From the NCBI RefSeq assembly GCF_039645985.1, contig NZ_CP147919.1, forward strand, positions 434,001 to 498,000: a stretch of DNA of 64,000 bases. The letters run 5' to 3'. The notes under the pieces are model-generated. The model was not told where the DNA came from and ran no database searches. It saw only the letters and a list, made by a program, of their open reading frames with translations. The stretch comes from Sulfurimonas sp. HSL3-7. GTDB taxonomy: Bacteria; Campylobacterota; Campylobacteria; Campylobacterales; Sulfurimonadaceae. This document shows positions 1 through 64,000 of this stretch, in pieces. Made by a program: the position numbers and the translations under genes. How positions within the stretch are numbered: the first letter of the stretch is position 1; every line of letters starts with the position of its first letter.

Positions 1-198
1 CGTGACAGCGGAAAAGGGATAGACCCGTCAAAACTGAACCAGATCTTTGAGCGTTACAGCAGGTTTGACAAGAGTGTCGGCGGTTTTGGGATAGGACTGC
101 ATATCGTTGCGTCTATTGTAGAGGAGTATGGATTTAAGGTTGAGGTGGAGTCGGGCCCCCAAAAGGGGACCGGCATCACTGTTTTTTGGCAGCGATAA
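1..198 (+). CDS. sensor histidine kinase, C-terminal fragment
   Basis: Only the last 65 codons lie in the window. They hold the end of a HATPase_c domain: a DSGKGI glycine-rich N/G1 box at residues 2-7, an IFERYSR segment of the ATP lid, and a GGFGIGLHIV G2 box, followed by the closing beta strands and TAA. These are the ATP-binding motifs of two-component sensor kinases, so the protein phosphorylates a response regulator encoded outside the window. Its last 23 bases overlap the convergent cytochrome c gene on the other strand. Signal and partner are unknown. Confidence 0.85.
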   Translation, partial: RDSGKGIDPSKLNQIFERYSRFDKSVGGFGIGLHIVASIVEEYGFKVEVESGPQKGTGITVFWQR

Positions 199-469
199 AG
201 GCTGCGACCGTATCGATCTGTTCGTCGCTGTAGGCGGCGATCTGACCTTTCATCAAGGCCTTCATCGCGCCGCCGTAGGTACCTGCTTTGTATCCTTTCA
301 GTGCTGCAGCGATCTCTTCTTTACTCATTTCATTGATGATTCTGCTTTTATTGAGCGCATGTTTTTCACCTGCAGCCCCGTGGCAAGAGGTACATTTTTT
401 AAACAGGGCTGCACCGTCGGCAGCACCCAAGAGTGTTGTTATGCCCATGATCAGTAGTAGTGTTCTCAT
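176..469 (-). CDS. small periplasmic cytochrome c (class I, monoheme)
   Basis: 97 residues: an N-terminal signal peptide of about 17 residues, then one heme c site CTSCH (residues 26-30), and a class I cytochrome fold ending in a helix with the pattern DEQIDTVAAFI. The length fits the cytochrome c553 group, small soluble carriers between the bc1 complex and terminal oxidases or reductases. The sixth heme ligand is probably one of the methionines near MKALMKGQ. It lies 44 bp downstream of another small exported protein on the same strand, so the two are likely co-transcribed. It converges on, and overlaps by 23 bp, a histidine kinase gene. Confidence 0.9.
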   Translation of the reverse strand: MRTLLLIMGITTLLGAADGAALFKKCTSCHGAAGEKHALNKSRIINEMSKEEIAAALKGYKAGTYGGAMKALMKGQIAAYSDEQIDTVAAFIAAKKQ

Positions 470-513
470 TGTTTGTCCTTTGTTATTTTATTGGTCGGAT
501 GGTTGACATCAAC

Positions 514-864
514 TTATCCGCAACTCGGTACGTTGCCCGAGTCACTGCCGTATTTAACGGCAAAGTCGCGAACATGCTGCAACTTTTTCCAGCTCTTTGG
601 ATTTTGCAGGAACTTTTCCGCTTTGGGGTACTTGAGCGAGTACTCTTGAATAAAGCCTTCGCCTCGGTTCTCAAAAAGCTCTTCCCACTCATCCTGGGTG
701 TGCTGACCTGCAAACTGTGTCCCGTTCATACTGAATTTGTTTTTGAGACTCTTAAGGTAATACTTTTGTCCCTTTACCGCATCGGCATGAAGTACCGAGC
801 CGAAGGCCGATGTAAGCATCAATGCGACTAAAAGTGTTTTAGCTGTCTTTTGAATTGTTTTCAT
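514..864 (-). CDS. exported cytochrome-like protein lacking a CxxCH site
   Basis: 116 residues with a signal peptide of about 28 residues ending in LHADA. The mature part begins KGQKYYLKSLKNKF, the kind of opening seen in small Campylobacterota c-type cytochromes, and ends in SDSGNVPSCG. There is no CxxCH, and the only cysteine is the second-last residue, so covalent heme attachment is not expected. RBS AAGGAG lies just upstream of the ATG. The next gene downstream is a genuine cytochrome c, so a redox or accessory role in the same pathway is an inference. I recognise a conserved Campylobacterota family but not its function. Confidence 0.7.
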   Translation of the reverse strand: MKTIQKTAKTLLVALMLTSAFGSVLHADAVKGQKYYLKSLKNKFSMNGTQFAGQHTQDEWEELFENRGEGFIQEYSLKYPKAEKFLQNPKSWKKLQHVRDFAVKYGSDSGNVPSCG

Positions 865-997
865 GATGAAACTCCTTTTTTGAACTGTCTCATTGTAAAA
901 TGTGATCGTGGAGCGATTGTGAAGGTAAAAAACGGGTTTATTTAGCGATCATAGACTTAAGTCCGGATCTTTATTTTCAATTTATGGTTACTAAGAG

Positions 998-1003
998 TAT
1001 AAT
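998..1003 (+). promoter_or_regulatory. probable pckA promoter -10 box
   Basis: TATAAT in an AT-rich setting. Transcription from about 1010 would give a leader of roughly 100 nt. The leader holds two short inverted repeats, GTTTG/CAAAC at 1040-1044 and 1058-1062, and AGTGT/ACACT at 1063-1067 and 1075-1079. Confidence 0.5.
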
Positions 1004-1113
1004 TGCGCATTCAAAATTCAATAGTGTCTGAAGAACGGTGTTTGTCTTAAGCGAAAGCAAACAGTGTGACGATTACACTAATGTAACTATTGTTCAAAGA
1101 AGGTACAAAAACG

Positions 1114-2700
1114 ATGAACCCCGCAGAGATTGAAAAGTTAGGCATCCAAAACAGTGGCAATATCTTTTACAACTTAAGCTATGACGAACTGATTGATCAC
1201 GAACTGAAAAACGGTGAGTGCGCATTGGCAGAAAATGGTGCGACCATGGTCGACACAGGTATCTTTACCGGACGCAGCCCTAAAGACAAGTTCTTTGTGG
1301 ATCAAGAGCCTTCAAACAAATATATTGCCTGGGGTGATGTCAATCAGCCTATTACAAAAGAGCATTTCGACGAGCTCTATCAAATTGCCACAGCTCAACT
1401 CTCTGACAAAGATCTATATGTGATGGACCTTTTTACCGGTTCCTCGCCTGCGAGTAAACGCAATGTACGTTTCATCTCCGAGATCGCATGGCAGGCGCAT
1501 TTTGTTAAAAACATGTTCATCCGTCCGACCGAGAGCGAACTTAACGGGTTCAAGCCGGACTTCACGGTACTGAATGCCTGTAAAGCGACCAATGCACGTT
1601 ACAAAGAGATGGGACTCAATTCCGATGTCTTTGTCCTTTTCAATATCGAAGAGAATGTAGCGATCATCGGCGGTACCTGGTACGGCGGCGAGATGAAAAA
1701 GGGTATCTTCTCGATGATGAACTACTGGCTGCCGCTCGAGGGGAAGATGGCGATGCACTGTTCTGCCAATGTCGGCAAAAACGGTGACACGGCTCTTTTC
1801 TTCGGTCTGAGTGGTACAGGAAAGACAACACTCTCTACCGATCCGAACCGCGCGCTTATCGGTGATGATGAGCATGGATGGGACGACGAAGGTGTGTTCA
1901 ACTTCGAGGGCGGCTGTTATGCCAAGGTGATCAACCTCGATCCTAAAAGCGAACCTGAGATTCATGCGGCTATCCGCAAAAATGCGCTATTGGAAAATGT
2001 TGTCTATGACGAGGACGGCCTGGTTGACTACGATGACGGTTCCAAAACAGAAAATACCCGTGTCTCTTATCCGATCGAACATATCGAGAACCACCAAGAG
2101 GGGCTGATGGCGGGTCACCCTGAAAAGATCATCTTCCTGACGGCGGATGCCTTCGGTGTTCTCCCTCCGGTTTCTAAACTCTCAAAAGAGCAGGCAATGT
2201 ACTACTTCCTGAGCGGGTACACGGCAAAAGTCGCCGGGACAGAACGCGGCATTACCGAGCCGGTCGCAACATTCTCTGCCTGTTTCGGTGAGGCGTTCCT
2301 GCCGCTTCATCCGACAGTCTATGCAAAACTTCTCGGTGAGAAGATCGACAAGCACAACGTCGAGGTCTACCTGGTCAATACAGGCTGGAGCGGCGGTGCA
2401 TACGGTGTCGGCAAGCGCATGAGCATCAAAGATACACGCGCCTGTATCAATGCTATCCTTGACGGCAGCATTAACAACTCCGAATTCGATACGACAAAGA
2501 CCTTCCGCCTCCAAGTACCGAAAACACTGGGTGACATCAATCCAAACGTACTGAATCCTCGCAATGCATGGGCAGATAAAGATGCCTTCGATACTCAGCG
2601 TGACAAACTTGCGGAGATGTTTATTAACAACTTTACAAAATATATGACGGAAGACAGTGAATTCGATTATTCACAAGCAGGTCCGAAAGTCGGCTCTTAA
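1114..2700 (+). CDS. pckA: phosphoenolpyruvate carboxykinase (ATP)
   Basis: Converts oxaloacetate and ATP to phosphoenolpyruvate, CO2 and ADP, the entry step of gluconeogenesis. The protein has the PEPCK P-loop [11 protein letters not shown], the family signature around [12 protein letters not shown], the Asp-rich metal site GDDEHGW, and the RSPKDKF substrate-binding arginine. The reading frame is open back to a TTG at 1090, but the ATG at 1114 is better placed: AGAAGG lies about 10 nt upstream of it. That start gives 528 residues, close to the usual 520-540. The gene is flanked by a ~250 bp leader region and, from the base after its stop codon, by a dispersed stem-loop repeat. Confidence 0.96.
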
Positions 2701-2845
2701 AAAGTTCCAGCTTCGGCACACCTTGCACAAAAGTTTAGCTCTCGGCGCACAGCAGTGCGCAGTCGGCTAAACGTTTTGCACAATCTGCACCAAATCTGAA
2801 ACTTTTACAAGCTCAGTTTTTTTGAAGATGAGCTTCGCCATCTTT
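2701..2845. repeat. dispersed stem-loop element, copy R1
   Basis: Starts at the base after the pckA stop. The ends are roughly inverted (AAAGTTCCAG at the left, CTGAAACTTTT near the right). The centre is a perfect stem GCGCAC-agca-GTGCGC (2745-2750 and 2755-2760), enclosed by GTTTAGC/GCTAAAC (2733-2739 and 2766-2772). A second hairpin, AGATG/CATCT (2826-2830 and 2839-2843), is followed by TTTCTT. Compared with copies R2-R4 it lacks about 20 bp around the GGGTCTGCCCCTTCGGGT block. May act as a terminator or be a non-autonomous mobile element. Confidence 0.8.
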
Positions 2846-2908
2846 CTTAACACTTAACACTTAACACTTAACACTTAACACTTAACACTTAACACTTAAC
2901 ACTTAACA
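2846..2908. repeat. heptanucleotide tandem array, 9 x CTTAACA
   Basis: Nine exact 7-bp units with no interruption, directly joined to the right end of stem-loop copy R1 and about 30 bp before the dedA -10 box. A related but different array follows copy R2 at the same relative place. Confidence 0.95.
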
Positions 2909-2937
2909 CGAATCATCTTCGCAAACCGATAATTAGC

Positions 2938-2943
2938 TATAAT
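2938..2943 (+). promoter_or_regulatory. probable -10 box for the DedA gene
   Basis: TATAAT preceded by GC, with predicted start near 2950, about 20 nt before the ATG at 2970. The heptamer array ends 29 bp upstream, so its copy number would alter the -35 surroundings. Confidence 0.5.
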
Positions 2944-2969
2944 CATGCAACTGAATTTTTTGGATTATT

Positions 2970-3530
2970 ATGGAAGATATGCTCTCTAACCTCGTGACCT
3001 ATGGTTATATAGGTCTGTTTTTATACTCTTTGGGCGGTGGTTTTATAGCCCTTATGGCGGCAGCCGTTCTGGCTTCACAGGGGAAAATGGATCTCAGCCT
3101 GGCGATGGGCATTGCCTTTGTCGCCAATTTTATCGGTGATACGCTGCTTTTCTATATGGCGCGTTATCACAAAAACGAGATGATGAACTATCTGCGCAGG
3201 CATCGCCGTAAACTGGCACTTTCGCATCTTTTGATGAAAAAGCACGGTAGATGGGTCATCTATATGCAGAAGTTTGTTTATGGTATCAAGACCTTGATCC
3301 CGCTGGCTATCGGGATTACGAAGTATCCATTTGGCAGGTTTACGATACATAACTTTTTTGCGACGATCATATGGACTCTGGTTGTCGGTTTTGGAAGTTA
3401 TTTAGCCGGAAATGTGTTGATGAGCGGCTATGAAGCGGTTGCGGATAAACCGTATCTTGCACCGATCATCATTGTCATTTTGGGCGGAAGTATCTGGTTC
3501 TATATGTCGTGGGCGACGAAAAAACGATAA
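2970..3530 (+). CDS. DedA family integral membrane protein
   Basis: 186 residues, largely hydrophobic, with five or six predicted membrane segments. It opens with a YGYIGLFLYSLGGGFI re-entrant-type segment and has the central GDTLLFYMARY and KFVYGIKTLIPLAIG stretches, which match the DedA/SNARE-associated (VTT) fold. Family members move undecaprenyl phosphate or other lipids across the inner membrane and support proton-motive force. The acidic residue expected in the first conserved loop is replaced here by the GGGF region, so substrate assignment is open. It has its own promoter and is followed at once by stem-loop copy R2. Confidence 0.8.
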   Translation: MEDMLSNLVTYGYIGLFLYSLGGGFIALMAAAVLASQGKMDLSLAMGIAFVANFIGDTLLFYMARYHKNEMMNYLRRHRRKLALSHLLMKKHGRWVIYMQKFVYGIKTLIPLAIGITKYPFGRFTIHNFFATIIWTLVVGFGSYLAGNVLMSGYEAVADKPYLAPIIIVILGGSIWFYMSWATKKR

Positions 3531-3692
3531 AAATTCTAGCTGGGTCTGCCCCTTCGGGTATCGGCACATCTTGCACCGGAGTTTACCGCTCGACGTACCG
3601 ATGTACGTCTTCGGGTTCACTTCGTCACAATCTGCACCCAATCTGAAACTTTTATTAGTTCAGACTTTTGAAAGATGCGCTGCGCTATCTTT
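3531..3692. repeat. dispersed stem-loop element, copy R2
   Basis: Begins at the base after the DedA stop. It has the GGGTCTGCCCCTTCGGGTATCGG left block, a perfect central stem GACGTAC-cgat-GTACGTC (3592-3598 and 3603-3609), the right block CACAATCTGCACCCAATCTG, and a terminal hairpin AAAGAT/ATCTTT (3671-3676 and 3687-3692). The central stem differs in sequence from R1, R3 and R4 yet stays fully paired. Confidence 0.8.
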
Positions 3693-3761
3693 CTTTACGC
3701 TTTACGCTTTACGCTTTACGCTTTACGCTTTACGCTTTACGCTTTACGCTTTACGCTTTAC
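3693..3761. repeat. heptanucleotide tandem array, 9 x CTTTACG plus 6 bp
   Basis: Nine exact units from 3693 to 3755 and a partial tenth (CTTTAC), joined to the right end of copy R2. Unit sequence differs from the array after R1 (CTTAACA) but the period, copy number and position relative to the hairpin are the same. It lies in the gap between two convergent genes. Confidence 0.95.
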
Positions 3762-3789
3762 TTAATTCATGTTCGCCCCAAAACAGGGG

Positions 3790-4593
3790 CTATTTTTTGG
3801 CGGCTTCGAGCATGATGGCTTTGAGCTCTCCTATCTCCACCCTTAGCCTTTGTATCTCTGTCTTGGTGTGATCTTCGGTTGTCTGAACCTCGTTGATGAT
3901 GTGCGCCTCCTCCTCAGCATTGATGATGCTCATCGCATCGACGACGATTGCGACGATCAGGTTGACCATGATGAAGGTCACGACGAAGATGAAGGGGATA
4001 AAAAAGGCCCAGGCACCGGGGTATGTCTCCATGACGGGTCTGACGATCCCCATCGACCAGGACTCCAGCGTCATGATCTGGAAAAGCGTGTAGAAGGATT
4101 CGCCCAGCGTACCGAACCACTGAGGGAATGTCTCCCCGTAGAGCTTGGTCACCATGATTGCAAAGATGTAGAAAAAGAGCATCATCAGCCCGGCAATCGA
4201 GACCATGCCGGGTATGACACTCAGCAGCGCCATAACAATCTTTCTCATCTGAGGTACGACGGTGATCAGCCTGAAGAGACGCAGCACCCTCAGTACCCTG
4301 AGTATCTCGAACCCGGCCGAAACGGGAACAAGCGAAATCGCGACGACAAAAAAGTCAAAGAGACTCCACGGGTCCTTGAAAAAATCGACCCGGTAGACAT
4401 AGATCCTCAAGAGGATCTCAAGGGTGAAAACGGTGATGACGGCGATATCGAAAAAATGCAGAAAAGCGCCGTAACCGCTGACGATCACCTTGGAGGTCTC
4501 TAACCCCATCGTGATGCCGTTGATGATGATCAGCGCGATGATAAAGTTTTTGAAACCTGAGCTGTCGACAAACTGCTTGAGTGTTGAATACAC
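3790..4593 (-). CDS. bacterial voltage-gated sodium channel (NavAb-like)
   Basis: 267 residues forming one six-helix subunit of a homotetrameric inner-membrane channel. Residues 1-120 are the voltage sensor; S4 has four evenly spaced arginines in [11 protein letters not shown] (99-109). The pore filter is TLESWSM at 175-181, the BacNav signature, with the selectivity glutamate at 177. S6 (about 195-220) is followed by an acidic neck and a heptad-like helix (about 235-263) that should form the four-helix coiled coil. Similarity to the Arcobacter NavAb channel is evident along the whole chain. In swimming bacteria such channels are tied to sodium entry, pH and motility. It is monocistronic and faces the DedA gene. 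Confidence 0.95.
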
Positions 4594-4731
4594 GGTTATC
4601 CCTTTGCAGAAAATATTTAACGGAATTTTATCGTGCGAAGATTAACGGGCAGGCATTCCTGCTAGCGTTGCAGAGAGGTCGGATGGGGCAGGCCGTGGCG
4701 CCGCGGATTATCGCTTCAGCGTGACAGTATG

Positions 4732-6705
4732 CTACAGCTTCTTGATCTTCATGATCTCGTCGCGCAGTCTTGCAGCCTCTTCAAACTCCAGGTTTTTGGC
4801 CGCCTCTTTCATCTTACGGTTTAGCTCGTCGAGCAGTTTCTTACGTTCGGCCTTAGGCATCTTGTCTGCCTTTTTGCTTTTTGCATAGAGTTCGCCTGCG
4901 TCGTCGACTTTAAGGTTGGTATCGAGAAGACGTTTGACCGTTTTCGGGGTGATACCGTGCTTTTTGTTGTAGTTTATCTGCACCTCACGGCGTGCATTTG
5001 TTTTGTCGATGGCGCGCTGCATAGAGCCTGTCATCTTTTTGGCGTATAAGATGACACGTCCGTTTGCATTACGTGCACCGCGTCCTATGGTCTGTGTCAA
5101 GGCTGTTTCAGAGCGTAAAAAGCCCTCTTTGTCGGCATCGAGAATGGCGACCAGGCTCACTTCCGGCAGGTCAAGCCCTTCGCGCAGCAGGTTGATCCCG
5201 ACCAGAACATCGTATTCGCCCGCCCGCAGGCCGCGGATGAGCTGGTTACGCTCAATGACATCGATGTCAGAGTGGAGGTATTGGATCCTGATGCCAAGAT
5301 CGGCCATATACTTGGTCAGCCCCTCCGCCATCTTCTTGGTGAGCACGGTGACAAGCACCCTGTCTCCTTTGGCAACGGTCTTTTTGATCTCGTCATGCAG
5401 ATCTTCGACCTGGTTATCGGAGTCCTTTATGGTAATAACCGGGTCGAGCAGCCCGGTCGGACGGATGATCTGGTGGGCCAGTGTGGCTGAGATCTCCAGC
5501 TCATACTCCGCAGGGGTGGCAGAGACGAAGAGGTAGTGGGGCGCTTTGTTGATGAACTCGTCGAGTTTGAGCGGACGGTTGTCAAGCGCGCTCGGCAGGC
5601 GGAAACCGTAATCGACCAGGACCTCTTTACGGCTGCGGTCACCGGCATACATGCCGCGGAACTGCGGCAGGGAGACGTGTGATTCATCGACGATGATCAG
5701 GTACTCGTCATGGTGAAGGGCAAAGTAATCGAGCAGGGTGTAGGGCGCTTCGCCAGGCTTTTTGCCGGTAAAAAGCCGGGAATAGTTCTCGATTCCCTTG
5801 CACATACCGGTCGTCTCGAGCATCTCCAGATCAAACTCGGTGCGCTGTTTAAGCCGCTGTGCCTCGACAAGTTTGTTCTCTTTGAGGAGGTAGTCGAGTC
5901 TGTCGTCAAGCTCCTCTTCGATACGTTTTACAGCGACGGAGAGCTTCTCCTGGCCGACAGTAAATTGGCTGGTGGCGTAGATGGTGAAGCGCTTATGCTC
6001 TTCAAGGCGTTTGTTCGAAATGACTTCAAAGGTGTAGATGGCCTCCACTTCATCGCCGAAGAACTCGATGCGGACGGCCTCATCCTGCATGTAGGGCGGA
6101 AAGATGTCGATCACATCGCCGCTGACGCGGATGTGTCCGCTGTCGAAATAGGTGTCGTTGCGGGCGTAGCCCATGTCGATGAGACGCAGCAGCAGCTTCT
6201 TCTGCGAGATCTCATCGCCCACTTCAATGCTCTGCACCATCTTCTCATACTCTTCCGGGTCTCCAAGACCGTAGTTGGCCGAGACGGAGGCGATGACGAT
6301 GACATCATCATAAGAGAGCAGGTTGGCCGTAGCGGAGAGGCGGAGCCGCTCCAGCTCCTCGTTGATGGCACTGTCCTTTTCGATGAAAAGGTCCTGGCGG
6401 GGTATGTAGGCCTCGGGCTGGTAGTAGTCGTAGTAGGAGATAAAGTACTCGACATGGTTGTTCGGAAAGAAGGATTTGAACTCACTGTAGAGCTGTGCAG
6501 CAAGGGTCTTGTTGTGAGTCATGATGATAGTCGGCATCTTCACCTTCTCGATCACCTTCGCCATCGTGTAGGTCTTGCCGCTTCCGGTCACCCCTTCGAG
6601 GGTCTGGTAACGGTTCCCTTTTGTAATGCTCTCTGAAAGTGCCGCTATCGCTTTCGGTTGATCGCCTGTCGGTTCAAACTCGGTCTTTACACTGAAGTCA
6701 GCCAA
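4732..6705 (-). CDS. uvrB: excinuclease ABC subunit B
   Basis: 657 residues. UvrB receives damaged DNA from UvrA, verifies the lesion with its beta-hairpin and recruits UvrC for incision. Visible are Walker [11 protein letters not shown] (about 38-47), the beta-hairpin [12 protein letters not shown], the DESH helicase box, helicase motif VI region QTIGRGARN, and a C-terminal UVR motif in the last 35 residues that binds UvrC. The start is TTG at 6705 (TTG GCT GAC TTC), with AAAAGG upstream; no better ATG is available in frame. It is transcribed divergently from the next two small genes. Confidence 0.97.
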
Positions 6706-6832
6706 TTTTTGCCTTTTGTATGGTGTCTAAATAAATTGATACTATTAAATATCATTTTACTTTTTCCCACACGGTTTTATTCTCTTTTATGATAAAATTA
6801 TAGCTAAACGAAACCAACAGCAATGAGAATAG

Positions 6833-7060
6833 ATGCAAGAGTCAACCACCCTTCAGAAACTTAGCCAAAAAGTCAGCGAGATGCTGAGAACGTACGATGA
6901 ACTGCGTATGAAAAATGCGCAGCTGCAGGAGCAGATCGACCTATTGAAATCTGAAAATGCATCAAAAGAGGCCGTTTTGTCACGCATGCAGGACGAACTG
7001 ACAGAAAAAGACCGCGAGATCGAAGAGATCGTCAATAAGATCGAAAGCATCCTGGGCTGA
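6833..7060 (+). CDS. small coiled-coil protein
   Basis: 75 residues, nearly all in one heptad-patterned amphipathic helix (about residues 5-70) rich in Glu, Lys, Gln and Leu. There is no signal peptide or membrane segment. The size and shape recall cell-division factors of the ZapB type, but coiled coils converge easily and no family signature is visible. It is followed after 36 bp by another small conserved gene on the same strand, so the two probably form an operon. An extended -10 (TGATAAAAT, about 6789-6797) lies upstream in the gap shared with uvrB. Confidence 0.7.
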   Translation: MQESTTLQKLSQKVSEMLRTYDELRMKNAQLQEQIDLLKSENASKEAVLSRMQDELTEKDREIEEIVNKIESILG

Positions 7061-7096
7061 ACAGAAGATGATACAAGTTTGGATGGGAGAAGTTAG

Positions 7097-7315
7097 ATGA
7101 GCAAGAAAGTGTCTCTCACCATCAACGGCAGCCGTTTTGACATCGAGCTGGAAGAGGGATTTGCCCGCTATCTGACAGCACAGATGAAAAAAGATTTCAA
7201 TATCGAAGGCAACAACGACGCTAAAACCCTTCTTCATGCCTATGTGCGAAAAAATGCGGAGCTTTTCAGGCAGGACGAAGAGATGAAAGCGCTTGTTGAA
7301 AAGTTGGAAAGATAA
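7097..7315 (+). CDS. conserved small protein, possibly ZapA-like
   Basis: 72 residues starting MSKKVSLTINGSRFDIEL, a short beta-strand pair followed by a long charged helix. This arrangement (N-terminal beta element with xVxxTIxGxxF pattern, then a helix) is like ZapA-type division proteins, though the chain is shorter than usual. ATG is preceded by GGGAG. It sits directly downstream of the coiled-coil gene at 6833, which would fit a ZapA/ZapB-like pair. That pairing is an inference from shape and adjacency. Confidence 0.65.
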   Translation: MSKKVSLTINGSRFDIELEEGFARYLTAQMKKDFNIEGNNDAKTLLHAYVRKNAELFRQDEEMKALVEKLER

Positions 7316-7387
7316 GGTCTTATGCGCCTCTCCGCGTCAGCAAGACGATAAAGCAAATGGCAGTTTGAAAATTAAAAAAGAGAGAAA

Positions 7388-7525
7388 ATGAAAGCAACAG
7401 ATCCGACACAAATGACTGAAAGTATGGTAGGAGGTGCCGATCTTACGATCTGGCTGATCATGTTCGGGGCGCTTGTTGTTGTAGCCCTTGTATTGGCGTA
7501 CATGAGCCGCGGTATGGAGCGTTAG
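7388..7525 (+). CDS. single-span membrane miniprotein (45 aa)
   Basis: Short ORF with a purine-rich RBS (AAAGAGAGAAA) directly before ATG. A polar N-terminus of about 18 residues is followed by one strongly hydrophobic helix (residues 20-38, IWLIMFGALVVVALVLAYM) and a short positive tail SRGMER, predicting N-out/C-in orientation. Codon use looks like coding sequence. It lies between a small-gene pair and a pilin gene; no function is recognised. Confidence 0.6.
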   Translation: MKATDPTQMTESMVGGADLTIWLIMFGALVVVALVLAYMSRGMER

Positions 7526-7673
7526 TTTTAGCAGGGAGTCCAATGGGATGCTGGAACATAATTGTACAAGATAGGTGTAAAACCTGACTTCTAAGCTGAA
7601 CATAAGAAAATTTGATCCATAATAATGGCCAGGTTACAAGAGTAGCCAAATATTTTGATTTAAGGAGTTCTTT

Positions 7674-8060
7674 ATGAAAAGAGCTGGTTTTACAATGATC
7701 GAATTGATCTTCGTTATCGTTATTTTGGGTATTTTGGCAGCCGTTGCTATTCCAAAACTTGCAGCGACTCGTGATGATGCCAAAACATCAGGTGCACTAA
7801 CAGACTTGTCAACATGTATTGCAGATGCAGGTAGTGCATTTACAGCAACAGGAACAACAGACCTGACTTCAGCAGCTTGTGTAAATGCAAACGCTGGTTG
7901 TTTTGTAATTTCTGCAGCAGACCCAGCAAGTGGTGATCTTAGTGTTGCAGGTGGCGGTCCAGATGCAGCTTTAGCATATTGTGTAGATGCGAATACAAAA
8001 GCAACTGCAAAAGGTCTAATTAAAACACATAGTTTCGGTGGATCGAACGTAATATACTAA
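7674..8060 (+). CDS. type IV pilin-like / pseudopilin protein (first of three)
   Basis: 128 residues. The class III leader is MKRAG followed by FTMIELIFVIVILGILAAVA, so prepilin peptidase would cut after Gly5 and leave Phe1 and Glu5 of the mature chain. The hydrophobic alpha1-N helix is followed by the shared motif AATRDDAK also found in the paralogue at 10906, and a small Ala/Thr-rich head with four cysteines that could form two disulfides. Preceded by RBS TAAGGAG and followed by a strong intrinsic terminator, so it is monocistronic and likely well expressed. It probably assembles into a type IV-like pilus or competence pseudopilus, but no assembly ATPase is in the window. Confidence 0.9.
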   Translation: MKRAGFTMIELIFVIVILGILAAVAIPKLAATRDDAKTSGALTDLSTCIADAGSAFTATGTTDLTSAACVNANAGCFVISAADPASGDLSVAGGGPDAALAYCVDANTKATAKGLIKTHSFGGSNVIY

Positions 8061-8070
8061 TATGTATAGA

Positions 8071-8099
8071 AGGATGAGAGTTTTCTCATCCTGTTTTTT
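8071..8099 (+). terminator. intrinsic terminator after the first pilin gene
   Basis: Perfect 9-bp stem AGGATGAGA/TCTCATCCT with a GTTT loop, then G and six T residues. Starts 11 bp after the stop codon. Confidence 0.9.
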
Positions 8100-8388
8100 G
8101 ACATTGCAATGATGATTGTTTTTTAGAAGCGTTCTGTTTATAACGCCTGTCACATTGATACTTTCTATTACTGTACGGTTTTGCCGTTACTGCTAAAACT
8201 CCTCTTGATCTTTTTTATGACAGCTGTAAATTGTCTGTTTCCCTCTGGCAGCTAACTGTTTCTTATGTTTTTATGCAAAACAGACGTTTCTTCTTTAATG
8301 CGTGAATCAGCGTATCGTGTTTGAAGAGCTGACAATCGATTTTTAGCATATGCGATTGAGATAAGCAACATAAACTTTGATTGTGTGA
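8100..8388. other. AT-rich intergenic region between pilin genes
   Basis: The gap from 8061 to 8419 is the only stretch above 300 bp without a gene. Apart from the terminator at its left end and the promoter at its right end it shows no convincing ORF. It has scattered short pyrimidine runs but no clear repeat or structured RNA by eye. Confidence 0.5.
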
Positions 8389-8394
8389 TATAAT
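8389..8394 (+). promoter_or_regulatory. extended -10 box for the second pilin gene
   Basis: TGATATAAT (TGn plus TATAAT), with predicted start near 8401 and RBS AAGGTGG before the ATG at 8420. Confidence 0.6.
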
Positions 8395-8419
8395 AATTTT
8401 ATATAAATAAGGTGGAATT

Positions 8420-8830
8420 ATGAAAAAAAGTGCATTTACGATGATAGAACTTGTTTTTGTGATCGTAGTTCTGGGCATACTGGCGGCAATAGCTGTTCCT
8501 AAGTTGGCTGTTACCCGTGATGATGCAATGATCTCTAAAGGGCGTTCCGATGTTGCCGCCATTCGTACGGGGATCGTTTCAGAAAGACAAGCGCGGTTGG
8601 TCAAAGGTGAACACAGTTTCATCGCGCCGGATAAGTTGTCTGTTAACAAACTTTTTGACGGTGTGATGATGTACGGCATAACAGCTGGTACGGGTGATGG
8701 TCACTGGAGCGGTGGAGGGACAAGCTATACGTATAAGATAAAAGGTGAGTCAAATGTATTTACTTATACACAAGCTACCGGAAAGTTTGAATGTACTTCA
8801 GGTTCATACTGCTCAAAATTAACTGATTAG
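8420..8830 (+). CDS. type IV pilin-like / pseudopilin protein (second of three)
   Basis: 136 residues with leader MKKSA then FTMIELVFVIVVLGILAAIAVPKLA. The residue before the cleavage point is Ala instead of the usual Gly, while Glu5 is kept. The alpha1 helix is followed by VTRDDAMISK, aligned with TRDDAK in the other two copies, and a head domain with two C-terminal cysteines (CTSGSYC) that could close a D-region-like loop. The pattern FxYTQATGKFxC is typical of Campylobacterota pseudopilins in the transformation/secretion (Cts-like) machinery. It has its own promoter. Confidence 0.88.
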   Translation: MKKSAFTMIELVFVIVVLGILAAIAVPKLAVTRDDAMISKGRSDVAAIRTGIVSERQARLVKGEHSFIAPDKLSVNKLFDGVMMYGITAGTGDGHWSGGGTSYTYKIKGESNVFTYTQATGKFECTSGSYCSKLTD

Positions 8831-8931
8831 TGTTGAGAATTGTGAGGGGCAAAAACCTTTTGGAATTTGACGATCATAAAAAATTGAGCAGATATTCTCT
8901 TTGCCTTTCTTTTCTCTTTTCAAAATTGAAG

Positions 8932-8937
8932 TATAAT
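8932..8937 (+). promoter_or_regulatory. probable priA -10 box
   Basis: TATAAT about 20 nt before the TTG start, with RBS AAAAGGA (8945-8951) between. Confidence 0.5.
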
Positions 8938-8957
8938 ATGTCTGCAAAAGGATATAT

Positions 8958-10838
8958 TTGTACTTTTATAAGATAGCACTGCTCAACTCCCCCCTTGAAC
9001 CGCTAACCTACCAATCACAAAGTGTCATTGCCGTTGGGCATGAGGTTAATGTATCACTTCGCAACCGTCAGTTGACCGGTGTTGTCGTACAGGCTTGTGA
9101 AATCCCGGAATTCAAGACGAGCGAGATCGGGACACTGACGTCAAACTACTATTCTCCTAAACAGATCAAGACCGCAAAATTTATCTCAGAGTATTATATT
9201 TGTTCTCTCGGCGAAGCCTTGAACCTTTTTGTCCCTTTTTTAAGTGAAGAGTGTGCCGTTGGCACGGTAAATGGTAAATCGGTAATGGAGAATGGGGAAG
9301 AAAGGAAAAAGCAGAATAATACATCCATAGTCCTCTCAAAGAAACAAGATGATGCGTTAACGTTTTTGCAGCAGCATCCTGTTGCTTTGCTGTTCGGTGA
9401 CACGGGTTCCGGCAAGACCGAGATCTACATGCGCTATTTTGAAGATATTTTACAACAGGGCAAACGAGCGATCTTTCTGATGCCGGAGATCTCTCTGACG
9501 CCGCAGATGCAGATCCGCCTCGAAGAGCATTTCGGCGATGCCATAGTGATGTGGCACTCCAAGGTGACCAAGGTGCAGAAGAAGAAGCTTCTTGAGCGCA
9601 TCTATAACGGTTCGGCAAAGATCATTGCCGGAGCCCGCTCGGCGCTCTTTCTACCGGTGGAAGATCTGGGGTTGATCGTGGTGGATGAAGAGCATGATGA
9701 CAGCTACAAATCCAACGCCCGTCCGCGCTATAATGCCCGGGATATGGCAATCTATATGGGGCAGCTATACAAGGTTCCTGTCGTCCTGGGAAGCGCGACA
9801 CCATCGATGAGCTCCTACGTGAAGTTTCCCCACTACAGGCTGAAAGGCGGCCACTATACCGCTACAAGAGAGTTTTTTTTTGAGTCTTCGCGAGAGGAGA
9901 TCACGCAAAACGTCGAAGCTGCCATTGTGGGAACAAAAGCCAAAGATGAACAGGCGATGCTTTTCGTTCCGACACGGGCAAATTTCAAGTATCTGATCTG
10001 TGAAGCCTGCGGTCATACCCACTCGTGTCCCTATTGCAGTGTCGGTATGAGTGTGCATCATAAAAGCAATGCCATTAAGTGCCACTACTGTAATTTTTCG
10101 GAAAGAATTCCGACACAATGCACGAAGTGCGGCCATGAGATGCTGACCTCAAACCGTTTGGGCACAGCGGAGGCTGTCCGTTTTTTCGAAGAGAACCACC
10201 CGCAGATCAGGGTAGGGCAGTTTGACCGTGATGCCGTCAGTACACAAAACAAACTCAAAAAACTGCTCAAAGCCTTCAATGCGGGAGAGATCGATCTGCT
10301 GATCGGTACGCAGATGCTCTCTAAAGGGCACGATTACCATGACGTGACACTGGCGGTGATCCTGGGGCTTGATAACCAGCTTAATATGAGTGATTATCGT
10401 GCCCGGGAGAAGGCGCTGTCGTTACTCATACAGATAGCAGGACGCAGCGGTCGTAAAAAAGCAGCCAAAGTCCTGGTGCAAAGTTACAACAGAGATTTTT
10501 TTGAACCGTATCTCAATAACTACGAGCAGTTCCTCGAGGATGAAAAAGTTTTCCGCCAAGCGCTTTACCCGCCGTACAGGAAGTTGTCACGTGTGCTTTT
10601 CGCGCATCAAAATGCCTATAAAGCAGAACAAGATATGATGGCAATGGTCGAAAATTTACGTCGTTTTACAGCTGTAGAAGTCATCGGTTTTGGTACTGCA
10701 CAGATCGAGAAAATCGCCAACAAGTACCGTTTTCAGATCTTGTTAAGAGCAGAAAAAAGTACAGAATTAATTGAAGCTCTTATGCGCAGTAAAACGCCAT
10801 TAGCCGAGATCGATATGGACCCTATAGAATTTATGTGA
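8958..10838 (+). CDS. priA: primosomal protein N' (replication restart helicase)
   Basis: 626 residues. PriA recognises abandoned forks and reloads DnaB through the primosome. Visible are an N-terminal 3'BD-type domain (1-100), Walker A GDTGSGKT (147-154), the DEEH box, two zinc-binding Cys clusters (eight cysteines around residues 349-396) and C-terminal helicase motifs including QIAGRSGRK. Start is TTG with AAAAGGA upstream; the sequence from MYFYKIALL aligns with the family start. Residues about 100-122 are a polar linker encoded by a degenerate 7-bp repeat. The gene is flanked on both sides by pilin-like genes. Confidence 0.95.
   Translation: MYFYKIALLNSPLEPLTYQSQSVIAVGHEVNVSLRNRQLTGVVVQACEIPEFKTSEIGTLTSNYYSPKQIKTAKFISEYYICSLGEALNLFVPFLSEECAVGTVNGKSVMENGEERKKQNNTSIVLSKKQDDALTFLQQHPVALLFGDTGSGKTEIYMRYFEDILQQGKRAIFLMPEISLTPQMQIRLEEHFGDAIVMWHSKVTKVQKKKLLERIYNGSAKIIAGARSALFLPVEDLGLIVVDEEHDDSYKSNARPRYNARDMAIYMGQLYKVPVVLGSATPSMSSYVKFPHYRLKGGHYTATREFFFESSREEITQNVEAAIVGTKAKDEQAMLFVPTRANFKYLICEACGHTHSCPYCSVGMSVHHKSNAIKCHYCNFSERIPTQCTKCGHEMLTSNRLGTAEAVRFFEENHPQIRVGQFDRDAVSTQNKLKKLLKAFNAGEIDLLIGTQMLSKGHDYHDVTLAVILGLDNQLNMSDYRAREKALSLLIQIAGRSGRKKAAKVLVQSYNRDFFEPYLNNYEQFLEDEKVFRQALYPPYRKLSRVLFAHQNAYKAEQDMMAMVENLRRFTAVEVIGFGTAQIEKIANKYRFQILLRAEKSTELIEALMRSKTPLAEIDMDPIEFM
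9266..9300. repeat. degenerate heptamer repeat inside priA
   Basis: Five consecutive 7-bp units: GGTAAAT, GGTAAAT, CGGTAAT, GGAGAAT, GGGGAAG. They encode part of the polar linker between the N-terminal domain and the helicase core. The period matches the two intergenic heptamer arrays but the unit differs. Confidence 0.5.
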
Positions 10839-10905
10839 AAATTGATGAATTCTACGATACTTATGGTAGTATAAAGCATAGACAGCGTGTATAAGGAGAT
10901 TTGTC

Positions 10906-11307
10906 ATGAGCTTTATCGCAAAACGAACAGCCTTTACTATGATAGAAATGATATTCGTCATTGTAATATTAGGTATCTTGGCAGGTGTCGCTATGACAAC
11001 ACTCGCTGCAACAAGAGATGATGCCAAAGGATCACGTGCAGCAATGAACCTGGCTACTGCTATTCAGGATATAGGGTCTCACTATACAGCAACAGGTACT
11101 TTGGATGTCGGTGCTACAAATGCTGTCGTAGCAGGTGATTGCTTTGTTCTTGTAGCTGCAGATTCTGATGGCGATGGTGTAGACGATGGTATTACAGTCA
11201 CTTCAAGCATCGGAGACGGTGCTCATTGCGCATCGGCAATCGGGATAGCTGCTATGAACCAACTGGTAGGGACACGTGTGTTTAAAGAGACAAAAGTCGC
11301 CTATTAA
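10906..11307 (+). CDS. type IV pilin-like / pseudopilin protein (third of three)
   Basis: 133 residues with a slightly longer leader, MSFIAKRTA, then FTMIEMIFVIVILGILAGVA. Again Ala precedes the cut site and Glu5 is kept. The motif LAATRDDAK after the helix is identical to that in the first copy. The head domain contains the acidic stretch DSDGDGVDDG (about residues 84-93), a DxDxDG-type loop that could bind calcium, and two cysteines. RBS AAGGAG precedes the ATG. It lies 67 bp after priA with a TATAAA-like -10 box in the gap. Confidence 0.88.
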   Translation: MSFIAKRTAFTMIEMIFVIVILGILAGVAMTTLAATRDDAKGSRAAMNLATAIQDIGSHYTATGTLDVGATNAVVAGDCFVLVAADSDGDGVDDGITVTSSIGDGAHCASAIGIAAMNQLVGTRVFKETKVAY

Positions 11308-11402
11308 TAGTGATTTTTATATGTCAGTAACTGAAAAATTATTTTAAAGAACGGTATTTTCATTTTAAATATTTCCTCAACTCTCTCTAACGCGCTTCGC
11401 GC

Positions 11403-11408
11403 TAAAAT
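11403..11408 (+). promoter_or_regulatory. probable -10 box giving leaderless ispG mRNA
   Basis: TAAAAT whose last base is 7 nt before the A of the ispG ATG at 11415, the usual distance to the transcription start. No Shine-Dalgarno is seen between. An inverted repeat GCGC-TTC-GCGC lies just upstream. Confidence 0.4.
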
Positions 11409-11414
11409 CTCTTT

Positions 11415-12485
11415 ATGATTGAACGTGTAAAAACCAAAAAAATATATGTCGGTAATGTCGCCGTCGGCGGGGATGCTCCGATCTCCGTACAGTCGATGAC
11501 CTATTCGCAGACACACAATGTCGAAGCGACCGTGGCACAGATCAACCGTCTGCACTTTGCCGGTTGTGATATCGTACGGGTCGCAGTGCCGGACATGCAG
11601 GATGCGCTGGCGCTTAAAAGCATCAAAGAGCAGATCTCTTTACCGCTGGTCGCCGACATCCATTTCAACTATAAACTGGCGCTTGTTGCCGCAGAAGTGG
11701 TGGACTGTATCCGTATCAACCCGGGCAATATCGGTGATCAGTCGCGGGTCAAAGACATCGTCAAGGCGTGTCAAGAACGTAATATCCCGATCCGTGTCGG
11801 GGTCAATGCGGGTTCTCTGGAAAAGCAGTTTGAGAACAAATACGGTCAGACGGCGGAGGGGATGGTCGCTTCAGCCGAATATAATATCAAGTTTCTGGAA
11901 GATCTCGGATTTACCGACATCAAGGTCTCCTTGAAGGCGTCCGATGTGCAGCGCACTGTTGATGCCTACCGGATGCTTCGCCCTAAAAATGACTACCCTT
12001 TCCACCTCGGTGTAACCGAGGCGGGGACCATCTTCCATGCGACGGTCAAAAGCGCCATCGGCCTTGGCGCGCTGCTGCTTGATGGCATCGGTGATACGAT
12101 GCGTGTTTCGATCACTGGAGAGCTCGAAGAGGAGATCAACGTCGGTCGTGCTATCTTGAAAGACAGTGGAGCTGCGGCCGAAGGGCTTAACATCATCTCC
12201 TGCCCGACCTGCGGGCGCATTGAAGCGGATCTGGTCAGTGCGGTCAGCGAGATCGAAGAACGCACCAAACATATCAAAACCCCGCTCAACGTCTCGGTCA
12301 TGGGGTGTGTTGTCAACGCCATCGGCGAAGCGGCGCATGCGGATGTGGCGATCGCTTACGGCAAAGGCAAGGGGCTGGTAATGGTCAAAGGCGAAGTGGT
12401 GGCAAACCTGGATGAGAAGGAACTTGTCGAGCGCTTCGTCACCGAGGTCGAACAGATGGCCGACAAGATTGAGAAGGAGGGGTGA
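11415..12485 (+). CDS. ispG: 4-hydroxy-3-methylbut-2-en-1-yl diphosphate synthase (flavodoxin)
   Basis: 356 residues. Catalyses the reductive ring opening of 2-C-methylerythritol 2,4-cyclodiphosphate, the penultimate MEP-pathway step to isoprenoids. The TIM barrel carries the family pattern [13 protein letters not shown] near the N-terminus and the [4Fe-4S] ligands in SCPTCGR (about residues 256-262) plus the later [11 protein letters not shown] cysteine and the conserved glutamate. The length matches the short bacterial type. The stop codon overlaps the dnaB start (TGATG), so the two genes are translationally coupled. Confidence 0.96.
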
Positions 12486-13918
12486 TGGAAGAAGCTCTCT
12501 ATAACCTGGCATTTGAACGTTCCATCCTTAGCTCGATTATCTTTGAGCCGAGCCAGTTCGATGACCTTGAAAATATTCTAAAAGAAGACGATTTCTATCT
12601 GCCGGCACACCAGGATATCTACAGGGCGATCGCAACACTGGTGCACCGGGATGAACCGATCGACGAAGAGTTTATCAAGAAAGAGCTGAGCCAGAAGAAG
12701 AAGTTCGATGAAGCGGTGATGTTGGACATCCTTTCAGCAAACCCTATCTCCAACACCACGGCGTACGTCAAAGAAATCAAGGACAAGGCACTCAAGCGGC
12801 ATCTTCTGACCTTGACTACAGAGATCAAGCGGGTGACGCTCGAAGAGGAGCTCCCCAGCAGTGAAGTTGTCGATATGGTGGAGAAAAAGCTCTATGCCAT
12901 CACCCAGGACTCGCAGAGCAGCGACTTCAAAGACGCCGACCGGGTGACGATCGACACGATGAACTATATCGCAGAGATGAAGGCGCGCGGCAACACAGTG
13001 CTTGTCGGGGTCGATACGGGGTTTGAAGAACTCAACAAGATGACGACCGGTTTCGGTAAGGGTGACCTTGTCATCTTGGCGGCGAGACCGGCCATGGGTA
13101 AGACCTCGTTTGCGCTAAATATCGTCCAGAATCTTCTTGACAACGGTAAGGGAGTTGCTTTCTTCTCACTAGAGATGCCGGCCGAGCAGCTGATGCTGCG
13201 TCTTTTGAGTATCAAGACCTCTGTAGGTCTGCAGAAACTGCGCGTAGGCGACATGGATGATGACCAGTGGTCCCGTCTGAACAAGGCCGTCGAACAGATG
13301 CAGCACTCCAAGCTCTTCGTGGACGATCACGGCTCACTCAACATCAATCAGCTGCGCTCGAAACTGCGCAAGCTCAAAGGAAAACATCCCGAGATTGAGC
13401 TCTGCGTTGTGGATTACCTGCAGATCATGAGCGGCACGGGCACAAAAGACCGTCACCTCGAGGTCAGTGAGATGTCGCGCGGGCTGAAGATGCTGGCCCG
13501 TGAGCTTGAGATGCCGATCATCGCCCTTTCCCAACTCAACCGCGGGCTTGAGTCGCGCAACGACAAGCGTCCGATGCTCAGCGATATCCGTGAGTCGGGT
13601 TCGATCGAGCAGGATGCGGATATCATTATGTTCGTCTACCGCGACGATGTCTACCTTTACAAAGAGGAGAAGGAGCGCGAAAAAGCGGCAAAGGCGGAAG
13701 GGAAAGAGTTTACCCCGACTTACGTCGAAAAAGAGGAAGAGGAGGCCGAGATCATTATCGGCAAACAGCGTAACGGACCGACAGGGCATGTTAAGCTTCT
13801 CTTCCAGAAAAAACTGACCCGCTTTGTCGACAGACCGGCCTACGGTGCCGTTGAAGTTGCGTATGAAAACGTCGACACCACTTCGGCGAACATGAACATA
13901 GAGATGCCGACTATTTAA
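12485..13918 (+). CDS. dnaB: replicative DNA helicase
   Basis: 477 residues. Hexameric 5'-3' helicase of the replication fork. The N-terminal helical domain (1-105) opens LYNLAFERSILSSII; the RecA-like C-terminal domain has Walker A ARPAMGKTS (about 198-206), Walker B VVDYLQIM, the SQLNRGLE sensor segment and the DIRESGSIEQDAD arginine-finger region. A GTG at 12482 is in frame, but ATG at 12485 fits the GGAGG spacing and overlaps the ispG stop by one base. A Glu/Lys-rich insert (about 395-420) lies before the final strands. Stem-loop copy R3 abuts its stop codon. Confidence 0.97.
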   Translation: MEEALYNLAFERSILSSIIFEPSQFDDLENILKEDDFYLPAHQDIYRAIATLVHRDEPIDEEFIKKELSQKKKFDEAVMLDILSANPISNTTAYVKEIKDKALKRHLLTLTTEIKRVTLEEELPSSEVVDMVEKKLYAITQDSQSSDFKDADRVTIDTMNYIAEMKARGNTVLVGVDTGFEELNKMTTGFGKGDLVILAARPAMGKTSFALNIVQNLLDNGKGVAFFSLEMPAEQLMLRLLSIKTSVGLQKLRVGDMDDDQWSRLNKAVEQMQHSKLFVDDHGSLNINQLRSKLRKLKGKHPEIELCVVDYLQIMSGTGTKDRHLEVSEMSRGLKMLARELEMPIIALSQLNRGLESRNDKRPMLSDIRESGSIEQDADIIMFVYRDDVYLYKEEKEREKAAKAEGKEFTPTYVEKEEEEAEIIIGKQRNGPTGHVKLLFQKKLTRFVDRPAYGAVEVAYENVDTTSANMNIEMPTI

Positions 13919-14040
13919 AAGTTCCAGCTGGGTCTGCCCCTTCGGGTATCAGCGCATCTTGCACCGAAGGCAGACATTCTACGCACAGCAGTGCGTTTTC
14001 GGCCTGACTTCGGCACAATCTACACTAAATCTAAAACTCT
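13919..14040. repeat. dispersed stem-loop element, copy R3
   Basis: Begins directly at the dnaB stop (AAAGTTCC shares the A of TAA). Left block GGGTCTGCCCCTTCGGGTATCAGCG, central stem ACGCAC-agca-GTGCGT (13981-13986 and 13991-13996), outer stem CCGAAG/CTTCGG extended by CAG/CTG (13964-13973 and 14004-14013), right block CACAATCTACACTAAATCT. It lacks the 3' hairpin and heptamer array of R1 and R2; a separate small hairpin TCTCTTTAAGAGA follows. Confidence 0.8.
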
Positions 14041-14102
14041 TAAATCCCTTCTCTTTAAGAGAAATTTTCACTATTATTTAAACAAAATAAAACAATATTG
14101 GT

Positions 14103-14108
14103 TATAAT
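14103..14108 (+). promoter_or_regulatory. probable comEC -10 box
   Basis: TATAAT with an AT-rich upstream; predicted transcription start near 14115, consistent with either the TTG at 14129 or the GTG at 14141. Confidence 0.5.
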
Positions 14109-14140
14109 ATTTTCAGCTTGATCGAAGGTTGGGACCTACA

Positions 14141-15403
14141 GTGATATTGTCTGCGCCGCCGCTCTTGAGAGGTCGTGAATACCTCTACTTTTTTCTGCTC
14201 GCTTTTTCTTTTCTGCTCTTCTCCCTTGCTGCAGAGTTTTATCATTACGCCAAACTCACGCAGTTTGATGATGCGGTTATAGAGGTAACGGTTCTAAAGC
14301 ACTATACAAAGGTCAAAGAGGGAAAGAAATATGATGTATTGCAGCTTCTAAGCGGTGACGGTGCCAAGTTCTATATCACATCGAAGCCGGTCTTGAAAAA
14401 CCTGGTCGGGTATCGGGTAACGACATGGCTCCATACGGCGCACATCGGTTTTTACGATTATCTTAAGGGCTTTGCTGCAAAAGGGCGTATCATCTCAGTC
14501 GAGCGGATGAAAGAGAAACGGTATAGCCTAGGCGAGACCTTACAAGAAAACCATGTCAGCATCGAGGCAGGGAGGATCTACGGGGCACTTTTTCTTGCCC
14601 TGCCGCTTGGGCGCGCCTTGCAGGAGCGGTTTTCCTATCTGGGTGTCTCGCATCTGCTGGCGATCAGCGGGTTCCATCTGGGCGTATTGAGCCTGATCTT
14701 ATTCGCACTTTTGAGATGGCCGTACCGGCTTTTGCAGCAGTGCTATTTCCCCTATAGGCACCGCAACCGCGACCTGTTTATCATCGTTGCCTTTGTGTTG
14801 GGCAGCTACCTTTTTTTTCTGGGGGATGTCGCTTCGTTGCTTCGTGCGTATGTGATGTTGATCGTTGCCTATCTCTTGCACGACAGGGGAGTAAAGATCG
14901 TCTCGATGCAGACTTTGTTTATCACCTTGGTGCTGCTGCTTTCATTGTGGCCGAGGCTCTTTTTTTCAGTGGGACTCTGGCTCTCGATCGGCGGGGTCTA
15001 CTTTATCTTCTTATACCTGCGTTATTTTTCTGAGCTCTCAAAATATCTCACTCTTTTCGTTGTCCCGGTATGGGTCTATCTGATGATGACACCGATCGCT
15101 CTGACAGTTTTTGGAAACTACAGTCTCTACCATCCGCTCTCGGTTGTATGGAGTATTCTGTTTACACTCTTCTACCCGTCAGCGCTTATGCTGCACGCAA
15201 TAGGATATGGTGCGGCCATGGACGGCGTGCTGGATTTTTTTTTGGTGAACGAAATCAACGGCATCCATTTTGAACTGCCACTGTATTGGCTGGCACCTTA
15301 TCTGCTTTTGGCTCTGAGCGCACTCTACAGCAAAAAGATGCTCTATCTTCTACTTTTGGTGGCTTCTGGAGTATCCGTAGCTACGGTTTATCAGGTAGCA
15401 TAG
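14141..15403 (+). CDS. ComEC/Rec2 family DNA uptake channel
   Basis: About 420 residues and mostly hydrophobic. After two N-terminal membrane helices comes an OB-like soluble part (about 50-130), then the Competence domain with the signature HLLAISGFHLG and seven or more further helices. In natural transformation this protein passes single-stranded DNA through the inner membrane. The C-terminal metallo-beta-lactamase domain of longer ComEC proteins is absent. The start is uncertain: GTG at 14141 is chosen because the TTG at 14129 has its only purine-rich RBS immediately adjacent. Its last 54 bp overlap the convergent yihY gene. The three pilin genes upstream support a DNA-uptake context. Confidence 0.88.
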   Translation: MILSAPPLLRGREYLYFFLLAFSFLLFSLAAEFYHYAKLTQFDDAVIEVTVLKHYTKVKEGKKYDVLQLLSGDGAKFYITSKPVLKNLVGYRVTTWLHTAHIGFYDYLKGFAAKGRIISVERMKEKRYSLGETLQENHVSIEAGRIYGALFLALPLGRALQERFSYLGVSHLLAISGFHLGVLSLILFALLRWPYRLLQQCYFPYRHRNRDLFIIVAFVLGSYLFFLGDVASLLRAYVMLIVAYLLHDRGVKIVSMQTLFITLVLLLSLWPRLFFSVGLWLSIGGVYFIFLYLRYFSELSKYLTLFVVPVWVYLMMTPIALTVFGNYSLYHPLSVVWSILFTLFYPSALMLHAIGYGAAMDGVLDFFLVNEINGIHFELPLYWLAPYLLLALSALYSKKMLYLLLLVASGVSVATVYQVA

Positions 15404-16186
15404 CCGCAATCCGTAGACGAAGATGATCCAGGAGAGATAGATCCAGGTCAAAAAGAAGATGGATATAGCGAAAGGACCGTAGATGGTGCTGGTCGCTTTG
15501 GCAAAAAAGACATAGTAGACAAAGGCGGCCTTGGAACTGGCCCAGATCAGCATGGCGATGAAGGAACTTATCGCGGCCGATTTGTAATAGACATAGACGT
15601 TGGGAGACAGTTTGTAGATAAGAAAAAAGATAAGCCACTCGATGAGGTGGGGCAGCACGGCGGAGAACTCGATGACGCTGCCGAAAAGGTATCTGTTGAC
15701 AAACTGGTTGATGGTGCTGGTGAAGTAGAAGGAGAGTACCAGTCCCAGTGGCATCAGCGTGATCAGCAAGAGGTAGGTGAAGATCGTTTTGAAAAACCCG
15801 CTGTGTTTGGCTTTGAAAATGCTATTTACAACGTAAGAGAAATTGGTAAAAAAGAGCAGGGAGATCAGCAGCGTAACGGTGAGACTTATAATGCCCAGTT
15901 GCGTACTGTTGGCAATAAAGGTATCGATATAGTCTGTGATGATCTCGGTCTGCACGGGAAGCAGGTGCTCGATCAGAAAAATCTTCAGTGTTGCATAATA
16001 TTCATCAAAACGTTCCAGACGCGGCAAGAGCGAGAAGATGATTACCAGCAGGGGGACAATGGTCGAGATGGTGTAGAAGCTGAGGCTTGAGGCATAATAG
16101 GTCAGCTCGTCATCAAAAAGTTTCTTGAGAAAAAAACGGATGTGACGATAATAATGGTTGCGTTTTATACTTTGAGGCAGATGCAT
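15350..16186 (-). CDS. YihY/virulence factor BrkB family membrane protein
   Basis: 278 residues with six predicted membrane helices. The opening part contains LTYYASSLSFYTISTIVPLLVII, typical of the YihY/BrkB family (once labelled ribonuclease BN, which is a misassignment). The family is thought to act in transport across the inner membrane, possibly of lipid. The 3' end overlaps comEC by 54 bp tail to tail, so both frames in that stretch are coding. It is followed on the same strand, upstream, by glcD. Confidence 0.85.
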   Translation of the reverse strand: MHLPQSIKRNHYYRHIRFFLKKLFDDELTYYASSLSFYTISTIVPLLVIIFSLLPRLERFDEYYATLKIFLIEHLLPVQTEIITDYIDTFIANSTQLGIISLTVTLLISLLFFTNFSYVVNSIFKAKHSGFFKTIFTYLLLITLMPLGLVLSFYFTSTINQFVNRYLFGSVIEFSAVLPHLIEWLIFFLIYKLSPNVYVYYKSAAISSFIAMLIWASSKAAFVYYVFFAKATSTIYGPFAISIFFLTWIYLSWIIFVYGLRLCYLINRSYGYSRSHQK

Positions 16187-16248
16187 AAACTATTGTAGCA
16201 CAAGGTGACTGGTTTGGAGAACGCTACCGTTCCAGACGTAGCATAAGC

Positions 16249-17634
16249 TTAGTCGAGACCCATCTTGTTCGGATTGAGGATATTGTTCGGATCGAACGCT
16301 TTTTTGATCGCTTTGAACAGGTTCATCTCCTCATCCGTGAAGGCCATATTCATATACGGTGCTTTGGCAAGGCCGATGCCGTGCTCACCGCTCAGCGTAC
16401 CGCCGAGATCGATCGTGGCCTGAAAGACCTCTTCAATAGCCTGATAACCGATCTTGACCTGCTCTTCATCGCTGCCGTCAACCATGACATTGGTGTGGAC
16501 ATTGCCGTCGCCGGTGTGGCCAAAACAGGGGATGTTGATATTGTATTTCTCAGCGATCTTATCAAACTCTTTAAGAAGCTGCGGCAGTACCGCACGCGGT
16601 ACGGTAACATCTTCATTGATCTTTTTGCTGCCGTAGATGGAGAGTGACTGGGAGGCTCGTCTGCGCGCGAACCAGAGGTCGGCTGCTTCCTCTTGGTTCT
16701 TTGCGATCTTGAAATCAGTACAGCCGTTTTCTCTGAAGACCTTTTCGATCTGGGCGAGCTGGAAGTCCAGATCGCTCTCAAGGTTGCCGTCCACATCGGT
16801 GACAAGGATCGCGCCCGCTTCGACCGGCAGCCCTTTATGGTAGGTCTGTTCGACCGCACGGATGGTCTTGTTGTCCAGAAACTCCATCGCGACCGGGGTA
16901 ACACCCGATGCCATGGTCTTGTAGACGGCTTCCATCGCCGAGTTGACGGTATCGAAGATCCCCATCGCCGTTTTTGTCATCTTGGGTTTTGAGAGGAGTT
17001 TCAACGTGACTTCGGTCGTGACGGCGAGGGTGCCTTCGGATGCGATCAGGATACCGGCGATGTTGTAACCGGCTACATCCTTGATGGTGCGTTTTCCGGC
17101 CTTGATGATATCGCCGTTTGGCAGGACAGCACGTATGGCCATGACATAGTCTTTTGTGATGCCGTATTTGGCAGCACGCATGCCGCCGGCATTTTCATTG
17201 ACATTTCCGCCGATAGTCGAGTAGTTCTGGCTGGCCGGGTCCGGCGGGTAGAAGAGGCCGACCGCTTCAACCGCTTTTTGCAGATCCATATTGATGACCC
17301 CTGGCTGTACAATGGCGACCATATTTTCCATATCGATCTCGAGGATCTTGTTCATGTGCTTTTCAAAAGCGAGAACGATACCGCCTTTGCTCGGCAGGGC
17401 GCCCCCGGTGAAACCGGAGCCGGCACCGCGGGGAACGATGACAATATGGTGTTCGTTACAGTACTTCAGAATCGCGCTGACATCCTCTTCGTTGCGGGGG
17501 AAGAGCACGGCATCAGGCTCGAAGTGTGCACGTGTCGCATCGTAAGAGTAGGCGATCATGTGGGCTTTATCGCTGTAGACATTCTCTTTGTCTAAAAGTT
17601 TTTCAAAATAGTAGATATGCGAATGGTCTAACAT
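16249..17634 (-). CDS. glcD: FAD-linked 2-hydroxyacid dehydrogenase, GlcD type
   Basis: 461 residues. N-terminal PCMH-type FAD domain (about 30-220) with PRGAGSGFTGGA and the covalent-type glycine-rich loop GGNVNENAGGMRAAKYG, then the FAD-oxidase C domain with GHTGDGNVHTN and the final GEHGIGLAK motif. These place it with glycolate or D-lactate dehydrogenases, which pass electrons to quinone or an Fe-S partner. No glcE or glcF stands beside it, so D-lactate dehydrogenase is also possible. Its start is 2 bp from the end of the PgbA-N gene, so the two are co-transcribed. Confidence 0.9.
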   Translation of the reverse strand: MLDHSHIYYFEKLLDKENVYSDKAHMIAYSYDATRAHFEPDAVLFPRNEEDVSAILKYCNEHHIVIVPRGAGSGFTGGALPSKGGIVLAFEKHMNKILEIDMENMVAIVQPGVINMDLQKAVEAVGLFYPPDPASQNYSTIGGNVNENAGGMRAAKYGITKDYVMAIRAVLPNGDIIKAGKRTIKDVAGYNIAGILIASEGTLAVTTEVTLKLLSKPKMTKTAMGIFDTVNSAMEAVYKTMASGVTPVAMEFLDNKTIRAVEQTYHKGLPVEAGAILVTDVDGNLESDLDFQLAQIEKVFRENGCTDFKIAKNQEEAADLWFARRRASQSLSIYGSKKINEDVTVPRAVLPQLLKEFDKIAEKYNINIPCFGHTGDGNVHTNVMVDGSDEEQVKIGYQAIEEVFQATIDLGGTLSGEHGIGLAKAPYMNMAFTDEEMNLFKAIKKAFDPNNILNPNKMGLD

Positions 17635-17636
17635 GA

Positions 17637-18443
17637 TTATTCCTCGATTTTAAATTTCTTGAGCAGCTTTTTATCCGCTGTTTCAAGGCTCTTGATGTGG
17701 TCATAAAGCAGCTTTGACTCTGTGTTGTGTTTTACCAGCAGTTCCAGATAGTAGGGCGCATAGCTTTCTAAAGGCCGGCTTGCTTCGCCCCATACCCACC
17801 ATGAGGTCGAGATCTTTTCAACCCGTGAGAAGAAAGGCAGTTTGATATCTTTTTCTTCAAGTTCGACGGGCGTGATCTGGATCAGGCTCATCGTCTGACA
17901 ATCTAGTGTGAAAAGGGCATCTTCAGCGTAGATATACAAAAGCCCGATCTCACCCAGGGTACAATAACCTGAAAGGTCCTCTTTTACAGGTGCCGGATGC
18001 GCATGGTAGGAGAGGTAGGTGGCAAAACTGTCAGGGTGGATCCATTCGACACCATGAATATTTTTCGTGATGATATGATAGGTCTCTTCGCTGGGTGCAA
18101 GCAAAAGTGCACGTGAATAGCCGAAGGCCAGGATCGCTTCATCGCCCGGTTGAACATGCCAGCTGCCTCTGGGCAGAGAGTTCTGCTTCAGCCCTTCATA
18201 TTCCGAAAGCGCCAGCGTCGCTTCCGATGTCGCTTCGTTAAATTCAGAGACATAGGCATCGGCGACGATGACACTGTGGTCATCGGTAAAGTGGCGCACG
18301 ATAAAACCGTGCACGCCTTTGGCGATCTGCTTGACCTCTACAGTCGCACTTTTACCATTATCAGTGACGGATTTTACAGGCAGGTGGAGCTCAGCCGCAT
18401 GTAGAAAAAAAGGGAAAAGAAAAAACAGTATAAATCTATGCAC
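17637..18443 (-). CDS. exported protein with plasminogen-binding PgbA N-terminal-type domain
   Basis: 268 residues: a signal peptide of about 16 residues (cut after LHA), then a mixed beta domain with the conserved GDEAILAFGYSRALLLAPS segment that marks the PGBA_N family of Campylobacter and Helicobacter. Despite the family name this organism looks free-living, so host plasminogen binding is unlikely to be its job. It forms an operon with glcD downstream and diverges from an M23 peptidase; I recall the same three-gene neighbourhood from Campylobacter, which suggests an envelope function. Confidence 0.75.
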   Translation of the reverse strand: MHRFILFFLFPFFLHAAELHLPVKSVTDNGKSATVEVKQIAKGVHGFIVRHFTDDHSVIVADAYVSEFNEATSEATLALSEYEGLKQNSLPRGSWHVQPGDEAILAFGYSRALLLAPSEETYHIITKNIHGVEWIHPDSFATYLSYHAHPAPVKEDLSGYCTLGEIGLLYIYAEDALFTLDCQTMSLIQITPVELEEKDIKLPFFSRVEKISTSWWVWGEASRPLESYAPYYLELLVKHNTESKLLYDHIKSLETADKKLLKKFKIEE

Positions 18444-18630
18444 AAACTATCCTCGTAACGTGTTGAGCAATTATAGCTCAGTTTTTCTTTGTCGAGACCT
18501 TAGCGGAGACGGCAGAAGAAAAAATACAGCGAATGGGTGGCTGTCTTTGGAAAGCACCAAAACAAGGGACTATATTAGCTCTTGGTAAGTTAAAGTTCGA
18601 TATCCTGACAAAATTAAATGCAAGGAAGAA

Positions 18631-19857
18631 GTGTTGATACAGCGGCTACTTATTTTGATCTTACTTCCTCTTGTGTTGAGTGCGGCAAAGGTGGACTATC
18701 TGCGCTGGGATAACGGTATGACCTATCTCAGTTTTTTAGCCAAACACGACCTGCCTTCACGTACGCTTTACTGGAATCTTGACAGCGAGGACAGAAAGCT
18801 GACCGAAGAGATCTACAGCGGTGTCCGTTATCAGATCCTCCGTGATGACAACGCGACAGCCATCCAACAGGTACTTATTCCTATCTCCGATGAACTGCAG
18901 CTGCATATCTATCAGGACAGAAAGGGAAAGTATGTGTTTGAAGCGATCCCGATTATATACAATACCAAGATTCAGTCTTTTACAACGACGATAACGAGTA
19001 ACCCCTCTTCTGCTATCTACGATGCGACACATTCCAAACGGGCGATGAGTGCCTTTATCAGTGGATTCAGAAAGTCGATCAATTTTGCTCTACATGTACA
19101 GAAAGATGATCCCTTGGTCATGATATATGATCAGAAGTATCGCTTCGGAAAACCGTTCTCCATGCCGCGTCTGCAATTGGCAAAAATCCGTCTTCACGGC
19201 AAATGGCACGGGGTCTATCTGGGTGCAGATGAACGTTACTATGATGCCAAAGGGCATGAGGTCGAAGGCTTCCTGCTTGTTAAACCGGTAAAACGTGCGC
19301 GGATCAGTTCCGGCTTTACCAAACGGCGCTGGCACCCGGTCCTGCACAAATATCGGGCGCATTTGGGAATGGATTATGCCGCGCCGAGAGGGACCCCTAT
19401 CCATGCTGCCGGAGCAGGGACGATCATCGAAGCACGCCGCAGCCCGAGTTACGGAAACGTGATGAAGATCCGCCATGCCGACGGGTATATGACACTTTAT
19501 GCTCATCAGAAAAAGTTTCGTGCGGGCATGCGGCGCGGCAAACGGGTCAAAAAAGACGAGATCATCGGATATGTCGGGACAACGGGTCTCTCTTCCGGGC
19601 CGCATCTTCACTTCGGCCTGTATAAACACAACCGTGCGATCAATCCGCGCAGCGTCATTCAGGTGACAACCAAAAAATTGACAGGCAAAAAGAAAAAGCA
19701 GTTTGACAATATTGTAAAACATTATGACGAAGAGGCGGAAATGATTTTGGCCAGCAATAAACAGGCTGAACGGTTTTTTGATTTTGATCCCGTCTGTTAT
19801 GTGAAGCATGATGATTTTGGAGAGGGGGCAGAGCGTAATGAAACAGTACGAAAATGA
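18631..19857 (+). CDS. M23 peptidoglycan peptidase, Pgp3/Csd3-like
   Basis: 408 residues. A signal peptide (1-18, cut after LSA) is followed by an N-terminal regulatory part and a LytM domain with the zinc ligands in HLGMDYAAPRGTP and HLHFG and the catalytic histidine in LYAHQ. The length and two-part build match Helicobacter Csd3 and Campylobacter Pgp3, DD-carboxypeptidase/endopeptidases that trim peptidoglycan and set helical cell shape. Start is GTG at 18631 behind AAGGAAG. The last 20 bases overlap the mgtE start. Confidence 0.9.
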   Translation: MLIQRLLILILLPLVLSAAKVDYLRWDNGMTYLSFLAKHDLPSRTLYWNLDSEDRKLTEEIYSGVRYQILRDDNATAIQQVLIPISDELQLHIYQDRKGKYVFEAIPIIYNTKIQSFTTTITSNPSSAIYDATHSKRAMSAFISGFRKSINFALHVQKDDPLVMIYDQKYRFGKPFSMPRLQLAKIRLHGKWHGVYLGADERYYDAKGHEVEGFLLVKPVKRARISSGFTKRRWHPVLHKYRAHLGMDYAAPRGTPIHAAGAGTIIEARRSPSYGNVMKIRHADGYMTLYAHQKKFRAGMRRGKRVKKDEIIGYVGTTGLSSGPHLHFGLYKHNRAINPRSVIQVTTKKLTGKKKKQFDNIVKHYDEEAEMILASNKQAERFFDFDPVCYVKHDDFGEGAERNETVRK

Positions 19858-21190
19858 GATGCAACATGCTCTGGAACTTTACCTTAACGGCAGTGAGGAA
19901 CATGACCTGCACGCCAGTGAGGTCGCGTACCTCCTTAAAAAGATCCGAAGCGAAGATAAAGAGGCTTTCTATTTAGCACTGTCGCGTCTTCCGCAGGATT
20001 CCCGCGGGGATGTACTCCTCGAACTGCCTGAAAAGCTCAAAGATGAAGCGATCACCTTCTACTCGACAAAAGAGCTTGCAGAAGCGGTCGAGGGGCTCGA
20101 ATCGGATGATGCGGCCGACCTGGTTCAGGACATTGACGAAGTCGATGAGGATAAAAGTGAGGCGGTTATTGCGCATCTTGATGATGAAGATCGTGAAGAG
20201 ATCGCACACCTTCGCCATTATGAAGAGGACCAGGCCGGTGCATGGATGCAGATCGAGGTTTTTGACGCGACTCTGGATGAGACGATACAAGATGCCCGTG
20301 ATCGCCTAAAGAGAATGAAAGAGCTGGATGAGATCGAGAATGTACATCAGGTCTTCATCATCAACGATGAACGGCGGCTGATCGCGACGATTCCTCTTGA
20401 AAACGTGATCTTGTTTGACTTCTCCAAGACCTTCAGGGAACAGCTGGAATCCAAAGAGTTTCGTTCTGTCGAAGTCTCTTCACCGATCGAAGAGGTCGCA
20501 TCGATGTTCGAACAGTATGACCTCTCCGTATTGCCTGTTGTCGATCGCCAGGGACATCTGGTCGGGCGTATCACGTCGGACGATATCTATGATGTCATCG
20601 AAGACCGCGCGACGGAACAGATCTACAACCTGGCCGGGGTAAATGATGAAGCGGAGCTGGAGGAAGATCTTTTTGAGGTCTTCAAAAAGCGTGCTTCGTG
20701 GCTTCTGATCAATCTCTTTACGGCCATTTTGGCTTCCATCGTTATCGGGATGTTCGATGAAACGCTGGTTGCTTTTGTGTCACTTGCTATTTTGATGCCT
20801 ATCGTCGCTTCAATGGGCGGCAACGCCGGTACGCAGACACTGACCGTTATGGTCCGTAAGATGGCGCTTGGTGATATCGATGTCGTCAATGCCAAAGATG
20901 CGGTCATCAAGGAGGCGACGGTTGCGCTCTTGAACGGGTTTATCTTCGCCGTATTGATGGGTATTGTCGCCTATATCTGGTTTGATGTCCCAAGATTGGG
21001 TCTGGTTATCGGTTTGGCAATGATCTTCAATCTTTTGATCGCCGGACTCTTCGGTGCCTTTATCCCTCTTTTGCTGAAGCGGATGAACATTGATCCGGCG
21101 GTCGGCTCGTCGGTATTGCTGACCACTGCAACCGATGTTTTTGGCTTTTTAAGTTTCCTGGGGCTTGCCAGTTTAATACTGATAAAATAG
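19838..21190 (+). CDS. mgtE: magnesium transporter MgtE
   Basis: About 450 residues. An N-terminal superhelical domain (about 20-125), two CBS domains (about 130-255, with LPVVDRQGHLVGRITSDDIYDVI), a linker helix, and five membrane helices with the family motifs ASMGGNAGTQ and SVLLTTATDVFGF. The acidic cytosolic domain senses intracellular Mg2+ and closes the pore. The frame is open to 19808, but ATG at 19838 with AGAGGGGG upstream is the likely start, giving a 20-bp overlap with the M23 gene and probable translational coupling. Stem-loop copy R4 starts 2 bp after the stop. Confidence 0.95.
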   Translation: MKQYENEMQHALELYLNGSEEHDLHASEVAYLLKKIRSEDKEAFYLALSRLPQDSRGDVLLELPEKLKDEAITFYSTKELAEAVEGLESDDAADLVQDIDEVDEDKSEAVIAHLDDEDREEIAHLRHYEEDQAGAWMQIEVFDATLDETIQDARDRLKRMKELDEIENVHQVFIINDERRLIATIPLENVILFDFSKTFREQLESKEFRSVEVSSPIEEVASMFEQYDLSVLPVVDRQGHLVGRITSDDIYDVIEDRATEQIYNLAGVNDEAELEEDLFEVFKKRASWLLINLFTAILASIVIGMFDETLVAFVSLAILMPIVASMGGNAGTQTLTVMVRKMALGDIDVVNAKDAVIKEATVALLNGFIFAVLMGIVAYIWFDVPRLGLVIGLAMIFNLLIAGLFGAFIPLLLKRMNIDPAVGSSVLLTTATDVFGFLSFLGLASLILIK

Positions 21191-21192
21191 TG

Positions 21193-21359
21193 AAAGTTCC
21201 AGCTGGGTCTGCCCCTTCGGGTATCGGCGCATCGTGTGCAAACATTTTGCTCTCGGCGCACAGCAGTGCGCAGTCGGCAAAACATTTTCCACAATCTGCA
21301 CCAAATCTGAACCTTTCAAAAAATCAGTTTGGAATCAGGTGAGCTACGCCACCTTTCTA
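21193..21359. repeat. dispersed stem-loop element, copy R4
   Basis: Left block AAAGTTCCAGCTGGGTCTGC continuing through CCCCTTCGGGTATCGGCG, central stem GCGCAC-agca-GTGCGC (21256-21261 and 21266-21271), outer stem TTTTGC/GCAAAA (21245-21250 and 21277-21282), right block CACAATCTGCACCAAATCTG, and 3' hairpin AGGTG/CACCT (21337-21341 and 21350-21354) followed by TTTCT. No heptamer array follows. Confidence 0.8.
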
Positions 21360-21383
21360 TAATCCCTTTACCCTCATTTCCGA

Positions 21384-21389
21384 TATAAT
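21384..21389 (+). promoter_or_regulatory. -10 box giving leaderless Nudix mRNA
   Basis: Perfect TATAAT ending 7 nt before the A of the ATG at 21396, so transcription should begin at the start codon. No RBS is present. Confidence 0.5.
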
Positions 21390-21395
21390 TATTTC

Positions 21396-21959
21396 ATGTA
21401 TAAAATAGAAAACATTTCATTCAGCGCATGTGCCGATTCCAATTTCGTTAAATCGAAACGCATGCATTACACGCAAGGCGGAGAAGAAAAGACGTGGGAC
21501 CTGGTGGAGGTGCACGACAGCGTTGCCGTGCTGATCTATCATAAGGGCAGAGAAGCGTTTGTCCTTGTCAAACAGTTCCGTCCTCCGGTCTATTTGAATA
21601 ACAGGGACGGTTTCACCTATGAGCTCTGTGCAGGCATCGTCGATAAAGATCTGTCACTGCTTGAGATCGCCCAGGAGGAGATTTTGGAAGAGACCGGTTA
21701 TGCAGTCAAACCTGATCGCATCAAGAAAGTGACATCCTTCTATACGGCCGTCGGTTTTGCAGGGGCAAAACAGGAACTCTATTATGTTGCGGTCGATGAT
21801 GAGGACAGGGTAAGCGATGGCGGCGGTATTCACGATGAAGCGATAGAAGTCGTTTATCTACCGGTCCATGAAGCTAAAGAGTTTATTTATAATGAGTCTA
21901 AAGCGAAAACACCCGGCATCATGTTTGCGATGACATGGTGGTTTTCCAAGTTGAAATAG
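21396..21959 (+). CDS. Nudix hydrolase, NUDT14 (UDP-sugar diphosphatase)-like
   Basis: 187 residues. The Nudix box runs through ELCAGIVDKDLSLLEIAQEE and ILEETGY; the usual Arg of REUXEE is Glu, as in human NUDT14, where it is also non-Arg. Further NUDT14-like stretches are the TWDLVEVHDSVAVL segment, VLVKQFRPPVY and the C-terminal PGIMFAMTWWFSKL. NUDT14 cleaves UDP-glucose and ADP-ribose to the sugar phosphate and nucleoside monophosphate. A role in nucleotide-sugar or ADP-ribose turnover is inferred. The gene stands alone with a promoter that predicts a leaderless mRNA. Confidence 0.88.
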   Translation: MYKIENISFSACADSNFVKSKRMHYTQGGEEKTWDLVEVHDSVAVLIYHKGREAFVLVKQFRPPVYLNNRDGFTYELCAGIVDKDLSLLEIAQEEILEETGYAVKPDRIKKVTSFYTAVGFAGAKQELYYVAVDDEDRVSDGGGIHDEAIEVVYLPVHEAKEFIYNESKAKTPGIMFAMTWWFSKLK

Positions 21960-21975
21960 GGGTTTTGAAAACCCC
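21959..21975. terminator. palindrome between convergent genes
   Basis: GGGGTTTT-G-AAAACCCC starting in the Nudix stop codon, 17 bp before the end of the opposing TonB receptor gene. It could serve as a bidirectional terminator, but there is no long T run outside the stem. Confidence 0.4.
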
Positions 21976-21992
21976 GGATTGTGAGAAGAAGG

Positions 21993-24017
21993 TTAGAATT
22001 TGTAGCTTGCGCTGACGTAGTAGTAACGACCCGGTTCGTTCAGCAGCATCACCTCGTCACCGCCTGTCAGCAGGGTGAGATCGCTATAGGTGTTTGAAAC
22101 AGCATAGGTCTTGTCAAAGACATTGTCAACACCGGCAGCGATGCCGAAGCCGTAAGGGAGTTTATGGTCGATCTTCAGGTTCATGATGCCCCATGAAGCG
22201 ATCTCCTGTTCGCCATTATCACTATCATAGTTTTTCCATGTATCGGCACCGACAAATTCAACTGTCGCAGTACTTTCTTGGTAGTAGACATAATTAAGCG
22301 CGACATTACCTTTAAGAGGCGGAATCTCTGCAAGGTTGGTGTTCGTCTGACCTTCAAGGGCTTTGTCTTTTTTACCGCGCTGGTAGGCGACACCGAAATC
22401 AGCGTAGAGATTGTCAAGGGCGTAGTAGCTTCCAGTGATCTCAAAGCCGTATATCGTTGCGTCAATGTTCTCGAATGCGTTTACAGCTTGACCACCGCCG
22501 TTGACGTTGCTTGAGTTGTAGTAGATATAGTCTTTCAGCATGCTGTAGAACAGTTTTGTTTTAAGAGAGAAACTTTCATACTTGTTCTCCATCCCCAGGT
22601 CGACTTCATAATTTGTCGTCTGATCAAGGTCGGGTGTACCAACTTCATTCCCCATAAGTCCGTAAAAGTAGAGCTCTCTTGCATCAGGAACACGCGATGC
22701 TTTGCCCACGCCTCCGAAAAAGCCCAGATTCGTTGTCGCCTGGTAGTTTGCGAAGATGTTGGCACTGACAGATTGATAGTCATTATCCGGTTGATCACTT
22801 GACGGTGTGATCTTGGTATTGTCATAACGTAAGCCGTACTTGATAGTAAGATCTGATATTTTTTGGTTAAGCTCTGCGAAGAGAGCAGCATTAACGGTGT
22901 CAACATCCGTAATACTGGTATCACTCCACATGGCATTGACAGTCGAAGCCGACTCGCCATTTACGGTGTACTTTCCATCCCAGTTGCGTTTACTGCCGTC
23001 AAGGCCTACTTTCAATTCCAGATTGTCGTTGATATCAGCAGTATTAATGAGCTTAACGCCCTGTATATCAGTCGTCAGTTTACTGACTTTAATGCCGCCT
23101 TGCGGAAGAGGCTTCGTACTTGACACTCTGTACTCAGTTGACATCGGATGTTCAACGTCAGAGTAGTAGTATTGAAGGTCCAGTTCTTTGGAGACTGCAC
23201 CGATGTTGCGGATGATGTACTCCGCCGTATAGAGGTTTGAGTCATCATAGAGTGCATCCATTTTGCTGGAGGGGTAAAGGATGTCGTCGCTGCGGTTGGC
23301 GGTGTAGCCGAAACGGAGTTCCTGGTCGTCTGTGATGTTAAAAAAGAGTTTTCCCATTAAAGTCTTTTTCGTATAGGCGTCCATGTCCCTGTATTTGTCC
23401 TGATACGCTGCTCCGGCAGTAGGTGAAAGGTAGTTGTCGATCTGCTCGGCAAAATCATTACCGTCACCGTCTTTGTACTGTCCGCTGGTCTCGCCCGACA
23501 TACTCAGAAGCAGTTTGAAACGGTCCGTCCCGCCTGTGATCGTACCTGCGGCTTTTTTGTAGCCGAAGCTGCCCACACCGAAGTTGATATCACCGTGGAC
23601 ACCCTCTTCAGGCTCTTTCGTCGTGATCTTGACCGCACCGCTGAGGGTACCGAAGTTCTCGACATCATACGGTCCTTCGACGATCTGGATGCTCTCGATG
23701 TTGTTGGTCAGAACGTGCGAGATCGGCGGGTCCATGCGGTTGGGACAGGCGCCGTAGATCTTGCCGTCGTCGATGAGGACATTGATGTTGTCCTTTTTCT
23801 GTCCGCGCAGGATGATATCATTGGCGATCCCGCTTCGGCGTACGAGCGAGACCTCTGGCACTTTGTATGACAGCGCTACAGCCGCATCGGCAGATTTGAT
23901 CTCTTCGCCGCTGACATCCTCGAGTGTGGTACTTTCTACAGCGATCGTATCGATCTCGACCTCTGCAGCATTAAGCATAGCTGCACAGGCAAGAGAAAGG
24001 TAGACAATTCTTTTCAT
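21993..24017 (-). CDS. TonB-dependent outer membrane receptor, OprC/NosA-like (probable copper)
   Basis: 674 residues: signal peptide 1-18, plug domain (about 40-135) with DIILRGQKKDNINVLIDD, and a 22-strand barrel ending in the outer-membrane signature YYYVSASYKF with terminal Phe. The plug contains YGACPNRMDPP, giving a CxxxM pair (Cys91, Met95), and an extracellular segment contains HPM (His290, Met292). CxxxM with HxM is the copper site described for Pseudomonas OprC. This points to copper uptake rather than siderophore transport, fitting an organism with copper enzymes such as nitrous oxide reductase; that link is an inference. No TonB/ExbBD genes are adjacent. Confidence 0.88.
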   Translation of the reverse strand: MKRIVYLSLACAAMLNAAEVEIDTIAVESTTLEDVSGEEIKSADAAVALSYKVPEVSLVRRSGIANDIILRGQKKDNINVLIDDGKIYGACPNRMDPPISHVLTNNIESIQIVEGPYDVENFGTLSGAVKITTKEPEEGVHGDINFGVGSFGYKKAAGTITGGTDRFKLLLSMSGETSGQYKDGDGNDFAEQIDNYLSPTAGAAYQDKYRDMDAYTKKTLMGKLFFNITDDQELRFGYTANRSDDILYPSSKMDALYDDSNLYTAEYIIRNIGAVSKELDLQYYYSDVEHPMSTEYRVSSTKPLPQGGIKVSKLTTDIQGVKLINTADINDNLELKVGLDGSKRNWDGKYTVNGESASTVNAMWSDTSITDVDTVNAALFAELNQKISDLTIKYGLRYDNTKITPSSDQPDNDYQSVSANIFANYQATTNLGFFGGVGKASRVPDARELYFYGLMGNEVGTPDLDQTTNYEVDLGMENKYESFSLKTKLFYSMLKDYIYYNSSNVNGGGQAVNAFENIDATIYGFEITGSYYALDNLYADFGVAYQRGKKDKALEGQTNTNLAEIPPLKGNVALNYVYYQESTATVEFVGADTWKNYDSDNGEQEIASWGIMNLKIDHKLPYGFGIAAGVDNVFDKTYAVSNTYSDLTLLTGGDEVMLLNEPGRYYYVSASYKF

Positions 24018-24145
24018 TTTTGTTCCTTAAATTATAATCTATCAATAAGTTCGATGCAGGATAGAAAAAAAGTGTTACATTAGTGTTAAGAAAGCAGAAA
24101 TAGTCAGAAAAAGCGCAGTGCAACAGCGACGATGTTCCGATCTGC

Positions 24146-24151
24146 TATAAT
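24146..24151 (+). promoter_or_regulatory. extended -10 box for a leaderless small gene
   Basis: TGCTATAAT, ending 8 nt before the ATG at 24159, so the transcript would begin at or one base before the start codon. Confidence 0.5.
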
Positions 24152-24158
24152 TTCTTTC

Positions 24159-24299
24159 ATGAACAGATCAGACAGAACCAAACGCATCATTTTCATCATA
24201 CTGGCAGCGCTCGCTTCGGGTTATTTTATGTACACGGGTTTTTCGCTGCTCTATGAAAAGGGTGACACACCGTCTTCCGTTATGGAATCTGCAGAGTAA
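24159..24299 (+). CDS. single-span membrane miniprotein (46 aa)
   Basis: A positively charged N-terminus (MNRSDRTKR), one hydrophobic helix (residues 10-31) and a short polar tail. A good extended -10 box is positioned for a leaderless transcript. The 3' end overlaps the convergent agmatine deiminase gene by 20 bp. Divergent from the copper receptor gene. No family recognised; the promoter fit and membrane topology support a real gene. Confidence 0.55.
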   Translation: MNRSDRTKRIIFIILAALASGYFMYTGFSLLYEKGDTPSSVMESAE

Positions 24300-25332
24300 C
24301 CTCTTTGGGAAACTGCATTGTCACGCAGTGCAACGAGCCGTGCTGGCGGACCAGTACGGAACACTCCACCCCGACGACCTCCCGCTCCGGAAACGCTTTT
24401 TTGATCGCAGAGAGCGCCTCTTCGTCATGGCGGTCGCTGTAGGTCGGCACGATCACCGCACCGTTTACGATGAGGAAGTTGGCATAGGTGGCGGGAAGCC
24501 GTTCGCCGTCGTAGTAAATGGCATCGGTCATCGGAAGGGGGATGAGCTTAAAAGGTTCTCCGTCAAGGTCACGCAATGCCTGAAGGTCTCTCTCCATCTT
24601 TGAGAGGGCGTCATAGTGCTCATCTTCCTCATCGCTGCATTTTACGTAGAGAATCGTCTCCCTGTCCGCAAAACGGGCCAGTGTGTCGACATGGCTGTCG
24701 GTGTCGTCGCCGGCAAGGTAGCCGTGGTCAAGCCAGAGGACCTTCTTGGTTCCGAGCACCTCTTTCAGAATGTTCTCGATCTCGAACTTCTGGGTCAGTT
24801 TGACATTGCGGTTTGGGTTTAGAAGGCACTCTGTAGTGGTCAGCAGCACGCCTTCGCCGTTTGACTCGATGGCCCCGCCTTCAAGGATCAGCCGCTCTTT
24901 TTTGTAGTTGGCACCGTAATAGTTGGCGATCTTTGCGGTCATGGCATTGTCGAGCGAGGCGTCGAACTTGCCGCCCCATCCGGTAAAGGTGAAGTCGACC
25001 ACCGTCGGCTCCGAACCTTCGATCACAGTGATACCGCTGCAGTCCCTTGCCCAGGTGTCGTCTGTCTCGCAGGTGATGAAGTCGATGTTGTCCGTTGCAG
25101 AAAAATAGGATTTTACCTTCTCTATCTCATCGCAGACGATCAGGCACTTTTCAAAGCGGGCGATCGCTGTCGCGATATTGACGAATGTCTCCGAGGCCGC
25201 TTCCAGATAGGGCGCCCAGTCGCTGCCCGAGTGGGGGAAGATGAGCTGTACGAAGGACTGCTCTTCAAATTCGGCCGGCAGGTATGTTCTATCCGCTTTG
25301 ACCCCTCTGTTTTTTGCTTCGGTGATGCGCAT
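24280..25332 (-). CDS. agmatine deiminase family protein
   Basis: 350 residues of the five-bladed alpha/beta propeller (guanidino-group-modifying) fold. Seen are the substrate motif DDTWARDCSGI (family form DTWxRDxGP), ILEGGAIESNGEG, the catalytic GYLAGDDTDSHVDTLARF region and the nucleophile Cys in HGSLHCVT. The reaction is agmatine to N-carbamoylputrescine plus ammonia, part of putrescine synthesis. Length and the HGSLHC motif match the Helicobacter enzyme. It is monocistronic and its start faces the alr promoter. Confidence 0.92.
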   Translation of the reverse strand: MRITEAKNRGVKADRTYLPAEFEEQSFVQLIFPHSGSDWAPYLEAASETFVNIATAIARFEKCLIVCDEIEKVKSYFSATDNIDFITCETDDTWARDCSGITVIEGSEPTVVDFTFTGWGGKFDASLDNAMTAKIANYYGANYKKERLILEGGAIESNGEGVLLTTTECLLNPNRNVKLTQKFEIENILKEVLGTKKVLWLDHGYLAGDDTDSHVDTLARFADRETILYVKCSDEEDEHYDALSKMERDLQALRDLDGEPFKLIPLPMTDAIYYDGERLPATYANFLIVNGAVIVPTYSDRHDEEALSAIKKAFPEREVVGVECSVLVRQHGSLHCVTMQFPKEVTLQIP

Positions 25333-25363
25333 TCTTTATATCTCCTATTTGGCATTTGCCTGT

Positions 25364-25369
25364 TATAAT
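25364..25369 (+). promoter_or_regulatory. -10 box giving leaderless alr mRNA
   Basis: TATAAT with TG two bases upstream (TGTTATAAT), ending 6 nt before the alr ATG. Transcription should begin at or within a base of the start codon; no RBS is visible. Confidence 0.5.
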
Positions 25370-25374
25370 CCCGC

Positions 25375-26391
25375 ATGGCATATATTCGACTCAGCCGCGA
25401 GGCTTTTTTTCATAATCTTGACATTATCGCACAAAAAATTGGTGGTGTTTCTAAAATCGCTGTCGTTCTGAAGGACAACGCTTACGGTCATGGACTGTTC
25501 GAGATTGCAGAACTTGCACACGAATACGGTGTACGAGACGCGGTGGTGCACAATGTCACCGAAGCGCAGTCGATTTTGCCCTATTTTGATCATATTCTGA
25601 TCCTGGGCGGGCACGAATATGCGGTTGACGACAAACTCTTTTTTGCGATCAATTCGCTTGAACAGATAGAAAAGATGCCAAAAGGCTGCCGGGTCGAACT
25701 CAAAGTCGATACGGGGATGCACCGCAACGGCGTTACTATGGATGAAGTCGCTGCAGCCGTGGAAGCTATCAGTGCGAGGGGGCTGCTGCTCAAAGGTGTT
25801 TTTACCCACAACCGCAGCGCAGATGCATTGAGCTCGGAGTGGTTTTGGCAGCGAAAAAATTTTGAAAAAGTTAAATCTGATATTTTGAAACTGAAAACAA
25901 AATACGGTTTTGAGACCCCGCGTTTTCATTCGGCCAACTCGGCTGCCGCTTTCCGCTATAAAGAGTTTGACGAAGATATGGTCCGCGTCGGCATAGCGGC
26001 GTACGGCTGCCTGGAGATGGCCCCTACACTCGAACAGCCTGACCTGAAACCGGTGCTTTCATTGGTAGCGAAAAAGATCAGTACCCGTCAACTTCGCAAG
26101 GGCGTGCATGTTGGTTATAATGCAACTTTCCGGGCCGAAGAGGCGATGGTGGTCTCGACCTATGATGTCGGTTATGCCGATGGCCTGCACCGGGTCTCTT
26201 CGAACAATTATGCAACACCCGAGGGCGAGAGACTGCTCGGGCGTGTCTCTATGGACAACACTACGTTTACGGGCCAGAGGGACGAGCTTCTGATCTTTGA
26301 TAATGCCAACCAATATGCCAAAGCCGCGGGAACGATCAGTTATGAGATCCTTGTGGGGCTTCATTCAGAGATTGAACGGGTGGTTGTGTAA
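25375..26391 (+). CDS. alr: alanine racemase
   Basis: 338 residues. PLP enzyme that makes D-alanine for peptidoglycan. The PLP lysine lies in AVVLKDNAYGHG (Lys33), followed by the TIM barrel with KVDTGMHRNG and the C-terminal beta domain carrying the catalytic tyrosine in VGYNATF and the MDNTTF motif. Slightly shorter than the usual 355-370 residues, as is common in Campylobacterota. The family motif has Met-Asp; the conserved glycine-rich GYADG stretch is present. The mRNA is predicted to be leaderless. Confidence 0.94.
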   Translation: MAYIRLSREAFFHNLDIIAQKIGGVSKIAVVLKDNAYGHGLFEIAELAHEYGVRDAVVHNVTEAQSILPYFDHILILGGHEYAVDDKLFFAINSLEQIEKMPKGCRVELKVDTGMHRNGVTMDEVAAAVEAISARGLLLKGVFTHNRSADALSSEWFWQRKNFEKVKSDILKLKTKYGFETPRFHSANSAAAFRYKEFDEDMVRVGIAAYGCLEMAPTLEQPDLKPVLSLVAKKISTRQLRKGVHVGYNATFRAEEAMVVSTYDVGYADGLHRVSSNNYATPEGERLLGRVSMDNTTFTGQRDELLIFDNANQYAKAAGTISYEILVGLHSEIERVVV

Positions 26392-26411
26392 CAACAGCGT
26401 TGGTGTGGACG

Positions 26412-26430
26412 GGGTCTGCCTTCTTGGGTA
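26412..26430. repeat. possible truncated copy of the dispersed stem-loop element
   Basis: GGGTCTGCC-TTCTTGGGTA resembles the left block of R2-R4 (GGGTCTGCCCCTTCGGGTA) and lies 20 bp after the alr stop. The central stem and right block are missing or unrecognisable. Confidence 0.35.
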
Positions 26431-26468
26431 GCGTCACTTCTTTCCACCCACTTTACGCCGCAATGGCG

Positions 26469-26936
26469 CTATTTTACTCTTCTTGTCATCCAGTAATGTT
26501 TTTGCCAGTAGGGGTCATCTAAATTTGAGATAATGATGCCGTATTTTGAAGAGGCGTGCATAAAGTCGCCCTCTTTGAGATAGATGCCGACGTGGCGGGT
26601 GTTGTAACCTGTTTTGAAAAAGACCAGGTCACTGGTGCGGATCTGGCTGCGAGACGTTTTCTTACCGTAGTTAGCCAGCGCTTTTGTGGTGCGCGGAAGA
26701 TTGATGTGGAAGAGATCTTTATAGGCCCTCTGTACAAAGGCGGAACAGTCGATCCCGTTGGGCCCGAAACCGCCGAATTTGTAGGGGGTCAGGTGCCATT
26801 CGTTGTGGTAGGGATAGAGTTTGTCCAGATCACTGTAGTTGACATGAACATTAGGCGAAGAGGGCTTGCCGGTTGCAGAACGGGTCGAACAGCCGTTCAA
26901 AAACAGTAGCAGTGCCAATAGAAGAGCATAACGCAT
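26469..26936 (-). CDS. NlpC/P60 family lipoprotein hydrolase
   Basis: 155 residues. Lipobox LFLNGC (Cys16) after a hydrophobic leader indicates lipid anchoring. The NlpC/P60 papain-like domain has the catalytic Cys in GIDCSAF, the His in RHVGIYL and a polar third residue in the HASSKYG stretch. Such enzymes cut the D-Glu to diamino acid peptide bond of peptidoglycan. The size resembles E. coli NlpC/Spr. It starts the run of minus-strand genes whose next member upstream ends 1 bp away, so co-transcription is likely. Confidence 0.9.
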   Translation of the reverse strand: MRYALLLALLLFLNGCSTRSATGKPSSPNVHVNYSDLDKLYPYHNEWHLTPYKFGGFGPNGIDCSAFVQRAYKDLFHINLPRTTKALANYGKKTSRSQIRTSDLVFFKTGYNTRHVGIYLKEGDFMHASSKYGIIISNLDDPYWQKHYWMTRRVK

Positions 26937-26937
26937 G

Positions 26938-27330
26938 TCAACCGCTTATTTTGATTATCGCTTCGGGAAAGATAACCCCGTCGATCCCTTCGATGATCTT
27001 CTCTTCAAGGGAATCGGTGTCGGCTAGGCGACAGAGGATCTTGGCATCAAACAGATAGTTTTCTGCTGTATTTTGTGCTGATTTTGCCAGTGCCTCACCG
27101 ACAATGATATATTTTGCACCCAGGTTGTGGGCAAACACCACTTCACTGAGATCGGCAACCCCGATGGCAAAGGCGAGGTTGTTCTCCTGCATATGCATGA
27201 TAATATCGAGATTTTCCTCTTTAAAATGAAGAAAAAGTGTGCTGCCGGGCGGTGTAAGAGCGATACTGGCGATCTCATCGATATGATAAAAAGGTTCAAA
27301 ACCGATGTAGGGATGTCCGAAGAGAAGCAT
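26938..27330 (-). CDS. conserved hypothetical protein
   Basis: 130 residues without signal peptide or membrane helix. Alternating strands and helices, with a central stretch NLGAKYIIVGEALAKSAQ that looks like a beta-alpha unit of a half TIM barrel. I do not recognise a catalytic motif. It ends 1 bp from the NlpC/P60 gene and starts 9 bp from the small PP0621-type gene, so it is part of one minus-strand operon. Confidence 0.7.
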   Translation of the reverse strand: MLLFGHPYIGFEPFYHIDEIASIALTPPGSTLFLHFKEENLDIIMHMQENNLAFAIGVADLSEVVFAHNLGAKYIIVGEALAKSAQNTAENYLFDAKILCRLADTDSLEEKIIEGIDGVIFPEAIIKISG

Positions 27331-27339
27331 TGTGACTCC

Positions 27340-27567
27340 TTAGGCTTTGTCTCGACACTGCTCAGAGCAGTAGAATTTACCCGAAGAGACGATCGCCTCT
27401 TTGGTGCTGATGTAGGTGCCGCAGGTCTCGCATGCAACCATCGTTTCATCCTCATCTTTCTCTTTCTTGTTATGTTCGTTACGCTCTTTGGTCAGCGGTG
27501 TCTTTTTTTTAATAAAGAAGAAATAGACGGCCGCAATGACAGCGATAACAAGCAATAGTTTCAACAT
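27340..27567 (-). CDS. PP0621-type small membrane protein with Cys-rich tail
   Basis: 75 residues: one N-terminal membrane helix (1-19), a highly charged Lys/Glu linker (20-42) and a C-terminal knuckle with CETCGTYIS and CSEQC. Four cysteines in a CxxC...CxxxC pattern suggest zinc binding (TRASH/PP0621 type). Membrane-tethered; function not established. In the same run as rsmG. Confidence 0.8.
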   Translation of the reverse strand: MLKLLLVIAVIAAVYFFFIKKKTPLTKERNEHNKKEKDEDETMVACETCGTYISTKEAIVSSGKFYCSEQCRDKA

Positions 27568-27576
27568 TTTTTCTCC

Positions 27577-28152
27577 TTAGATCTCAATGATGAGGTAGTG
27601 CCGTTTTTTAGTTTGAATGATCTGATGTTTGAGCGCGGGATCGACTTCGTCAAAGACCTTCTCCCCTTTATAAAAGAGCAGTCGGCTTCCTTCGTGTACA
27701 AAAGGCTTGCTCAACTGCATCAGCATCTTCGTATCGGTCACGGCACGGGAGGTGACAAGTTCGATAGGGCGCGGTTCGAGCTCTTCGACACGGCAGTTGG
27801 CGACAGTGACATTTTTTAGCCCCAGATCGGCCTTGATGAACTGCAGGAAACTGGCACGCTTTTGCAGCGGTTCGCACAGAATGACCTCCGTCTGGGGCAG
27901 GGCAAAGGCGAGGATCATCCCCGGGAAACCGGCGCCGGTACCGATGTCGAGAATGGTTTTGACTTCAGGCAGGAAAGAGACCGGATAGACCGCGTCATAG
28001 ATGAACTTGTCGATCAGCTCATCGTTTTTTGCACCGGTAAGGTTATGGATCTTGTTCCACTTTTTGAGGTGCTCTTTGTAGCGTTCGACATACTTGAAGA
28101 ACTGTTCATCAAGTTCGATATTGTCATTTTTCAGTGCTGCTTGTATATCCAT
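27577..28152 (-). CDS. rsmG: 16S rRNA (guanine527-N7)-methyltransferase
   Basis: 191 residues. SAM-dependent Rossmann methyltransferase acting on G527 of 16S rRNA in the 530 loop. Visible are [13 protein letters not shown], the SAM motif [12 protein letters not shown], and VTSRAV further on, all standard for RsmG (GidB). Length is slightly below the E. coli protein, normal for Campylobacterota. It starts 9 bp after the next gene on the strand (outer-membrane-type protein) and is followed by the PP0621-type gene. Confidence 0.95.
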
Positions 28153-28161
28153 GCCGGCTTC

Positions 28162-28695
28162 TTAGAACGAATAAAATTTATAGTTAAGTGCACCATAGAT
28201 GCTGCCGGCATTAAAATTGGTCTCTTTATCTCTCAACGTCAGGTAGTGACGGTAGGCAAGCTCGATCTCAAGGTCAACAGGCAGTAGAAAAATGAACCCT
28301 GTCTGCAAGCCGCCCATAAAGGCTGTTATGGACTTGTCATTAATTTCGGCGGTGTTTGAACCCAGGCGTATGCCGAAAAAGAATTTGGCTGTTGACTTGG
28401 CGATAACATTAAACTCGTTACTGATACCGTCAAGTGCCAAATAGATATTGTTTGTGGAAGTAATATTACCGTCAATATTGTCTGCCGCGGTATACCCCAG
28501 GTAGATACGGGCATTTTTTTCCTGAAGACCGATCTTCCCACCGTATTCCGGGCCAAATTCATAGTCACTGTCGATATCACTGCTTGTAAATTTTGCACCG
28601 GTGACACCGCCGTCAATACCGGCAAACCACGCTGCGTCGTCTGCGAATAGGGAGAGAGGAAGAATGAACAGTAAAAAGAGAGTCAGGAATTTCAT
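28162..28695 (-). CDS. small outer-membrane beta-barrel protein
   Basis: 177 residues. Signal peptide (1-18, cut after LFA), then alternating amphipathic strands (GKIGLQEKNARIYLGYTAA, NNIYLALDG, FFFGIRLGS, GSIYGALNYKFYSF) and a terminal Phe, typical of an eight-strand OmpA/OmpX-like barrel. It seems to be the first gene of the minus-strand operon leading to rsmG. No binding specificity can be read. Confidence 0.75.
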   Translation of the reverse strand: MKFLTLFLLFILPLSLFADDAAWFAGIDGGVTGAKFTSSDIDSDYEFGPEYGGKIGLQEKNARIYLGYTAADNIDGNITSTNNIYLALDGISNEFNVIAKSTAKFFFGIRLGSNTAEINDKSITAFMGGLQTGFIFLLPVDLEIELAYRHYLTLRDKETNFNAGSIYGALNYKFYSF

Positions 28696-28839
28696 CGGAT
28701 AGTGCCTTCAAAGAGATGTTTTTTTGAATCTTTATCATATAACACAAGCGCTCAAAGAAAACTTCATCTCCGCCGCTATGTAATGATTTTGAAACAATAA
28801 TCACCGTAATGGTAATGGAAGAGAAGAGGGTGCGCTTCT

Positions 28840-29403
28840 TTAAAGCAGGTGCCCCATTTCATCTTTTTTGACTTGAAGGTACCCTTCATTGTGTATATTC
28901 GGATCGATGATGATCGGCAGTCTTTCAATGATCTCGATGTTCTCCAAAGAGTTGATCTTGGCAGGATTGTTGGTGAGCAGACGTATCTTTTTGATGCCGA
29001 AGTGTTCCAAAACGGTGGTCACGATCTCATAGGTGCGTTCATCTGCCGCAAAGCCGAGCTGGTGGTTGGCTTCGACGGTATTGAAACCTTTGTCCTGCAG
29101 CGCATAGGCGTTGATTTTGTTCAGCAGGCCGATATTGCGTCCCTCCTGCCGAAGGTAGATCACCATACCGCCCTCTTTTTCTATGGTGCTAAGCGCGAAC
29201 TCCAGCTGGTCACGGCAGTCGCATTTCAGGCTGCCTATGGCATCACCGGTAAGGCATTCGGAATGGACGCGGACAATCGGTGTTTCATCAAGGGGTTCTT
29301 TAAAGATGACCAAATGCTCTTTGTGCCCCTCTTTAAACGCTTTGACTTTAAAGTCGCCGAAACGCGACGGAAGATTTGCTACATCAGAAATTTTTATATT
29401 CAT
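28840..29403 (-). CDS. ribA: GTP cyclohydrolase II
   Basis: 187 residues from the internal ATG at 29403 (MNIKISDVANLPS); the frame is open further upstream but that part is unlike the family and lies over the promoter. It opens GTP to the first riboflavin intermediate. Zinc site cysteines are in CLTGDAIGSLKCDCRDQL, and the RQEGRNIGLLNK and LTNNPAKI motifs are present. It stands alone, without a DHBP synthase domain, divergent from hemB. No FMN riboswitch is visible in the short leader. Confidence 0.95.
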   Translation of the reverse strand: MNIKISDVANLPSRFGDFKVKAFKEGHKEHLVIFKEPLDETPIVRVHSECLTGDAIGSLKCDCRDQLEFALSTIEKEGGMVIYLRQEGRNIGLLNKINAYALQDKGFNTVEANHQLGFAADERTYEIVTTVLEHFGIKKIRLLTNNPAKINSLENIEIIERLPIIIDPNIHNEGYLQVKKDEMGHLL

Positions 29404-29455
29404 ACTTTTTATTCTACTTACTTTAATGATCGAATTGCTACTATTAGGCACCCGA

Positions 29456-29461
29456 ATTATA
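29456..29461 (-). promoter_or_regulatory. probable ribA -10 box
   Basis: TATAAT on the minus strand, about 53 bp before the ribA ATG, in the gap shared with hemB. Confidence 0.5.
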
Positions 29462-29565
29462 CCTAAATAAGAGCTATTCGACCTGTGGCGACTGTTAAAA
29501 CCCTGTGCGGATACCAAAATCTATTTAGTTGTGGTTCTATTAATCATGTTTTTAAAAGGCTTTTT

Positions 29566-30534
29566 ATGTTCCAACGATTTCGTCGCAACCGTTTAAATCC
29601 CCATCTCCGCGCACTTGTACGTGAGACGCATGTCTCCAAAGATGATTTTATTTATCCTCTTTTCGTGCGTCCTGGAGAGGGGATCAAAACAGAGGTTGCG
29701 TCGATGCCGGGTGTCTATCAGATGAGTATCGACGAGGCAGTTAAAGAGTGTGAAGAGCTCAAAGATCTGGGACTTTACTCGATCATCCTTTTCGGTATTC
29801 CGGAGGTTAAAGACTCTGTCGGTTCAGATGCCCTCTGCGAACACGGGATCATTGCCGAAGCGGTCCGTGCCATTAAAAAGGCGCACCCAGACATGTTCGT
29901 CGTGACGGACCTCTGTTTTTGTGAATATACCGACCATGGCCACTGCGGGATCATCGACCATGTCCATGGAACGGTAGACAACGATGCCACCCTTGAGATC
30001 TCCGGCAAACAGGCTTTGGTCCATGCCAAGGCCGGTGCCGATATGATCGCACCGTCGGGGATGATGGACGGCATCATCGAGACACTGCGCAAAGCACTGG
30101 ATGAAGGCGGTTATGAAAATCTGCCGATCATGAGCTATTCGACAAAATTCGCAAGCGGTTATTACGGTCCGTTCCGTGATGTGGCCGAGTCGACACCCTC
30201 TTTCGGTGACAGAGGTTCCTACCAGATGGATCCGGCCAACCGCCGTGAAGCGATCAATGAGAGTATTGCCGATGAGATGCAGGGTGCGGATATCCTTATG
30301 GTTAAACCGGCCCTTGCCTATCTCGACATCATCCGGGATATTAAAGAGAACACCCGTCTTCCATTGGCTATCTACAATGTCAGCGGTGAGTACGCGATGC
30401 TCAAATACGCGGGTGAGAAAGGGCTGATCGATTATGAACGTGTCATGATGGAGACGATGATCAGTTTCAAACGTGCCGGCGCAGATATCATCATCTCGTA
30501 CCATGCCAAAGAAGTAGCGAAGCTTCTAGGATAA
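29566..30534 (+). CDS. hemB: delta-aminolevulinic acid dehydratase (porphobilinogen synthase)
   Basis: 322 residues from the ATG at 29566, which follows AAAAGG; the open frame extends upstream without family similarity. The enzyme condenses two 5-aminolevulinate molecules to porphobilinogen. The zinc-type cysteines are present in [14 protein letters not shown]; the two Schiff-base lysines are in [15 protein letters not shown] and MVKPALAY. Heme demand is high here given the many cytochromes. It is followed after 9 bp by the GGDEF/EAL gene. Confidence 0.96.
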
Positions 30535-30543
30535 AAGACGTAG

Positions 30544-32955
30544 ATGACCGAGACCATACTCTACTTTCTGAGCCGTTTTAGTGTCAAATTTAAAGTCGGT
30601 TTTATCATCCTCTTCCTGATTACCGGGATTGTTTTTTGGAACCTTTCCTACATCTCGATGAACTACGATGCTTATGAACAAAAGATAAGCGTATCGGAGT
30701 CACTGGAGAAAGCGAGAGCGATTGAGGAGTTGATGACGCTCTTTCAGGAAGAGAGACGCGCCGCACTTGATTTTTTATATGTCGATCATGACCCGAAAGT
30801 ATTTGACACTGCTGCTGAGAAGACAACAGACAAGCTTGCATCGATGCAGGGATTTATGCAGCAGTGCCGGTATGAGAAGAAGCGTACGGTTATCAAGCAG
30901 ACCCTTTCCAAACTTCCTTCCATCCGTCAGGAGATCCTTTCCGGGAACCTGAACGGAACCGAAGCAGTCCGCTTCTATACGGATGGGATCATCAAACATC
31001 TTATCGATATTGTTGCCCTGATGACAAAGCAAAACAGCAGTGACGGGTTTATGGCCTATTTTGACATTATGAATGGTATTGAGTACAGTGCCCTGGAGAC
31101 AGACCTGACGATGGCAGTGATGGGAGAGGGGATCGTCACTGAAGATCTTTTTGAAGTCATCATGATCATTGAGGGCAAAGCCCAAAGCGCGCTTGATGAC
31201 TTCAGGCGTTTTGCTGATACTCTGGCTTTGAACAAGCTCTATTCAAGCTATCGTAACGGCGATTTTGTCGAGATGAATATTCAAAAAGAGAACTTCCGCA
31301 ACCATATCTTTAAAGGAACCAGCGATATTTTTGACCTGCTATCCTGGAATCGTACGACCAAGACCCATATCCGAAATCTGCGGCTGATCTCTGATTTTGA
31401 GTATGATTTTCTTTCGACGCAGTTAAGCCGGGAGATCGGGCGTTATCAAATGAAGCTCTATCAGGATGTCGCGATGTTGCTCATGCCGATCATGATCGTT
31501 GGATTGATCGCCTATTTTATTTTTTTGGATATCAACGTAGCATTGCGGACAATGCTCAATTTTTTACGTAATAGCCGCTTGGACGATACGAAAAAAGAGC
31601 GGTTTCTGCTTTTGAAATCGCCCAGTGAACTCGGGCAGGTCTATCGGCAGCTCTTTGCTTTCAATACGAAGATCAACAAACAGATCAAGATCATCCGCCA
31701 AAACTATGAATATGATGCGTTGACCGCACTGCCAAATCGTGTTAAGTTGTTGAGCGTTCTGGACAAGGCTTTAAAAGAGAAAAAAGAGTTTACGCTGCTC
31801 TATATCGATATCTATAACTTTTCACTTATCAATGACTCTTTCGGACAAGTGGTCGGTGATATCTACCTGAAAGAGGCGGCTGAGGTACTGAAAGGACTGG
31901 TCAAGGAGGTGGCCAAGAATCCGTTGATGAAACTGCAGGTCTATCGCATGGGTTCGGACGAGTTTGTGATCGTATGTGCCAACCAGCAGTATATTTCGCG
32001 TGTTGTTGAAGCCTTGAGCAATACCTACCTGGTTAACTACAACGGCATCGCAATGCCGTTGACCTTTACCTTCGGACTGGCCAATAGCAGTGAGAAATCG
32101 ACAAGCAGTTCCATTCTGACCCAGGCGGAATTAGCTGTTAAAGATGCTGTAAAACATCAGCAACGTTACAGTGTCTATGACGGGGATGACTCTTATAAAG
32201 TCAAATACAAGACAAACCTGGAATGGGTAAAACGCATTAAAAGTGCTTTTGAACGAAATCAATTTGCAACCTATTTTCAACCTATTGTCTCTACCAAAGA
32301 TGGAAGTCGCGTTAAATTCGAAGTATTGGTCCGTCTGCGTGAAGAGGAGTCGGACATTGTTCTGCCTTATGAGTTTCTGCCTGTCTTGCAGAAGATGGGG
32401 CTTGAGAAACGGTTGACCAAGGTGATCATCGATCAAAGCTTTGAGCTCATGCACCATTGTAAAAATGATATCTCTATTAATATGACGCGTGATGATCTGG
32501 ATGAAGACATGCTGCGTTATTTGGAGACCAGTCTGCATCTGCATAAGGTTGATGCATCCAGTGTTTCCATCGAACTGGTTGAAACGGAAGAGCTGCTGCA
32601 AGAACGGTATATCAAGATCATTCAAAGGATCAAAGCATTGGGATGCAAGATATCGATCGATGATTTTGGAACGGGTTATTCAAATTTTGCCTATCTTACA
32701 AAGATCATGCCCGATTTTATCAAGATAGACGGTTCTCTGATCAAAGATATTGATGTCAATGTCCAAAACCGTAGCATTGTCGAAGGGATAGTCGATCTGG
32801 CACACTCACTTGATATCAAATTGATCGCAGAATTCGTAAGTACGCCCCAAATTTATGCTATTATTCAGGAATTAGGTATCGAATACGCTCAAGGCTTCTA
32901 CTTTGGCAAAGCAGAGAGTTGCGATGTGATATTAGAAAAAGAAGGAAAAAAGTGA
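30544..32955 (+). CDS. membrane GGDEF-EAL protein with degenerate motifs
   Basis: 803 residues. Two membrane helices (about 16-36 and 315-336) enclose a large helical periplasmic sensor rich in [10 protein letters not shown]-like segments, similar to NIT-type nitrate/nitrite sensing domains. The GGDEF domain (about 385-550) reads GSDEF at 469-473. The EAL domain (about 565-795) reads EVL at 593-595 and NMTRDDL, but keeps [15 protein letters not shown] and QGFYF. Reduced or lost cyclase activity and possible phosphodiesterase or c-di-GMP-binding activity are inferred. Between hemB and argF; its stop overlaps the argF GTG by 3-4 bases. Confidence 0.88.
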
Positions 32956-33881
32956 GACATTTTTTAACACTTAAAGATTATTCCAAGGAGGAGATCCTGG
33001 AGATCATCGCTTTAGGTCTACAGATCAAAAACGAGCTTAAAAACGGTGAACAAAAACAGTATATGCCGAACAAGACGCTTGCGATGATTTTTGAGAAGAG
33101 CTCCACTCGTACACGCGTCAGTTTTGAAACAGGAATATTCCAGCTCGGCGGCCAAGGACTTTTCTTGTCGAACCGCGATATTCACCTTGGACGGGGTGAA
33201 CCGATTAAAGATACGGCCCGTGTGATCTCGTCCATGTGCGACATGGTCATGATCCGGACCTTTGCCCACTCGATGCTGGAAGAATTTGCTTCCTACTCGA
33301 AAGTGCCGGTGATCAACGGTCTGACGGACTCCTTCCACCCGGTACAGCTGTTGGCTGATTATATGACGATGATCGAACATAAGGGTGCCGATGAACCGGT
33401 AGTCGCCTATATCGGCGATGGCAACAATATGACCCACTCCTGGATGATGCTGGCGGCAAAACTCGGGTTTGAACTGCGTGTTGCTACGCCGAAAGGGTAT
33501 GAGGTCGACAGCGGTATTCAAGCCGAAGCTGAGAAAATCGCGCAAGAGAACGGCGGCAAGCTTGTTTTTACCAACTCCCCGCAGGAGGCTGTCAAAGGTG
33601 CGACTGTCGTGACAACCGACACCTGGGCTTCGATGGGTCAGGAGGATGAAAAAGAGGAGCGTATCAGGGCTTTTGAAGGTTTTATCGTCGATGAAGCACT
33701 GATGGCTCTTGCTAATAAAAAGGCGCTTTTTTTACACTGTCTGCCGGCTTATCGCGGTCAAGAGGTAAGTGAAGCTGTTCTGGAAGGGGCGCAAAGCGTT
33801 GTCTTTGACGAGGCAGAAAACCGTCTGCATGCGCAAAAAGGACTGATGGTCTGGTTGTATCAAAAGCAGGCAAACCGGTAG
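32952..33881 (+). CDS. argF: ornithine carbamoyltransferase
   Basis: 309 residues from GTG at 32952 (GTGA overlap with the previous stop), with GAAGGA 6-11 bases upstream. It joins carbamoyl phosphate and ornithine to give citrulline in arginine synthesis. The carbamoyl-phosphate loop STRTR (about 50-54), the [11 protein letters not shown] motif and the ornithine-loop [11 protein letters not shown] with the catalytic cysteine are all present. Translational coupling to a c-di-GMP-type protein is unusual and may simply reflect gene packing. Confidence 0.95.
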
Positions 33882-34134
33882 GTCCCAGTTAAGGAGCGGC
33901 TTACAAGCCCGTTCGCGCACGCCGGTTTATACGTCGGAAAAAGGTATTTAGACGGCCACTCTTCCTAAGCTTCTTTTCCTTTTATAACCGTGAAAAATTG
34001 ACCCTCTTAAAAAAGCTATCAATTACATATCGTTATCTTACGATATAAGAACATATAATAAACGATAAATTTAAGAAAAACTTTCTTATGGTATTGTATA
34101 CTCTTATCATCAAGAAAAATTAAGGGTACACATT

Positions 34135-35334
34135 ATGTTTAAAATCGGATTCTCGCTTCTTCTTCTGGCTACCCTGAGTTACGGTTCAGCACCAGAAGCA
34201 GCCCCTGAGCTCAATCAAAAATACCACGATTCAAGCAGCTGTAAAAGTTGTCATATGCCGATCGTCAAACAGTGGAGCACGTCGTATCACGCTAAGTCGC
34301 ATTACGGAAGCGACGAGTATCTTCGTGCTTCGATGGATTATGTAAAACGTAAAACGCGTAAACCTATCAATGCGGTCAAAGTGCAGTGTGCAGTGTGCCA
34401 TAATCCCCGTATCGCCGTAACAGAGACAGGTATCGATTATCAGATCGCCGCGGTGATGAAGCTGGACAAAGGCTCAGAAGTCAACAAAGCGGTTGCAAGC
34501 GATGCGCTTGCGGAGGGGATCAACTGTCTTGTCTGTCACAACATCGACAAGGTACATGATGGTCTGCCACCTGAAAAACGGGGGATCCACCGTATCAGCT
34601 GGAACCCCGTCGGGGTTATGAGCGGTCCGTTTGAGGATGCAAATTCGCCGTATCACAAGACCCAGTATCGTGACTTTTTCGGCAAGGATTCCAAAAAACT
34701 CTGTTTTGTCTGTCATGCCAACGACCGTTCGGAAACCGGTCTGGTCTTTGCCAATACCAAAGATGAGTACAAAGAGACAACGAAACAGTGCGCCGATTGC
34801 CATATGAGCCCAAAACGAGAGGGGGTGGCAAGTACCCTGGCTACCGAAAACGGTAAAGCGAAAAAACGCATGGTCCGCGAACACCGTTTTGCCGGCGCGC
34901 ATACAACATCGATGTGGGAAGGTGCCTTGAGCCTTGTCGGCAAAAAAGAGGGTAACAAGCTGAAACTTACACTCGTGAATGAAAACCCGCACAATATACC
35001 GACCGGTTTCGGAGCAAGAGAACTGCTTATTGATATCGTCTATCAGTCCGGAAGTGCGGTTGTCGAGAGTAAACAGATCTCGTTGACGCAGCACTATACA
35101 GACAAACGCGGTAAAGACACGATCCCGCATCTCGCAGTCGAAGCGACAAAAAATCTTTCGATCCCTGCAAATTCAGAGCGGACCTTTGCTGTTGACATTC
35201 CAAAGGGCGTAGGCAATGCTGTCGTTACCGTCTCTTACAGATTGGTGAATGATCGGATCAGAAAGTTGTTGAAATTGAAAGAGAAACAGTGGGGAGAGAA
35301 AAAGTTTATTACCAAAGCGAATATCCGCTTCTAA
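34135..35334 (+). CDS. periplasmic pentaheme cytochrome c
   Basis: 399 residues. Signal peptide 1-17, then five CxxCH sites: CKSCH, CAVCH, CLVCH, CFVCH and CADCH, all within the first 230 residues. The C-terminal 150 residues are heme-free and beta-rich (SLVGKKEGNKLKLTLVNENPH...), like the immunoglobulin-type domain attached to some cytochrome c554-family proteins. It could donate electrons to, or be part of, a periplasmic reductase or oxidase. It is monocistronic: the 250-bp upstream gap has a TATAAT and an ATATCGT/ACGATAT inverted repeat, and a hairpin follows the stop. Confidence 0.88.
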   Translation: MFKIGFSLLLLATLSYGSAPEAAPELNQKYHDSSSCKSCHMPIVKQWSTSYHAKSHYGSDEYLRASMDYVKRKTRKPINAVKVQCAVCHNPRIAVTETGIDYQIAAVMKLDKGSEVNKAVASDALAEGINCLVCHNIDKVHDGLPPEKRGIHRISWNPVGVMSGPFEDANSPYHKTQYRDFFGKDSKKLCFVCHANDRSETGLVFANTKDEYKETTKQCADCHMSPKREGVASTLATENGKAKKRMVREHRFAGAHTTSMWEGALSLVGKKEGNKLKLTLVNENPHNIPTGFGARELLIDIVYQSGSAVVESKQISLTQHYTDKRGKDTIPHLAVEATKNLSIPANSERTFAVDIPKGVGNAVVTVSYRLVNDRIRKLLKLKEKQWGEKKFITKANIRF

Positions 35335-35352
35335 AGAGGGATACCCCTCTTT
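35333..35352. terminator. hairpin between convergent genes
   Basis: Perfect stem AAAGAGGG/CCCTCTTT with a 4-base loop, beginning in the pentaheme cytochrome stop codon; T-rich on both strands, so likely a bidirectional terminator. Confidence 0.65.
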
Positions 35353-35356
35353 ACGA

Positions 35357-35563
35357 TTAACCGCGCATCTGCATCGTGATCAGAAAGTTTTCACCTTCTT
35401 GTCTGACGGCAAACTGGTGCTTACCACAGAAATCGTCATTCATCTTGCGTGCCAGTTCCCCCGCCTCGATCAGGGCAAGGTCTTTATCGTCGTAGCTGTA
35501 TTCCGGTGACATATTGGCACGACGGACGCAGCCACACTCTCTTTCTATAATAACTTTATACAT
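35357..35563 (-). CDS. conserved small cytoplasmic protein
   Basis: 68 residues, starting MYKVIIERECGCVRRA and ending in a beta strand FLITMQMRG. Three cysteines (CGC and a later single Cys). No signal peptide. RBS AAGGAAAAA lies upstream. It looks like a conserved Campylobacterota protein of unknown function; the short alpha/beta pattern does not reveal a fold. Lies between the pentaheme cytochrome and trpS. Confidence 0.7.
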   Translation of the reverse strand: MYKVIIERECGCVRRANMSPEYSYDDKDLALIEAGELARKMNDDFCGKHQFAVRQEGENFLITMQMRG

Positions 35564-35650
35564 ATTTTTCCTTCTTGATGATTTTGCGAAGTATAGTTAA
35601 AGAGATTTAAGAGGAGATAAGGAGCTTACGCTCCCTGGGCAGATTAAGAT

Positions 35651-36616
35651 TTAGTACGTAATACCGGTCGCTTCACGGACTTTTTCGATGATAGGCAAGG
35701 CGACTTTACGTGCCTTGGCTGCACCAAAGGCAAGGATTTCACGCACTTCATCCTGGTGGCTTTCAAAATATTCACGTTTCTCTCGATAGGGGCGGAAATA
35801 CTCCCAGATCACATCATGAAGGTAGAGTTTGAAGTGGCCGTGCCCTTCGCCGCCGCGTCTGTAGCGTTGCTGAAGTTCGGTAAGCTCCTGGGGATTCAAA
35901 AAGAGTCTGGCGATATTGTAGACATTACAGTTTTCAAACTCTTTCGGCTCTTCCAGGGGGACGGCTTCAGTGACGATCTTCTTGACTGTTTTGAGCTGCT
36001 TTTTCTCTTCACCGAAGATATTGATAGTATTGCCGTAGGATTTGGACATCTTTTGACCATCGATGCCGGGAACGGTTGCCACATTGTCATCGACACGGTG
36101 TTCCGGGATCACGAAAATATCGCCATGCTGATTGTTGAACTTGGTTGCGATGTCACGCGCCATCTCAACATGCTGGATCTGATCTTTTCCTACCGGAATG
36201 ACCTCTGAATTGAAAAGAAGAATATCAGCGGCCATCAGAACAGGATAAGAGAAGAGGTTATGCTGACTTGCCAGACCTTTTGCCGTTTTGTCTTTGTAGC
36301 TGTGACCGCGCTCCAGAAGTCCCATCGGAGTAAAGGCAGAGAGCGCCCAGTAAAGCTCAAGCACCTCTTTGACATCGGACTGCACCCAGAAGGTCGATTT
36401 TTGCGGATCCATTCCCAGGGCCAAAAAGTCGATTGCAGCCTGCATAGTCAATGAGGCAAGACGCTCACCATCGCTCACGCTGGTCATTGCATGATAGTTG
36501 GCAATGAAGGCAAATACCTCGCTGTTGTCTTGTGAATCGATCATCTGCTTTATTGAACCAAAGTAATTGCCGATATGAAGATCGCCAGAAGATTGTATTC
36601 CAGTTAAAACACGCAC
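35651..36616 (-). CDS. trpS: tryptophanyl-tRNA synthetase
   Basis: 321 residues from GTG at 36616 (VRVLTGIQSSGDLHIGN), with AAGGAG spaced correctly; an in-frame ATG further upstream lies before that RBS and is unlikely. Class I synthetase with HIGN (family HIGH), the KMSKS loop in GQKMSKSYGN and the tryptophan-binding DQIQHVEMARDIA stretch. Length is normal for the bacterial enzyme. Monocistronic, with a TATAAT on the minus strand upstream. Confidence 0.96.
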   Translation of the reverse strand: MRVLTGIQSSGDLHIGNYFGSIKQMIDSQDNSEVFAFIANYHAMTSVSDGERLASLTMQAAIDFLALGMDPQKSTFWVQSDVKEVLELYWALSAFTPMGLLERGHSYKDKTAKGLASQHNLFSYPVLMAADILLFNSEVIPVGKDQIQHVEMARDIATKFNNQHGDIFVIPEHRVDDNVATVPGIDGQKMSKSYGNTINIFGEEKKQLKTVKKIVTEAVPLEEPKEFENCNVYNIARLFLNPQELTELQQRYRRGGEGHGHFKLYLHDVIWEYFRPYREKREYFESHQDEVREILAFGAAKARKVALPIIEKVREATGITY

Positions 36617-36754
36617 ATATACTCCTTGAACTAATTGCAAAATTATAGCCAATTAGCCTCTATTTACTATTATTTGGAACGCAAGCCACGCTTTGTCAAT
36701 TTTTTATTAGAATAGATGTGATATTCTTAAAAATATTAAATAAAAGGATTCATT

Positions 36755-37090
36755 ATGAATGTTCAAATTCGTACCAAAGATATTACTTTAAACGACAGCA
36801 CAAAAGCGCACATAGAGGCAGCAATCGAACAATTTAAAAAATTCAGTATGGATATTACAACTACAAATGTCGTTTTGACAAAAGAAAAAAACGGTGTGGG
36901 TGTCGAATTTGAATTCCATATTGCACACAATACGCCGATCGTTATCAATCAAAGTGACCGCGATCTTGATGCGGCTATCGATGTGGCGATCGACCGTGCT
37001 AGCAAAGCGCTCCGCCGTATGCATGATAAAAATACAGATCACCGCACTGTTTCGATCAAAGATCTGGAAGTCGAAGAACAAGAAGTATAA
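36755..37090 (+). CDS. hpf: ribosome hibernation promoting factor (short form)
   Basis: 111 residues with the beta-alpha-beta-beta-beta-alpha fold of the HPF/RaiA family: NVQIRTKDITLNDSTKAHIEAA at the N-terminus and the basic DLDAAIDVAIDRASKALRR helix at the end. It binds the 30S decoding centre when growth stops. There is no C-terminal dimerisation domain, so this is the short type. An extended -10 (TGATATTCT) and RBS AAAGG precede it. Confidence 0.92.
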   Translation: MNVQIRTKDITLNDSTKAHIEAAIEQFKKFSMDITTTNVVLTKEKNGVGVEFEFHIAHNTPIVINQSDRDLDAAIDVAIDRASKALRRMHDKNTDHRTVSIKDLEVEEQEV

Positions 37091-37259
37091 TCTTCCAAAC
37101 TGCGTATCCTGCAAACAAAGGTTGACTTTAGACTGCTAAGTGCGAAGTCAACCGTTCTTTCTCTCAGTTGAAATAATGATAATATATATATCGCAGTCAT
37201 TTTACCTACTAATATAAAAAATCTTGTAGATATCTCTACGTTTAAAGCAAAGGATTATT

Positions 37260-37691
37260 ATGGATAAGATAAAAGTTGTCTGCCCGCATTGCGGCCAGGT
37301 CAATGCAATCCCTTTTAAAGCGTCTTATAACAAGGCAAATTGCGGCGGGTGCAAAGGTTCTCTTCTTGACACAAAGCCGATCCAGCTTGAGGCGTCTACG
37401 TTTGATCATCATCTTGTAAACAGCGATATTCCTGTCGTTGTAGACTTCTGGGCGCCTTGGTGCGGCCCCTGCCGCATGATGGCGCCTGCTTTTGAAGAGG
37501 CAGCGCGAGCCTTTGTTCTAAAAGCGCGTTTTGCCAAACTCAACACCGAAGAGCACCAAGAACCTTCTGCCCGTTTCGCCATCCGCTCTATCCCGACGAT
37601 GATCATTTTTAAAAACGGCAAAGAGCTTGATCGCGTCTCCGGCGCATTAAGTTCTGAGCAGATCAAGCAGTGGGTAGGGCAGTTTATATAA
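37260..37691 (+). CDS. thioredoxin with N-terminal zinc ribbon (TrxC type)
   Basis: 143 residues. The N-terminal 35 residues contain two CxxC pairs (CPHC and CGGC), a zinc ribbon as in thioredoxin 2. The thioredoxin domain has the active site WCGPC (about residues 64-68) and the cis-proline in RSIPTM. It reduces cytosolic disulfides and is often linked to oxidative stress. Monocistronic; the following gene has its own promoter immediately downstream. Confidence 0.92.
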   Translation: MDKIKVVCPHCGQVNAIPFKASYNKANCGGCKGSLLDTKPIQLEASTFDHHLVNSDIPVVVDFWAPWCGPCRMMAPAFEEAARAFVLKARFAKLNTEEHQEPSARFAIRSIPTMIIFKNGKELDRVSGALSSEQIKQWVGQFI

Positions 37692-37725
37692 ACGCCTTCG
37701 ACAGGGGTATTTTGCCCTCTTTTGC

Positions 37726-37731
37726 TATAAT
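37726..37731 (+). promoter_or_regulatory. extended -10 box before the ATT-start gene
   Basis: TGCTATAAT; predicted transcription start near 37738, leaving just enough leader for the GAGGAG RBS at 37746-37751. Confidence 0.55.
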
Positions 37732-37757
37732 TCCTCAACTATTTTGAGGAGTCTTCC

Positions 37758-38387
37758 ATTCGTTTTATATTATTACTGCCTTTTCTTTTGTTGATGACAC
37801 TTCATGCAGGAAGTATTGTGAATGAGGAGCAGGTATATTCGATTCGTTTAGGCGGCGGTTTTGCTGACAGCAATGATCTTGGAGAGATTCTTCTCGGTGA
37901 TTGGAACCGCTACCCGAAAGACACGTCCGTAATCAATCTGGATGCCGGCTGGTGTTTTGTTGAAAATATGTCAGACCTTCCATTGGACTGGTACCTGAAA
38001 GGGGGTGTCTCGTACTTTGACGAGAACGGTTACGCGGACGATATTTTAGAAATCACGCTCTATGTCAAAGTCTACTGGAAGATTGATTTTTTACAAAACC
38101 GTGTACGTTTGGGTCTTGGTGAGGGACTTTCCCTTGCTAACGAGGTTCCGATTGTGGAAATAGACGATGCTCGAAAGGGCGATGGTACGTTGGACCCTAC
38201 GTCGAAGTTTTTGAATTATCTTGATATCTCTGCCGATCTGGACCTGGGACGACTGCTGCATGTCGAAAGCCTGAGAGACCTCTATCTTGGCTATACCCTT
38301 AAACACCGTTCCGGCATATTCGGTGTTTTCAACAGGGTCCATGGCGGTTCGAACTACAATATGCTTACATTAGAGAAAAACTTTTAA
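37758..38387 (+). CDS. exported beta-rich protein, probable ATT start
   Basis: About 210 residues. The frame has no ATG, GTG or TTG between its upstream stop (37728) and a TTG at 37788, but ATT at 37758 lies 6 bases after a perfect GAGGAG. From there the protein starts MRFILLLPFLLLMTLHA, a textbook signal peptide, which any later start would destroy. The mature chain is made of alternating strands with Gly/aromatic pattern (IRLGGGFADSND, LDWYLKGGVSYF, LYLGYTLKHRSGIFG) and ends in Phe, suggesting a small outer-membrane or acyloxyacyl hydrolase-like (PagL-like) barrel; the HRSG segment is suggestive but not proof. Followed by hemJ after 9 bp. Confidence 0.75.
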   Translation: MRFILLLPFLLLMTLHAGSIVNEEQVYSIRLGGGFADSNDLGEILLGDWNRYPKDTSVINLDAGWCFVENMSDLPLDWYLKGGVSYFDENGYADDILEITLYVKVYWKIDFLQNRVRLGLGEGLSLANEVPIVEIDDARKGDGTLDPTSKFLNYLDISADLDLGRLLHVESLRDLYLGYTLKHRSGIFGVFNRVHGGSNYNMLTLEKNF

Positions 38388-38396
38388 AGGATAACA

Positions 38397-38828
38397 ATGT
38401 ATCAATGGGTTTTATGGTTTCACATTATTTCGATGGTCACCTGGTTCGCAGTGCTTTTCTATCTACCGCGTCTTTTCGTCTATCATGCAGAAAATGCAGA
38501 GAATAAAGGCTTTATAGAGGTTGTAAAAGTGATGGAGATGAAGATATACCGCTATATCGGCGTGCCGGGGTTCTGGGCAACACTGTTATCGGGTATTACG
38601 CTGATCGTCATCTACCCGACCAATATCTTTGCTACCGGCGGCTGGTTTCACGCGAAACTCTTCTTTGTCGTGATCCTGATCGCCTACTTCTTCTCTCTGG
38701 GAAGACTGCGTCTGAAGCTGCTGAATGACAGTTGTACAAAAAGTGGTAAATTCTTTCGTATCTATAATGAAGTGCCGACGATCCTGCTGCTTCTGATCGT
38801 CGCGATGGTGGTCGTAAAACCGTTTTAA
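38397..38828 (+). CDS. hemJ: protoporphyrinogen IX oxidase HemJ
   Basis: 143 residues with four membrane helices. The opening YQWVLWFHIISMVTWFAVLFYLPRLFVYH has the conserved heme-ligand histidine and the tryptophan pattern of the HemJ (UPF0093) family; KIYRYIGVPGF and GWFHAKL follow. It oxidises protoporphyrinogen IX to protoporphyrin IX in the inner membrane, passing electrons to the respiratory chain. Co-transcribed with the exported protein before it and convergent with der. Confidence 0.92.
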   Translation: MYQWVLWFHIISMVTWFAVLFYLPRLFVYHAENAENKGFIEVVKVMEMKIYRYIGVPGFWATLLSGITLIVIYPTNIFATGGWFHAKLFFVVILIAYFFSLGRLRLKLLNDSCTKSGKFFRIYNEVPTILLLLIVAMVVVKPF

Positions 38829-38842
38829 GACGCGTTCGCGGA

Positions 38843-40378
38843 TCAGCGTTTGAGACGACGCTTTTCGTTTTTCGCCTTTGCTTTGAAAAGAATAGGGACA
38901 CCCTCGAAGTTGAAAGCCTCTCGCAGCTGGTTGGTAAGGTAGCGGCGGTAGGTGAAGTGCAACCCTTTTGGCTTGTTCATGATCAGCGCGATGCGCGGCG
39001 GTCGGATGTCGTACTGTGTCGCAAAGTAGATGCGTATCATCTGCCCGTTCATCGAAGGGAGGTGGTGCTTGCGTTGCGCCCATTCAAGCACTTCATTAAG
39101 TTTAGACGTTGAGATGCGCTGTGAGTAGTTCTCGTTGATCTCCAGCAGTTTGTCATAGATCTTCTGAACGCGCTGGCCGCTCTGCGCCGAGATCGTGATG
39201 ATCGGAGCATAGTGTAAAAACTTAAATCGGTCCCGTATATCCTGTACGATCTGCTGGTATTTCTCACCGTCAACGATATCCCATTTGTTCAGTACGATCA
39301 AACAGGCCATCCTGTTCTGGTCGATCAGCCCGGCGATCTTTTCGTCAAGCTCCTTGAACGGTTCGGAAGCATCAAGGACGAGTAGGGCGATATCGGCATC
39401 TTCGAGCATCGCTTCGGTCCGCATCAGGGCATATTTTTCTATTCCCAGGATCTTGCCGCGTTTGCGGACGCCGGCTGTGTCGATAAAGGTGATCTCCTTA
39501 TCTTTGTATTCCACCGTTTCGTCGATAGGGTCGATGGTGGTACCCGCTACGGAGCTGACAACCGAACGTTCTTCATGGAGCAGGGCATTAAGTAGAGAAC
39601 TTTTCCCTACGTTGACACGGCCGATAATCGCAACGCGCATCTTGTTGAGCGCCTCTTCGTCGTATTCGCGGATCGCCTCTTTGTCCTCAAGCATCTCTTC
39701 GGCTTCAAATTCTTCGGCCTCTTCGAGTCCTTCATAATATTCTTGCAACGGGTTGAAATAGCCGTCGTCCTCATCCTCGATCTCTTCAAAGAAGTCGTCG
39801 TCAAAATCCTCTTCCTCTTCTAGGGGAGCAGCTTCCTCCTCCTCTTCCTGGAGAGGACTCTCTTCGGTAAGACGCTCTTCTTCCGGCTCTTTTTCGGGCA
39901 GCTGCTCCTCTATCCACTCCAGAAGAGCATTTATGTGACGGTTGTGCGAGACGGAGATGCCGAAGATATTGTCGCAGCCAAACTCGTAATAGTCCCAGAC
40001 CTTCTCCATCATCTTGTCGTTGTCGATCTTGTTGACGACAAGCGCCATGGTTTTACCCATCTCCTGAAGCTCATAGAAGAACGCTTTGTCCTCTTCTTCG
40101 GGTAGGCTTTTTCCATCCACCATATAGAGGATGATATCGGCTTCATGGGCCGCTTTAATCGACATCTTTTTGATGGCATCGAAAAGCTCGTTTCCTTCAT
40201 CAAGCCCGCCGGTATCGAGGATTTCCACCTCTTTATCGCCAAGCTCCAGTATGCGGCGTTTGATATCGCGTGTTGTTCCCGCCTGTTCAGAGGTGATGGC
40301 ATCACGCTGTTTGAGCAGACGGTTAAAAAAGGAGCTTTTGCCCACATTCGGACGGCCGATAATGGCAAGTTTTTTCAT
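38843..40378 (-). CDS. der: ribosome-assembly GTPase Der (EngA)
   Basis: 511 residues with two tandem GTPase domains: G1 GRPNVGKSS (8-16) and GRVNVGKSS (253-261), DTGG and DTAG G3 boxes, and NKID and NKWD G4 boxes, then the KH-like domain with RKHHLPSMNG. Der acts in 50S subunit maturation. The linker between the two G domains is very long and acidic (residues about 161-246, more than half Glu/Asp), explaining the larger size than the usual 440-490. It is monocistronic, with a minus-strand -10 about 170 bp upstream. Confidence 0.96.
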   Translation of the reverse strand: MKKLAIIGRPNVGKSSFFNRLLKQRDAITSEQAGTTRDIKRRILELGDKEVEILDTGGLDEGNELFDAIKKMSIKAAHEADIILYMVDGKSLPEEEDKAFFYELQEMGKTMALVVNKIDNDKMMEKVWDYYEFGCDNIFGISVSHNRHINALLEWIEEQLPEKEPEEERLTEESPLQEEEEEAAPLEEEEDFDDDFFEEIEDEDDGYFNPLQEYYEGLEEAEEFEAEEMLEDKEAIREYDEEALNKMRVAIIGRVNVGKSSLLNALLHEERSVVSSVAGTTIDPIDETVEYKDKEITFIDTAGVRKRGKILGIEKYALMRTEAMLEDADIALLVLDASEPFKELDEKIAGLIDQNRMACLIVLNKWDIVDGEKYQQIVQDIRDRFKFLHYAPIITISAQSGQRVQKIYDKLLEINENYSQRISTSKLNEVLEWAQRKHHLPSMNGQMIRIYFATQYDIRPPRIALIMNKPKGLHFTYRRYLTNQLREAFNFEGVPILFKAKAKNEKRRLKR

Positions 40379-40548
40379 AAGTTATATCTTTAATTGAGAT
40401 GTAATGGCCAGTCGGGGAGGCGGGAGGATAAGAGTGTATACGATTATCTAAATATAAAAACCAAAGTACCTGTTATCGGTACTGCTTTTATGTTTCTTCA
40501 TATAAAGAGAGAAGAGCCCTAACCCAAAACTGACGAATTGTTGATGTA

Positions 40549-40554
40549 ATTATA
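40549..40554 (-). promoter_or_regulatory. probable der -10 box
   Basis: GCTATAAT on the minus strand, which would give a der leader of about 160 nt. Confidence 0.4.
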
Positions 40555-40612
40555 GCGAAATGAGGAAAATAGTGTGTGTGGGCCCAAGCCTTGGGCTTGG
40601 GATGGGTCTCTT

Positions 40613-41206
40613 TTATTTGGTCTCAAACTCTTTTTCAAGATTTTCAAGTGCATTTTTAGCCTGGAACTGCTGCCATAATGCATCCTGGTTTTTGAAACTT
40701 GAGACAACACTCTCTTTGGCCGAAGTGTTGACACTCTCTTTGGTCACACCCATAAGAAGGTAGATGTCACTGTTTTCAGGATGCTGCCAGTAGGCGAGCT
40801 GTTTGGAACCGTTAAGCGTTACTTTTGCTACCTGCTTGGAGACCTGGCTGGAGACGGTGTCGACGGTTTCACCTTCGGCGATACCGGTTGAACGGGTGAA
40901 GGTCTCGACCTTGTCTTTGACGAGTGTTTCGATCTGCTGTGCAAGGTTTGAACGCCCGTTGGCCATAGCATTTCTGCGTGTAAAACCAGCGCCGGCTTTT
41001 GACATCTTGGCTGTTCCTACAGAGGTGATCATATCATCATACCCATCGACCATACCGCATGCCCAAGAGGGTGCTTCGGCTTTGTCAATAGTACATTCGG
41101 CCATCGGTACCGGTGCAGCTACGGGTTTTGGCTCTTCACCGCCACAACCGCTAAAGACAACCAGCATAAGGGCTGCAAGTGTTGAAGAAACTAAAATTTT
41201 TGTCAT
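40613..41206 (-). CDS. LPP20 family lipoprotein
   Basis: 197 residues. Lipobox VVFSGC (Cys21) after a hydrophobic leader, a proline-rich stretch, then the conserved LPP20 body with SVGTAKMSKAGAGFTRRNAMANGRSNLAQQIE. The family is named after the Helicobacter surface lipoprotein; function is unknown though it is widely kept in Campylobacterota. Monocistronic. A palindrome GCCCAAG-C-CTTGGGC (40582-40596) lies just after its stop and may terminate transcription, although no T run follows. Confidence 0.88.
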   Translation of the reverse strand: MTKILVSSTLAALMLVVFSGCGGEEPKPVAAPVPMAECTIDKAEAPSWACGMVDGYDDMITSVGTAKMSKAGAGFTRRNAMANGRSNLAQQIETLVKDKVETFTRSTGIAEGETVDTVSSQVSKQVAKVTLNGSKQLAYWQHPENSDIYLLMGVTKESVNTSAKESVVSSFKNQDALWQQFQAKNALENLEKEFETK

Positions 41207-41272
41207 TGCTTATCCTTGGAATAAATTGCCTAGATTATAGAAGTTTGCCTCTTAAAGGTTAATGAGCCGGCA

Positions 41273-42481
41273 TTAACTTATGACGCTTTCGGGCATACTT
41301 TCCACATAAAGCGATTGAGACGGAAAGGCGAAAGAGGCACCATTATTCTCGACGATCGCCATCAGCTCTAGATTGATACGTTCTCTTACCTGCATGTATT
41401 CGCCCCATTGCGTTGTTTTGGTAAAGAAGTAACAGAAGATACCAAGTGCGCTCTCTTGAAACTCTGTAAAATGGACATAGATGGTTTCTTGATGGATGTC
41501 ATCGTCATGATGCAGCATCTCCCGAATCTCTTCGAGGATCTGACGCATCTGCAGCGATGTGGTTGAATAGGTTAACCCGAGTGTCATTTTGATACGGCGT
41601 TTATGCATCTCTGACCAGTTTAAGATCGCAGTGTTGGCGATATTGCCGTTGGGTACACTGACAAGAGCCTGGGCAAAAGTCCGTACCTTGGTCGAACGGA
41701 TACCGATATGCTCGATCGTGCCCTCCACTTCAGGGGTCTTGATCCAGTCGCCTACCTTAAACGGCTGATCGGTAAATATGACCATGGAGCCAAAAAAGTT
41801 GCTTGCCGTATCTTTGGCGGCCAGAGCAAAAGCCATACCGACAAGACCGAGTGAAGCGATAAAACCGGTGACATTGATCCCCCATGTGGAGAGAATGTTC
41901 ATTCCCGCTATGATCAGGACGATTGCTTTTAAAATAGTGAGCAAAAGCTTGGCGAGGGTGATGCCGTTATCGGTTTTGATGCGTTTTTCCATCAGTTCAT
42001 CCGAACTTTGGAAAAGGGCGACAATACGATAAAGCACCCAGGCCAAAAGGGCAATGGTCAAGGTTGTTATGGTATGTGATATCGTTGTCGAAACATCCTC
42101 GTGGAAGGTAAGAAAACTGAAGGCAACATTAAAGCCTAAGATGATCATCCCAAAGGCAAACGGACGTTGAAGAAGATGGAAGATCTGATCATCGAGTTCG
42201 GTCTCTGTTTTGTTTACCCATTTTAGTGCAAGAAGGGTTACCGCCCTTGAGAGCTGTTTGCGCAATGCCAAAAAGAGTAAAAAGATGATCAGTGCCGAGG
42301 CCCATTTTGCAAGTGAGTTCCCAAAAAGGGTGATAGCGAAGAAGTTGACCACCTCCTGAGGGATAGGAAGTTTGGCGATGATAATCTCTTCAATACTGTC
42401 ATGCAAGGCGTGTGTCATCTTCGTGACATCGGTGACTTCGACAAAGGTGTCTGTAATGTCCGTCGTTCTATTTGTATCCAT
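41273..42481 (-). CDS. small-conductance mechanosensitive channel (MscS family)
   Basis: 402 residues. N-terminal membrane helices (about 50-190), then the pore helix with alternating Gly/Ala in GFIASLGLVGMAFALAAKDTASNFFGS, followed by the MscS beta domain (QPFKVGDWIKTPEVEGTIEHIGIRSTKVRT). The channel opens under membrane tension to release solutes on osmotic downshock. The final segment around FYFFTKT is family-like. Monocistronic. Confidence 0.93.
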   Translation of the reverse strand: MDTNRTTDITDTFVEVTDVTKMTHALHDSIEEIIIAKLPIPQEVVNFFAITLFGNSLAKWASALIIFLLFLALRKQLSRAVTLLALKWVNKTETELDDQIFHLLQRPFAFGMIILGFNVAFSFLTFHEDVSTTISHTITTLTIALLAWVLYRIVALFQSSDELMEKRIKTDNGITLAKLLLTILKAIVLIIAGMNILSTWGINVTGFIASLGLVGMAFALAAKDTASNFFGSMVIFTDQPFKVGDWIKTPEVEGTIEHIGIRSTKVRTFAQALVSVPNGNIANTAILNWSEMHKRRIKMTLGLTYSTTSLQMRQILEEIREMLHHDDDIHQETIYVHFTEFQESALGIFCYFFTKTTQWGEYMQVRERINLELMAIVENNGASFAFPSQSLYVESMPESVIS

Positions 42482-42552
42482 GGTATATCCTGCATTTGGA
42501 ATGCAAAATAATAGCTATTTTATTTTAAAGAGGGACTTGTCGCAGCAGAATG

Positions 42553-43317
42553 CTAGCCGCGCTCTTTTTTGATCATCTCATAGGCCGTATTGATCTCCTG
42601 TACCTTTTTGGTCGCGTCTTTGATGTACTCTTCCGAGGCCCCTTTGGCCTTCATGATGTCGGGGTGGTACTTTTTGACGAGGGTGCGGTACTTTTTCTTG
42701 ATCACGTTGAGGTCATCTTCTCTGTCAGCACCAAGGAGAGCATAGGCATCATTGATGCTGCTCTGTGAAGCATTGGCCTTGAACATCGAAGCAAAACGCT
42801 GCATGATCCCTTCGACTTCACTGCCGCTGATCTCTAAGAAGGCGGCGATTTTGATGATGAGGTTCTCTTCGGCATGGGAGAGCTCACCGTCGATGTAAGC
42901 AAGATTGATCAGGAAGGTCAGCATCATCAACCGCTTTTGCCTGTCGCCGCGGGTAAGGGCCTGAAGCCTTGCGGCCAGGGTATCGACATTGCGGATGATC
43001 TCTTTCTCGCGTTTGAAGATCTCTTTCAGGAGTTCGCGTACTTTCTCTTTGTGCGATTCGCCAAAGGCTTTGGAGATATCATTGAAGATATTGCCGATAA
43101 GTTCGGCTTCGAGCTCATGGATCCGTCCGTCTGCCTTGGCCACCTTTGCGATGAGGGCGACAAAGACACCAAGCTCGGAGTGGGCGACAGCCTCATAGGT
43201 CAGCGCAGTGCTTTGAAACTGCCCCTGTGTATAGAATTGGCGCTGAAAACGCTGGTAACTTTTGAAGATCCAGTTAAAGATGAGAAAAAGTACGATGAAT
43301 GTTATTATTGTTGACAT
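42553..43317 (-). CDS. TerB/DjlA-type protein with C-terminal J domain
   Basis: 254 residues. One N-terminal membrane helix (1-17, MSTIITFIVLFLIFNWIF), a TerB-like helical domain (about 45-165, with KVAKADGRIHELEAELI and INLAYIDGELSHAEE), and a J domain (about 190-250) with the HPD motif in KKYHPD. This is the DjlA layout: a membrane-anchored co-chaperone that stimulates DnaK. The two xxDGxIxxxE repeats are the metal-binding sites typical of TerB domains. Confidence 0.9.
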   Translation of the reverse strand: MSTIITFIVLFLIFNWIFKSYQRFQRQFYTQGQFQSTALTYEAVAHSELGVFVALIAKVAKADGRIHELEAELIGNIFNDISKAFGESHKEKVRELLKEIFKREKEIIRNVDTLAARLQALTRGDRQKRLMMLTFLINLAYIDGELSHAEENLIIKIAAFLEISGSEVEGIMQRFASMFKANASQSSINDAYALLGADREDDLNVIKKKYRTLVKKYHPDIMKAKGASEEYIKDATKKVQEINTAYEMIKKERG

Positions 43318-43399
43318 CTGTTTCCTATATTATGTTTTGGAAATTATGCCAAAATCAAAACAATAGGGATTAAATAGAGGTGCCAACAGCATTTTTTTG

Positions 43400-43405
43400 T
43401 ATAAT
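43400..43405 (+). promoter_or_regulatory. probable adk -10 box
   Basis: TATAAT after a T-rich run (TTTTTTTGTATAAT), about 28 bp before the ATG; RBS TTAGGAT in between. Confidence 0.5.
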
Positions 43406-43429
43406 TAGGCCATTAAAAAATTAGGATAG

Positions 43430-44080
<651 letters not shown>

Positions 44081-44086
44081 CACTCA

Positions 44087-44108
44087 GGTGACGCCTGTCA
44101 CCGTTTTT
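44087..44108 (+). terminator. intrinsic terminator of adk
   Basis: GGTGAC-gcct-GTCACC stem followed by G and five T residues, 6 bp after the stop codon; it sits between convergent genes. Confidence 0.85.
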
Positions 44109-44121
44109 ACTTCTTACTTTC

Positions 44122-44898
44122 TTATTCTTTCAAGGCTTTCTGCATCTTCGACTCATTGTAGCCGTGTATGACGGTGTTGTTGATGATCAGAACGGGGACC
44201 CCTCTGCCGCCGAGTTTTTCGTAAAGGGCTTTCCCCTTCTCACTGCCGTGGATATCATACTCCGAAAATCTGATGCCGTTTTGACGCAGAAAATTCTTGG
44301 TACGCGTGCAGTAGGGACAAAAAGACGTTGTCAGGATACGGACTTCTCTGAAACGTGCGTTGGGTGTGCTGCTGTAGGCATATCTGTTCTCTCGGGCGGT
44401 ATTGTAGTGGATGATGGTCTGGCGCTCATCGTTGATCCGTTTGTCAAGGTATTGGGAGCTTTTAAAAAAACGGTTTGCGCAGTAGTAGGCGTAGATGCGC
44501 TCTTTGAGGTTCGGGTCCTCAAAGAATGTGTCCATTTTAGTGTTGACGATTGAGAGGAACTGCGGGTAGTTGTCTGTGTCAATGGCCCGGTTGAGTTCGC
44601 GTAGCATGAAAACAGAAAGTTTCTCATAGTGTGACTGCAGCTGGTGAAGCTTTTTCAGATAGGCTTTTTGCAGCTGCCTGTCATGCATTGGGCTGCTTTT
44701 ATAGCCGAACTCCTGCACCTGGTTGCACATAACCGCATACTGCAGAACCTTTTCGCGCACGGCATAGTCGTCGGCAGGAAGGCGGTAAAAAGCGGCTCTT
44801 GCCTCAAAAAGAGGGGTGCTGATAGCAGCATATTGAGACGGTATGCCGATCGAAAAAAGCGATGAAATCATCACTGTAAGCAAAAAGAGAATTCTCAT
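44122..44898 (-). CDS. exported protein with C-terminal glutaredoxin domain
   Basis: 258 residues. Signal peptide of about 16 residues, a helical N-terminal part (about 20-175) without known motif, and a C-terminal glutaredoxin fold (about 185-258) with the dithiol CPYC in TTSFCPYCTRTK and the GGRGVPVLIINNTVIHGY region holding the cis-proline. Glutaredoxins in the periplasm are uncommon; the CPYC pair could act in disulfide or metal handling there. Convergent with adk. Confidence 0.8.
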   Translation of the reverse strand: MRILFLLTVMISSLFSIGIPSQYAAISTPLFEARAAFYRLPADDYAVREKVLQYAVMCNQVQEFGYKSSPMHDRQLQKAYLKKLHQLQSHYEKLSVFMLRELNRAIDTDNYPQFLSIVNTKMDTFFEDPNLKERIYAYYCANRFFKSSQYLDKRINDERQTIIHYNTARENRYAYSSTPNARFREVRILTTSFCPYCTRTKNFLRQNGIRFSEYDIHGSEKGKALYEKLGGRGVPVLIINNTVIHGYNESKMQKALKE

Positions 44899-45014
44899 GA
44901 CGATATGTCCTTGTTGTCAATATTAGATCGATAATCTAACAAGACTATAACGTTTTAGTCGTTAAACTTCCAAAAATAAAGGGTCCCTCTTCATAGGTGC
45001 CCTAAAGAGGTGAT

Positions 45015-45902
45015 GTGAAACACTATATCTCCGGATTGGACCGCGGCGTGCTCTATATGCTGATGGCCTCTTTTTTCTTTGCTGTAATGGGCGCCTTTGC
45101 CAAGCTGGCCAGTGATTCGATGAGTTCGCTCGAAGTGGTCTTTTTTCGTAATGTGTTCGGTGTTGCACTGGTCGGATATGCCGTGTTGAAAAAGCCGATG
45201 GAACATGAGGGCGGCAAACCTTTTCTGCTCTTTTTCAGAGGGTTCATGGGTTTTGTGGCACTGTTGGCTTTTTTCTATAATATCGCGCATATCCCTTTGG
45301 GCGATGCAATGACCTTTTCAAAAACGTCGCCGATCTTCACCGCGATCTTTGCCTGGCTTTTTTTGCAGGAAAAACTGCCAAAAACAGCGTGGCTGGCTGT
45401 TTTTATCGGATTCGCCGGGATCGTTTTTATTGCCAAACCATCGGGGTTTATGTTCTCGAAAACAGATTGGCTCGGTATCTTCAGCGGGGTGGGGGCGGCT
45501 CTGGCCTATACCTCGGTGAGAGAGCTGAAAAAGTATTATGATACCCGAGCGATCGTGCTTTCGTTTATGGGGGTCGGCACTGCCGGACCGCTGCTGCTGC
45601 TCGCTGTCTCACCGTATGTCAATGCACCCGAACTGGATTTCATGCTGGGAACGTTTGTGATGCCTCAGGGAATCATCTGGCTTTATGTCCTCGGGATGGG
45701 GCTTTTTGCCACCCTGGCACAGCTCTATATGACCAAAGCCTATGGCGAGTCGAAGGCGGGCATTGTCGGGGCCGTGAGTTATGCCAATATTCCGTTCTCT
45801 ATCGGGGTCGGTCTGCTTCTAGGCGACGCACTGCCAGATTTTATAACACTCTTGGGTATAATCTTAATTATTTTCAGCGGGTTTCTCGTTGTCAAAAAAT
45901 AG
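45015..45902 (+). CDS. EamA/DMT-family membrane transporter
   Basis: 295 residues with ten predicted membrane helices in two EamA repeats. The first repeat holds SLEVVFFRNVFG and PLGDAMTFSKTSPIFTAIFAWLFLQEKL, the second SYANIPFSIGVGLLLGD. Start is GTG at 45015, with AAAGAGG upstream (the ATG two bases earlier is out of frame). The family exports amino acids and other small metabolites; substrate cannot be told. First gene of a plus-strand run leading into kdsA. Confidence 0.88.
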   Translation: MKHYISGLDRGVLYMLMASFFFAVMGAFAKLASDSMSSLEVVFFRNVFGVALVGYAVLKKPMEHEGGKPFLLFFRGFMGFVALLAFFYNIAHIPLGDAMTFSKTSPIFTAIFAWLFLQEKLPKTAWLAVFIGFAGIVFIAKPSGFMFSKTDWLGIFSGVGAALAYTSVRELKKYYDTRAIVLSFMGVGTAGPLLLLAVSPYVNAPELDFMLGTFVMPQGIIWLYVLGMGLFATLAQLYMTKAYGESKAGIVGAVSYANIPFSIGVGLLLGDALPDFITLLGIILIIFSGFLVVKK

Positions 45903-45912
45903 GAGGTCTTTT

Positions 45913-46110
45913 ATGGATGCAAATACAATGTATTATGGCGGATTGGTTCTAATCGCCATTCTCGCTTATTTGGCTTATACCAGCAACCGTATTATCACGG
46001 CGCTGCTTCTGCTCGCTTTAGGCGGCTATTTTATCTATGCGCATAATACCGGTAACACCATAACCGACTTTACCAACAAGACGGTTGAAAAAATCAATAA
46101 ACAACTGTAG
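45913..46110 (+). CDS. small membrane protein (65 aa)
   Basis: From ATG at 45913 behind a perfect AGGAGG. Two closely spaced hydrophobic helices (about 6-24 and 27-43) and a polar C-terminal tail [15 protein letters not shown]. It lies between a DMT transporter and kdsA with gaps of about 10 bp each side, so it belongs to the same operon. No family recognised. Confidence 0.75.
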
Positions 46111-46118
46111 GAGAAATA

Positions 46119-46922
46119 ATGATATTAATGGCCGGTCCCTGTGTTATTGAGAGTGAAGAGAACATCTTTGAGATCGCCAAAAAACTGGAGCGTTATCAGG
46201 AAGATGAGCGCATCGATTTCTATTTTAAAGCCAGTTTTGACAAGGCAAACCGCACCTCTTTGGAGAGCTACCGCGGACCGGGCCTCGAAGAGGGGCTGCG
46301 TATCCTGCAAAAGGTCAAAGAGGATTTCGGCTACAAGATCGTGACCGACATTCATGAGTCTTACCAGGTCAAACCGGTGGCCGAAGTGGTTGACATATTG
46401 CAGATCCCGGCCTTTCTCTGCCGTCAGACCGATCTGCTTGTAGCTGCTGCGCAGACCGACAGAATCGTCAATATCAAAAAGGGGCAGTTTATGAACCCTG
46501 CCGATATGAAGTATTCGGTACTGAAGGTGCTGAAGACCCGCGGCTGCGAGGAGGTCTCTTACGACAATGCCAAAGCAAACGGGGTGCTGCTGACCGAGAG
46601 AGGTTCGAGCTTCGGTTACGGCAACCTGGTGGTCGATATGCGCTCGCTTGTCATTATGCGCGAATTCGCACCGGTGATCTTCGATGCGACCCACTCGGTT
46701 CAGATGCCAGGCGGCGGAGGCGGAACGACTTCGGGTGACAGCTCGATGGTGCCGCACCTTTCACGTGCCGCAGCGGCAGTCGGCGTGGACGGTTTCTTTT
46801 TTGAGACCCATGTCGATCCGAGCTGTGCACTGAGTGACGGGCCGAATATGTTAAAATTAGAAAATTTGTATACAACAACAGAAACGATCTTGGCAATCCA
46901 AGAAGCAATTAAAGGACAATAA
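46119..46922 (+). CDS. kdsA: 3-deoxy-D-manno-octulosonate 8-phosphate synthase
   Basis: 267 residues. Condenses PEP with arabinose 5-phosphate to KDO 8-phosphate for lipopolysaccharide core. TIM barrel with [24 protein letters not shown], the FLCRQTDLL segment (its Cys is out of the metal position) and [15 protein letters not shown]. Stop TAA overlaps the ribH ATG by one base (TAATG). This kdsA-ribH-nusB order is kept across Campylobacterota. Confidence 0.97.
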
Positions 46923-47392
46923 TGAACATTATCGAAGGCAAATTACAAGTACAGCCAGGCAAGCGCGTGGCGATCGTCGCGGCACGTTTTAACCACCTTA
47001 TTACGGACCGTCTGGTTGAAGGGGCAAAAGATGCCCACCTGCGCCATGGCGGTGACGAAGCGGACCTTGATCTGGTTCTTGTCCCGGGTGCTTACGAACT
47101 TCCGATGGCGGTCGAGCGCCTTTTGGCCACAGGCAAATACGATGCAGTCTGTGCCCTTGGCGCCGTGATCCGCGGCGCGACACCGCACTTTGATTATGTA
47201 TCGGCTGAGGCGACAAAAGGCATTGCAACGGTATCGCTGAAATATGCCAAACCGGTCGCTTTCGGTCTGTTGACAACAGACACGATCGAGCAGGCGATCG
47301 AGCGTGCGGGAACCAAAGCCGGCAACAAAGGTTTTGAAGCGATGGTAACGGCTATCGAGATGATCAACCTCTATGAAGCGATCGAAGCGTAA
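46922..47392 (+). CDS. ribH: 6,7-dimethyl-8-ribityllumazine synthase
   Basis: 156 residues. Penultimate riboflavin step, combining the ribitylaminopyrimidine with DHBP in an icosahedral shell. Visible are [10 protein letters not shown], the GAYELP loop, [14 protein letters not shown] with the catalytic histidine, and [15 protein letters not shown]. Overlaps kdsA and nusB by one base at each end. Confidence 0.97.
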
Positions 47393-47790
47393 TGGCGACA
47401 CGTCACCATGCCAGAATGGCGGTTGTAAGTCTGCTTTATGCTTTTGACCTCGGTAATAAAAGCATTTCCGATTTCACGGATGAGATTTTGGAAGACAAAA
47501 AGATCCGTAACAAACAAAAAGAGTTCGCATTGGACCTCTTTCGCGGCGTGATGGAACACCTTGAGAGTGTTGACAAGGCGATCGTTAAACACCTTAAAGA
47601 GTGGGATTTTGAGCGTTTGGGTTCGATAGAACGGGCCACTCTCCGTTTAGGCGCCTATGAGATCATGTATTCTTCACTCGATTCCGCAGTTGTGATCAAT
47701 GAAGCAATCGAGGTCTCAAAAGCTTTTGGGACCGAGCAGTCACCAAAATTCATCAACGGGGTGCTTGACGCCATCTCCAAAGATAAATAA
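47392..47790 (+). CDS. nusB: transcription antitermination factor NusB
   Basis: 132 residues, all-helical. N-terminal RHHARMAVVSLLYAFDLGN and C-terminal SSLDSAVVINEAIEVSKAFGTEQSPKFINGVLD match the family, which binds boxA with S10 during rRNA transcription. Its stop overlaps the start of the multiheme cytochrome by one base, an unexpected link between housekeeping and respiration. Confidence 0.95.
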   Translation: MATRHHARMAVVSLLYAFDLGNKSISDFTDEILEDKKIRNKQKEFALDLFRGVMEHLESVDKAIVKHLKEWDFERLGSIERATLRLGAYEIMYSSLDSAVVINEAIEVSKAFGTEQSPKFINGVLDAISKDK

Positions 47791-50174
47791 TGTTCAAACT
47801 ACTTGTCACAACACTTTTGACTCTTTCGGCACTTTACGCGTCAAACAGTTGTGTCAAGTGCCATGAAGGGATCGAAGATATCCGCGACCCGCATTCCAAG
47901 ATGATGGAAGAGATCTACAAAGTCGCGGAAAAAGCAGGCCATCGAGGCAATGACTGTATTGTCTGCCACGGCGGGGACCCGACCACGATGGTCAAAGAGC
48001 GGGCCCATAAAGGTACGGTAGCCTATTTTTTGGAACATGAAGGTCCCAAAGATTACTACCCCGCACCGGGCAGCAGCTGGATCAACCAAAATACCTGCGG
48101 TATGTGTCACAAAGAACAGGTCAATGCGCAGATGAACTCCCTGATGATGACCGAGCAGGGTAAGATACAGGGCGCGCTTTGGAGCTTCGGCGGTAAAGTG
48201 GGCTACGACCACTCGGTGGCCACCTATGCTACCGGCAATCCCGAAGATCCGCACAAACGTTTGGGCAGTGATGCTTATAAGGCCTATATGCAAGAGCTTT
48301 CTGCGCTTGAACCGCAAGCCTTTCCTGGGGAGACGGGAGAGCTTCCCAAAGCGCCGACAGCCGAAGAGATCGAAAAAGATCCGTCTCTGGCGGTCTATAC
48401 CTATCTGCGTCAGGAGTGTCTGCGCTGTCATACCGGCAGCAAGGGGCGTTCAAAGCGCGGTGACTTCAGAGGCATCGGCTGTGCCGCGTGCCACATTCCC
48501 TATTCAAACTCGGGTCTGTACGAAGGCGGCGATAAGCAGATATCGAAAAATCCGGGGCACCTGCTTGTGCACAGTATCCAATCTTCACGTAAGGCGAAGG
48601 TCAAAGTCCATGAGGTCGAGTACTCCGGCGTGCCTGTTGAGACCTGTTCGACCTGCCACAACCGGGGCAAGCGGATCGGGGTCTCCTACCAGGGGCTGAT
48701 GGAGATGGAGTATGACGCAACTTTTGACGAAGAGGGCAAGGGACAGCCGAAACTCCATGGCAAGCGTTACCTGCATATGCAAGAGGATATCCACTATAAA
48801 AAAGGGATGCTCTGCCAGGACTGCCACACCTCAAACGATCTGCACGGTGACGGCTTTTTAAGCGGGGCAAATCTGGGGGCTGTTGAGATCGAGTGTCAGG
48901 ACTGTCACGGTACGACCTCAAAATACCCGTGGGAACTTCCCCTGGGCTACTCTGACGAATTCAACGAGAATGCCAAGGTCGGCGAGCCTCGCGGTACCGT
49001 TAAAACAGTTGCCGAATACCTCAGGAAGGGGTCTGTCGAAGCGGCACCCGAGGGGTACCTTTTAAGCGCCCGGGGCAACCCCCTGACAAAAGCGGTCCGC
49101 AAAGGTGACAAAGTGCTTATGCACCTGGCCTCAGGCAGAGATATTGAATTGACACCGCTCAAAACGCTGAAAAAGGAGAAAAAGCTCTCCCGTGAAGCGT
49201 TGGCGGCAATGGACCAGATCAAAGCCCATACGGATGAACTGGAGTGTTATACCTGCCATGCGACCTGGGCACCGCAGTGTTACGGCTGCCATGTCAAGAT
49301 AGACTATTCCGGTTCCAAACAGAATCCCGATTACCTGGAGGCTTCGCATGATCAGGATATCCATGGAACGACGGGGGGCATGCGTTCACTTAAAGAGTAC
49401 CTTGTCGACGGAGAGGTGACAGAGACAAGGTCCTTCCTACGCTGGGAAGATCCGGCACTTTCTCAAAACGGCGAAGGACGTATCTCGCCGACGATACCGG
49501 GATGTCAGACGACTATTACTGTTATCGGGAAAGAGGGCAAAGCACTCTTGCAGAACCACATCTTCAAGATCCCGAATGTTGAAGGTGCGGGAGATGAAGG
49601 TCAAAATGCTATCGATATGGCAGCGGTACAGCCGCACACCATCTCCAAAGCGTCCCGCTCCTGCGAATCGTGCCATACGTCGGCCAAGGCATTGGGGCTG
49701 GGTATCGGCGGCGGCAAACTCAACGCTGATCCTAGCCAAGATACAATTGTCGATTTAATGACGGCTGACGGGCGTCTGCTGCCGGCCAATGTGCAGAGAC
49801 AGATACCGCGTATCGCGAATCTGAAAAATGACTATTCACGTTTTATTGATGAGAACGGCACGCAGTTGCAGACCGTCGGGCACCACTGGAAGCTTTCGCA
49901 GCCGCTCAATGAAGAGCAGCGTTCCAAAGTGGACAGAGAAGGGATGTGCCTGTCATGTCATAAAGAGATGCCTGACGGCGATCTGGCTGTCTCGGCAATG
50001 GTGCATGCCGTAGAGATGGCGGGCATCGAAATAGACAAAAAAGAGCATGGCGGTATCTTAAACAAACTCTTGCGTATCGGAGCCTGGTTGCAGCTCTTAG
50101 TGGGAATTTTGATTGGCGGGTATATTATATACAGGCTCTTTTTTAAGCGTAAAAACCCAAGGAGATGGAAGTGA
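47790..50174 (+). CDS. membrane-anchored dodecaheme cytochrome c
   Basis: 794 residues with signal peptide 1-18 and twelve CxxCH sites: residues 21-25 (CVKCH), 55-59 (CIVCH), 102-106 (CGMCH), then CLRCH, CAACH, CSTCH, CQDCH, CQDCH, CYTCH, CYGCH, CESCH and CLSCH. One C-terminal membrane helix (about 765-787) with a basic end RLFFKRKNPRRWK places the hemes in the periplasm. It could be a terminal reductase, quinol-linked conduit or electron storage protein; the pattern is not that of NrfA, HAO or OTR as far as can be seen. Coupled to nusB (1-base overlap) and to the DUF302 gene (GTGA overlap). Confidence 0.88.
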   Translation: MFKLLVTTLLTLSALYASNSCVKCHEGIEDIRDPHSKMMEEIYKVAEKAGHRGNDCIVCHGGDPTTMVKERAHKGTVAYFLEHEGPKDYYPAPGSSWINQNTCGMCHKEQVNAQMNSLMMTEQGKIQGALWSFGGKVGYDHSVATYATGNPEDPHKRLGSDAYKAYMQELSALEPQAFPGETGELPKAPTAEEIEKDPSLAVYTYLRQECLRCHTGSKGRSKRGDFRGIGCAACHIPYSNSGLYEGGDKQISKNPGHLLVHSIQSSRKAKVKVHEVEYSGVPVETCSTCHNRGKRIGVSYQGLMEMEYDATFDEEGKGQPKLHGKRYLHMQEDIHYKKGMLCQDCHTSNDLHGDGFLSGANLGAVEIECQDCHGTTSKYPWELPLGYSDEFNENAKVGEPRGTVKTVAEYLRKGSVEAAPEGYLLSARGNPLTKAVRKGDKVLMHLASGRDIELTPLKTLKKEKKLSREALAAMDQIKAHTDELECYTCHATWAPQCYGCHVKIDYSGSKQNPDYLEASHDQDIHGTTGGMRSLKEYLVDGEVTETRSFLRWEDPALSQNGEGRISPTIPGCQTTITVIGKEGKALLQNHIFKIPNVEGAGDEGQNAIDMAAVQPHTISKASRSCESCHTSAKALGLGIGGGKLNADPSQDTIVDLMTADGRLLPANVQRQIPRIANLKNDYSRFIDENGTQLQTVGHHWKLSQPLNEEQRSKVDREGMCLSCHKEMPDGDLAVSAMVHAVEMAGIEIDKKEHGGILNKLLRIGAWLQLLVGILIGGYIIYRLFFKRKNPRRWK

Positions 50175-50608
50175 GAAAATTTATCTTACTGACTGCATTG
50201 ACGGCTTCATTGTTTGCCAATGATATTATCATCAAAAATTCGGCCAACAGCGTCGAAAAGACGGTTAGCAAGATCCAAAATATCGTGACAAAAAAAGGTT
50301 TTACGGTCTTTGCGATTGTTGACCATCAGGCGGGCGCCAACAAGGTACGCATGCAGCTGCCTCCGTCAAAAGAGATCATCTTCGGCAATCCAAAGATGGG
50401 AACACCCCTGCTGCAAGAGAACATGCAGGCGGGGCTTGACCTTCCGATCCGTATTCTGGTCTACCAAGACAAAGACCTGAAAAGCAAGATCGCTTACAGA
50501 GACGGTGAGTGGCTCGTTTCAGAGCATAACCTGAGCAATAGAAAACTGCTCAATAAAATGAATTTTACTTTAGACAATATCACGACAGAGGCAGGACGTA
50601 AACAGTGA
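50171..50608 (+). CDS. periplasmic DUF302 protein
   Basis: 145 residues from GTG at 50171, which lies 6 bases after AAGGAG; the ATG at 50165 directly abuts that RBS. Signal peptide (cut after SLFA), then the DUF302 fold with SVEKTVSKIQNIVTKKGFTVFAIVDHQ and the KEIIFGNPKMGTPLLQ motif. DUF302 proteins are often found with cytochromes and sulfur or metal enzymes. Overlaps the cytochrome and mqnC genes by 4 bases on each side. Confidence 0.88.
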   Translation: MRKFILLTALTASLFANDIIIKNSANSVEKTVSKIQNIVTKKGFTVFAIVDHQAGANKVRMQLPPSKEIIFGNPKMGTPLLQENMQAGLDLPIRILVYQDKDLKSKIAYRDGEWLVSEHNLSNRKLLNKMNFTLDNITTEAGRKQ

Positions 50609-51654
50609 GCCGGATGACCAAAGAAGAAGCGTTAGAACTTATCCAAAACGGTGATCTTATCGAACTCGGTAAGATGGCTTCAGCAAGAAAAAAAGAGTTG
50701 CACCCCAAGGGGATCACGACCTTCATCGTCGATCGCAATATCAATTACACCAATGTCTGCTGGGTGGACTGCAAGTTTTGTGCTTTCTACCGCCATGCCA
50801 AAGAGGACGATGCCTATGTTCTAAGCCATGAAGAGATCGATCAGAAGATCGATGAGCTGGTGGCTATCGGCGGAACGCAGATCCTTTTTCAGGGCGGTGT
50901 GCACCCGAAACTGAAGATCGACTTTTATGAAGATCTTGTCGGCCATATCCATGAGAAATACCCGCAGATAACGATCCATGCTTTTTCGGCGATCGAGATC
51001 GATTTTATCGCCAAGATCTCAAAGATCTCGATCAAAGAGGTATTGGAACGTCTGAAGGCGAAGGGCCTTTCCTCGATTCCGGGCGCCGGTGCAGAGATCC
51101 TTAGCGACAGGGTCCGCGATATTATCGCTCCGAAAAAGCATGACTCCTCGGTCTGGATCGACGTGCACCGCCAGGCTCACAAACTGGGTATCATGTCGAC
51201 AGCAACGATGATGTTCGGAACGGTTGAGACCGATGAAGAGATCATCGAACATTGGGACCTTGTGCGTCAACTTCAGGACGAGACAGGTGGCTTCCGTGCC
51301 TTCATTATGTGGTCGTTTCAGGGCCAAAACACCCAGCTGATGGAAGAGATCCCCGACATTAAGAAACCCTCCTCTAACCGTTATCTGCGTCTGCTTGCCG
51401 TTTCAAGGCTCTATCTTGACAACGTGCCGAACATTCAAAGTTCATGGGTGACACAGGGACCGTATATCGGACAGATGGCGCTTAAATACGGCGCCAACGA
51501 TCTCGGTTCGACGATGATGGAAGAGAATGTTGTCCGAAGTGCCGGCGCAGGGTTCAGGATGGCAAAAGACGAGATGGTACGGCTGATCGCAGATATCGGC
51601 GAAACGCCGGCTATCCGAAACACCGCCTACGAAACGCTGGAAATATTTGCCTAG
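50605..51654 (+). CDS. mqnC: cyclic dehypoxanthinyl futalosine synthase
   Basis: 349 residues. Radical SAM enzyme of the futalosine menaquinone pathway, closing dehypoxanthine futalosine to the cyclic form. The cluster ligands are in NVCWVDCKFCAFYR (CxxxCxxC), then QGGVHPKLKIDFYEDL, SIPGAGAEILSDRVR and RSAGAGFRM, all typical of MqnC rather than MqnE. Start is GTG at 50605 (GTGA overlap). It confirms that the organism makes menaquinone by the Mqn route, as do other Campylobacterota. Confidence 0.93.
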   Translation: MSRMTKEEALELIQNGDLIELGKMASARKKELHPKGITTFIVDRNINYTNVCWVDCKFCAFYRHAKEDDAYVLSHEEIDQKIDELVAIGGTQILFQGGVHPKLKIDFYEDLVGHIHEKYPQITIHAFSAIEIDFIAKISKISIKEVLERLKAKGLSSIPGAGAEILSDRVRDIIAPKKHDSSVWIDVHRQAHKLGIMSTATMMFGTVETDEEIIEHWDLVRQLQDETGGFRAFIMWSFQGQNTQLMEEIPDIKKPSSNRYLRLLAVSRLYLDNVPNIQSSWVTQGPYIGQMALKYGANDLGSTMMEENVVRSAGAGFRMAKDEMVRLIADIGETPAIRNTAYETLEIFA

Positions 51655-51660
51655 AGCAAT

Positions 51661-52962
51661 ATGACAATGAAAAAGTGTATCTTATCTTTATTACTATGTA
51701 TTCAAGGAATCTCGATGGCTTCGACAGTGGATTATATTGATGTCGAGGGGGTAAAGATCCCTCTTATTTATGAAGAAGACAAACGTCTTCCTATGGTCTC
51801 CATGCAGCTCGTATTTGAGCAGAGCGGTTCGATCGAAGATGGGAAGCTGCCGGGTCTTGCCAAGATCAGCGGCAGGATGATGAACGAAGGGACCTCGAAA
51901 CTAGGCAGCATCGGTTTTGCCAAAGTCCTTGACGCCAAAGCAGTCCATTTGAGTGCACACACCGGTACAGAGACATTTGTCATTGAACTGAGTTCGCTCA
52001 AAGAGTCTTTTGAATACGGCGTCAAACATGTCAAAATGCTGCTGCGCGATCCCAATCTCAGTCAAGAGACCTTAGAGAAGGTGAAGGCGATCTCTATCGG
52101 TTCGCTGAGCCGTAAAGAGAATGACTATGACTATGTTGCCTCAAATGCGCTCAAAGCGGAACTCTTTAAAGACACTGTCCTGGAGCATCCTTCAAGCGGC
52201 AGAGTGGAGGATGTCAAGAAAATAAAATTAGACGATATTAAAACGTTTTTAAAACAGCATCTTGTCCTGTCGCGTGCCGTTATCGTGATTGGCGGTGACA
52301 TTACTTTGGACGAGGCAAAAACTTCGGTGCATGCACTGCTGAAGGGGCTTCCTAAAGGCAAGACAAGTGAATTACCCTTTATAGAAGCGGATAAAGAGAG
52401 CCAGCACAGTGTGCTGGAACGTGACACTGAACAGGCCTACCTCTACTTCGGCTCGCCCTATGATCTGAAAGTGGGTGACAGCGACGAGTATAAAGCGCGT
52501 GTAGCAGCCTTTATTCTGGGTACAGGCGGTTTCGGAAGCCGCTTGATGGAAGAGATACGGGTCAAACGCGGTCTTGCCTACTCGGCTTATGCCCGTGTGA
52601 ACACAGCCCGTTCCAATGTCTATTTCTCAGGTTACCTGCAGACAAAACTGGAATCCCAAAAAGAGGCGGAAACAACTGTCAAAGAGGTGATAGCCGATTT
52701 CGTTAAAAAGGGTGTGACCCAAGAAGAGCTCGATCAGGCAAAGAAGTTTCTGCTCGGTTCAGAACCACTCCGTGTCGAGACCCTCTCGCAGCGCTTATCC
52801 CGTACGTTTCAAGAGTATTACAAGGGGCAGGAACTTGGCTCAAGTTTAAAAGAGCTGGAGAAGATCAAAGTGCTTTCTCTCGATGAGTTGAATGATTACA
52901 TCAAGAAACATAATGAGATCAACGATCTCACATTTGCCATTGTGACCAATAGCAAAAAATAG
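51661..52962 (+). CDS. M16-family protein lacking the HxxEH zinc motif
   Basis: 433 residues (ATG at 51667 is an alternative start). Signal peptide (cut after SMA), then two M16 halves. At the place of the usual HxxEH zinc motif the sequence reads KLPGLAKISGRMMNEGT, so zinc peptidase activity is unlikely. The R/Y pair of the C-terminal subunit type is present in RVKRGLAYSAYARV. In two-subunit M16B enzymes this is the non-catalytic partner. No HxxEH-containing partner is adjacent. Last gene of the kdsA-mqnC run. Confidence 0.85.
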   Translation: MTMKKCILSLLLCIQGISMASTVDYIDVEGVKIPLIYEEDKRLPMVSMQLVFEQSGSIEDGKLPGLAKISGRMMNEGTSKLGSIGFAKVLDAKAVHLSAHTGTETFVIELSSLKESFEYGVKHVKMLLRDPNLSQETLEKVKAISIGSLSRKENDYDYVASNALKAELFKDTVLEHPSSGRVEDVKKIKLDDIKTFLKQHLVLSRAVIVIGGDITLDEAKTSVHALLKGLPKGKTSELPFIEADKESQHSVLERDTEQAYLYFGSPYDLKVGDSDEYKARVAAFILGTGGFGSRLMEEIRVKRGLAYSAYARVNTARSNVYFSGYLQTKLESQKEAETTVKEVIADFVKKGVTQEELDQAKKFLLGSEPLRVETLSQRLSRTFQEYYKGQELGSSLKELEKIKVLSLDELNDYIKKHNEINDLTFAIVTNSKK

Positions 52963-53206
52963 GCGTCCATGCCTTTGCATATAGGGCTCTCTTCTGATAC
53001 AGGCAGCCCTGTCAGCTAATAAAGATATCACGTCAAATGACGGTTTCTTAGACTTTATGCACTCAGAAATTCCCCGTTTCTACTATTATCCTTTTCTTCT
53101 GCTCTCTACTTCTCTTATTGTTTCAAGCTAATTTACTATTGTGTGGGAAGCTTTAAGATTATAAGGTAGGATTATGTAAAGAGCTTGAATCCAAAAGGAG
53201 GAGAAG

Positions 53207-53887
53207 ATGCTACATACATTAATGACACTGCCTTATGAACAGAGTGCATTGGAGCCCTATATCTCTGCAGAAACAGTTTCCTTTCATTACGGAAAACATC
53301 ATGCAGGATATGTCAACAAACTCAACGCTCTCATCGAAAACACCAAATTCGCCGATATGACGCTTGAGCATATCATCAAAGAAGCGGACGGCGCGATCTT
53401 CAACAACGCCGCGCAGGTTTTCAATCATGACTTTTACTGGCATGGACTCTCCGGTGCAGAAAGCGTTCCGTCAGTGGAACTCTCCGATATGATCGATCGT
53501 GACTTCGGTTCGATGGAGGGCTTCAAAGAGGCATTTCTGGCAGCAGCTGCAGGACTGTTCGGTTCGGGATGGGCCTGGCTGGTCATCACAGATGAGGGTA
53601 CGCTCACGATAGAGCAGCGATCCAATGCCGATACCCCGATACGCCATGGCCGCACGCCGCTTCTGACGTGCGATGTCTGGGAACACGCCTACTACATCGA
53701 CTGTCGTAACGCGCGTCCCGAATACCTGGAAAACTGGTGGAAACTGGTCAACTGGGAGTTCGTATCGGATAATCTTGTCCGGGTGACCAATGATCCGATT
53801 GCCGGTTACAGCCAGCCGTGCAATGATGACAACGAAGTGTGTGACTATGTGGATATGATGCAGGAAAACGAACATACCCCGTCATAA
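53207..53887 (+). CDS. sodB: Fe/Mn superoxide dismutase
   Basis: 226 residues. Metal ligands are in SFHYGKHHAGYV (first His), NHDFYWHGL (second His), and DVWEHAYYID (Asp and His). The Gly-rich GLFGSGWAWL with Gln/Trp is of Fe-SOD type. The chain runs about 30 residues past the normal end (after NWEFVSDNL) with an acidic tail holding two cysteines (QPCNDDNEVC). Start ATG is preceded by AAGGAGGAG. It lies 56 bp before the oxygen-sensitive KOR operon, which it may protect. Confidence 0.93.
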   Translation: MLHTLMTLPYEQSALEPYISAETVSFHYGKHHAGYVNKLNALIENTKFADMTLEHIIKEADGAIFNNAAQVFNHDFYWHGLSGAESVPSVELSDMIDRDFGSMEGFKEAFLAAAAGLFGSGWAWLVITDEGTLTIEQRSNADTPIRHGRTPLLTCDVWEHAYYIDCRNARPEYLENWWKLVNWEFVSDNLVRVTNDPIAGYSQPCNDDNEVCDYVDMMQENEHTPS

Positions 53888-53943
53888 GGGTATGTCACTT
53901 CTCGTAGAGTGTAGCGCGTCCATTTAATCGTGAAGGACAGGGC

Positions 53944-56487
53944 ATGACACAAAACCAACTCAAACGATACAATGGCCGTAACGGTATGAAAGCGTATGTC
54001 GGCTATAAAGGGAAAGTCTACGATGTGACGGAGAGCCCCTTTTGGAAAGAGGGCGATCATGAAGGGTTGCACAGTGCAGGTGCCGATCTGACCCCAATGA
54101 TGATCGGTGCACCGCACGGTGATGAAGTTTTTAACACATTTCGGGTTGTGGCAATGCTGGAAGAAGAGAAAACCGAGGAACAGGATGAACCTTCATCTAT
54201 AGACCCATTGAAAGAGCGTCTGCAGCAGTGGTACAGAAAGTACCATCCTCACCCGATGACTGTCCACTTTCCGATCGCACTGCATATCTTTGCCGCAGGC
54301 TTGGACCTGCTTTTCCTTACTTACCCCAAGACGGCTTATGCCGTCGGCGTGTTTTATACCTTTTTCGTAGCCACCGTGATGGGATTTGTTGCGATGATCC
54401 CCGGACTACTGAGCTGGTGGGTCAATTACGACCTTTCCACACGCCGGCCTTTTATCGTCAAGCTGATCGTCGCGACGTTGACGCTGTTGCTCGGTGTAGT
54501 GGGAATAACCCTCTATCTGGAAGATCCGGCTATCGTTTACGAAGCCTCTGTGGAAGGGATCATCTACCATGCTATTGTCTTGTTTACCGGTATGACTGTT
54601 GTCATTTTGGGGTACTACGGCGGCAAGATCACCTGGGGAGACAGTCCGGAGGCTGAGAAGAAGACTGCAACCGCCGTTACGGAAACGCCGCTACCAGACA
54701 CTTCAGGAGAGTTGCCTGGTGCCGGCAGATTTGAGGTGCCTTTTGCCTCAGAGCAGGCATTACTGCCTATCCAGCGGTTGCAGCATGAAGCTAAAACAAC
54801 AGATTTCAGTAAACAGAGTGGCGTCGCCATATTGATCGGCGGGGCGGCGGGAAGCGGCATCGACACCCTTGAAAAGATCCTCAGCGATGCGTTCAGACGC
54901 AGTGGCTACTACCTCTTCTCCACCAAAGAGTATATGTCCCGCGTACGCGGCGGCAGCAATACGGTACTGATACGGATCTCCGATGCTCCTGTGGAAGCGC
55001 CGTGCCGGGATGTCGACCTCTTCATCGCGATCGACGCGCCGGCCCTCGAACATGCGAGGTGGCGTTGCAGCGAAAAGACGGTGATCGTGGCGGACGGCAT
55101 ATCGGACGAAAAGGAAAAAGCGGTAACGGCGCTCCCGATGAAGGCGGAAGCCCAGAAGCTCGGCAGTGTACACTATGCCAACACCTATGCGGCCGGTGCC
55201 GTCTTCGGCCTGTTCGGCATTGACCTGCAGCCCCTGGTCGAAAGCGTTGCCGAGCATTTTAAAGGGGATACCAAAAACGAAGCGGCGCTGCGCTCCGGTC
55301 AGAAAGCCGGTGCGGCACTGGATCGTTCAGGGCTGCCGGCACTGCCAGAAACGCATCCCGGTGAGACGGCGAAACTCCATCTGATGGACGGTACGACCGC
55401 GTCGGGGTTTGGATTTCTCATCGGCGGCTGCAACTTCGTCGCCTCCTATCCGATGTCGCCCTCGACAGGCGTGCTCAACTTTATGGCGTCGATGTCGAAG
55501 CAGTTTCCCGTCGCGGTCGAACAGAGCGAGGACGAGATCGCTTCTTTGCATATGGTAATGGGGGCCTGGTACGCAGGCGCACGGGCGCTGACGACCACCT
55601 CCGGCGGCGGGTTTGCCCTGATGGGCGAAGCGCTGAGCCTTGCAGGCATGAGCGAGACTCCGGCCGTGATCTATCTTGCCCAGCGGCCGGGGCCCGCAAC
55701 GGGACTGCCGACGCGCAGCGAGCAGGGCGATCTGAACATGGCCCTTCACTCCGGTCACGGGCCCTTCCCGCGTCTGATACTGGCACCGGGGTCACTGCGC
55801 GAGTGCATCGAACTGGGCTACCTGGCTTTTGAACTGGCGGACCGTTACCAGCTGCCTGTCATCGTGCTTAGCGACCAGTACCTTGCCGACTCCATGACGA
55901 TGGTCAGCGATGTGGACTTCTCCCGATTTGAGCAGCGCCGTTATATCGTGCCGACGGATGATGCCTATCAGCGCTATGCTGAGACCGAAAGCGGCGTAAG
56001 CCCCCGGGGTGTTCCCGCTTTCGGTGACGGACTGGTCTGTGCAGACGGCCATGAGCACGATGTGCGCGGACAGATTACCGAGGATCCTTCTCTGCGGGTG
56101 AAGATGGTCTCGAAGCGGGCCCGCAAAGAGGCGGATCTGATCGCCGAAGCTTCTGCCCCAGAACGTTACGGAGAGGGGCGTATCGCGGTGATCGGCTGGG
56201 GGTCAACCCGCGGCGTGATTGCCGAAGCGCTGCGCAGGGTGGACGATCCTAGGCTGATGCAGGTCCATTTCAGCTGGGTGCATCCGCTTAATCCAGAACA
56301 CCTGGAATTTCTGCAAGAGTGCACACACAGGATCGTCATAGAGAACAATGCCGACGGGGCATTTGCCGACCGCCTGCAGCACTACGGCATTAGCGTCGAT
56401 AGCAGCGTGCTGCAGTTCAACGGCTTCGCCTTCTTTGCTGACGAACTTGCGGCAACGATAAGCAAGCGTGTAAAGGAGCTGTCATGA
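53944..56487 (+). CDS. cytochrome b5-DUF2231-2-oxoacid oxidoreductase alpha/gamma fusion
   Basis: 847 residues in one frame. Residues 1-72: cytochrome b5-like domain with the bacterial motif WKEGDHEGLHSAGADLT (His43 likely ligand) and APHG (His58). Residues about 98-235: a DUF2231-like domain of four membrane helices, opening YHPHPMTVHFPIALHIF with further histidines. Residues 290-470: gamma domain of a 2-oxoacid:acceptor oxidoreductase (LIGGAAGSGIDT...). Residues 475-847: alpha domain with FGFLIGGCNFVASYPMSPST and VEQSEDEIASLHMVMGA. A KorB partner follows with a 4-base overlap. The fusion implies a membrane-bound KOR that passes electrons to heme instead of ferredoxin. The second half looks richer in G+C than its surroundings. 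Confidence 0.9.
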   Translation: MTQNQLKRYNGRNGMKAYVGYKGKVYDVTESPFWKEGDHEGLHSAGADLTPMMIGAPHGDEVFNTFRVVAMLEEEKTEEQDEPSSIDPLKERLQQWYRKYHPHPMTVHFPIALHIFAAGLDLLFLTYPKTAYAVGVFYTFFVATVMGFVAMIPGLLSWWVNYDLSTRRPFIVKLIVATLTLLLGVVGITLYLEDPAIVYEASVEGIIYHAIVLFTGMTVVILGYYGGKITWGDSPEAEKKTATAVTETPLPDTSGELPGAGRFEVPFASEQALLPIQRLQHEAKTTDFSKQSGVAILIGGAAGSGIDTLEKILSDAFRRSGYYLFSTKEYMSRVRGGSNTVLIRISDAPVEAPCRDVDLFIAIDAPALEHARWRCSEKTVIVADGISDEKEKAVTALPMKAEAQKLGSVHYANTYAAGAVFGLFGIDLQPLVESVAEHFKGDTKNEAALRSGQKAGAALDRSGLPALPETHPGETAKLHLMDGTTASGFGFLIGGCNFVASYPMSPSTGVLNFMASMSKQFPVAVEQSEDEIASLHMVMGAWYAGARALTTTSGGGFALMGEALSLAGMSETPAVIYLAQRPGPATGLPTRSEQGDLNMALHSGHGPFPRLILAPGSLRECIELGYLAFELADRYQLPVIVLSDQYLADSMTMVSDVDFSRFEQRRYIVPTDDAYQRYAETESGVSPRGVPAFGDGLVCADGHEHDVRGQITEDPSLRVKMVSKRARKEADLIAEASAPERYGEGRIAVIGWGSTRGVIAEALRRVDDPRLMQVHFSWVHPLNPEHLEFLQECTHRIVIENNADGAFADRLQHYGISVDSSVLQFNGFAFFADELAATISKRVKELS

Positions 56488-57329
56488 GCCATCCATTTGA
56501 GCGTGAAAACGTCGATATCGCCTGGTGCCCTGGCTGCGGCAATTTCGGCATTCTTAAACTGATCAAAGAGGTGCTCGACGAGCTGCAGGCGGAGCGAGGC
56601 AGCACCGTCATCGTCTCGGGCATCGGACAGGCGGCGAAAACGCCCTATTATATCGATGTCAATATGTTTGGGGTGCTGCACGGCAGGGCTCTGCCGGTCG
56701 CCACGGCGATCAAGGCGGCGAATCCCGGACTGACGGTCATCGCCGAAGGGGGCGACGGCGATATGTACGGCGAAGGGGGCAACCATTTTCTCCATGCCGT
56801 CCGTCGCAATGTGAACATCGTCCATATCGTCCACAACAACATGGTTTACGGTCTTACCAAAGGCCAGGCGTCGCCGACGAGTCAGATAGGCTTCACGACC
56901 AAAGTGCAGGTCGACGGGGTGGGAAACGAACCCTTTAACCCGCTTGCTGTAGCCCTGGCACTGAAGGCGGGCTTTGTCTCCCGCGTCAACATCGGCAATG
57001 CCGCCCATGCCAAAGAGGTACTCAAAGCCGCATTCCTGCACCCCGGGTATGCCCTGGTCGACATTTTGCAGCCCTGCGTCACCTTCAACAAGATAAACAC
57101 CTACCACTGGTTCAAAGAGAACACCTATCTTCTCGATGCTTCTCATGATGTGACCGATATTGGCGCAGCAGTGGAAAAAGCTTTTGAAACGATGCCGATG
57201 CCGCTGGGTGTGCTTTACAAAGATATCAGCAGTACGTTTGAACAGCGCGTGCGTCGGGGAGACACAAAACCGCTTTACGCGACCCGGCACGACACAGCGC
57301 AGATACAGGATCTTTTTGACCGGTATTGA
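56484..57329 (+). CDS. 2-oxoacid:acceptor oxidoreductase beta subunit (KorB type)
   Basis: 281 residues. TPP-binding subunit with the motif GGDGDMYGEGGNHFLHAVRRN and the NNMVYGLTKGQASPTS loop; WCPGCGNFG near the N-terminus and a later Cys (QPCVTF) supply [4Fe-4S] ligands. It decarboxylates 2-oxoglutarate (or another 2-oxoacid) with CoA. No ferredoxin-like delta subunit is encoded, so the electrons leave via the cluster to an acceptor, perhaps the cytochrome b5 domain of the partner. ATGA overlap with the alpha fusion gene. G+C-rich codon use as in the fusion gene. Confidence 0.93.
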   Translation: MSHPFERENVDIAWCPGCGNFGILKLIKEVLDELQAERGSTVIVSGIGQAAKTPYYIDVNMFGVLHGRALPVATAIKAANPGLTVIAEGGDGDMYGEGGNHFLHAVRRNVNIVHIVHNNMVYGLTKGQASPTSQIGFTTKVQVDGVGNEPFNPLAVALALKAGFVSRVNIGNAAHAKEVLKAAFLHPGYALVDILQPCVTFNKINTYHWFKENTYLLDASHDVTDIGAAVEKAFETMPMPLGVLYKDISSTFEQRVRRGDTKPLYATRHDTAQIQDLFDRY

Positions 57330-57401
57330 ACTAGAGTGCGTTATTAATTACAGCTGCCCAGGCAAGACGACGGAGGAAAAGAAGATGCCTCTTTTAGAAG
57401 A

Positions 57402-57860
57402 TCACTCTTTGATGAACTTTTGATTTTCAGGGTTGGACAGAAAACTTGCCATCGAATTCTCGATGCCGTTCTCTCTCTGTGGCGGTTGGTTGCTTGCCGT
57501 TTCCTTCGGAGAAGCAAGATTGACGAAGATCGGGGTCTCATCAACGATAACCTGCATGATGCTCAAAAGCGGTACCTGCACAAAACTGCCGATATTCTCT
57601 TCGCCGAAGCCGGCTTCAAAGATGAGCGAATCGTTATCGAGACGGGCACTTTCAAAGGTGTAGCCGGCCAGAAAGAAAAGGGTCATCGGGCGGAACTCTT
57701 GGCGGATATGTTCCGGGAGATCGGGTTCAAAGGTGAGGTGTTCGATCTTGCAGAGAATGCCGAAGTTCTGTTCCTGTTCGAACAAAAAGAGAAGCAGCTC
57801 CTGAATATGCTTGCTCATCAACTTCATATAGCTTTCATCTTTGATCATTTCGTACAACAT
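57402..57860 (-). CDS. conserved protein, possibly SspB-like
   Basis: 152 residues without signal peptide. The middle section (about 55-115) has strands FFLAGYTFESARLDNDSLIFEAGFG and VQVPLLSIMQVIVDE that resemble the SspB beta fold (LxxxxLxNDxxxFxAxFG...VxVPLxAVxxI). SspB tethers ssrA-tagged substrates to ClpXP. The tail after residue 120 is polar and variable, like the flexible ClpX-docking tail, though the usual basic XB motif is not obvious. The assignment is by pattern and not certain. It follows the aminotransferase gene on the minus strand with a 9-bp gap. Confidence 0.6.
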   Translation of the reverse strand: MLYEMIKDESYMKLMSKHIQELLLFLFEQEQNFGILCKIEHLTFEPDLPEHIRQEFRPMTLFFLAGYTFESARLDNDSLIFEAGFGEENIGSFVQVPLLSIMQVIVDETPIFVNLASPKETASNQPPQRENGIENSMASFLSNPENQKFIKE

Positions 57861-57869
57861 CGTTAACCC

Positions 57870-58460
57870 CTAGCTTTTTAATGGCGCAATTATACCATTT
57901 TTGATCTCTTCAAACCCTATCATGGCGTTGAGCAGGGCAAAGTGCGAAAATTTATCGAGATCGTGAAGATGGATCTCGCTCTCAAAGATCTTCTTCTCAT
58001 CGAGCAGACGCGCGCGCGTTGTCCCTTTTAAAAGGGGGTGTTTGGGTGTCAGCCATCTCTGGCCGTCAAAAAAAGCGATATTGGCGATAGAGGTGTCTGT
58101 CACCAGATCATTTTTGACGATAAGGATATCATCGGCATCGCCTTTTCGCATAAACAGTACATCAAGCGGGCGCCTGTCCGCGTATTTCAGGGTGTAGTCA
58201 AGTTCGTCTGCCTGAACGAGCTGCAGTTTTCGGATCGTTCTCTTTTGATAGGGGATATAGTCGATAGTGAAGGATTCCGCATCATAAATGATACGGCAGC
58301 GGTACATTTTCTTGTCCGGAGGTTTGATCAGTGAGGCAAGGTCATAATGACAGCTGTACCCCAGCTGTTCCAGACTGTTGTCCATACGCTGCTGATGGTA
58401 GAAGAGGTGTTGCGGCCGGCCATTCTCAACGCGAATGGTCTCTAGAAGCTTCCTACTCAC
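57870..58460 (-). CDS. aminotransferase class IV / aminodeoxychorismate lyase-like protein
   Basis: 196 residues, shorter than the usual 270. It keeps the class IV pattern: LLETIRVENGRPQHLFYHQQRMDNSL at the start, KNDLVTDTSIANIAFF (family motif ExSxxN with D for E), and the final TTRARLLDEKK. The PLP lysine expected in the centre is probably Lys92-93 region. It may be a 4-amino-4-deoxychorismate lyase (PabC) for folate. Overlaps cysK by 8 bases; part of the minus-strand run cysK-pabC-like-SspB-like. Confidence 0.75.
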   Translation of the reverse strand: MSRKLLETIRVENGRPQHLFYHQQRMDNSLEQLGYSCHYDLASLIKPPDKKMYRCRIIYDAESFTIDYIPYQKRTIRKLQLVQADELDYTLKYADRRPLDVLFMRKGDADDILIVKNDLVTDTSIANIAFFDGQRWLTPKHPLLKGTTRARLLDEKKIFESEIHLHDLDKFSHFALLNAMIGFEEIKNGIIAPLKS

Positions 58461-59376
58461 TAAAAAGTGCGGTGCTCAGGTAACGCTCACCTGTATCGCA
58501 GAGGATGGTGACGATGGTCTTGCCCTTGTTCTCCGGACGTGCTGCTACCTGCATCGCAGCATAGACGTTGGCACCGGCCGAGATACCGACCAAAAGCCCC
58601 TCTTTGCGGGCAACCATTTTTGCGGTCTCGATCGCATCTTCATTGCTCACTTTGACCACTTCGCCATAGATAGCGGTATTTAGGATTTCCGGAATAAATC
58701 CGGCACCGATACCCTGGATCTTGTGCGGGCCGGGCTGACCGCCGGAAAGGACGGCTGAGTCTTTCGGCTCAACGGCGACGATCTGAATATCCGGTACCTC
58801 CTCTTTCAATACGGTACCGGTCCCGGTGAGGGTCCCGCCTGTGCCGACTGCGGCGACAAAGATATCGATATTTTTGTCGGTATCACGGAGGATCTCTTTG
58901 GCTGTGGTAAGACGGTGGACTTCCGGATTGGCCGGGTTCTGAAACTGTTGGAGGATAATGGCATCATCAAGGCTCTGCTGCAGCTCCTGCGCTTTGTCGA
59001 TCGCCCCTTTCATACCGGCTGCCGCCGGAGTCAGAACAAGGTCGGCACCCAGTGCTTTGAGAAGGTTACGGCGTTCCAGACTCATGGATTCCGGCATGGT
59101 CAATGTCAGTTTCAGACCCAGTGCTGCACAGATGGAGGCCAGTGCGATACCGGTATTGCCGCTTGTCGGTTCGATGATACGGGTATTGCCCTTGATGAGT
59201 CCTCTGTCCAGGGCATCTTTGATCATATTGAAGCCGATGCGGTCTTTGACAGAACTTGTCGGGTTCATAAACTCACATTTGCCCAGAATCGTGGTACCAC
59301 TCTTCAAGGAAGGATGGTTAAGTTTGACTAAGGGGGTATTTCCGATCAGTTCGGTGATATTGTTGGCGATGTTCAT
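58453..59376 (-). CDS. cysK: cysteine synthase (O-acetylserine sulfhydrylase)
   Basis: 307 residues. PLP lysine in NPTSSVKDRIGF, the substrate loop TSGNTGIALA, the phosphate-binding GTGGTLTGTG, and the sulfide-site C-terminal GERYLSTALFSE tail that is the usual docking end. It forms L-cysteine from O-acetylserine and sulfide. The C-terminus ends in Glu rather than the Ile that binds serine acetyltransferase. Overlaps the next gene by 8 bases. Confidence 0.95.
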   Translation of the reverse strand: MNIANNITELIGNTPLVKLNHPSLKSGTTILGKCEFMNPTSSVKDRIGFNMIKDALDRGLIKGNTRIIEPTSGNTGIALASICAALGLKLTLTMPESMSLERRNLLKALGADLVLTPAAAGMKGAIDKAQELQQSLDDAIILQQFQNPANPEVHRLTTAKEILRDTDKNIDIFVAAVGTGGTLTGTGTVLKEEVPDIQIVAVEPKDSAVLSGGQPGPHKIQGIGAGFIPEILNTAIYGEVVKVSNEDAIETAKMVARKEGLLVGISAGANVYAAMQVAARPENKGKTIVTILCDTGERYLSTALFSE

Positions 59377-59487
59377 AAGGTACTTCCTTAGGTATCAGAG
59401 AAAAATCTCTTTAGAATTGTCTGTATAGTAATTCTTCCTAGGTTAAAGTTGCGTAAATCTGAGTAAAACGGTAAGGAATACTGCCTT

Positions 59488-60747
59488 TTACTGAAGTTCC
59501 CCGTTTCCGCATATGATGCCGGTTCCGCCCATATTGGCGCTGTGGTAGATGATGCTGTGGTGTTTTTTGGCATAAAAGCGCATCAGCAGTTTTTGCAGGG
59601 TCGGTTCGATAGAGGGGTGAAACCATCCGTTGTTACTGATGGCGATCAGGTAGTCAGGATCGCCTTCATAGATCTCTTCGCAGGTCGCCTCATAACAGAC
59701 CGCACTTCTGAAGGTCACCCCTTTGACGATGAAGTCGCTCGGCTCCTTGGCCGTCACAAAGTCGGATGCACCGTCAAAAAAGGTGGTGTTGACCCATTGG
59801 CGCAGAAATGACGGCAGGGGGATGTACTCGCCGAAAGGGACCAGCACCATTTTTTTTGCGATCTGGACCCGACCTTTTGAAAAGTGGTAACTGACGTTAT
59901 AGTGCAGTTTGTTCTCTATATAGAGCGCACCGGTGATGATGTCGATTTTCCGGGAGTAGTCGCGAAGCAGCGATTCGATCTGCGGTGCGCTGTTTAGAAA
60001 AAGCGGAAAAGCAGACTCCGGCAGTACGACGAGGTCATATTTCTCCTGGATCGCATGCTCTATGACCTTCATGTTTTCCGTCACTATCGCCCGGCGGTTT
60101 TGCGGCAGCCACTTCTCTTCCTGCAGAAGTTCCGGCGCATACAGTTTTATCTTCAGGTCGGGTTTGATGTACTCGGGAGTGGTGAAGTTGAGCGCACCGA
60201 CGAGCAGCAGAAGCGCGCCGTAGCGGAACTTACGCATCTCTTTGTGCTCCGAGAAGTAGAGAAACAGAGCGAGGGCTGTAAGGATCAGGGCATATTGCCA
60301 CTTTTCGATGCCGAAAAAGGTGTTGATAAAAGGAAGCTCAGCCTGAAGCCAGTTCCAGTCCATCGGCTCGACAAAACTGATGGCAAAGAGTATGAGTGCG
60401 CGATAGAGCGGGTTTTTTGTCAAGGCCAATACGCCGAAAAAGAGGGTGTAGAGCAGGGCAAAAAAGAGGGTAATAAAGGGGGCCATCCAACCCACATGAT
60501 AATACTTGAAACTGTAGCCGATCCAGTAGAACCAGAGCAGGCCTATAAAAAAACCGGCGCTTAAGATGACACGTGTCGGCGCTTTTAAAAAGAGGTAGAA
60601 AGCGGCCAAGGCCGTTATGGAGTTGATCAGTTCAAAGGTCAGGTTGAAGTGCTCGGCGTAGATAAAATAGGAAAAAAGGAGTGCAATACCAAGGCCCTGA
60701 AAAAGCGTATAGCCCAGTGTCCAAAAATTACTGTTTGTGTTGTTCAT
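59488..60747 (-). CDS. lnt: apolipoprotein N-acyltransferase
   Basis: 419 residues. About six N-terminal membrane helices (1-190) and a nitrilase-type periplasmic domain with the catalytic Glu in VVLPESAFP, Lys in KMVLVPFGEY and Cys in AVCYEATCEE. It adds the third acyl chain to lipoproteins, consistent with the LPP20 and NlpC lipoproteins in the window. Shorter than the E. coli enzyme (512), as is normal in Campylobacterota; the C-terminal membrane helix is missing. Divergent from yajC. Confidence 0.93.
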   Translation of the reverse strand: MNNTNSNFWTLGYTLFQGLGIALLFSYFIYAEHFNLTFELINSITALAAFYLFLKAPTRVILSAGFFIGLLWFYWIGYSFKYYHVGWMAPFITLFFALLYTLFFGVLALTKNPLYRALILFAISFVEPMDWNWLQAELPFINTFFGIEKWQYALILTALALFLYFSEHKEMRKFRYGALLLLVGALNFTTPEYIKPDLKIKLYAPELLQEEKWLPQNRRAIVTENMKVIEHAIQEKYDLVVLPESAFPLFLNSAPQIESLLRDYSRKIDIITGALYIENKLHYNVSYHFSKGRVQIAKKMVLVPFGEYIPLPSFLRQWVNTTFFDGASDFVTAKEPSDFIVKGVTFRSAVCYEATCEEIYEGDPDYLIAISNNGWFHPSIEPTLQKLLMRFYAKKHHSIIYHSANMGGTGIICGNGELQ

Positions 60748-60801
60748 CCGCGTATTATACAGAGATTTAAAGGGTTCATCTCTTTTAGAGGTCTTAAAAT
60801 G

Positions 60802-60807
60802 TATAAT
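60802..60807 (+). promoter_or_regulatory. probable yajC-secDF -10 box
   Basis: TATAAT directly preceded by TG, about 31 bp before the yajC ATG; RBS GAAGGA lies between. Confidence 0.5.
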
Positions 60808-60838
60808 GCACTAATTTTTTTTCGAAGGATCGATACCG

Positions 60839-61105
60839 ATGGATATGTTAGGCCAACTTTTACCGTTCGTTTTTTTAATCGCGATTATGTACTTTATTAT
60901 TATTCGCCCGCAACAGCAGCAAGCCAAACAGCACAAAGAGATGCTTGCAAACCTCGCAAAAGGTGACAAAGTCGTCACAAACGGCGGACTTATCGTTGTG
61001 ATCTATAAGGTTGAAGAGGCGTTCTTCTCTGTGAAGATGAATGATGATGTCATCGTTAAGATCGTAAAAGATGCTGTTGCACGGAAGTATGAGGATGAAG
61101 CTTAA
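60839..61105 (+). CDS. yajC: Sec translocon accessory protein YajC
   Basis: 88 residues: one N-terminal membrane helix (about 5-22, PFVFLIAIMYFIIIRPQQQQ) and the conserved cytosolic tail with KGDKVVTNGGLIVVIYKVEE. Partners SecDF in the holo-translocon. The last 11 bases overlap the secD coding region from its preferred start. Confidence 0.94.
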   Translation: MDMLGQLLPFVFLIAIMYFIIIRPQQQQAKQHKEMLANLAKGDKVVTNGGLIVVIYKVEEAFFSVKMNDDVIVKIVKDAVARKYEDEA

Positions 61106-62672
61106 TTTTCGTTTTGTCATACTGATCGGCGCTATTGTTTTCGGCGTCTTTTTCTCCGTGCCTTCGCTACTGCAGACAGAAAAAGGTGCCAAGATCACGC
61201 TGGGACTCGATCTTCAGGGGGGACTGCATATGCTTCTTGGTGTCAAGACCGAAGAGGCTGTCAAATCACGCATGAAATCGATAGCTGCGAGTGTCAAGCA
61301 CTATACCGACCATAATGATATCCTGCTCGACACGCTTTCCGCAAATGAGGATGAGGTACGTTTCGCTATTTTAGACAGCGATGATGCCGCATCGATCGAT
61401 CTGATGCTGAAAGATATCGAGGGGGTCTCCGTCAACCACAGCGGTGAAGACTATGCGTTGACATTGACTCCGCTAGCGGTCGAAGAGACGAAGAAACAGT
61501 CGATCTCTCAGGCGATCGAAACGATCCGAAACCGTTTGGACCAGTTCGGTCTTGCCGAGCCGACCGTTGCCCGCCAGGGAACCGACAAGATACTGGTCGA
61601 ACTTCCGGGTATCAAGACACAGGAAGATGAACAGCGGGCGCGCGAATTGATCTCGCGCGCGGCTAAACTGGAACTGATCGCTGTAGACGAGGAACGCGCG
61701 ATGCGCGTCTACAACATGAGTGCAGCAGAAGCCGCTCAGTACGGTGATGTGATCCTGCCGGACAAAGAACGTCCGGATGAGAAGTACCTGCTTAAAGAGA
61801 TCCCGATCCTTGACGGCGGCATGTTGACCAATGCGACTGTAGCGTTTGACCAGAACAACCGTCCAGTCATCAACTTTGCCCTCAACTCCGAAGGGGCACA
61901 GATATTCGGCGACTTTACCGGTAAAAATGTAGGAAAGCGTATGGCCATCGTTCTTGACGGCCAGGTCTACTCGGCACCGGTGATCAATGAGCGTATCGGC
62001 GGCGGCCATGTCCAGGTGAGCGGAAACTATACGGTCAATGAAGCCAATGACCTGGCGATCGCCCTGCGTTCCGGTGCACTTCTGGCGCCGATCTATATGA
62101 TGGAGAAACGTTCTGTCGGTCCGAGCCTCGGTGCGGAGAGTATTCGTAACTCGCTTATCGCCCTGATCGGCGGCTTTGTTCTGGTCTTCATCTTCATGAT
62201 CGTCTATTACAAAGCGGCGGGTGTCATTGCCAATATCGCGTTGATCGCGAATCTCTTTATCATTCTGGCGGTGATGGCGCTTTTCGGGGCCACCCTGACC
62301 CTGCCGGGTATGGCGGGGATCGTCCTCACCGTCGGTATGGCGGTGGATGCCAATGTCATCATCTCAGAGCGCATCCGTGAACTGCTTTACGAAGGCAAAT
62401 CGCTGCATAAAGCGATCGAAGAGGGGTATGCCAATGCGATGCGCGCGATCCTGGATGCCAATATCACCACGCTGATCGCTGCCGTCGTGCTCTATGCTTA
62501 CGGTACCGGTGCGATCAAAGGTTTCGCCATTACCATCAGTATCGGTATTCTGGCGTCAATGCTGACAGCTATCCTGGGTACACACGGTATCTACACGCTG
62601 CTTGAAAGCAAGATCAATAAAAGTAAAAATCCAAGCTTCTGGTTTGGTATCAGCAAAAAGAGGTTAGGTTAA
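61095..62672 (+). CDS. secD: protein translocase subunit SecD
   Basis: About 525 residues. The frame is open upstream, but ATG at 61095 (MKLNFRFV) has GGAAG 7 bases before it and starts right at the first membrane helix. Contains the P1 head (LGLDLQGGLHMLLGV), the region AIETIRNRLDQFGLAEPTV, and the six-helix SecD pore part with GLLAPIYMMEKRSVGPSLG and VGMAVDANVIISERIRE. It uses proton-motive force to pull proteins into the periplasm. Stop overlaps the secF start by one base. Confidence 0.96.
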   Translation: MKLNFRFVILIGAIVFGVFFSVPSLLQTEKGAKITLGLDLQGGLHMLLGVKTEEAVKSRMKSIAASVKHYTDHNDILLDTLSANEDEVRFAILDSDDAASIDLMLKDIEGVSVNHSGEDYALTLTPLAVEETKKQSISQAIETIRNRLDQFGLAEPTVARQGTDKILVELPGIKTQEDEQRARELISRAAKLELIAVDEERAMRVYNMSAAEAAQYGDVILPDKERPDEKYLLKEIPILDGGMLTNATVAFDQNNRPVINFALNSEGAQIFGDFTGKNVGKRMAIVLDGQVYSAPVINERIGGGHVQVSGNYTVNEANDLAIALRSGALLAPIYMMEKRSVGPSLGAESIRNSLIALIGGFVLVFIFMIVYYKAAGVIANIALIANLFIILAVMALFGATLTLPGMAGIVLTVGMAVDANVIISERIRELLYEGKSLHKAIEEGYANAMRAILDANITTLIAAVVLYAYGTGAIKGFAITISIGILASMLTAILGTHGIYTLLESKINKSKNPSFWFGISKKRLG

Positions 62673-63643
62673 TGGAATTTTTTAAACAGACAAAGACCAT
62701 CAACTTTATGGGCGGGTCGAAATTGGCGATAGCCATTTCGATCATTCTTGTCCTCAGCTCTTATGCACTGCTTTTTACCAAGGGATTGAACTTCGGTGTC
62801 GACTTTGCCGGCGGTACCATCGTTCAGGTAAAGTATGAAAATACGGCACCTATCGATGCGATGCGTGAGCAGCTCTCGGGCAACGAGATGTTTCAAGGCG
62901 CATCGATCACGGAGTTCGGTTCACCCGATGAGGTGATCATCCGTCTTAAGAGCAGTTCTAAAGATGTCAGCAAAGATGTCGGGGATGTGACACGCGAAGC
63001 GCTTAAAGGCACGGGTGACTACACGATTCGTCGTGTCGATATCGTCGGGCCGAAAGTCGGAGACGAACTGCGTGAAAAAGGGGTGATGTCGCTGCTGCTG
63101 GCAATGATCGGTATTTTGATCTACGTCGCATTTCGATTCGAGTGGCGTTTTGCGGTCGCTTCGATCTTTGCATTGGTGCATGATGTCTCGATCGCCCTGG
63201 GCGCACTCGCATTGACGCAGATCGATGTAAACCTCGATGTACTGGCGGCACTTTTAACTATTTTAGGGTACTCTTTGAATGATACGATCATTGTATTTGA
63301 CCGCATACGTGAAGGGATAGTTGACGCAAAAAGTGCTGTGTTGAGTGAGGTTATTGATGAATCGGTCACGAAGACCCTTTCACGTACCACACTGACCTCA
63401 TTGACCACATTCTTTGTGGTCTTGACCCTCTTTATATTTGGCGGAGAGATCATTCACTCATTTGCATTCACCTTGCTTGTCGGTGTCATCGTCGGTACCT
63501 ATTCATCGATCTTTGTTGCATCACCAATCTTGATGTGGCTTGGATTTGATATTAGAAGTTACCACTCAAAACTGGCAGAAAAGAGACGACGCAAGGCGGA
63601 AAAAGAGAAGATGCGTGCGCAATTTGAACAGGGGACTTTGTAA
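62672..63643 (+). CDS. secF: protein translocase subunit SecF
   Basis: 323 residues. N-terminal helix with GLNFGVDFAGGTIVQV (the DFxGG motif), periplasmic part (about 40-125), then the six-helix module with VDIVGPKVGDELREKG, FALVHDVSIALG and GYSLNDTIIVFDRIREG. Forms the SecDF complex with the preceding gene. Followed by a 130-bp gap containing a terminator-like hairpin and the DUF6394 gene. Confidence 0.96.
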   Translation: MEFFKQTKTINFMGGSKLAIAISIILVLSSYALLFTKGLNFGVDFAGGTIVQVKYENTAPIDAMREQLSGNEMFQGASITEFGSPDEVIIRLKSSSKDVSKDVGDVTREALKGTGDYTIRRVDIVGPKVGDELREKGVMSLLLAMIGILIYVAFRFEWRFAVASIFALVHDVSIALGALALTQIDVNLDVLAALLTILGYSLNDTIIVFDRIREGIVDAKSAVLSEVIDESVTKTLSRTTLTSLTTFFVVLTLFIFGGEIIHSFAFTLLVGVIVGTYSSIFVASPILMWLGFDIRSYHSKLAEKRRRKAEKEKMRAQFEQGTL

Positions 63644-63725
63644 GAAGTCACTCGGGACCTGAGGCGATGATATGCCGTTGAAGAATGCCTAAATGGCATA
63701 GTTCAGCGGATAAAGTTATCTTAAT

Positions 63726-63765
63726 AGCTAACAGCACCGCCGACGGCAACCTAGCTGAAATTTTT
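63726..63765 (+). terminator. terminator-like hairpin before the DUF6394 gene
   Basis: AGCTA and TAGCT (63726-63730 and 63752-63756) flank an inner GCCG-a-CGGC stem (63739-63747), followed by GAAATTTTT. The T run merges into the AGGAG ribosome binding site of the next gene, so it may act as an attenuator. A further inverted repeat TATGCC/GGCATA (63671-63676 and 63695-63700) lies upstream. Confidence 0.5.
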
Positions 63766-63776
63766 AGGAGAAAGTT

Positions 63777-64000
63777 ATGGATTGGGGAAAAGTAGTATAC
63801 GTCTTTTTTACATTGATGAGTCTAACATCGACAGCAGGTTTTTTATTTGAACATTCGTCGGTTGCCCTCTTTGTAGCGGCAAGTCTGAACCTGGTCTCGA
63901 CTATTTTGAAACTGGGCGTACGCAACCTGCTTGCAGCAGAACTGCTTGCCAGTTCTTTAGTTGCGGATCTGCATCTGATCCCTGCCTTTGTCTACCTGGA
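63777..64000 (+). CDS. DUF6394 family membrane protein, N-terminal part
   Basis: The first 74 codons are in the window (start ATG with AGGAG 7 bases upstream); the 3' end is missing. Contains at least two hydrophobic helices (VVYVFFTLMSLTSTAGFLF and VALFVAASLNLVSTIL). A gene of this family commonly follows secDF in Campylobacterota; its function is not known. Confidence 0.8.
   Translation, partial: MDWGKVVYVFFTLMSLTSTAGFLFEHSSVALFVAASLNLVSTILKLGVRNLLAAELLASSLVADLHLIPAFVYL

What the first reader, a model, noticed from the sequence alone, without database searches (positions are those of the whole stretch)
2846..3761. Two heptanucleotide arrays with different units, same copy number and same position after the stem-loop element
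Nine exact CTTAACA units (2846-2908) and nine exact CTTTACG units plus 6 bp (3693-3761) each directly follow the 3' hairpin of copies R1 and R2. Equal period and number but different unit suggests independent amplification at a defined spot, as in the heptameric STRR repeats known from cyanobacteria. The first array lies about 30 bp before the dedA -10 box, so a change in unit number might alter its expression.
Basis: seen in the sequence. Interest (0 to 1): 0.6.

Follow-up and report, generated by a model that had tools for sequence, protein, structure and literature searches.

The report
Seven-base arrays at hairpin feet
Beside copies of a hairpin repeat that begins at gene stop codons, this bacterium and its relatives grow pure tandem arrays that differ in sequence from place to place but almost always have a seven-base unit, which gives a natural experiment on why seven-base repeats are so common in bacteria.

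Summary
In detail: (CTTAACA)9.1 at 2846-2909 and (CTTTACG)9.9 at 3693-3761, both pure, each directly 3' of a mini-hairpin that ends a dispersed element. It is a genus-wide rule. In 400 kb of systematically sampled own genome the only exact tandem arrays (periods 2-20, at least 3 copies) were three 7-mers, all at this hairpin's foot. Over all fetched genus loci there were 49 distinct arrays of period 7, three of period 6 and none of any other period up to 24. Among 34 arrays with a recognisable hairpin there are 20 unit types; C exceeds G in 33 and ties in one. The element (a covarying ~108-nt hairpin plus the mini-hairpin) starts at a stop codon in 26 of 27 copies. Orthologous sites show gain, loss and unit change, and array-less tails show no trace of 7-periodicity, so arrays are born and lost cleanly in place. 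Units are not fully independent: they resemble each other and the element's own tail. Equal copy number is coincidental (3 to 68 genome-wide). Promoter tuning of dedA is possible at one site but not general. Best reading: a slippage hot spot at a hairpin foot with a strict 7-nt step of unknown cause. An unrelated element in another family shows the same geometry.

The parts
2700..2807 (+). Copy R1: main hairpin of the dispersed element, starting at the pckA stop codon (2698-2700)
   Evidence: RNA fold -37.7 kcal/mol, z -4.95; model R1 match; 20 of 33 consensus pairs have compensatory changes over 13 copies
2824..2845 (+). Mini-hairpin of R1 (GAAGATGAGCTTCGCCATCTTT), 5' boundary of array 1
   Evidence: model R2 match 2809-2848; fold -7.4 kcal/mol
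2846..2909 (+). Array 1, (CTTAACA)9.1, pure
   Evidence: unfolded as RNA, 0 kcal/mol
2938..2943 (+). TATAAT, possible -10 box of dedA, 28 bp after array 1
   Evidence: read in the sequence; not picked up by the simple promoter scan, which found only as many sites as shuffles
2970..3530 (+). dedA-like gene (VTT domain), downstream of array 1 and upstream of R2
   Evidence: Pfam PF09335, E 8.8e-14
3529..3652 (+). Copy R2: main hairpin of the element, starting at the dedA stop codon, with an extra ~21-nt hairpin module (about 3542-3562)
   Evidence: fold -35.0 kcal/mol, z -2.33
3670..3693 (+). Mini-hairpin of R2 (GAAAGATGCGCTGCGCTATCTTTC), 5' boundary of array 2
   Evidence: model R2 match 3656-3695; fold -8.5 kcal/mol, z -3.26
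3693..3761 (+). Array 2, (CTTTACG)9.9, pure
3790..4593 (-). Convergent ion-channel gene beyond array 2; a terminator-like hairpin lies at 3775-3790
   Evidence: Pfam PF00520, E 4e-40
13919..14042 (+). Third copy of the element in the window, without mini-hairpin or array
21194..21361 (+). Fourth copy in the window, with mini-hairpin but no array (tail CTATAATCCC...)

Best explanation
The arrays are the amplified tail of a dispersed 3'-UTR hairpin element. The element starts at a gene's stop codon, folds into a ~108-nt hairpin, ends in a short second hairpin, and is followed by a short G-poor tail. The foot of the second hairpin is a hot spot for slippage (replication or repair synthesis) that repeatedly duplicates 7 nt of that tail. 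The arrays expand, stay homogeneous, and are lost cleanly, independently at each copy. Shown: location, strict period, G-poor strand, turnover between species, lack of relics. Inferred: that slippage is the process, that the hairpin promotes it by stalling or by folding of the nascent strand, and that the 7-nt step reflects the polymerase rather than a dedicated enzyme. Most arrays are probably a by-product without a selected function; array 1 may incidentally alter dedA expression because it lies just upstream of a possible -10 box.
For: Position: 34 of 44 distinct genus arrays have the mini-hairpin ending between -6 and +10 nt of the array start, mostly at 0-1 or at 8 after a TCTATAAT-like spacer. 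Period: 49 of period 7, 3 of period 6, none other up to 24; own sample 3 of 3. Turnover: orthologous copies carry a different unit (pckA-dedA: CTTAACA here, ATTTCCC x11.3 in L117, none in L118 and L119), the same unit in three cases, or no array (9 of 15 own arrays have an array-less ortholog in G003). No relics: lag-7 identity in 58 array-less tails is 0.280 against 0.274 +/- 0.009 for shuffles, and only 1 tail has a 2-copy 7-mer. Seed: single-copy tails of array-less copies read CTTAACG, CTTAGCA, CTTAACA, the same as array units. Unit similarity does not follow similarity of the element cores (Mantel r -0.03, p 0.30).
Against: Ordinary slippage does not by itself give one period: seeds of 5, 6, 8 or 9 nt should also amplify and almost never do. 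The G-poor strand always runs outward from the hairpin (33 of 34, one tie), but array-less tails are also C-rich (27 of 31), so the bias may come from the seed. No within-species length variation could be examined, so slippage rates are inferred. Most related genera sampled show no such arrays.
Confidence: 0.6

Rival explanations
1. A dedicated enzyme with a 7-nt ruler makes the arrays: a reverse transcriptase or HUH-type nuclease/transposase that acts at the hairpin and copies or transfers the adjacent 7 nt repeatedly, much as LINE-type reverse transcriptases recognise a 3' stem-loop and leave short terminal tandem repeats (own knowledge).
For: Strict period with free unit sequence, fixed position at a hairpin, directional strand composition, all-or-none arrays. 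A retron-like reverse transcriptase next to the rdgB homologue is found in 6 of 8 genus genomes nearly full length and in a seventh in part, and its RT domain in no other sampled genus of the family. Y1 transposases are present. In G039, with similar arrays, a retron RT is also present.
Against: Co-distribution with one genus is a single evolutionary event. The G039 enzyme is an ordinary retron I-C protein, not an orthologue, and G051 has two RTs but no 7-mer arrays in 100 kb. Y1 transposases also occur in genomes without arrays. Nothing ties either enzyme to the arrays.
Confidence: 0.13
2. The element with its array is a selected transcription terminator or insulator: the hairpins end transcription of the upstream gene and the G-poor, unstructured array is a loading site for Rho or a single-strand-binding protein.
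For: Element starts at the upstream stop codon in 26 of 27 copies and fills the gap to the stop of the convergent gene in about nine cases; the hairpin is conserved by compensatory changes; array 1 is C-rich, G-free and unfolded as RNA.
Against: More than half of the element copies have no array (58 of 91 tails), arrays at orthologous sites are often missing in sister species, and length varies from 3 to 68 copies. This fits a functional hairpin better than a functional array.
Confidence: 0.15
3. Array 1 is a phase-variation switch: changes in unit number move upstream DNA relative to the dedA -10 box and change its expression.
For: The array ends 28 bp before TATAAT; a pure 9-copy array can change length in principle.
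Against: Most own-genome arrays are between convergent gene ends; dedA orthologues in L118 and L119 have the element but no array; no consensus promoter is detected above shuffles.
Confidence: 0.06
4. The arrays were carried to each site as part of the mobile element and have only drifted since.
For: Units at different loci are related, and CCATTCA occurs at six own-genome loci.
Against: Array-less copies contain no decayed arrays; unit similarity is independent of core similarity; orthologues differ in presence and unit.
Confidence: 0.06

Closest known systems
Heptanucleotide long simple sequence repeats of bacteria (Mrazek 2007, as summarised in PMC4679880 and PMC4692102)
   Same: 7-bp unit, intergenic, tandem; heptamers are the commonest long SSR class in many genomes; a 7-nt polymerase contact was proposed as the cause
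   Different: Here arrays are confined to one spot, the foot of one element's hairpin, with many unit sequences
Cyanobacterial STRR heptamers (Calothrix, Nostoc)
   Same: Several different heptanucleotides in one genome, tandemly repeated
   Different: No hairpin-element anchor was described in the text I could read; cyanobacterial sequence was not analysed here
TAACTGA repeats of Beggiatoaceae (PMC4679880)
   Same: Intergenic heptamer arrays, up to 43 copies in some genomes
   Different: One fixed unit, mostly just upstream of start codons; related heptamers rarely amplified
GGGAATC repeats of Xanthomonas (PMC4692102)
   Same: Heptamers, lengths differ between sister species at the same genes, closer to the 5' neighbouring ORF than to the downstream one
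   Different: One G-rich consensus unit, often in inverted pairs; interpreted as G-quadruplexes
YPAL/RU-2 elements of Yersinia (PMC2229807)
   Same: 168-bp dispersed palindromic element whose targets span or adjoin dyad symmetries, expressed together with upstream genes
   Different: No heptamer arrays mentioned in the passages read
MITE with a minisatellite in Porphyromonas gingivalis (PMC4596501)
   Same: MITE associated with a tandem repeat
   Different: A minisatellite inside the MITE (only title and start of abstract were seen)
Tandem repeats of Borg elements (PMC9879509)
   Same: Recently formed, rapidly evolving, independently arising arrays (abstract)
   Different: Archaeal extrachromosomal elements; pervasive rather than tied to one dispersed hairpin element

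Membership tests
Heptameric long simple sequence repeats | Pure tandem array with a 7-bp unit | tested here: met
Heptameric long simple sequence repeats | Intergenic location | tested here: met
   window genes
Cyanobacterial STRR | Same unit sequences as the cyanobacterial classes | not tested
   The three Calothrix sequences were not printed in the passages read; L035's unit equals GTGATTA, a heptamer reported for Helicobacter pylori
MITE-like / palindromic dispersed element | Multicopy, dispersed, non-coding | tested here: met
   About 30 or more own-genome copies
MITE-like / palindromic dispersed element | Stem-loop conserved by covariation | tested here: met
   20 of 33 pairs with compensatory changes
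MITE-like / palindromic dispersed element | Target-site duplications and an identified mobilising transposase | not tested
   No empty/filled site comparison was made; Y1 transposases exist but are not linked
Phase-variation (contingency) locus | Length polymorphism between strains or passages | not testable with these tools
   One genome per species is held
Phase-variation (contingency) locus | Array placed to affect a promoter or reading frame | tested here: inconclusive
   True in position for array 1; most own-genome arrays lie between convergent genes
LINE/SINE-like 3' tail (stem-loop plus terminal tandem repeat) | Stem-loop directly followed by a short tandem repeat | tested here: met
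LINE/SINE-like 3' tail (stem-loop plus terminal tandem repeat) | A reverse transcriptase that copies the element | tested here: inconclusive
   A genus-specific retron-like RT exists; no link shown

The most novel reading that the evidence does not exclude
A hairpin-guided enzyme with a 7-nt ruler (possibly the genus-specific retron-like reverse transcriptase, or a Y1 nuclease) actively synthesises the arrays by copying whatever 7 nt follow the hairpin, and such enzymes underlie the unexplained excess of heptamer repeats in bacteria.
Probability: 0.1. Interest if true: 0.92.

Novelty: new variant of a known kind. Interest (0 to 1): 0.6.

Why it matters
Bacteria show an unexplained excess of 7-bp tandem repeats, attributed without test to a polymerase contact length (PMC4679880, PMC4692102). 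Here dozens of natural replicates share the same hairpin anchor and period while the unit varies, with array-bearing and array-less orthologues. That makes the question experimentally tractable: delete or move the hairpin, change the tail, remove candidate enzymes, and see whether 7-mers still form.

Tried and rejected
Rfam on the arrays and elements: nothing credible. Relic-array hypothesis: rejected by lag analysis. Arrays travelling with core lineages: no Mantel correlation. General heptamer richness of the family: rejected; period-7 arrays appear only in G032 (1) and G039 (8) among 16 relatives outside the genus, 1.43 Mb sampled. Equal copy number as a rule: rejected. RT hypothesis: kept only as a low-probability rival because the G039 RT is an ordinary retron and the genus distribution is one event; Rfam found no known RNA upstream of the genus RT. 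A Nostoc plasmid control was not found under the accession tried. Promoter scan: uninformative.

Full report
Observation. Each begins one base after a short hairpin. The genes are pckA, then R1 and array 1, then a dedA-like VTT-domain gene, then R2 and array 2, then a convergent ion-channel gene. The window is G000:C1:434001-498000 of a complete 2.87-Mb genome; the MAGs encoding the nearest dedA relatives are labelled Campylobacterales or Helicobacteraceae.

The element. DNA and covariance-model searches find about 30 or more copies in the own genome, and it is present in all eight sampled genomes of the genus; one weak match was found in the other 52 relatives. The core is a ~108-nt hairpin with 33 consensus pairs, 20 of them with compensatory changes among 13 copies. 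The R1 copy folds at -37.7 kcal/mol, z -4.95. A second short hairpin, AAGATGAGCTTCGCCATCTT, follows. In 26 of 27 copies the stop codon of a co-oriented upstream reading frame ends within -5 to +10 nt of the element's first base; the other is at -24. Some copies carry extra hairpin modules nested at various points.

Arrays belong to the element. In twenty systematic 20-kb stretches of the own genome there are only three exact arrays (at least three copies, at least 18 bp, periods 2-20), all of period 7 and all at the mini-hairpin. Over all fetched loci of the genus, 49 distinct arrays have period 7, three have period 6, none any other period up to 24. Of 44 distinct exact period-7 arrays of at least 20 bp, 34 have the mini-hairpin ending between -6 and +10 nt of the array start; several of the other ten have a degenerate hairpin or one interrupted by a nested module, but a few, such as the 3.3-copy array in L040, are not at the element. 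Copy numbers run from 3 to 68.

What varies. The 34 arrays comprise 20 unit classes. On the strand where the hairpin is 5', C outnumbers G 74 to 12; C exceeds G in 33 units and ties in one. Own-genome units are closer to one another than random heptamers of equal composition, and CTTAACG, CTTAGCA and CTTAACA also occur as single-copy tails of array-less copies, so the unit seems to be the element's own tail. Array-less tails are also C-rich (27 of 31).

Turnover. At pckA-dedA the sister MAG L117 carries (ATTTCCC)11.3 next to the element, while L118 and L119 have the element and no array. Across orthologous sites three pairs share the unit (CTTAGCA 4.3 versus 4.3 copies; CTTCACG twice), several differ (for example TTCACTA x20 versus TTTTCTA x3), and most own arrays lack a counterpart in G003. 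The 58 array-less tails show no 7-nt autocorrelation (0.280 against 0.274 +/- 0.009) and almost no two-copy intermediates. Unit similarity is unrelated to core similarity. Arrays therefore appear and vanish cleanly, much faster than the element.

Generality. Sixteen relatives outside the genus, 1.43 Mb sampled, contain nine period-7 arrays, eight of them in G039, a different family of the order. There an unrelated 100-bp element, absent from a congener, has a hairpin ATCAGCTTCGCTGAT followed at distance zero by ACTACCC, ACTTCTC, ACTGCTC or ACTTTTC arrays; most copies also have CATTGGT/CATTGGG arrays at a fixed left boundary. The same geometry has thus arisen with another element and other units.

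Mechanism. Slippage in 7-nt steps at a hairpin foot explains homogeneity, turnover and position. It does not explain why only 7. Earlier authors suggested the polymerase contact length for the general heptamer excess (PMC4679880, PMC4692102). An enzyme ruler is the more exciting alternative. A retron-like reverse transcriptase beside the rdgB homologue is found nearly full length in six genus genomes and in part in a seventh, and not elsewhere in the sampled family, but that is one evolutionary event, and the G039 RT is an ordinary retron I-C, so I give this about 0.1. A selected terminator role is plausible for the hairpins, less so for arrays that are absent from more than half of the copies. 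Tuning of dedA is possible at that one site; most own-genome arrays lie between convergent genes, often ending within a few bases of the convergent stop codon.

Limits. The genome-wide claim rests on sampling (about 14% of the genome) and targeted searches, not on a full scan. The loci behind the 49-to-3 count were mostly fetched because they hold the element, so that count describes the period rather than the association; the unbiased evidence for association is.

Noticed in passing
L314:4166-5740 (G000:C1 about 240662-242236): A retron-like reverse transcriptase with a charged linker and a C-terminal region (apparent membrane segment, then a domain shared with many other proteins of the order) sits near an rdgB-like gene in several genomes of the genus (identity to the G001 protein 59-69%); no RT domain of this kind in other sampled genera of the family. 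Possible uncharacterised retron or housekeeping RT.
   Followed up: partly
G039 (L286-L309): A 100-bp dispersed element with 7-mer arrays at both ends at fixed boundaries (left CATTGG[TG], right ACTNNNC), over 20 copies in one genome and absent from a congener.
   Followed up: partly
L054, L055, L205, R2 (window 3542-3562) and others: Small hairpin modules (GGGTCTGCCCCTTCGGGTATC; AACAAGGGTACCGCTCGCGTAGCGATGTTTCC; AGCACGACTCACGATTTAGTCGTTCGCTG) are nested at different points of the element, as if palindromes insert into palindromes.
   Followed up: no
L029, L035, L043 (own genome): The outer stem of the element differs between loci but stays largely paired (e.g. ATTTTTGTT/AACAAAAAT in L035), which could mean insertion into the loop of local terminators.
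   Followed up: no
G000:C1 arrays: Array length seems to depend on unit class: CTTNNCN arrays mostly 53-69 bp, CCATTCA arrays mostly 120-477 bp.
   Followed up: no
window 7674-8060 and 8420-8830: Two neighbouring open reading frames with type IV pilin-like N-termini (GFTMIELIFVIVILGILAAVAIPKL).
   Followed up: no

Follow-up and report, generated by a model that had tools for sequence, protein, structure and literature searches.

The stretch of DNA analysed here (the window) comprises 64,000 nucleotides of the genome of Sulfurimonas sp. HSL3-7. An open reading frame with an ATG start on its minus strand (positions 21993–24017) codes for a TonB-dependent receptor of 674 amino acids, which consists of a plug (about residues 35–119) and a beta-barrel. 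Both PF07715 and PF00593 scored above their gathering thresholds and the structural model shows the same two domains, placing the protein in the TonB-dependent receptor superfamily. The gene is flanked by housekeeping genes without any link to copper, which were named from reading the open reading frames as NUDIX, MgtE, agmatine deiminase and alanine racemase types. No Rfam family matched anywhere in the 64,000-nt window, and scans for promoters and terminators returned nothing decisive.

The original prediction had pointed out the motifs C91xxxM95 and H290xM292 in this protein, and re-reading the codons confirmed them at exactly these positions, as C91PNRM95 and H290PM292. The codons on the minus strand for Cys91 (23745–23747), Met95 (23733–23735), His290 (23148–23150) and Met292 (23142–23144) align with those residues of the Pseudomonas receptor OprC that are numbered Cys143, Met147, His323 and Met325, respectively, when counted along the printed OprC row of the alignment. 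Cys91 is the only cysteine beyond the signal peptide, and the receptor contains 4 histidines, including His290, and 14 methionines in all.

Relation to OprC

A phmmer search against the PDB returned six sequences at E ≤ 0.001, all of them OprC (best E-value 5.8e-25). HMMER and profile alignments to OprC (6fok) placed the CPNRM motif of the receptor on CPNRM of OprC and its HPM motif on HIM. According to excerpts of the paper on OprC (PMC8610252), Cys143, Met147, His323 and Met325 are the copper ligands of that protein, which in addition has a methionine track including Met286, Met339, Met341 and Met343, with Met286 binding silver. Only Met286 of this track has a methionine counterpart in our receptor, the invariant Met253 (codon at 23259–23261, minus strand), while the OprC segment with Met339, Met341 and Met343 aligns with a methionine-free stretch.

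The AlphaFold2 model, built with 56 sequences, reached a mean pLDDT of 88.4 and a pTM of 0.86. In this model, C91 to M95 lie in a stretch of the plug without regular structure. The HxM motif, which had been predicted to belong to an extracellular segment, is instead located within a barrel strand (residues 278–293). The predicted fold is nearest to that of OprC: Foldseek listed OprC chains at ranks 1–28 (E-values of 3.9e-40 to 2.5e-37) before FrpB as the next family (4.3e-31), and VIA-align listed OprC at ranks 1–13 (Z 38.4–39.5, about 590–600 residues at 2.3–2.7 Å) before ChuA (Z 37.3), with heme and zinc receptors within about 2–4 Z units of OprC. The proposal of an OprC-type copper site is supported at the level of sequence and model, by the exact alignment with the four OprC ligands, their invariance in the orthologues (see below) and the fold ranking.

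The receptor scored 168 bits against the TonB-copper family TIGR01778, which has a cut-off of 472 bits, and among 56 members of the subfamily the best match to that family had an E-value of 1.3e-67. Further profile scores showed weak family matches to heme, siderophore and ZnuD receptors. Because the TIGR01778 score is far below the cut-off and most of the OprC methionine track is absent, we regard the receptor as representing a separate OprC-like subfamily outside the TIGR01778 equivalog, which probably works like OprC.

Conservation and distribution

Whole-genome searches that made no use of the motif yielded 91 loci (L003–L053 and L134–L173), and 62 orthologue rows were left after removing identical sequences and fragments of up to 300 aa. 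Cys91, Met95, Met253, His290 and Met292 are kept in all 62 of them. The same five residues are present in 80 of 80 rows from a contig scan, which was partly selected by motif (pattern [YC]GACPNRM or R[VL]PDA[RK]ELY). A chance occurrence of CxxxM/HxM is ruled out by the conservation of the four ligands in all 62 orthologues not selected by motif. The genome of HSL3-7 contains 8 barrel matches in total, and the three other alignable receptors among them lack the CxxxM/HxM residues. Both motifs are also kept in the low-scoring Campylobacterota receptors L142–L144 (26–30% identical). Two of these, L142 and L144, exceed the TIGR01778 cut-off with 513 and 718 bits and therefore represent canonical TonB-copper receptors; L143 reached 373 bits.

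In three genomes where no orthologue was found at E 1e-20, receptors which are only 22–27% identical to the window protein retain CPNHM and HYM (L258, L267 and L268). L258 adjoins an agmatine deiminase gene and L267 adjoins NUDIX and M23-type genes, so both neighbourhoods recall the locus in the window. As a separate observation, all three stand behind the same promoter box as our gene (see below), with the ligands conserved though the remainder of the protein has diverged.

Matches to the receptor were found at E ≤ 1e-20 in 121 of 151 genomes from the taxonomic family of HSL3-7 and in 86 of 298 Campylobacterota genomes, 83 of which were counted as containing orthologues at a threshold of E ≤ 1e-100, setting aside three weak matches. 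Within the family, the gene is usually found in the same conserved region of housekeeping genes, with no copper gene adjacent; in 16 of 21 loci it was accompanied by genes of the agmatine deiminase and alanine racemase types. One genome (G265, locus L149) carries two tandem orthologues with about 12 bp between the open frames.

We also found 28 gammaproteobacterial copies (among loci L058–L131) with 52–60% identity, many of them in genera of sulfur oxidisers such as Sedimenticola and Thiodiazotropha. In a tree of the 80 best loci, calculated with FastTree only and showing long branches to the outgroups, these copies group in a single starred branch nested among those of Campylobacterota. For these 80 loci, this suggests one horizontal transfer from Campylobacterota to Gammaproteobacteria as the simplest reading. 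Viral contigs contained no relative of the receptor.

A shared promoter box

Aligning the upstream regions of four close relatives revealed an invariant 18-bp block, TAACACTAATGTAACACT, amid poorly conserved DNA. In the window, this block is the direct-repeat box TAACACT-AATG-TAACACT at 24071–24088 (minus strand), about 54 bp before the start codon and likely a site for an OmpR-family response regulator. It is followed after 8 bp by TATCCT (24057–24062, minus strand), a possible −10 element, and many relatives have a TATA-like element at the same place. The 11-bp period and the position just ahead of a −10-like element would fit an activator of the OmpR/PhoB type. With up to 2 mismatches, TAACACT-N4-TAACACT occurs in 73 of 103 non-identical upstream regions of Campylobacterota receptors, compared to 14 of 2865 control windows of the same size from the same loci (0.5%), and in 0 of 23 gammaproteobacterial upstream regions.

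Within the complete genome of HSL3-7, the box is no more common than a reversed control pattern if up to 2 mismatches are allowed (25 vs. 26 sites). We therefore restricted the count to sites with no or one mismatch, which gave 3 exact and 8 one-mismatch sites for the box and 2 sites with at most one mismatch for the reversed pattern. Ten of the 11 sites precede a correctly oriented gene and the eleventh has no clear target. The identical 18-mer is present ahead of the receptor gene and of the DsbD_2-ccoNOP operon (L203, 11967–11984, plus strand), which codes for a cbb3 oxidase. The remaining targets, named partly by reading and partly by search, are two DUF2202 genes, a second DsbD_2 gene, an ExbB-ExbD-TonB set, a TonB gene with a regulator pair further on, two regulator-kinase pairs and a predicted outer membrane protein. 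A further site with two mismatches lies ahead of a second TonB receptor gene with a DsbD_2 protein. The two DUF2202 genes are located at L204:4311–4889 and L206:3691–4374, one of them being followed by genes for a response regulator and a kinase. Separately, a one-mismatch box at L209:4691–4708 precedes a regulator pair transcribed divergently from genes which, on reading, resemble a zinc uptake set. A phosphate (Pho) box has the same 7-4-7 layout but was set aside, as reading the openings of the downstream frames revealed no pst genes behind the sites of this genome.

In 41 genomes of the family, we counted 64 exact sites compared to 9 for the control. By coordinates, 22 of these lie 41–89 bp upstream of the match of the orthologue. 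The other 42 comprise 2 sites from HSL3-7 itself, 34 sites which were fetched with their surroundings, and six sites (G010, G036 and G044) which were left out. Among the fetched sites, five precede DsbD_2-cco genes (L244, L246, L254, L256 and L259), four precede NosL with an ABC transporter (L261, L263, L271 and L272) and one a gene for an HMA protein (L266). Genes for PepSY proteins with TonB receptors follow at L245 and L269, TonB at L255, other TonB receptors at L242, L258, L267 and L268, DUF2202-like genes at L243 and L262, regulator genes at L274, and sets ending in a regulator pair at L264 and L265; 13 sites have no evident link (e.g., L248, L250 and L252). Because the box also stands ahead of DUF2202 genes, of TonB receptors that lack the copper motif and of genes without an evident link, the regulon may respond to another metal, to oxygen or to the redox state.

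The identical box at the receptor gene and the DsbD_2-ccoNOP operon suggests that an OmpR-family two-component system may control both as parts of one regulon. A response regulator gene adjoins the receptor gene in most loci of the Sulfurovum type, and among four regulators of HSL3-7 that were compared, its product most resembles the regulator whose gene follows TonB in L208 (44–47% identity in most cases). We therefore consider the L208 regulator as the first candidate for binding the box. The candidate response regulator genes of HSL3-7 are located at L208:789–1442, L207:7514–8155 and L206:4489–5175.

Linkage to nitrous oxide reductase genes

The prediction that the receptor bears on copper supply to nitrous oxide reductase did not hold for HSL3-7 itself. 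Its complete genome (one contig, 2.87 Mb) contains neither NosZ, as judged by the lack of a TIGR04246 match, nor NosL, which rules out this role here; the ccoN gene of a cbb3 oxidase is present. For part of the family the idea does hold, since the receptor gene lies directly upstream of nosZ in some relatives. Loci of the Sulfurovum type contain a TonB gene, the receptor gene and, 209–370 bp further on, nosZ on the same strand. Eight distinct loci show the receptor-nosZ arrangement (L095, the same place as L154, L099, L101, L108, L113, L155, L156 and L157). The nosZ products of L095 and L155 match TIGR04246 with 858 and 862 bits, respectively, and NosD is encoded next in L095. NosL is encoded immediately downstream of the receptor in L059, L110, L114, L130, L133 and L164, with Pfam matches confirming the assignment in L133 and L059. 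In L159, NosL is encoded close by in a nos region, on the other strand. A deep clade shows a different linkage: in 6 of 7 fetched loci (L134–L140), a gene for a DsbD_2-type membrane protein follows 4–139 bp after the receptor gene, as assigned by Pfam for one of them (L138).

Among the 298 Campylobacterota genomes, 41 contain both the receptor and NosZ, 42 only the receptor, 47 only NosZ (two of the 88 NosZ genomes carry a split nosZ gene) and 168 neither. The co-occurrence exceeds random expectation (Fisher p 8e-6, uncorrected for kinship). Nevertheless, NosZ is missing from 42 of the 83 genomes with the receptor, and the receptor is missing from 47 of the 88 with NosZ; supply of NosZ therefore is not the general role of the receptor. 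Of the 41 genomes that carry both genes, 4 have them adjacent (G352, G354, G358 and G394, all from one genus), and in G203 they lie within about 15 kb.

Proposed function

From these data we infer copper as the substrate, as well as the direction of regulation, the regulator and the client enzyme. The receptor is most likely a copper importer in a regulon for the supply of cuproenzymes. The original proposal of a dedicated copper importer is supported by the ligand-exact alignment, the invariance of the residues, the fold ranking, the neighbourhood in relatives and the shared promoter box. In the proposed mechanism, the receptor would import copper ions across the outer membrane and hold them between the plug (Cys91 and Met95) and the barrel wall (His290 and Met292), as in Pseudomonas OprC, until TonB/ExbBD remodels the plug and copper is released into the periplasm. 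The promoter would use the direct-repeat box as a site for an OmpR-family response regulator in place of a −35 region. Because the same box precedes the DsbD_2-ccoNOP operon, the cbb3 oxidase is the most likely recipient of the copper in HSL3-7, and in relatives with nosZ or NosL beside the receptor gene the copper may also serve nitrous oxide reductase. We assign a probability of roughly 0.77 to this reading of a box-controlled copper importer with an OprC-type site.

An alternative is that the receptor exists as a dedicated NosA, which supplies copper to nitrous oxide reductase. The arrangement upstream of nosZ at eight distinct loci, the adjacent NosL genes and the co-occurrence with NosZ would fit, but the absence of NosZ and NosL from the genome of HSL3-7, the many genomes with only one of the two partners and the restriction of adjacency to a single genus make this reading improbable. 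We rate it equally improbable that the receptor imports another metal or a chelate (zinc, silver, a metallophore or heme) and merely inherited CxxxM/HxM. The weak family matches to heme, siderophore and ZnuD receptors, the structures of ChuA, ShuA and ZnuD close behind OprC in the fold ranking and the box site with a response regulator beside zinc-uptake-like genes point in this direction, while the invariance of the soft Cys/Met/Met/His set and the links to NosZ, NosL, HMA and cbb3 argue against it.

A different question is whether the box responds to copper at all. It may be the site of an oxygen or redox regulon, the receptor being a copper importer that tracks respiration rather than copper status, as suggested by its position ahead of the cbb3 oxidase genes in HSL3-7 and at five of the 34 fetched sites. 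We consider this unlikely, if less so than the two alternatives above, as the targets also include receptors, TonB/ExbBD, NosL, HMA and sets of PepSY and TonB receptors, which together resemble a metal-acquisition profile. Extending the reading as a copper importer, we tentatively propose, at somewhat less than even odds, that free-living Campylobacterota share a copper-scarcity regulon, in which a dedicated OmpR-family two-component system acting on TAACACT-N4-TAACACT would jointly switch on OprC-like receptors, TonB/ExbBD, NosL/ABC delivery and cbb3 oxidase with DsbD_2. The receptor would be the entry point of this regulon, and in some genomes little of it would be recognisable beyond the ligands and the box.

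Among known systems, OprC of P. aeruginosa and NosA of P. stutzeri (TIGR01778) share with the receptor the fold of plug and barrel, CxxxM and HxM motifs that align with each other, the counterpart of Met286 and a connection to nitrous oxide reductase genes in some genomes. The receptor differs from them by an identity of only about 20%, a score under the TIGR01778 cut-off, few track methionines, a conserved box of the response-regulator type and a linkage to TonB, NosZ/NosL or DsbD_2 genes depending on the clade. CrtA (BfrG) of Bordetella pertussis is a copper receptor proposed to serve heme-copper oxidases in respiration, a role like the one suggested for our receptor, and in relatives PepSY and TonB genes are among the targets of the box; however, neither a PepSY (PepSY_TM) gene nor a cruR gene is present at the receptor locus. 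Excerpts of one paper place CrtA in a similarity cluster of its own apart from OprC (PMC12914433), and those of another link a PepSY protein and a copper receptor of Bordetella to heme-copper oxidases (PMC13038864), which fits the targets of the box. The zinc receptor ZnuD of Neisseria is likewise a TonB receptor, and its ion site has a location similar to that in OprC according to the excerpts of the OprC paper (PMC8610252). Our receptor matches it weakly (41 bits vs. a cut-off of 950). The ligands of ZnuD presumably differ from the CxxxM/HxM set.

Copper is scarce in sulfidic waters, and the receptor would bear on copper limitation of both N2O reduction and microaerobic respiration in these habitats. 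It would also help to explain how Campylobacterota obtain copper; the import route of Campylobacter jejuni is described as unknown in excerpts of a paper on this species (PMC8267372). Our literature search, judged mostly by titles and abstract openings, found no paper on the receptor subfamily, its linkage to nosZ or the box. With a phylum-wide family carrying the OprC-type site, a nosZ-linked branch and a box shared with the cbb3 genes, copper entry in Campylobacterota becomes testable in culturable Sulfurimonas and Sulfurovum.

Elsewhere in the window, a gene on the plus strand (47790–50174) lies between the genes for lumazine synthase/KDO8P synthase and a radical SAM gene. It codes for a protein of 794 aa whose match to ExtM, a multihaem cytochrome of selenite/tellurite reduction operons, stays under the cut-off (219 of 800 bits).
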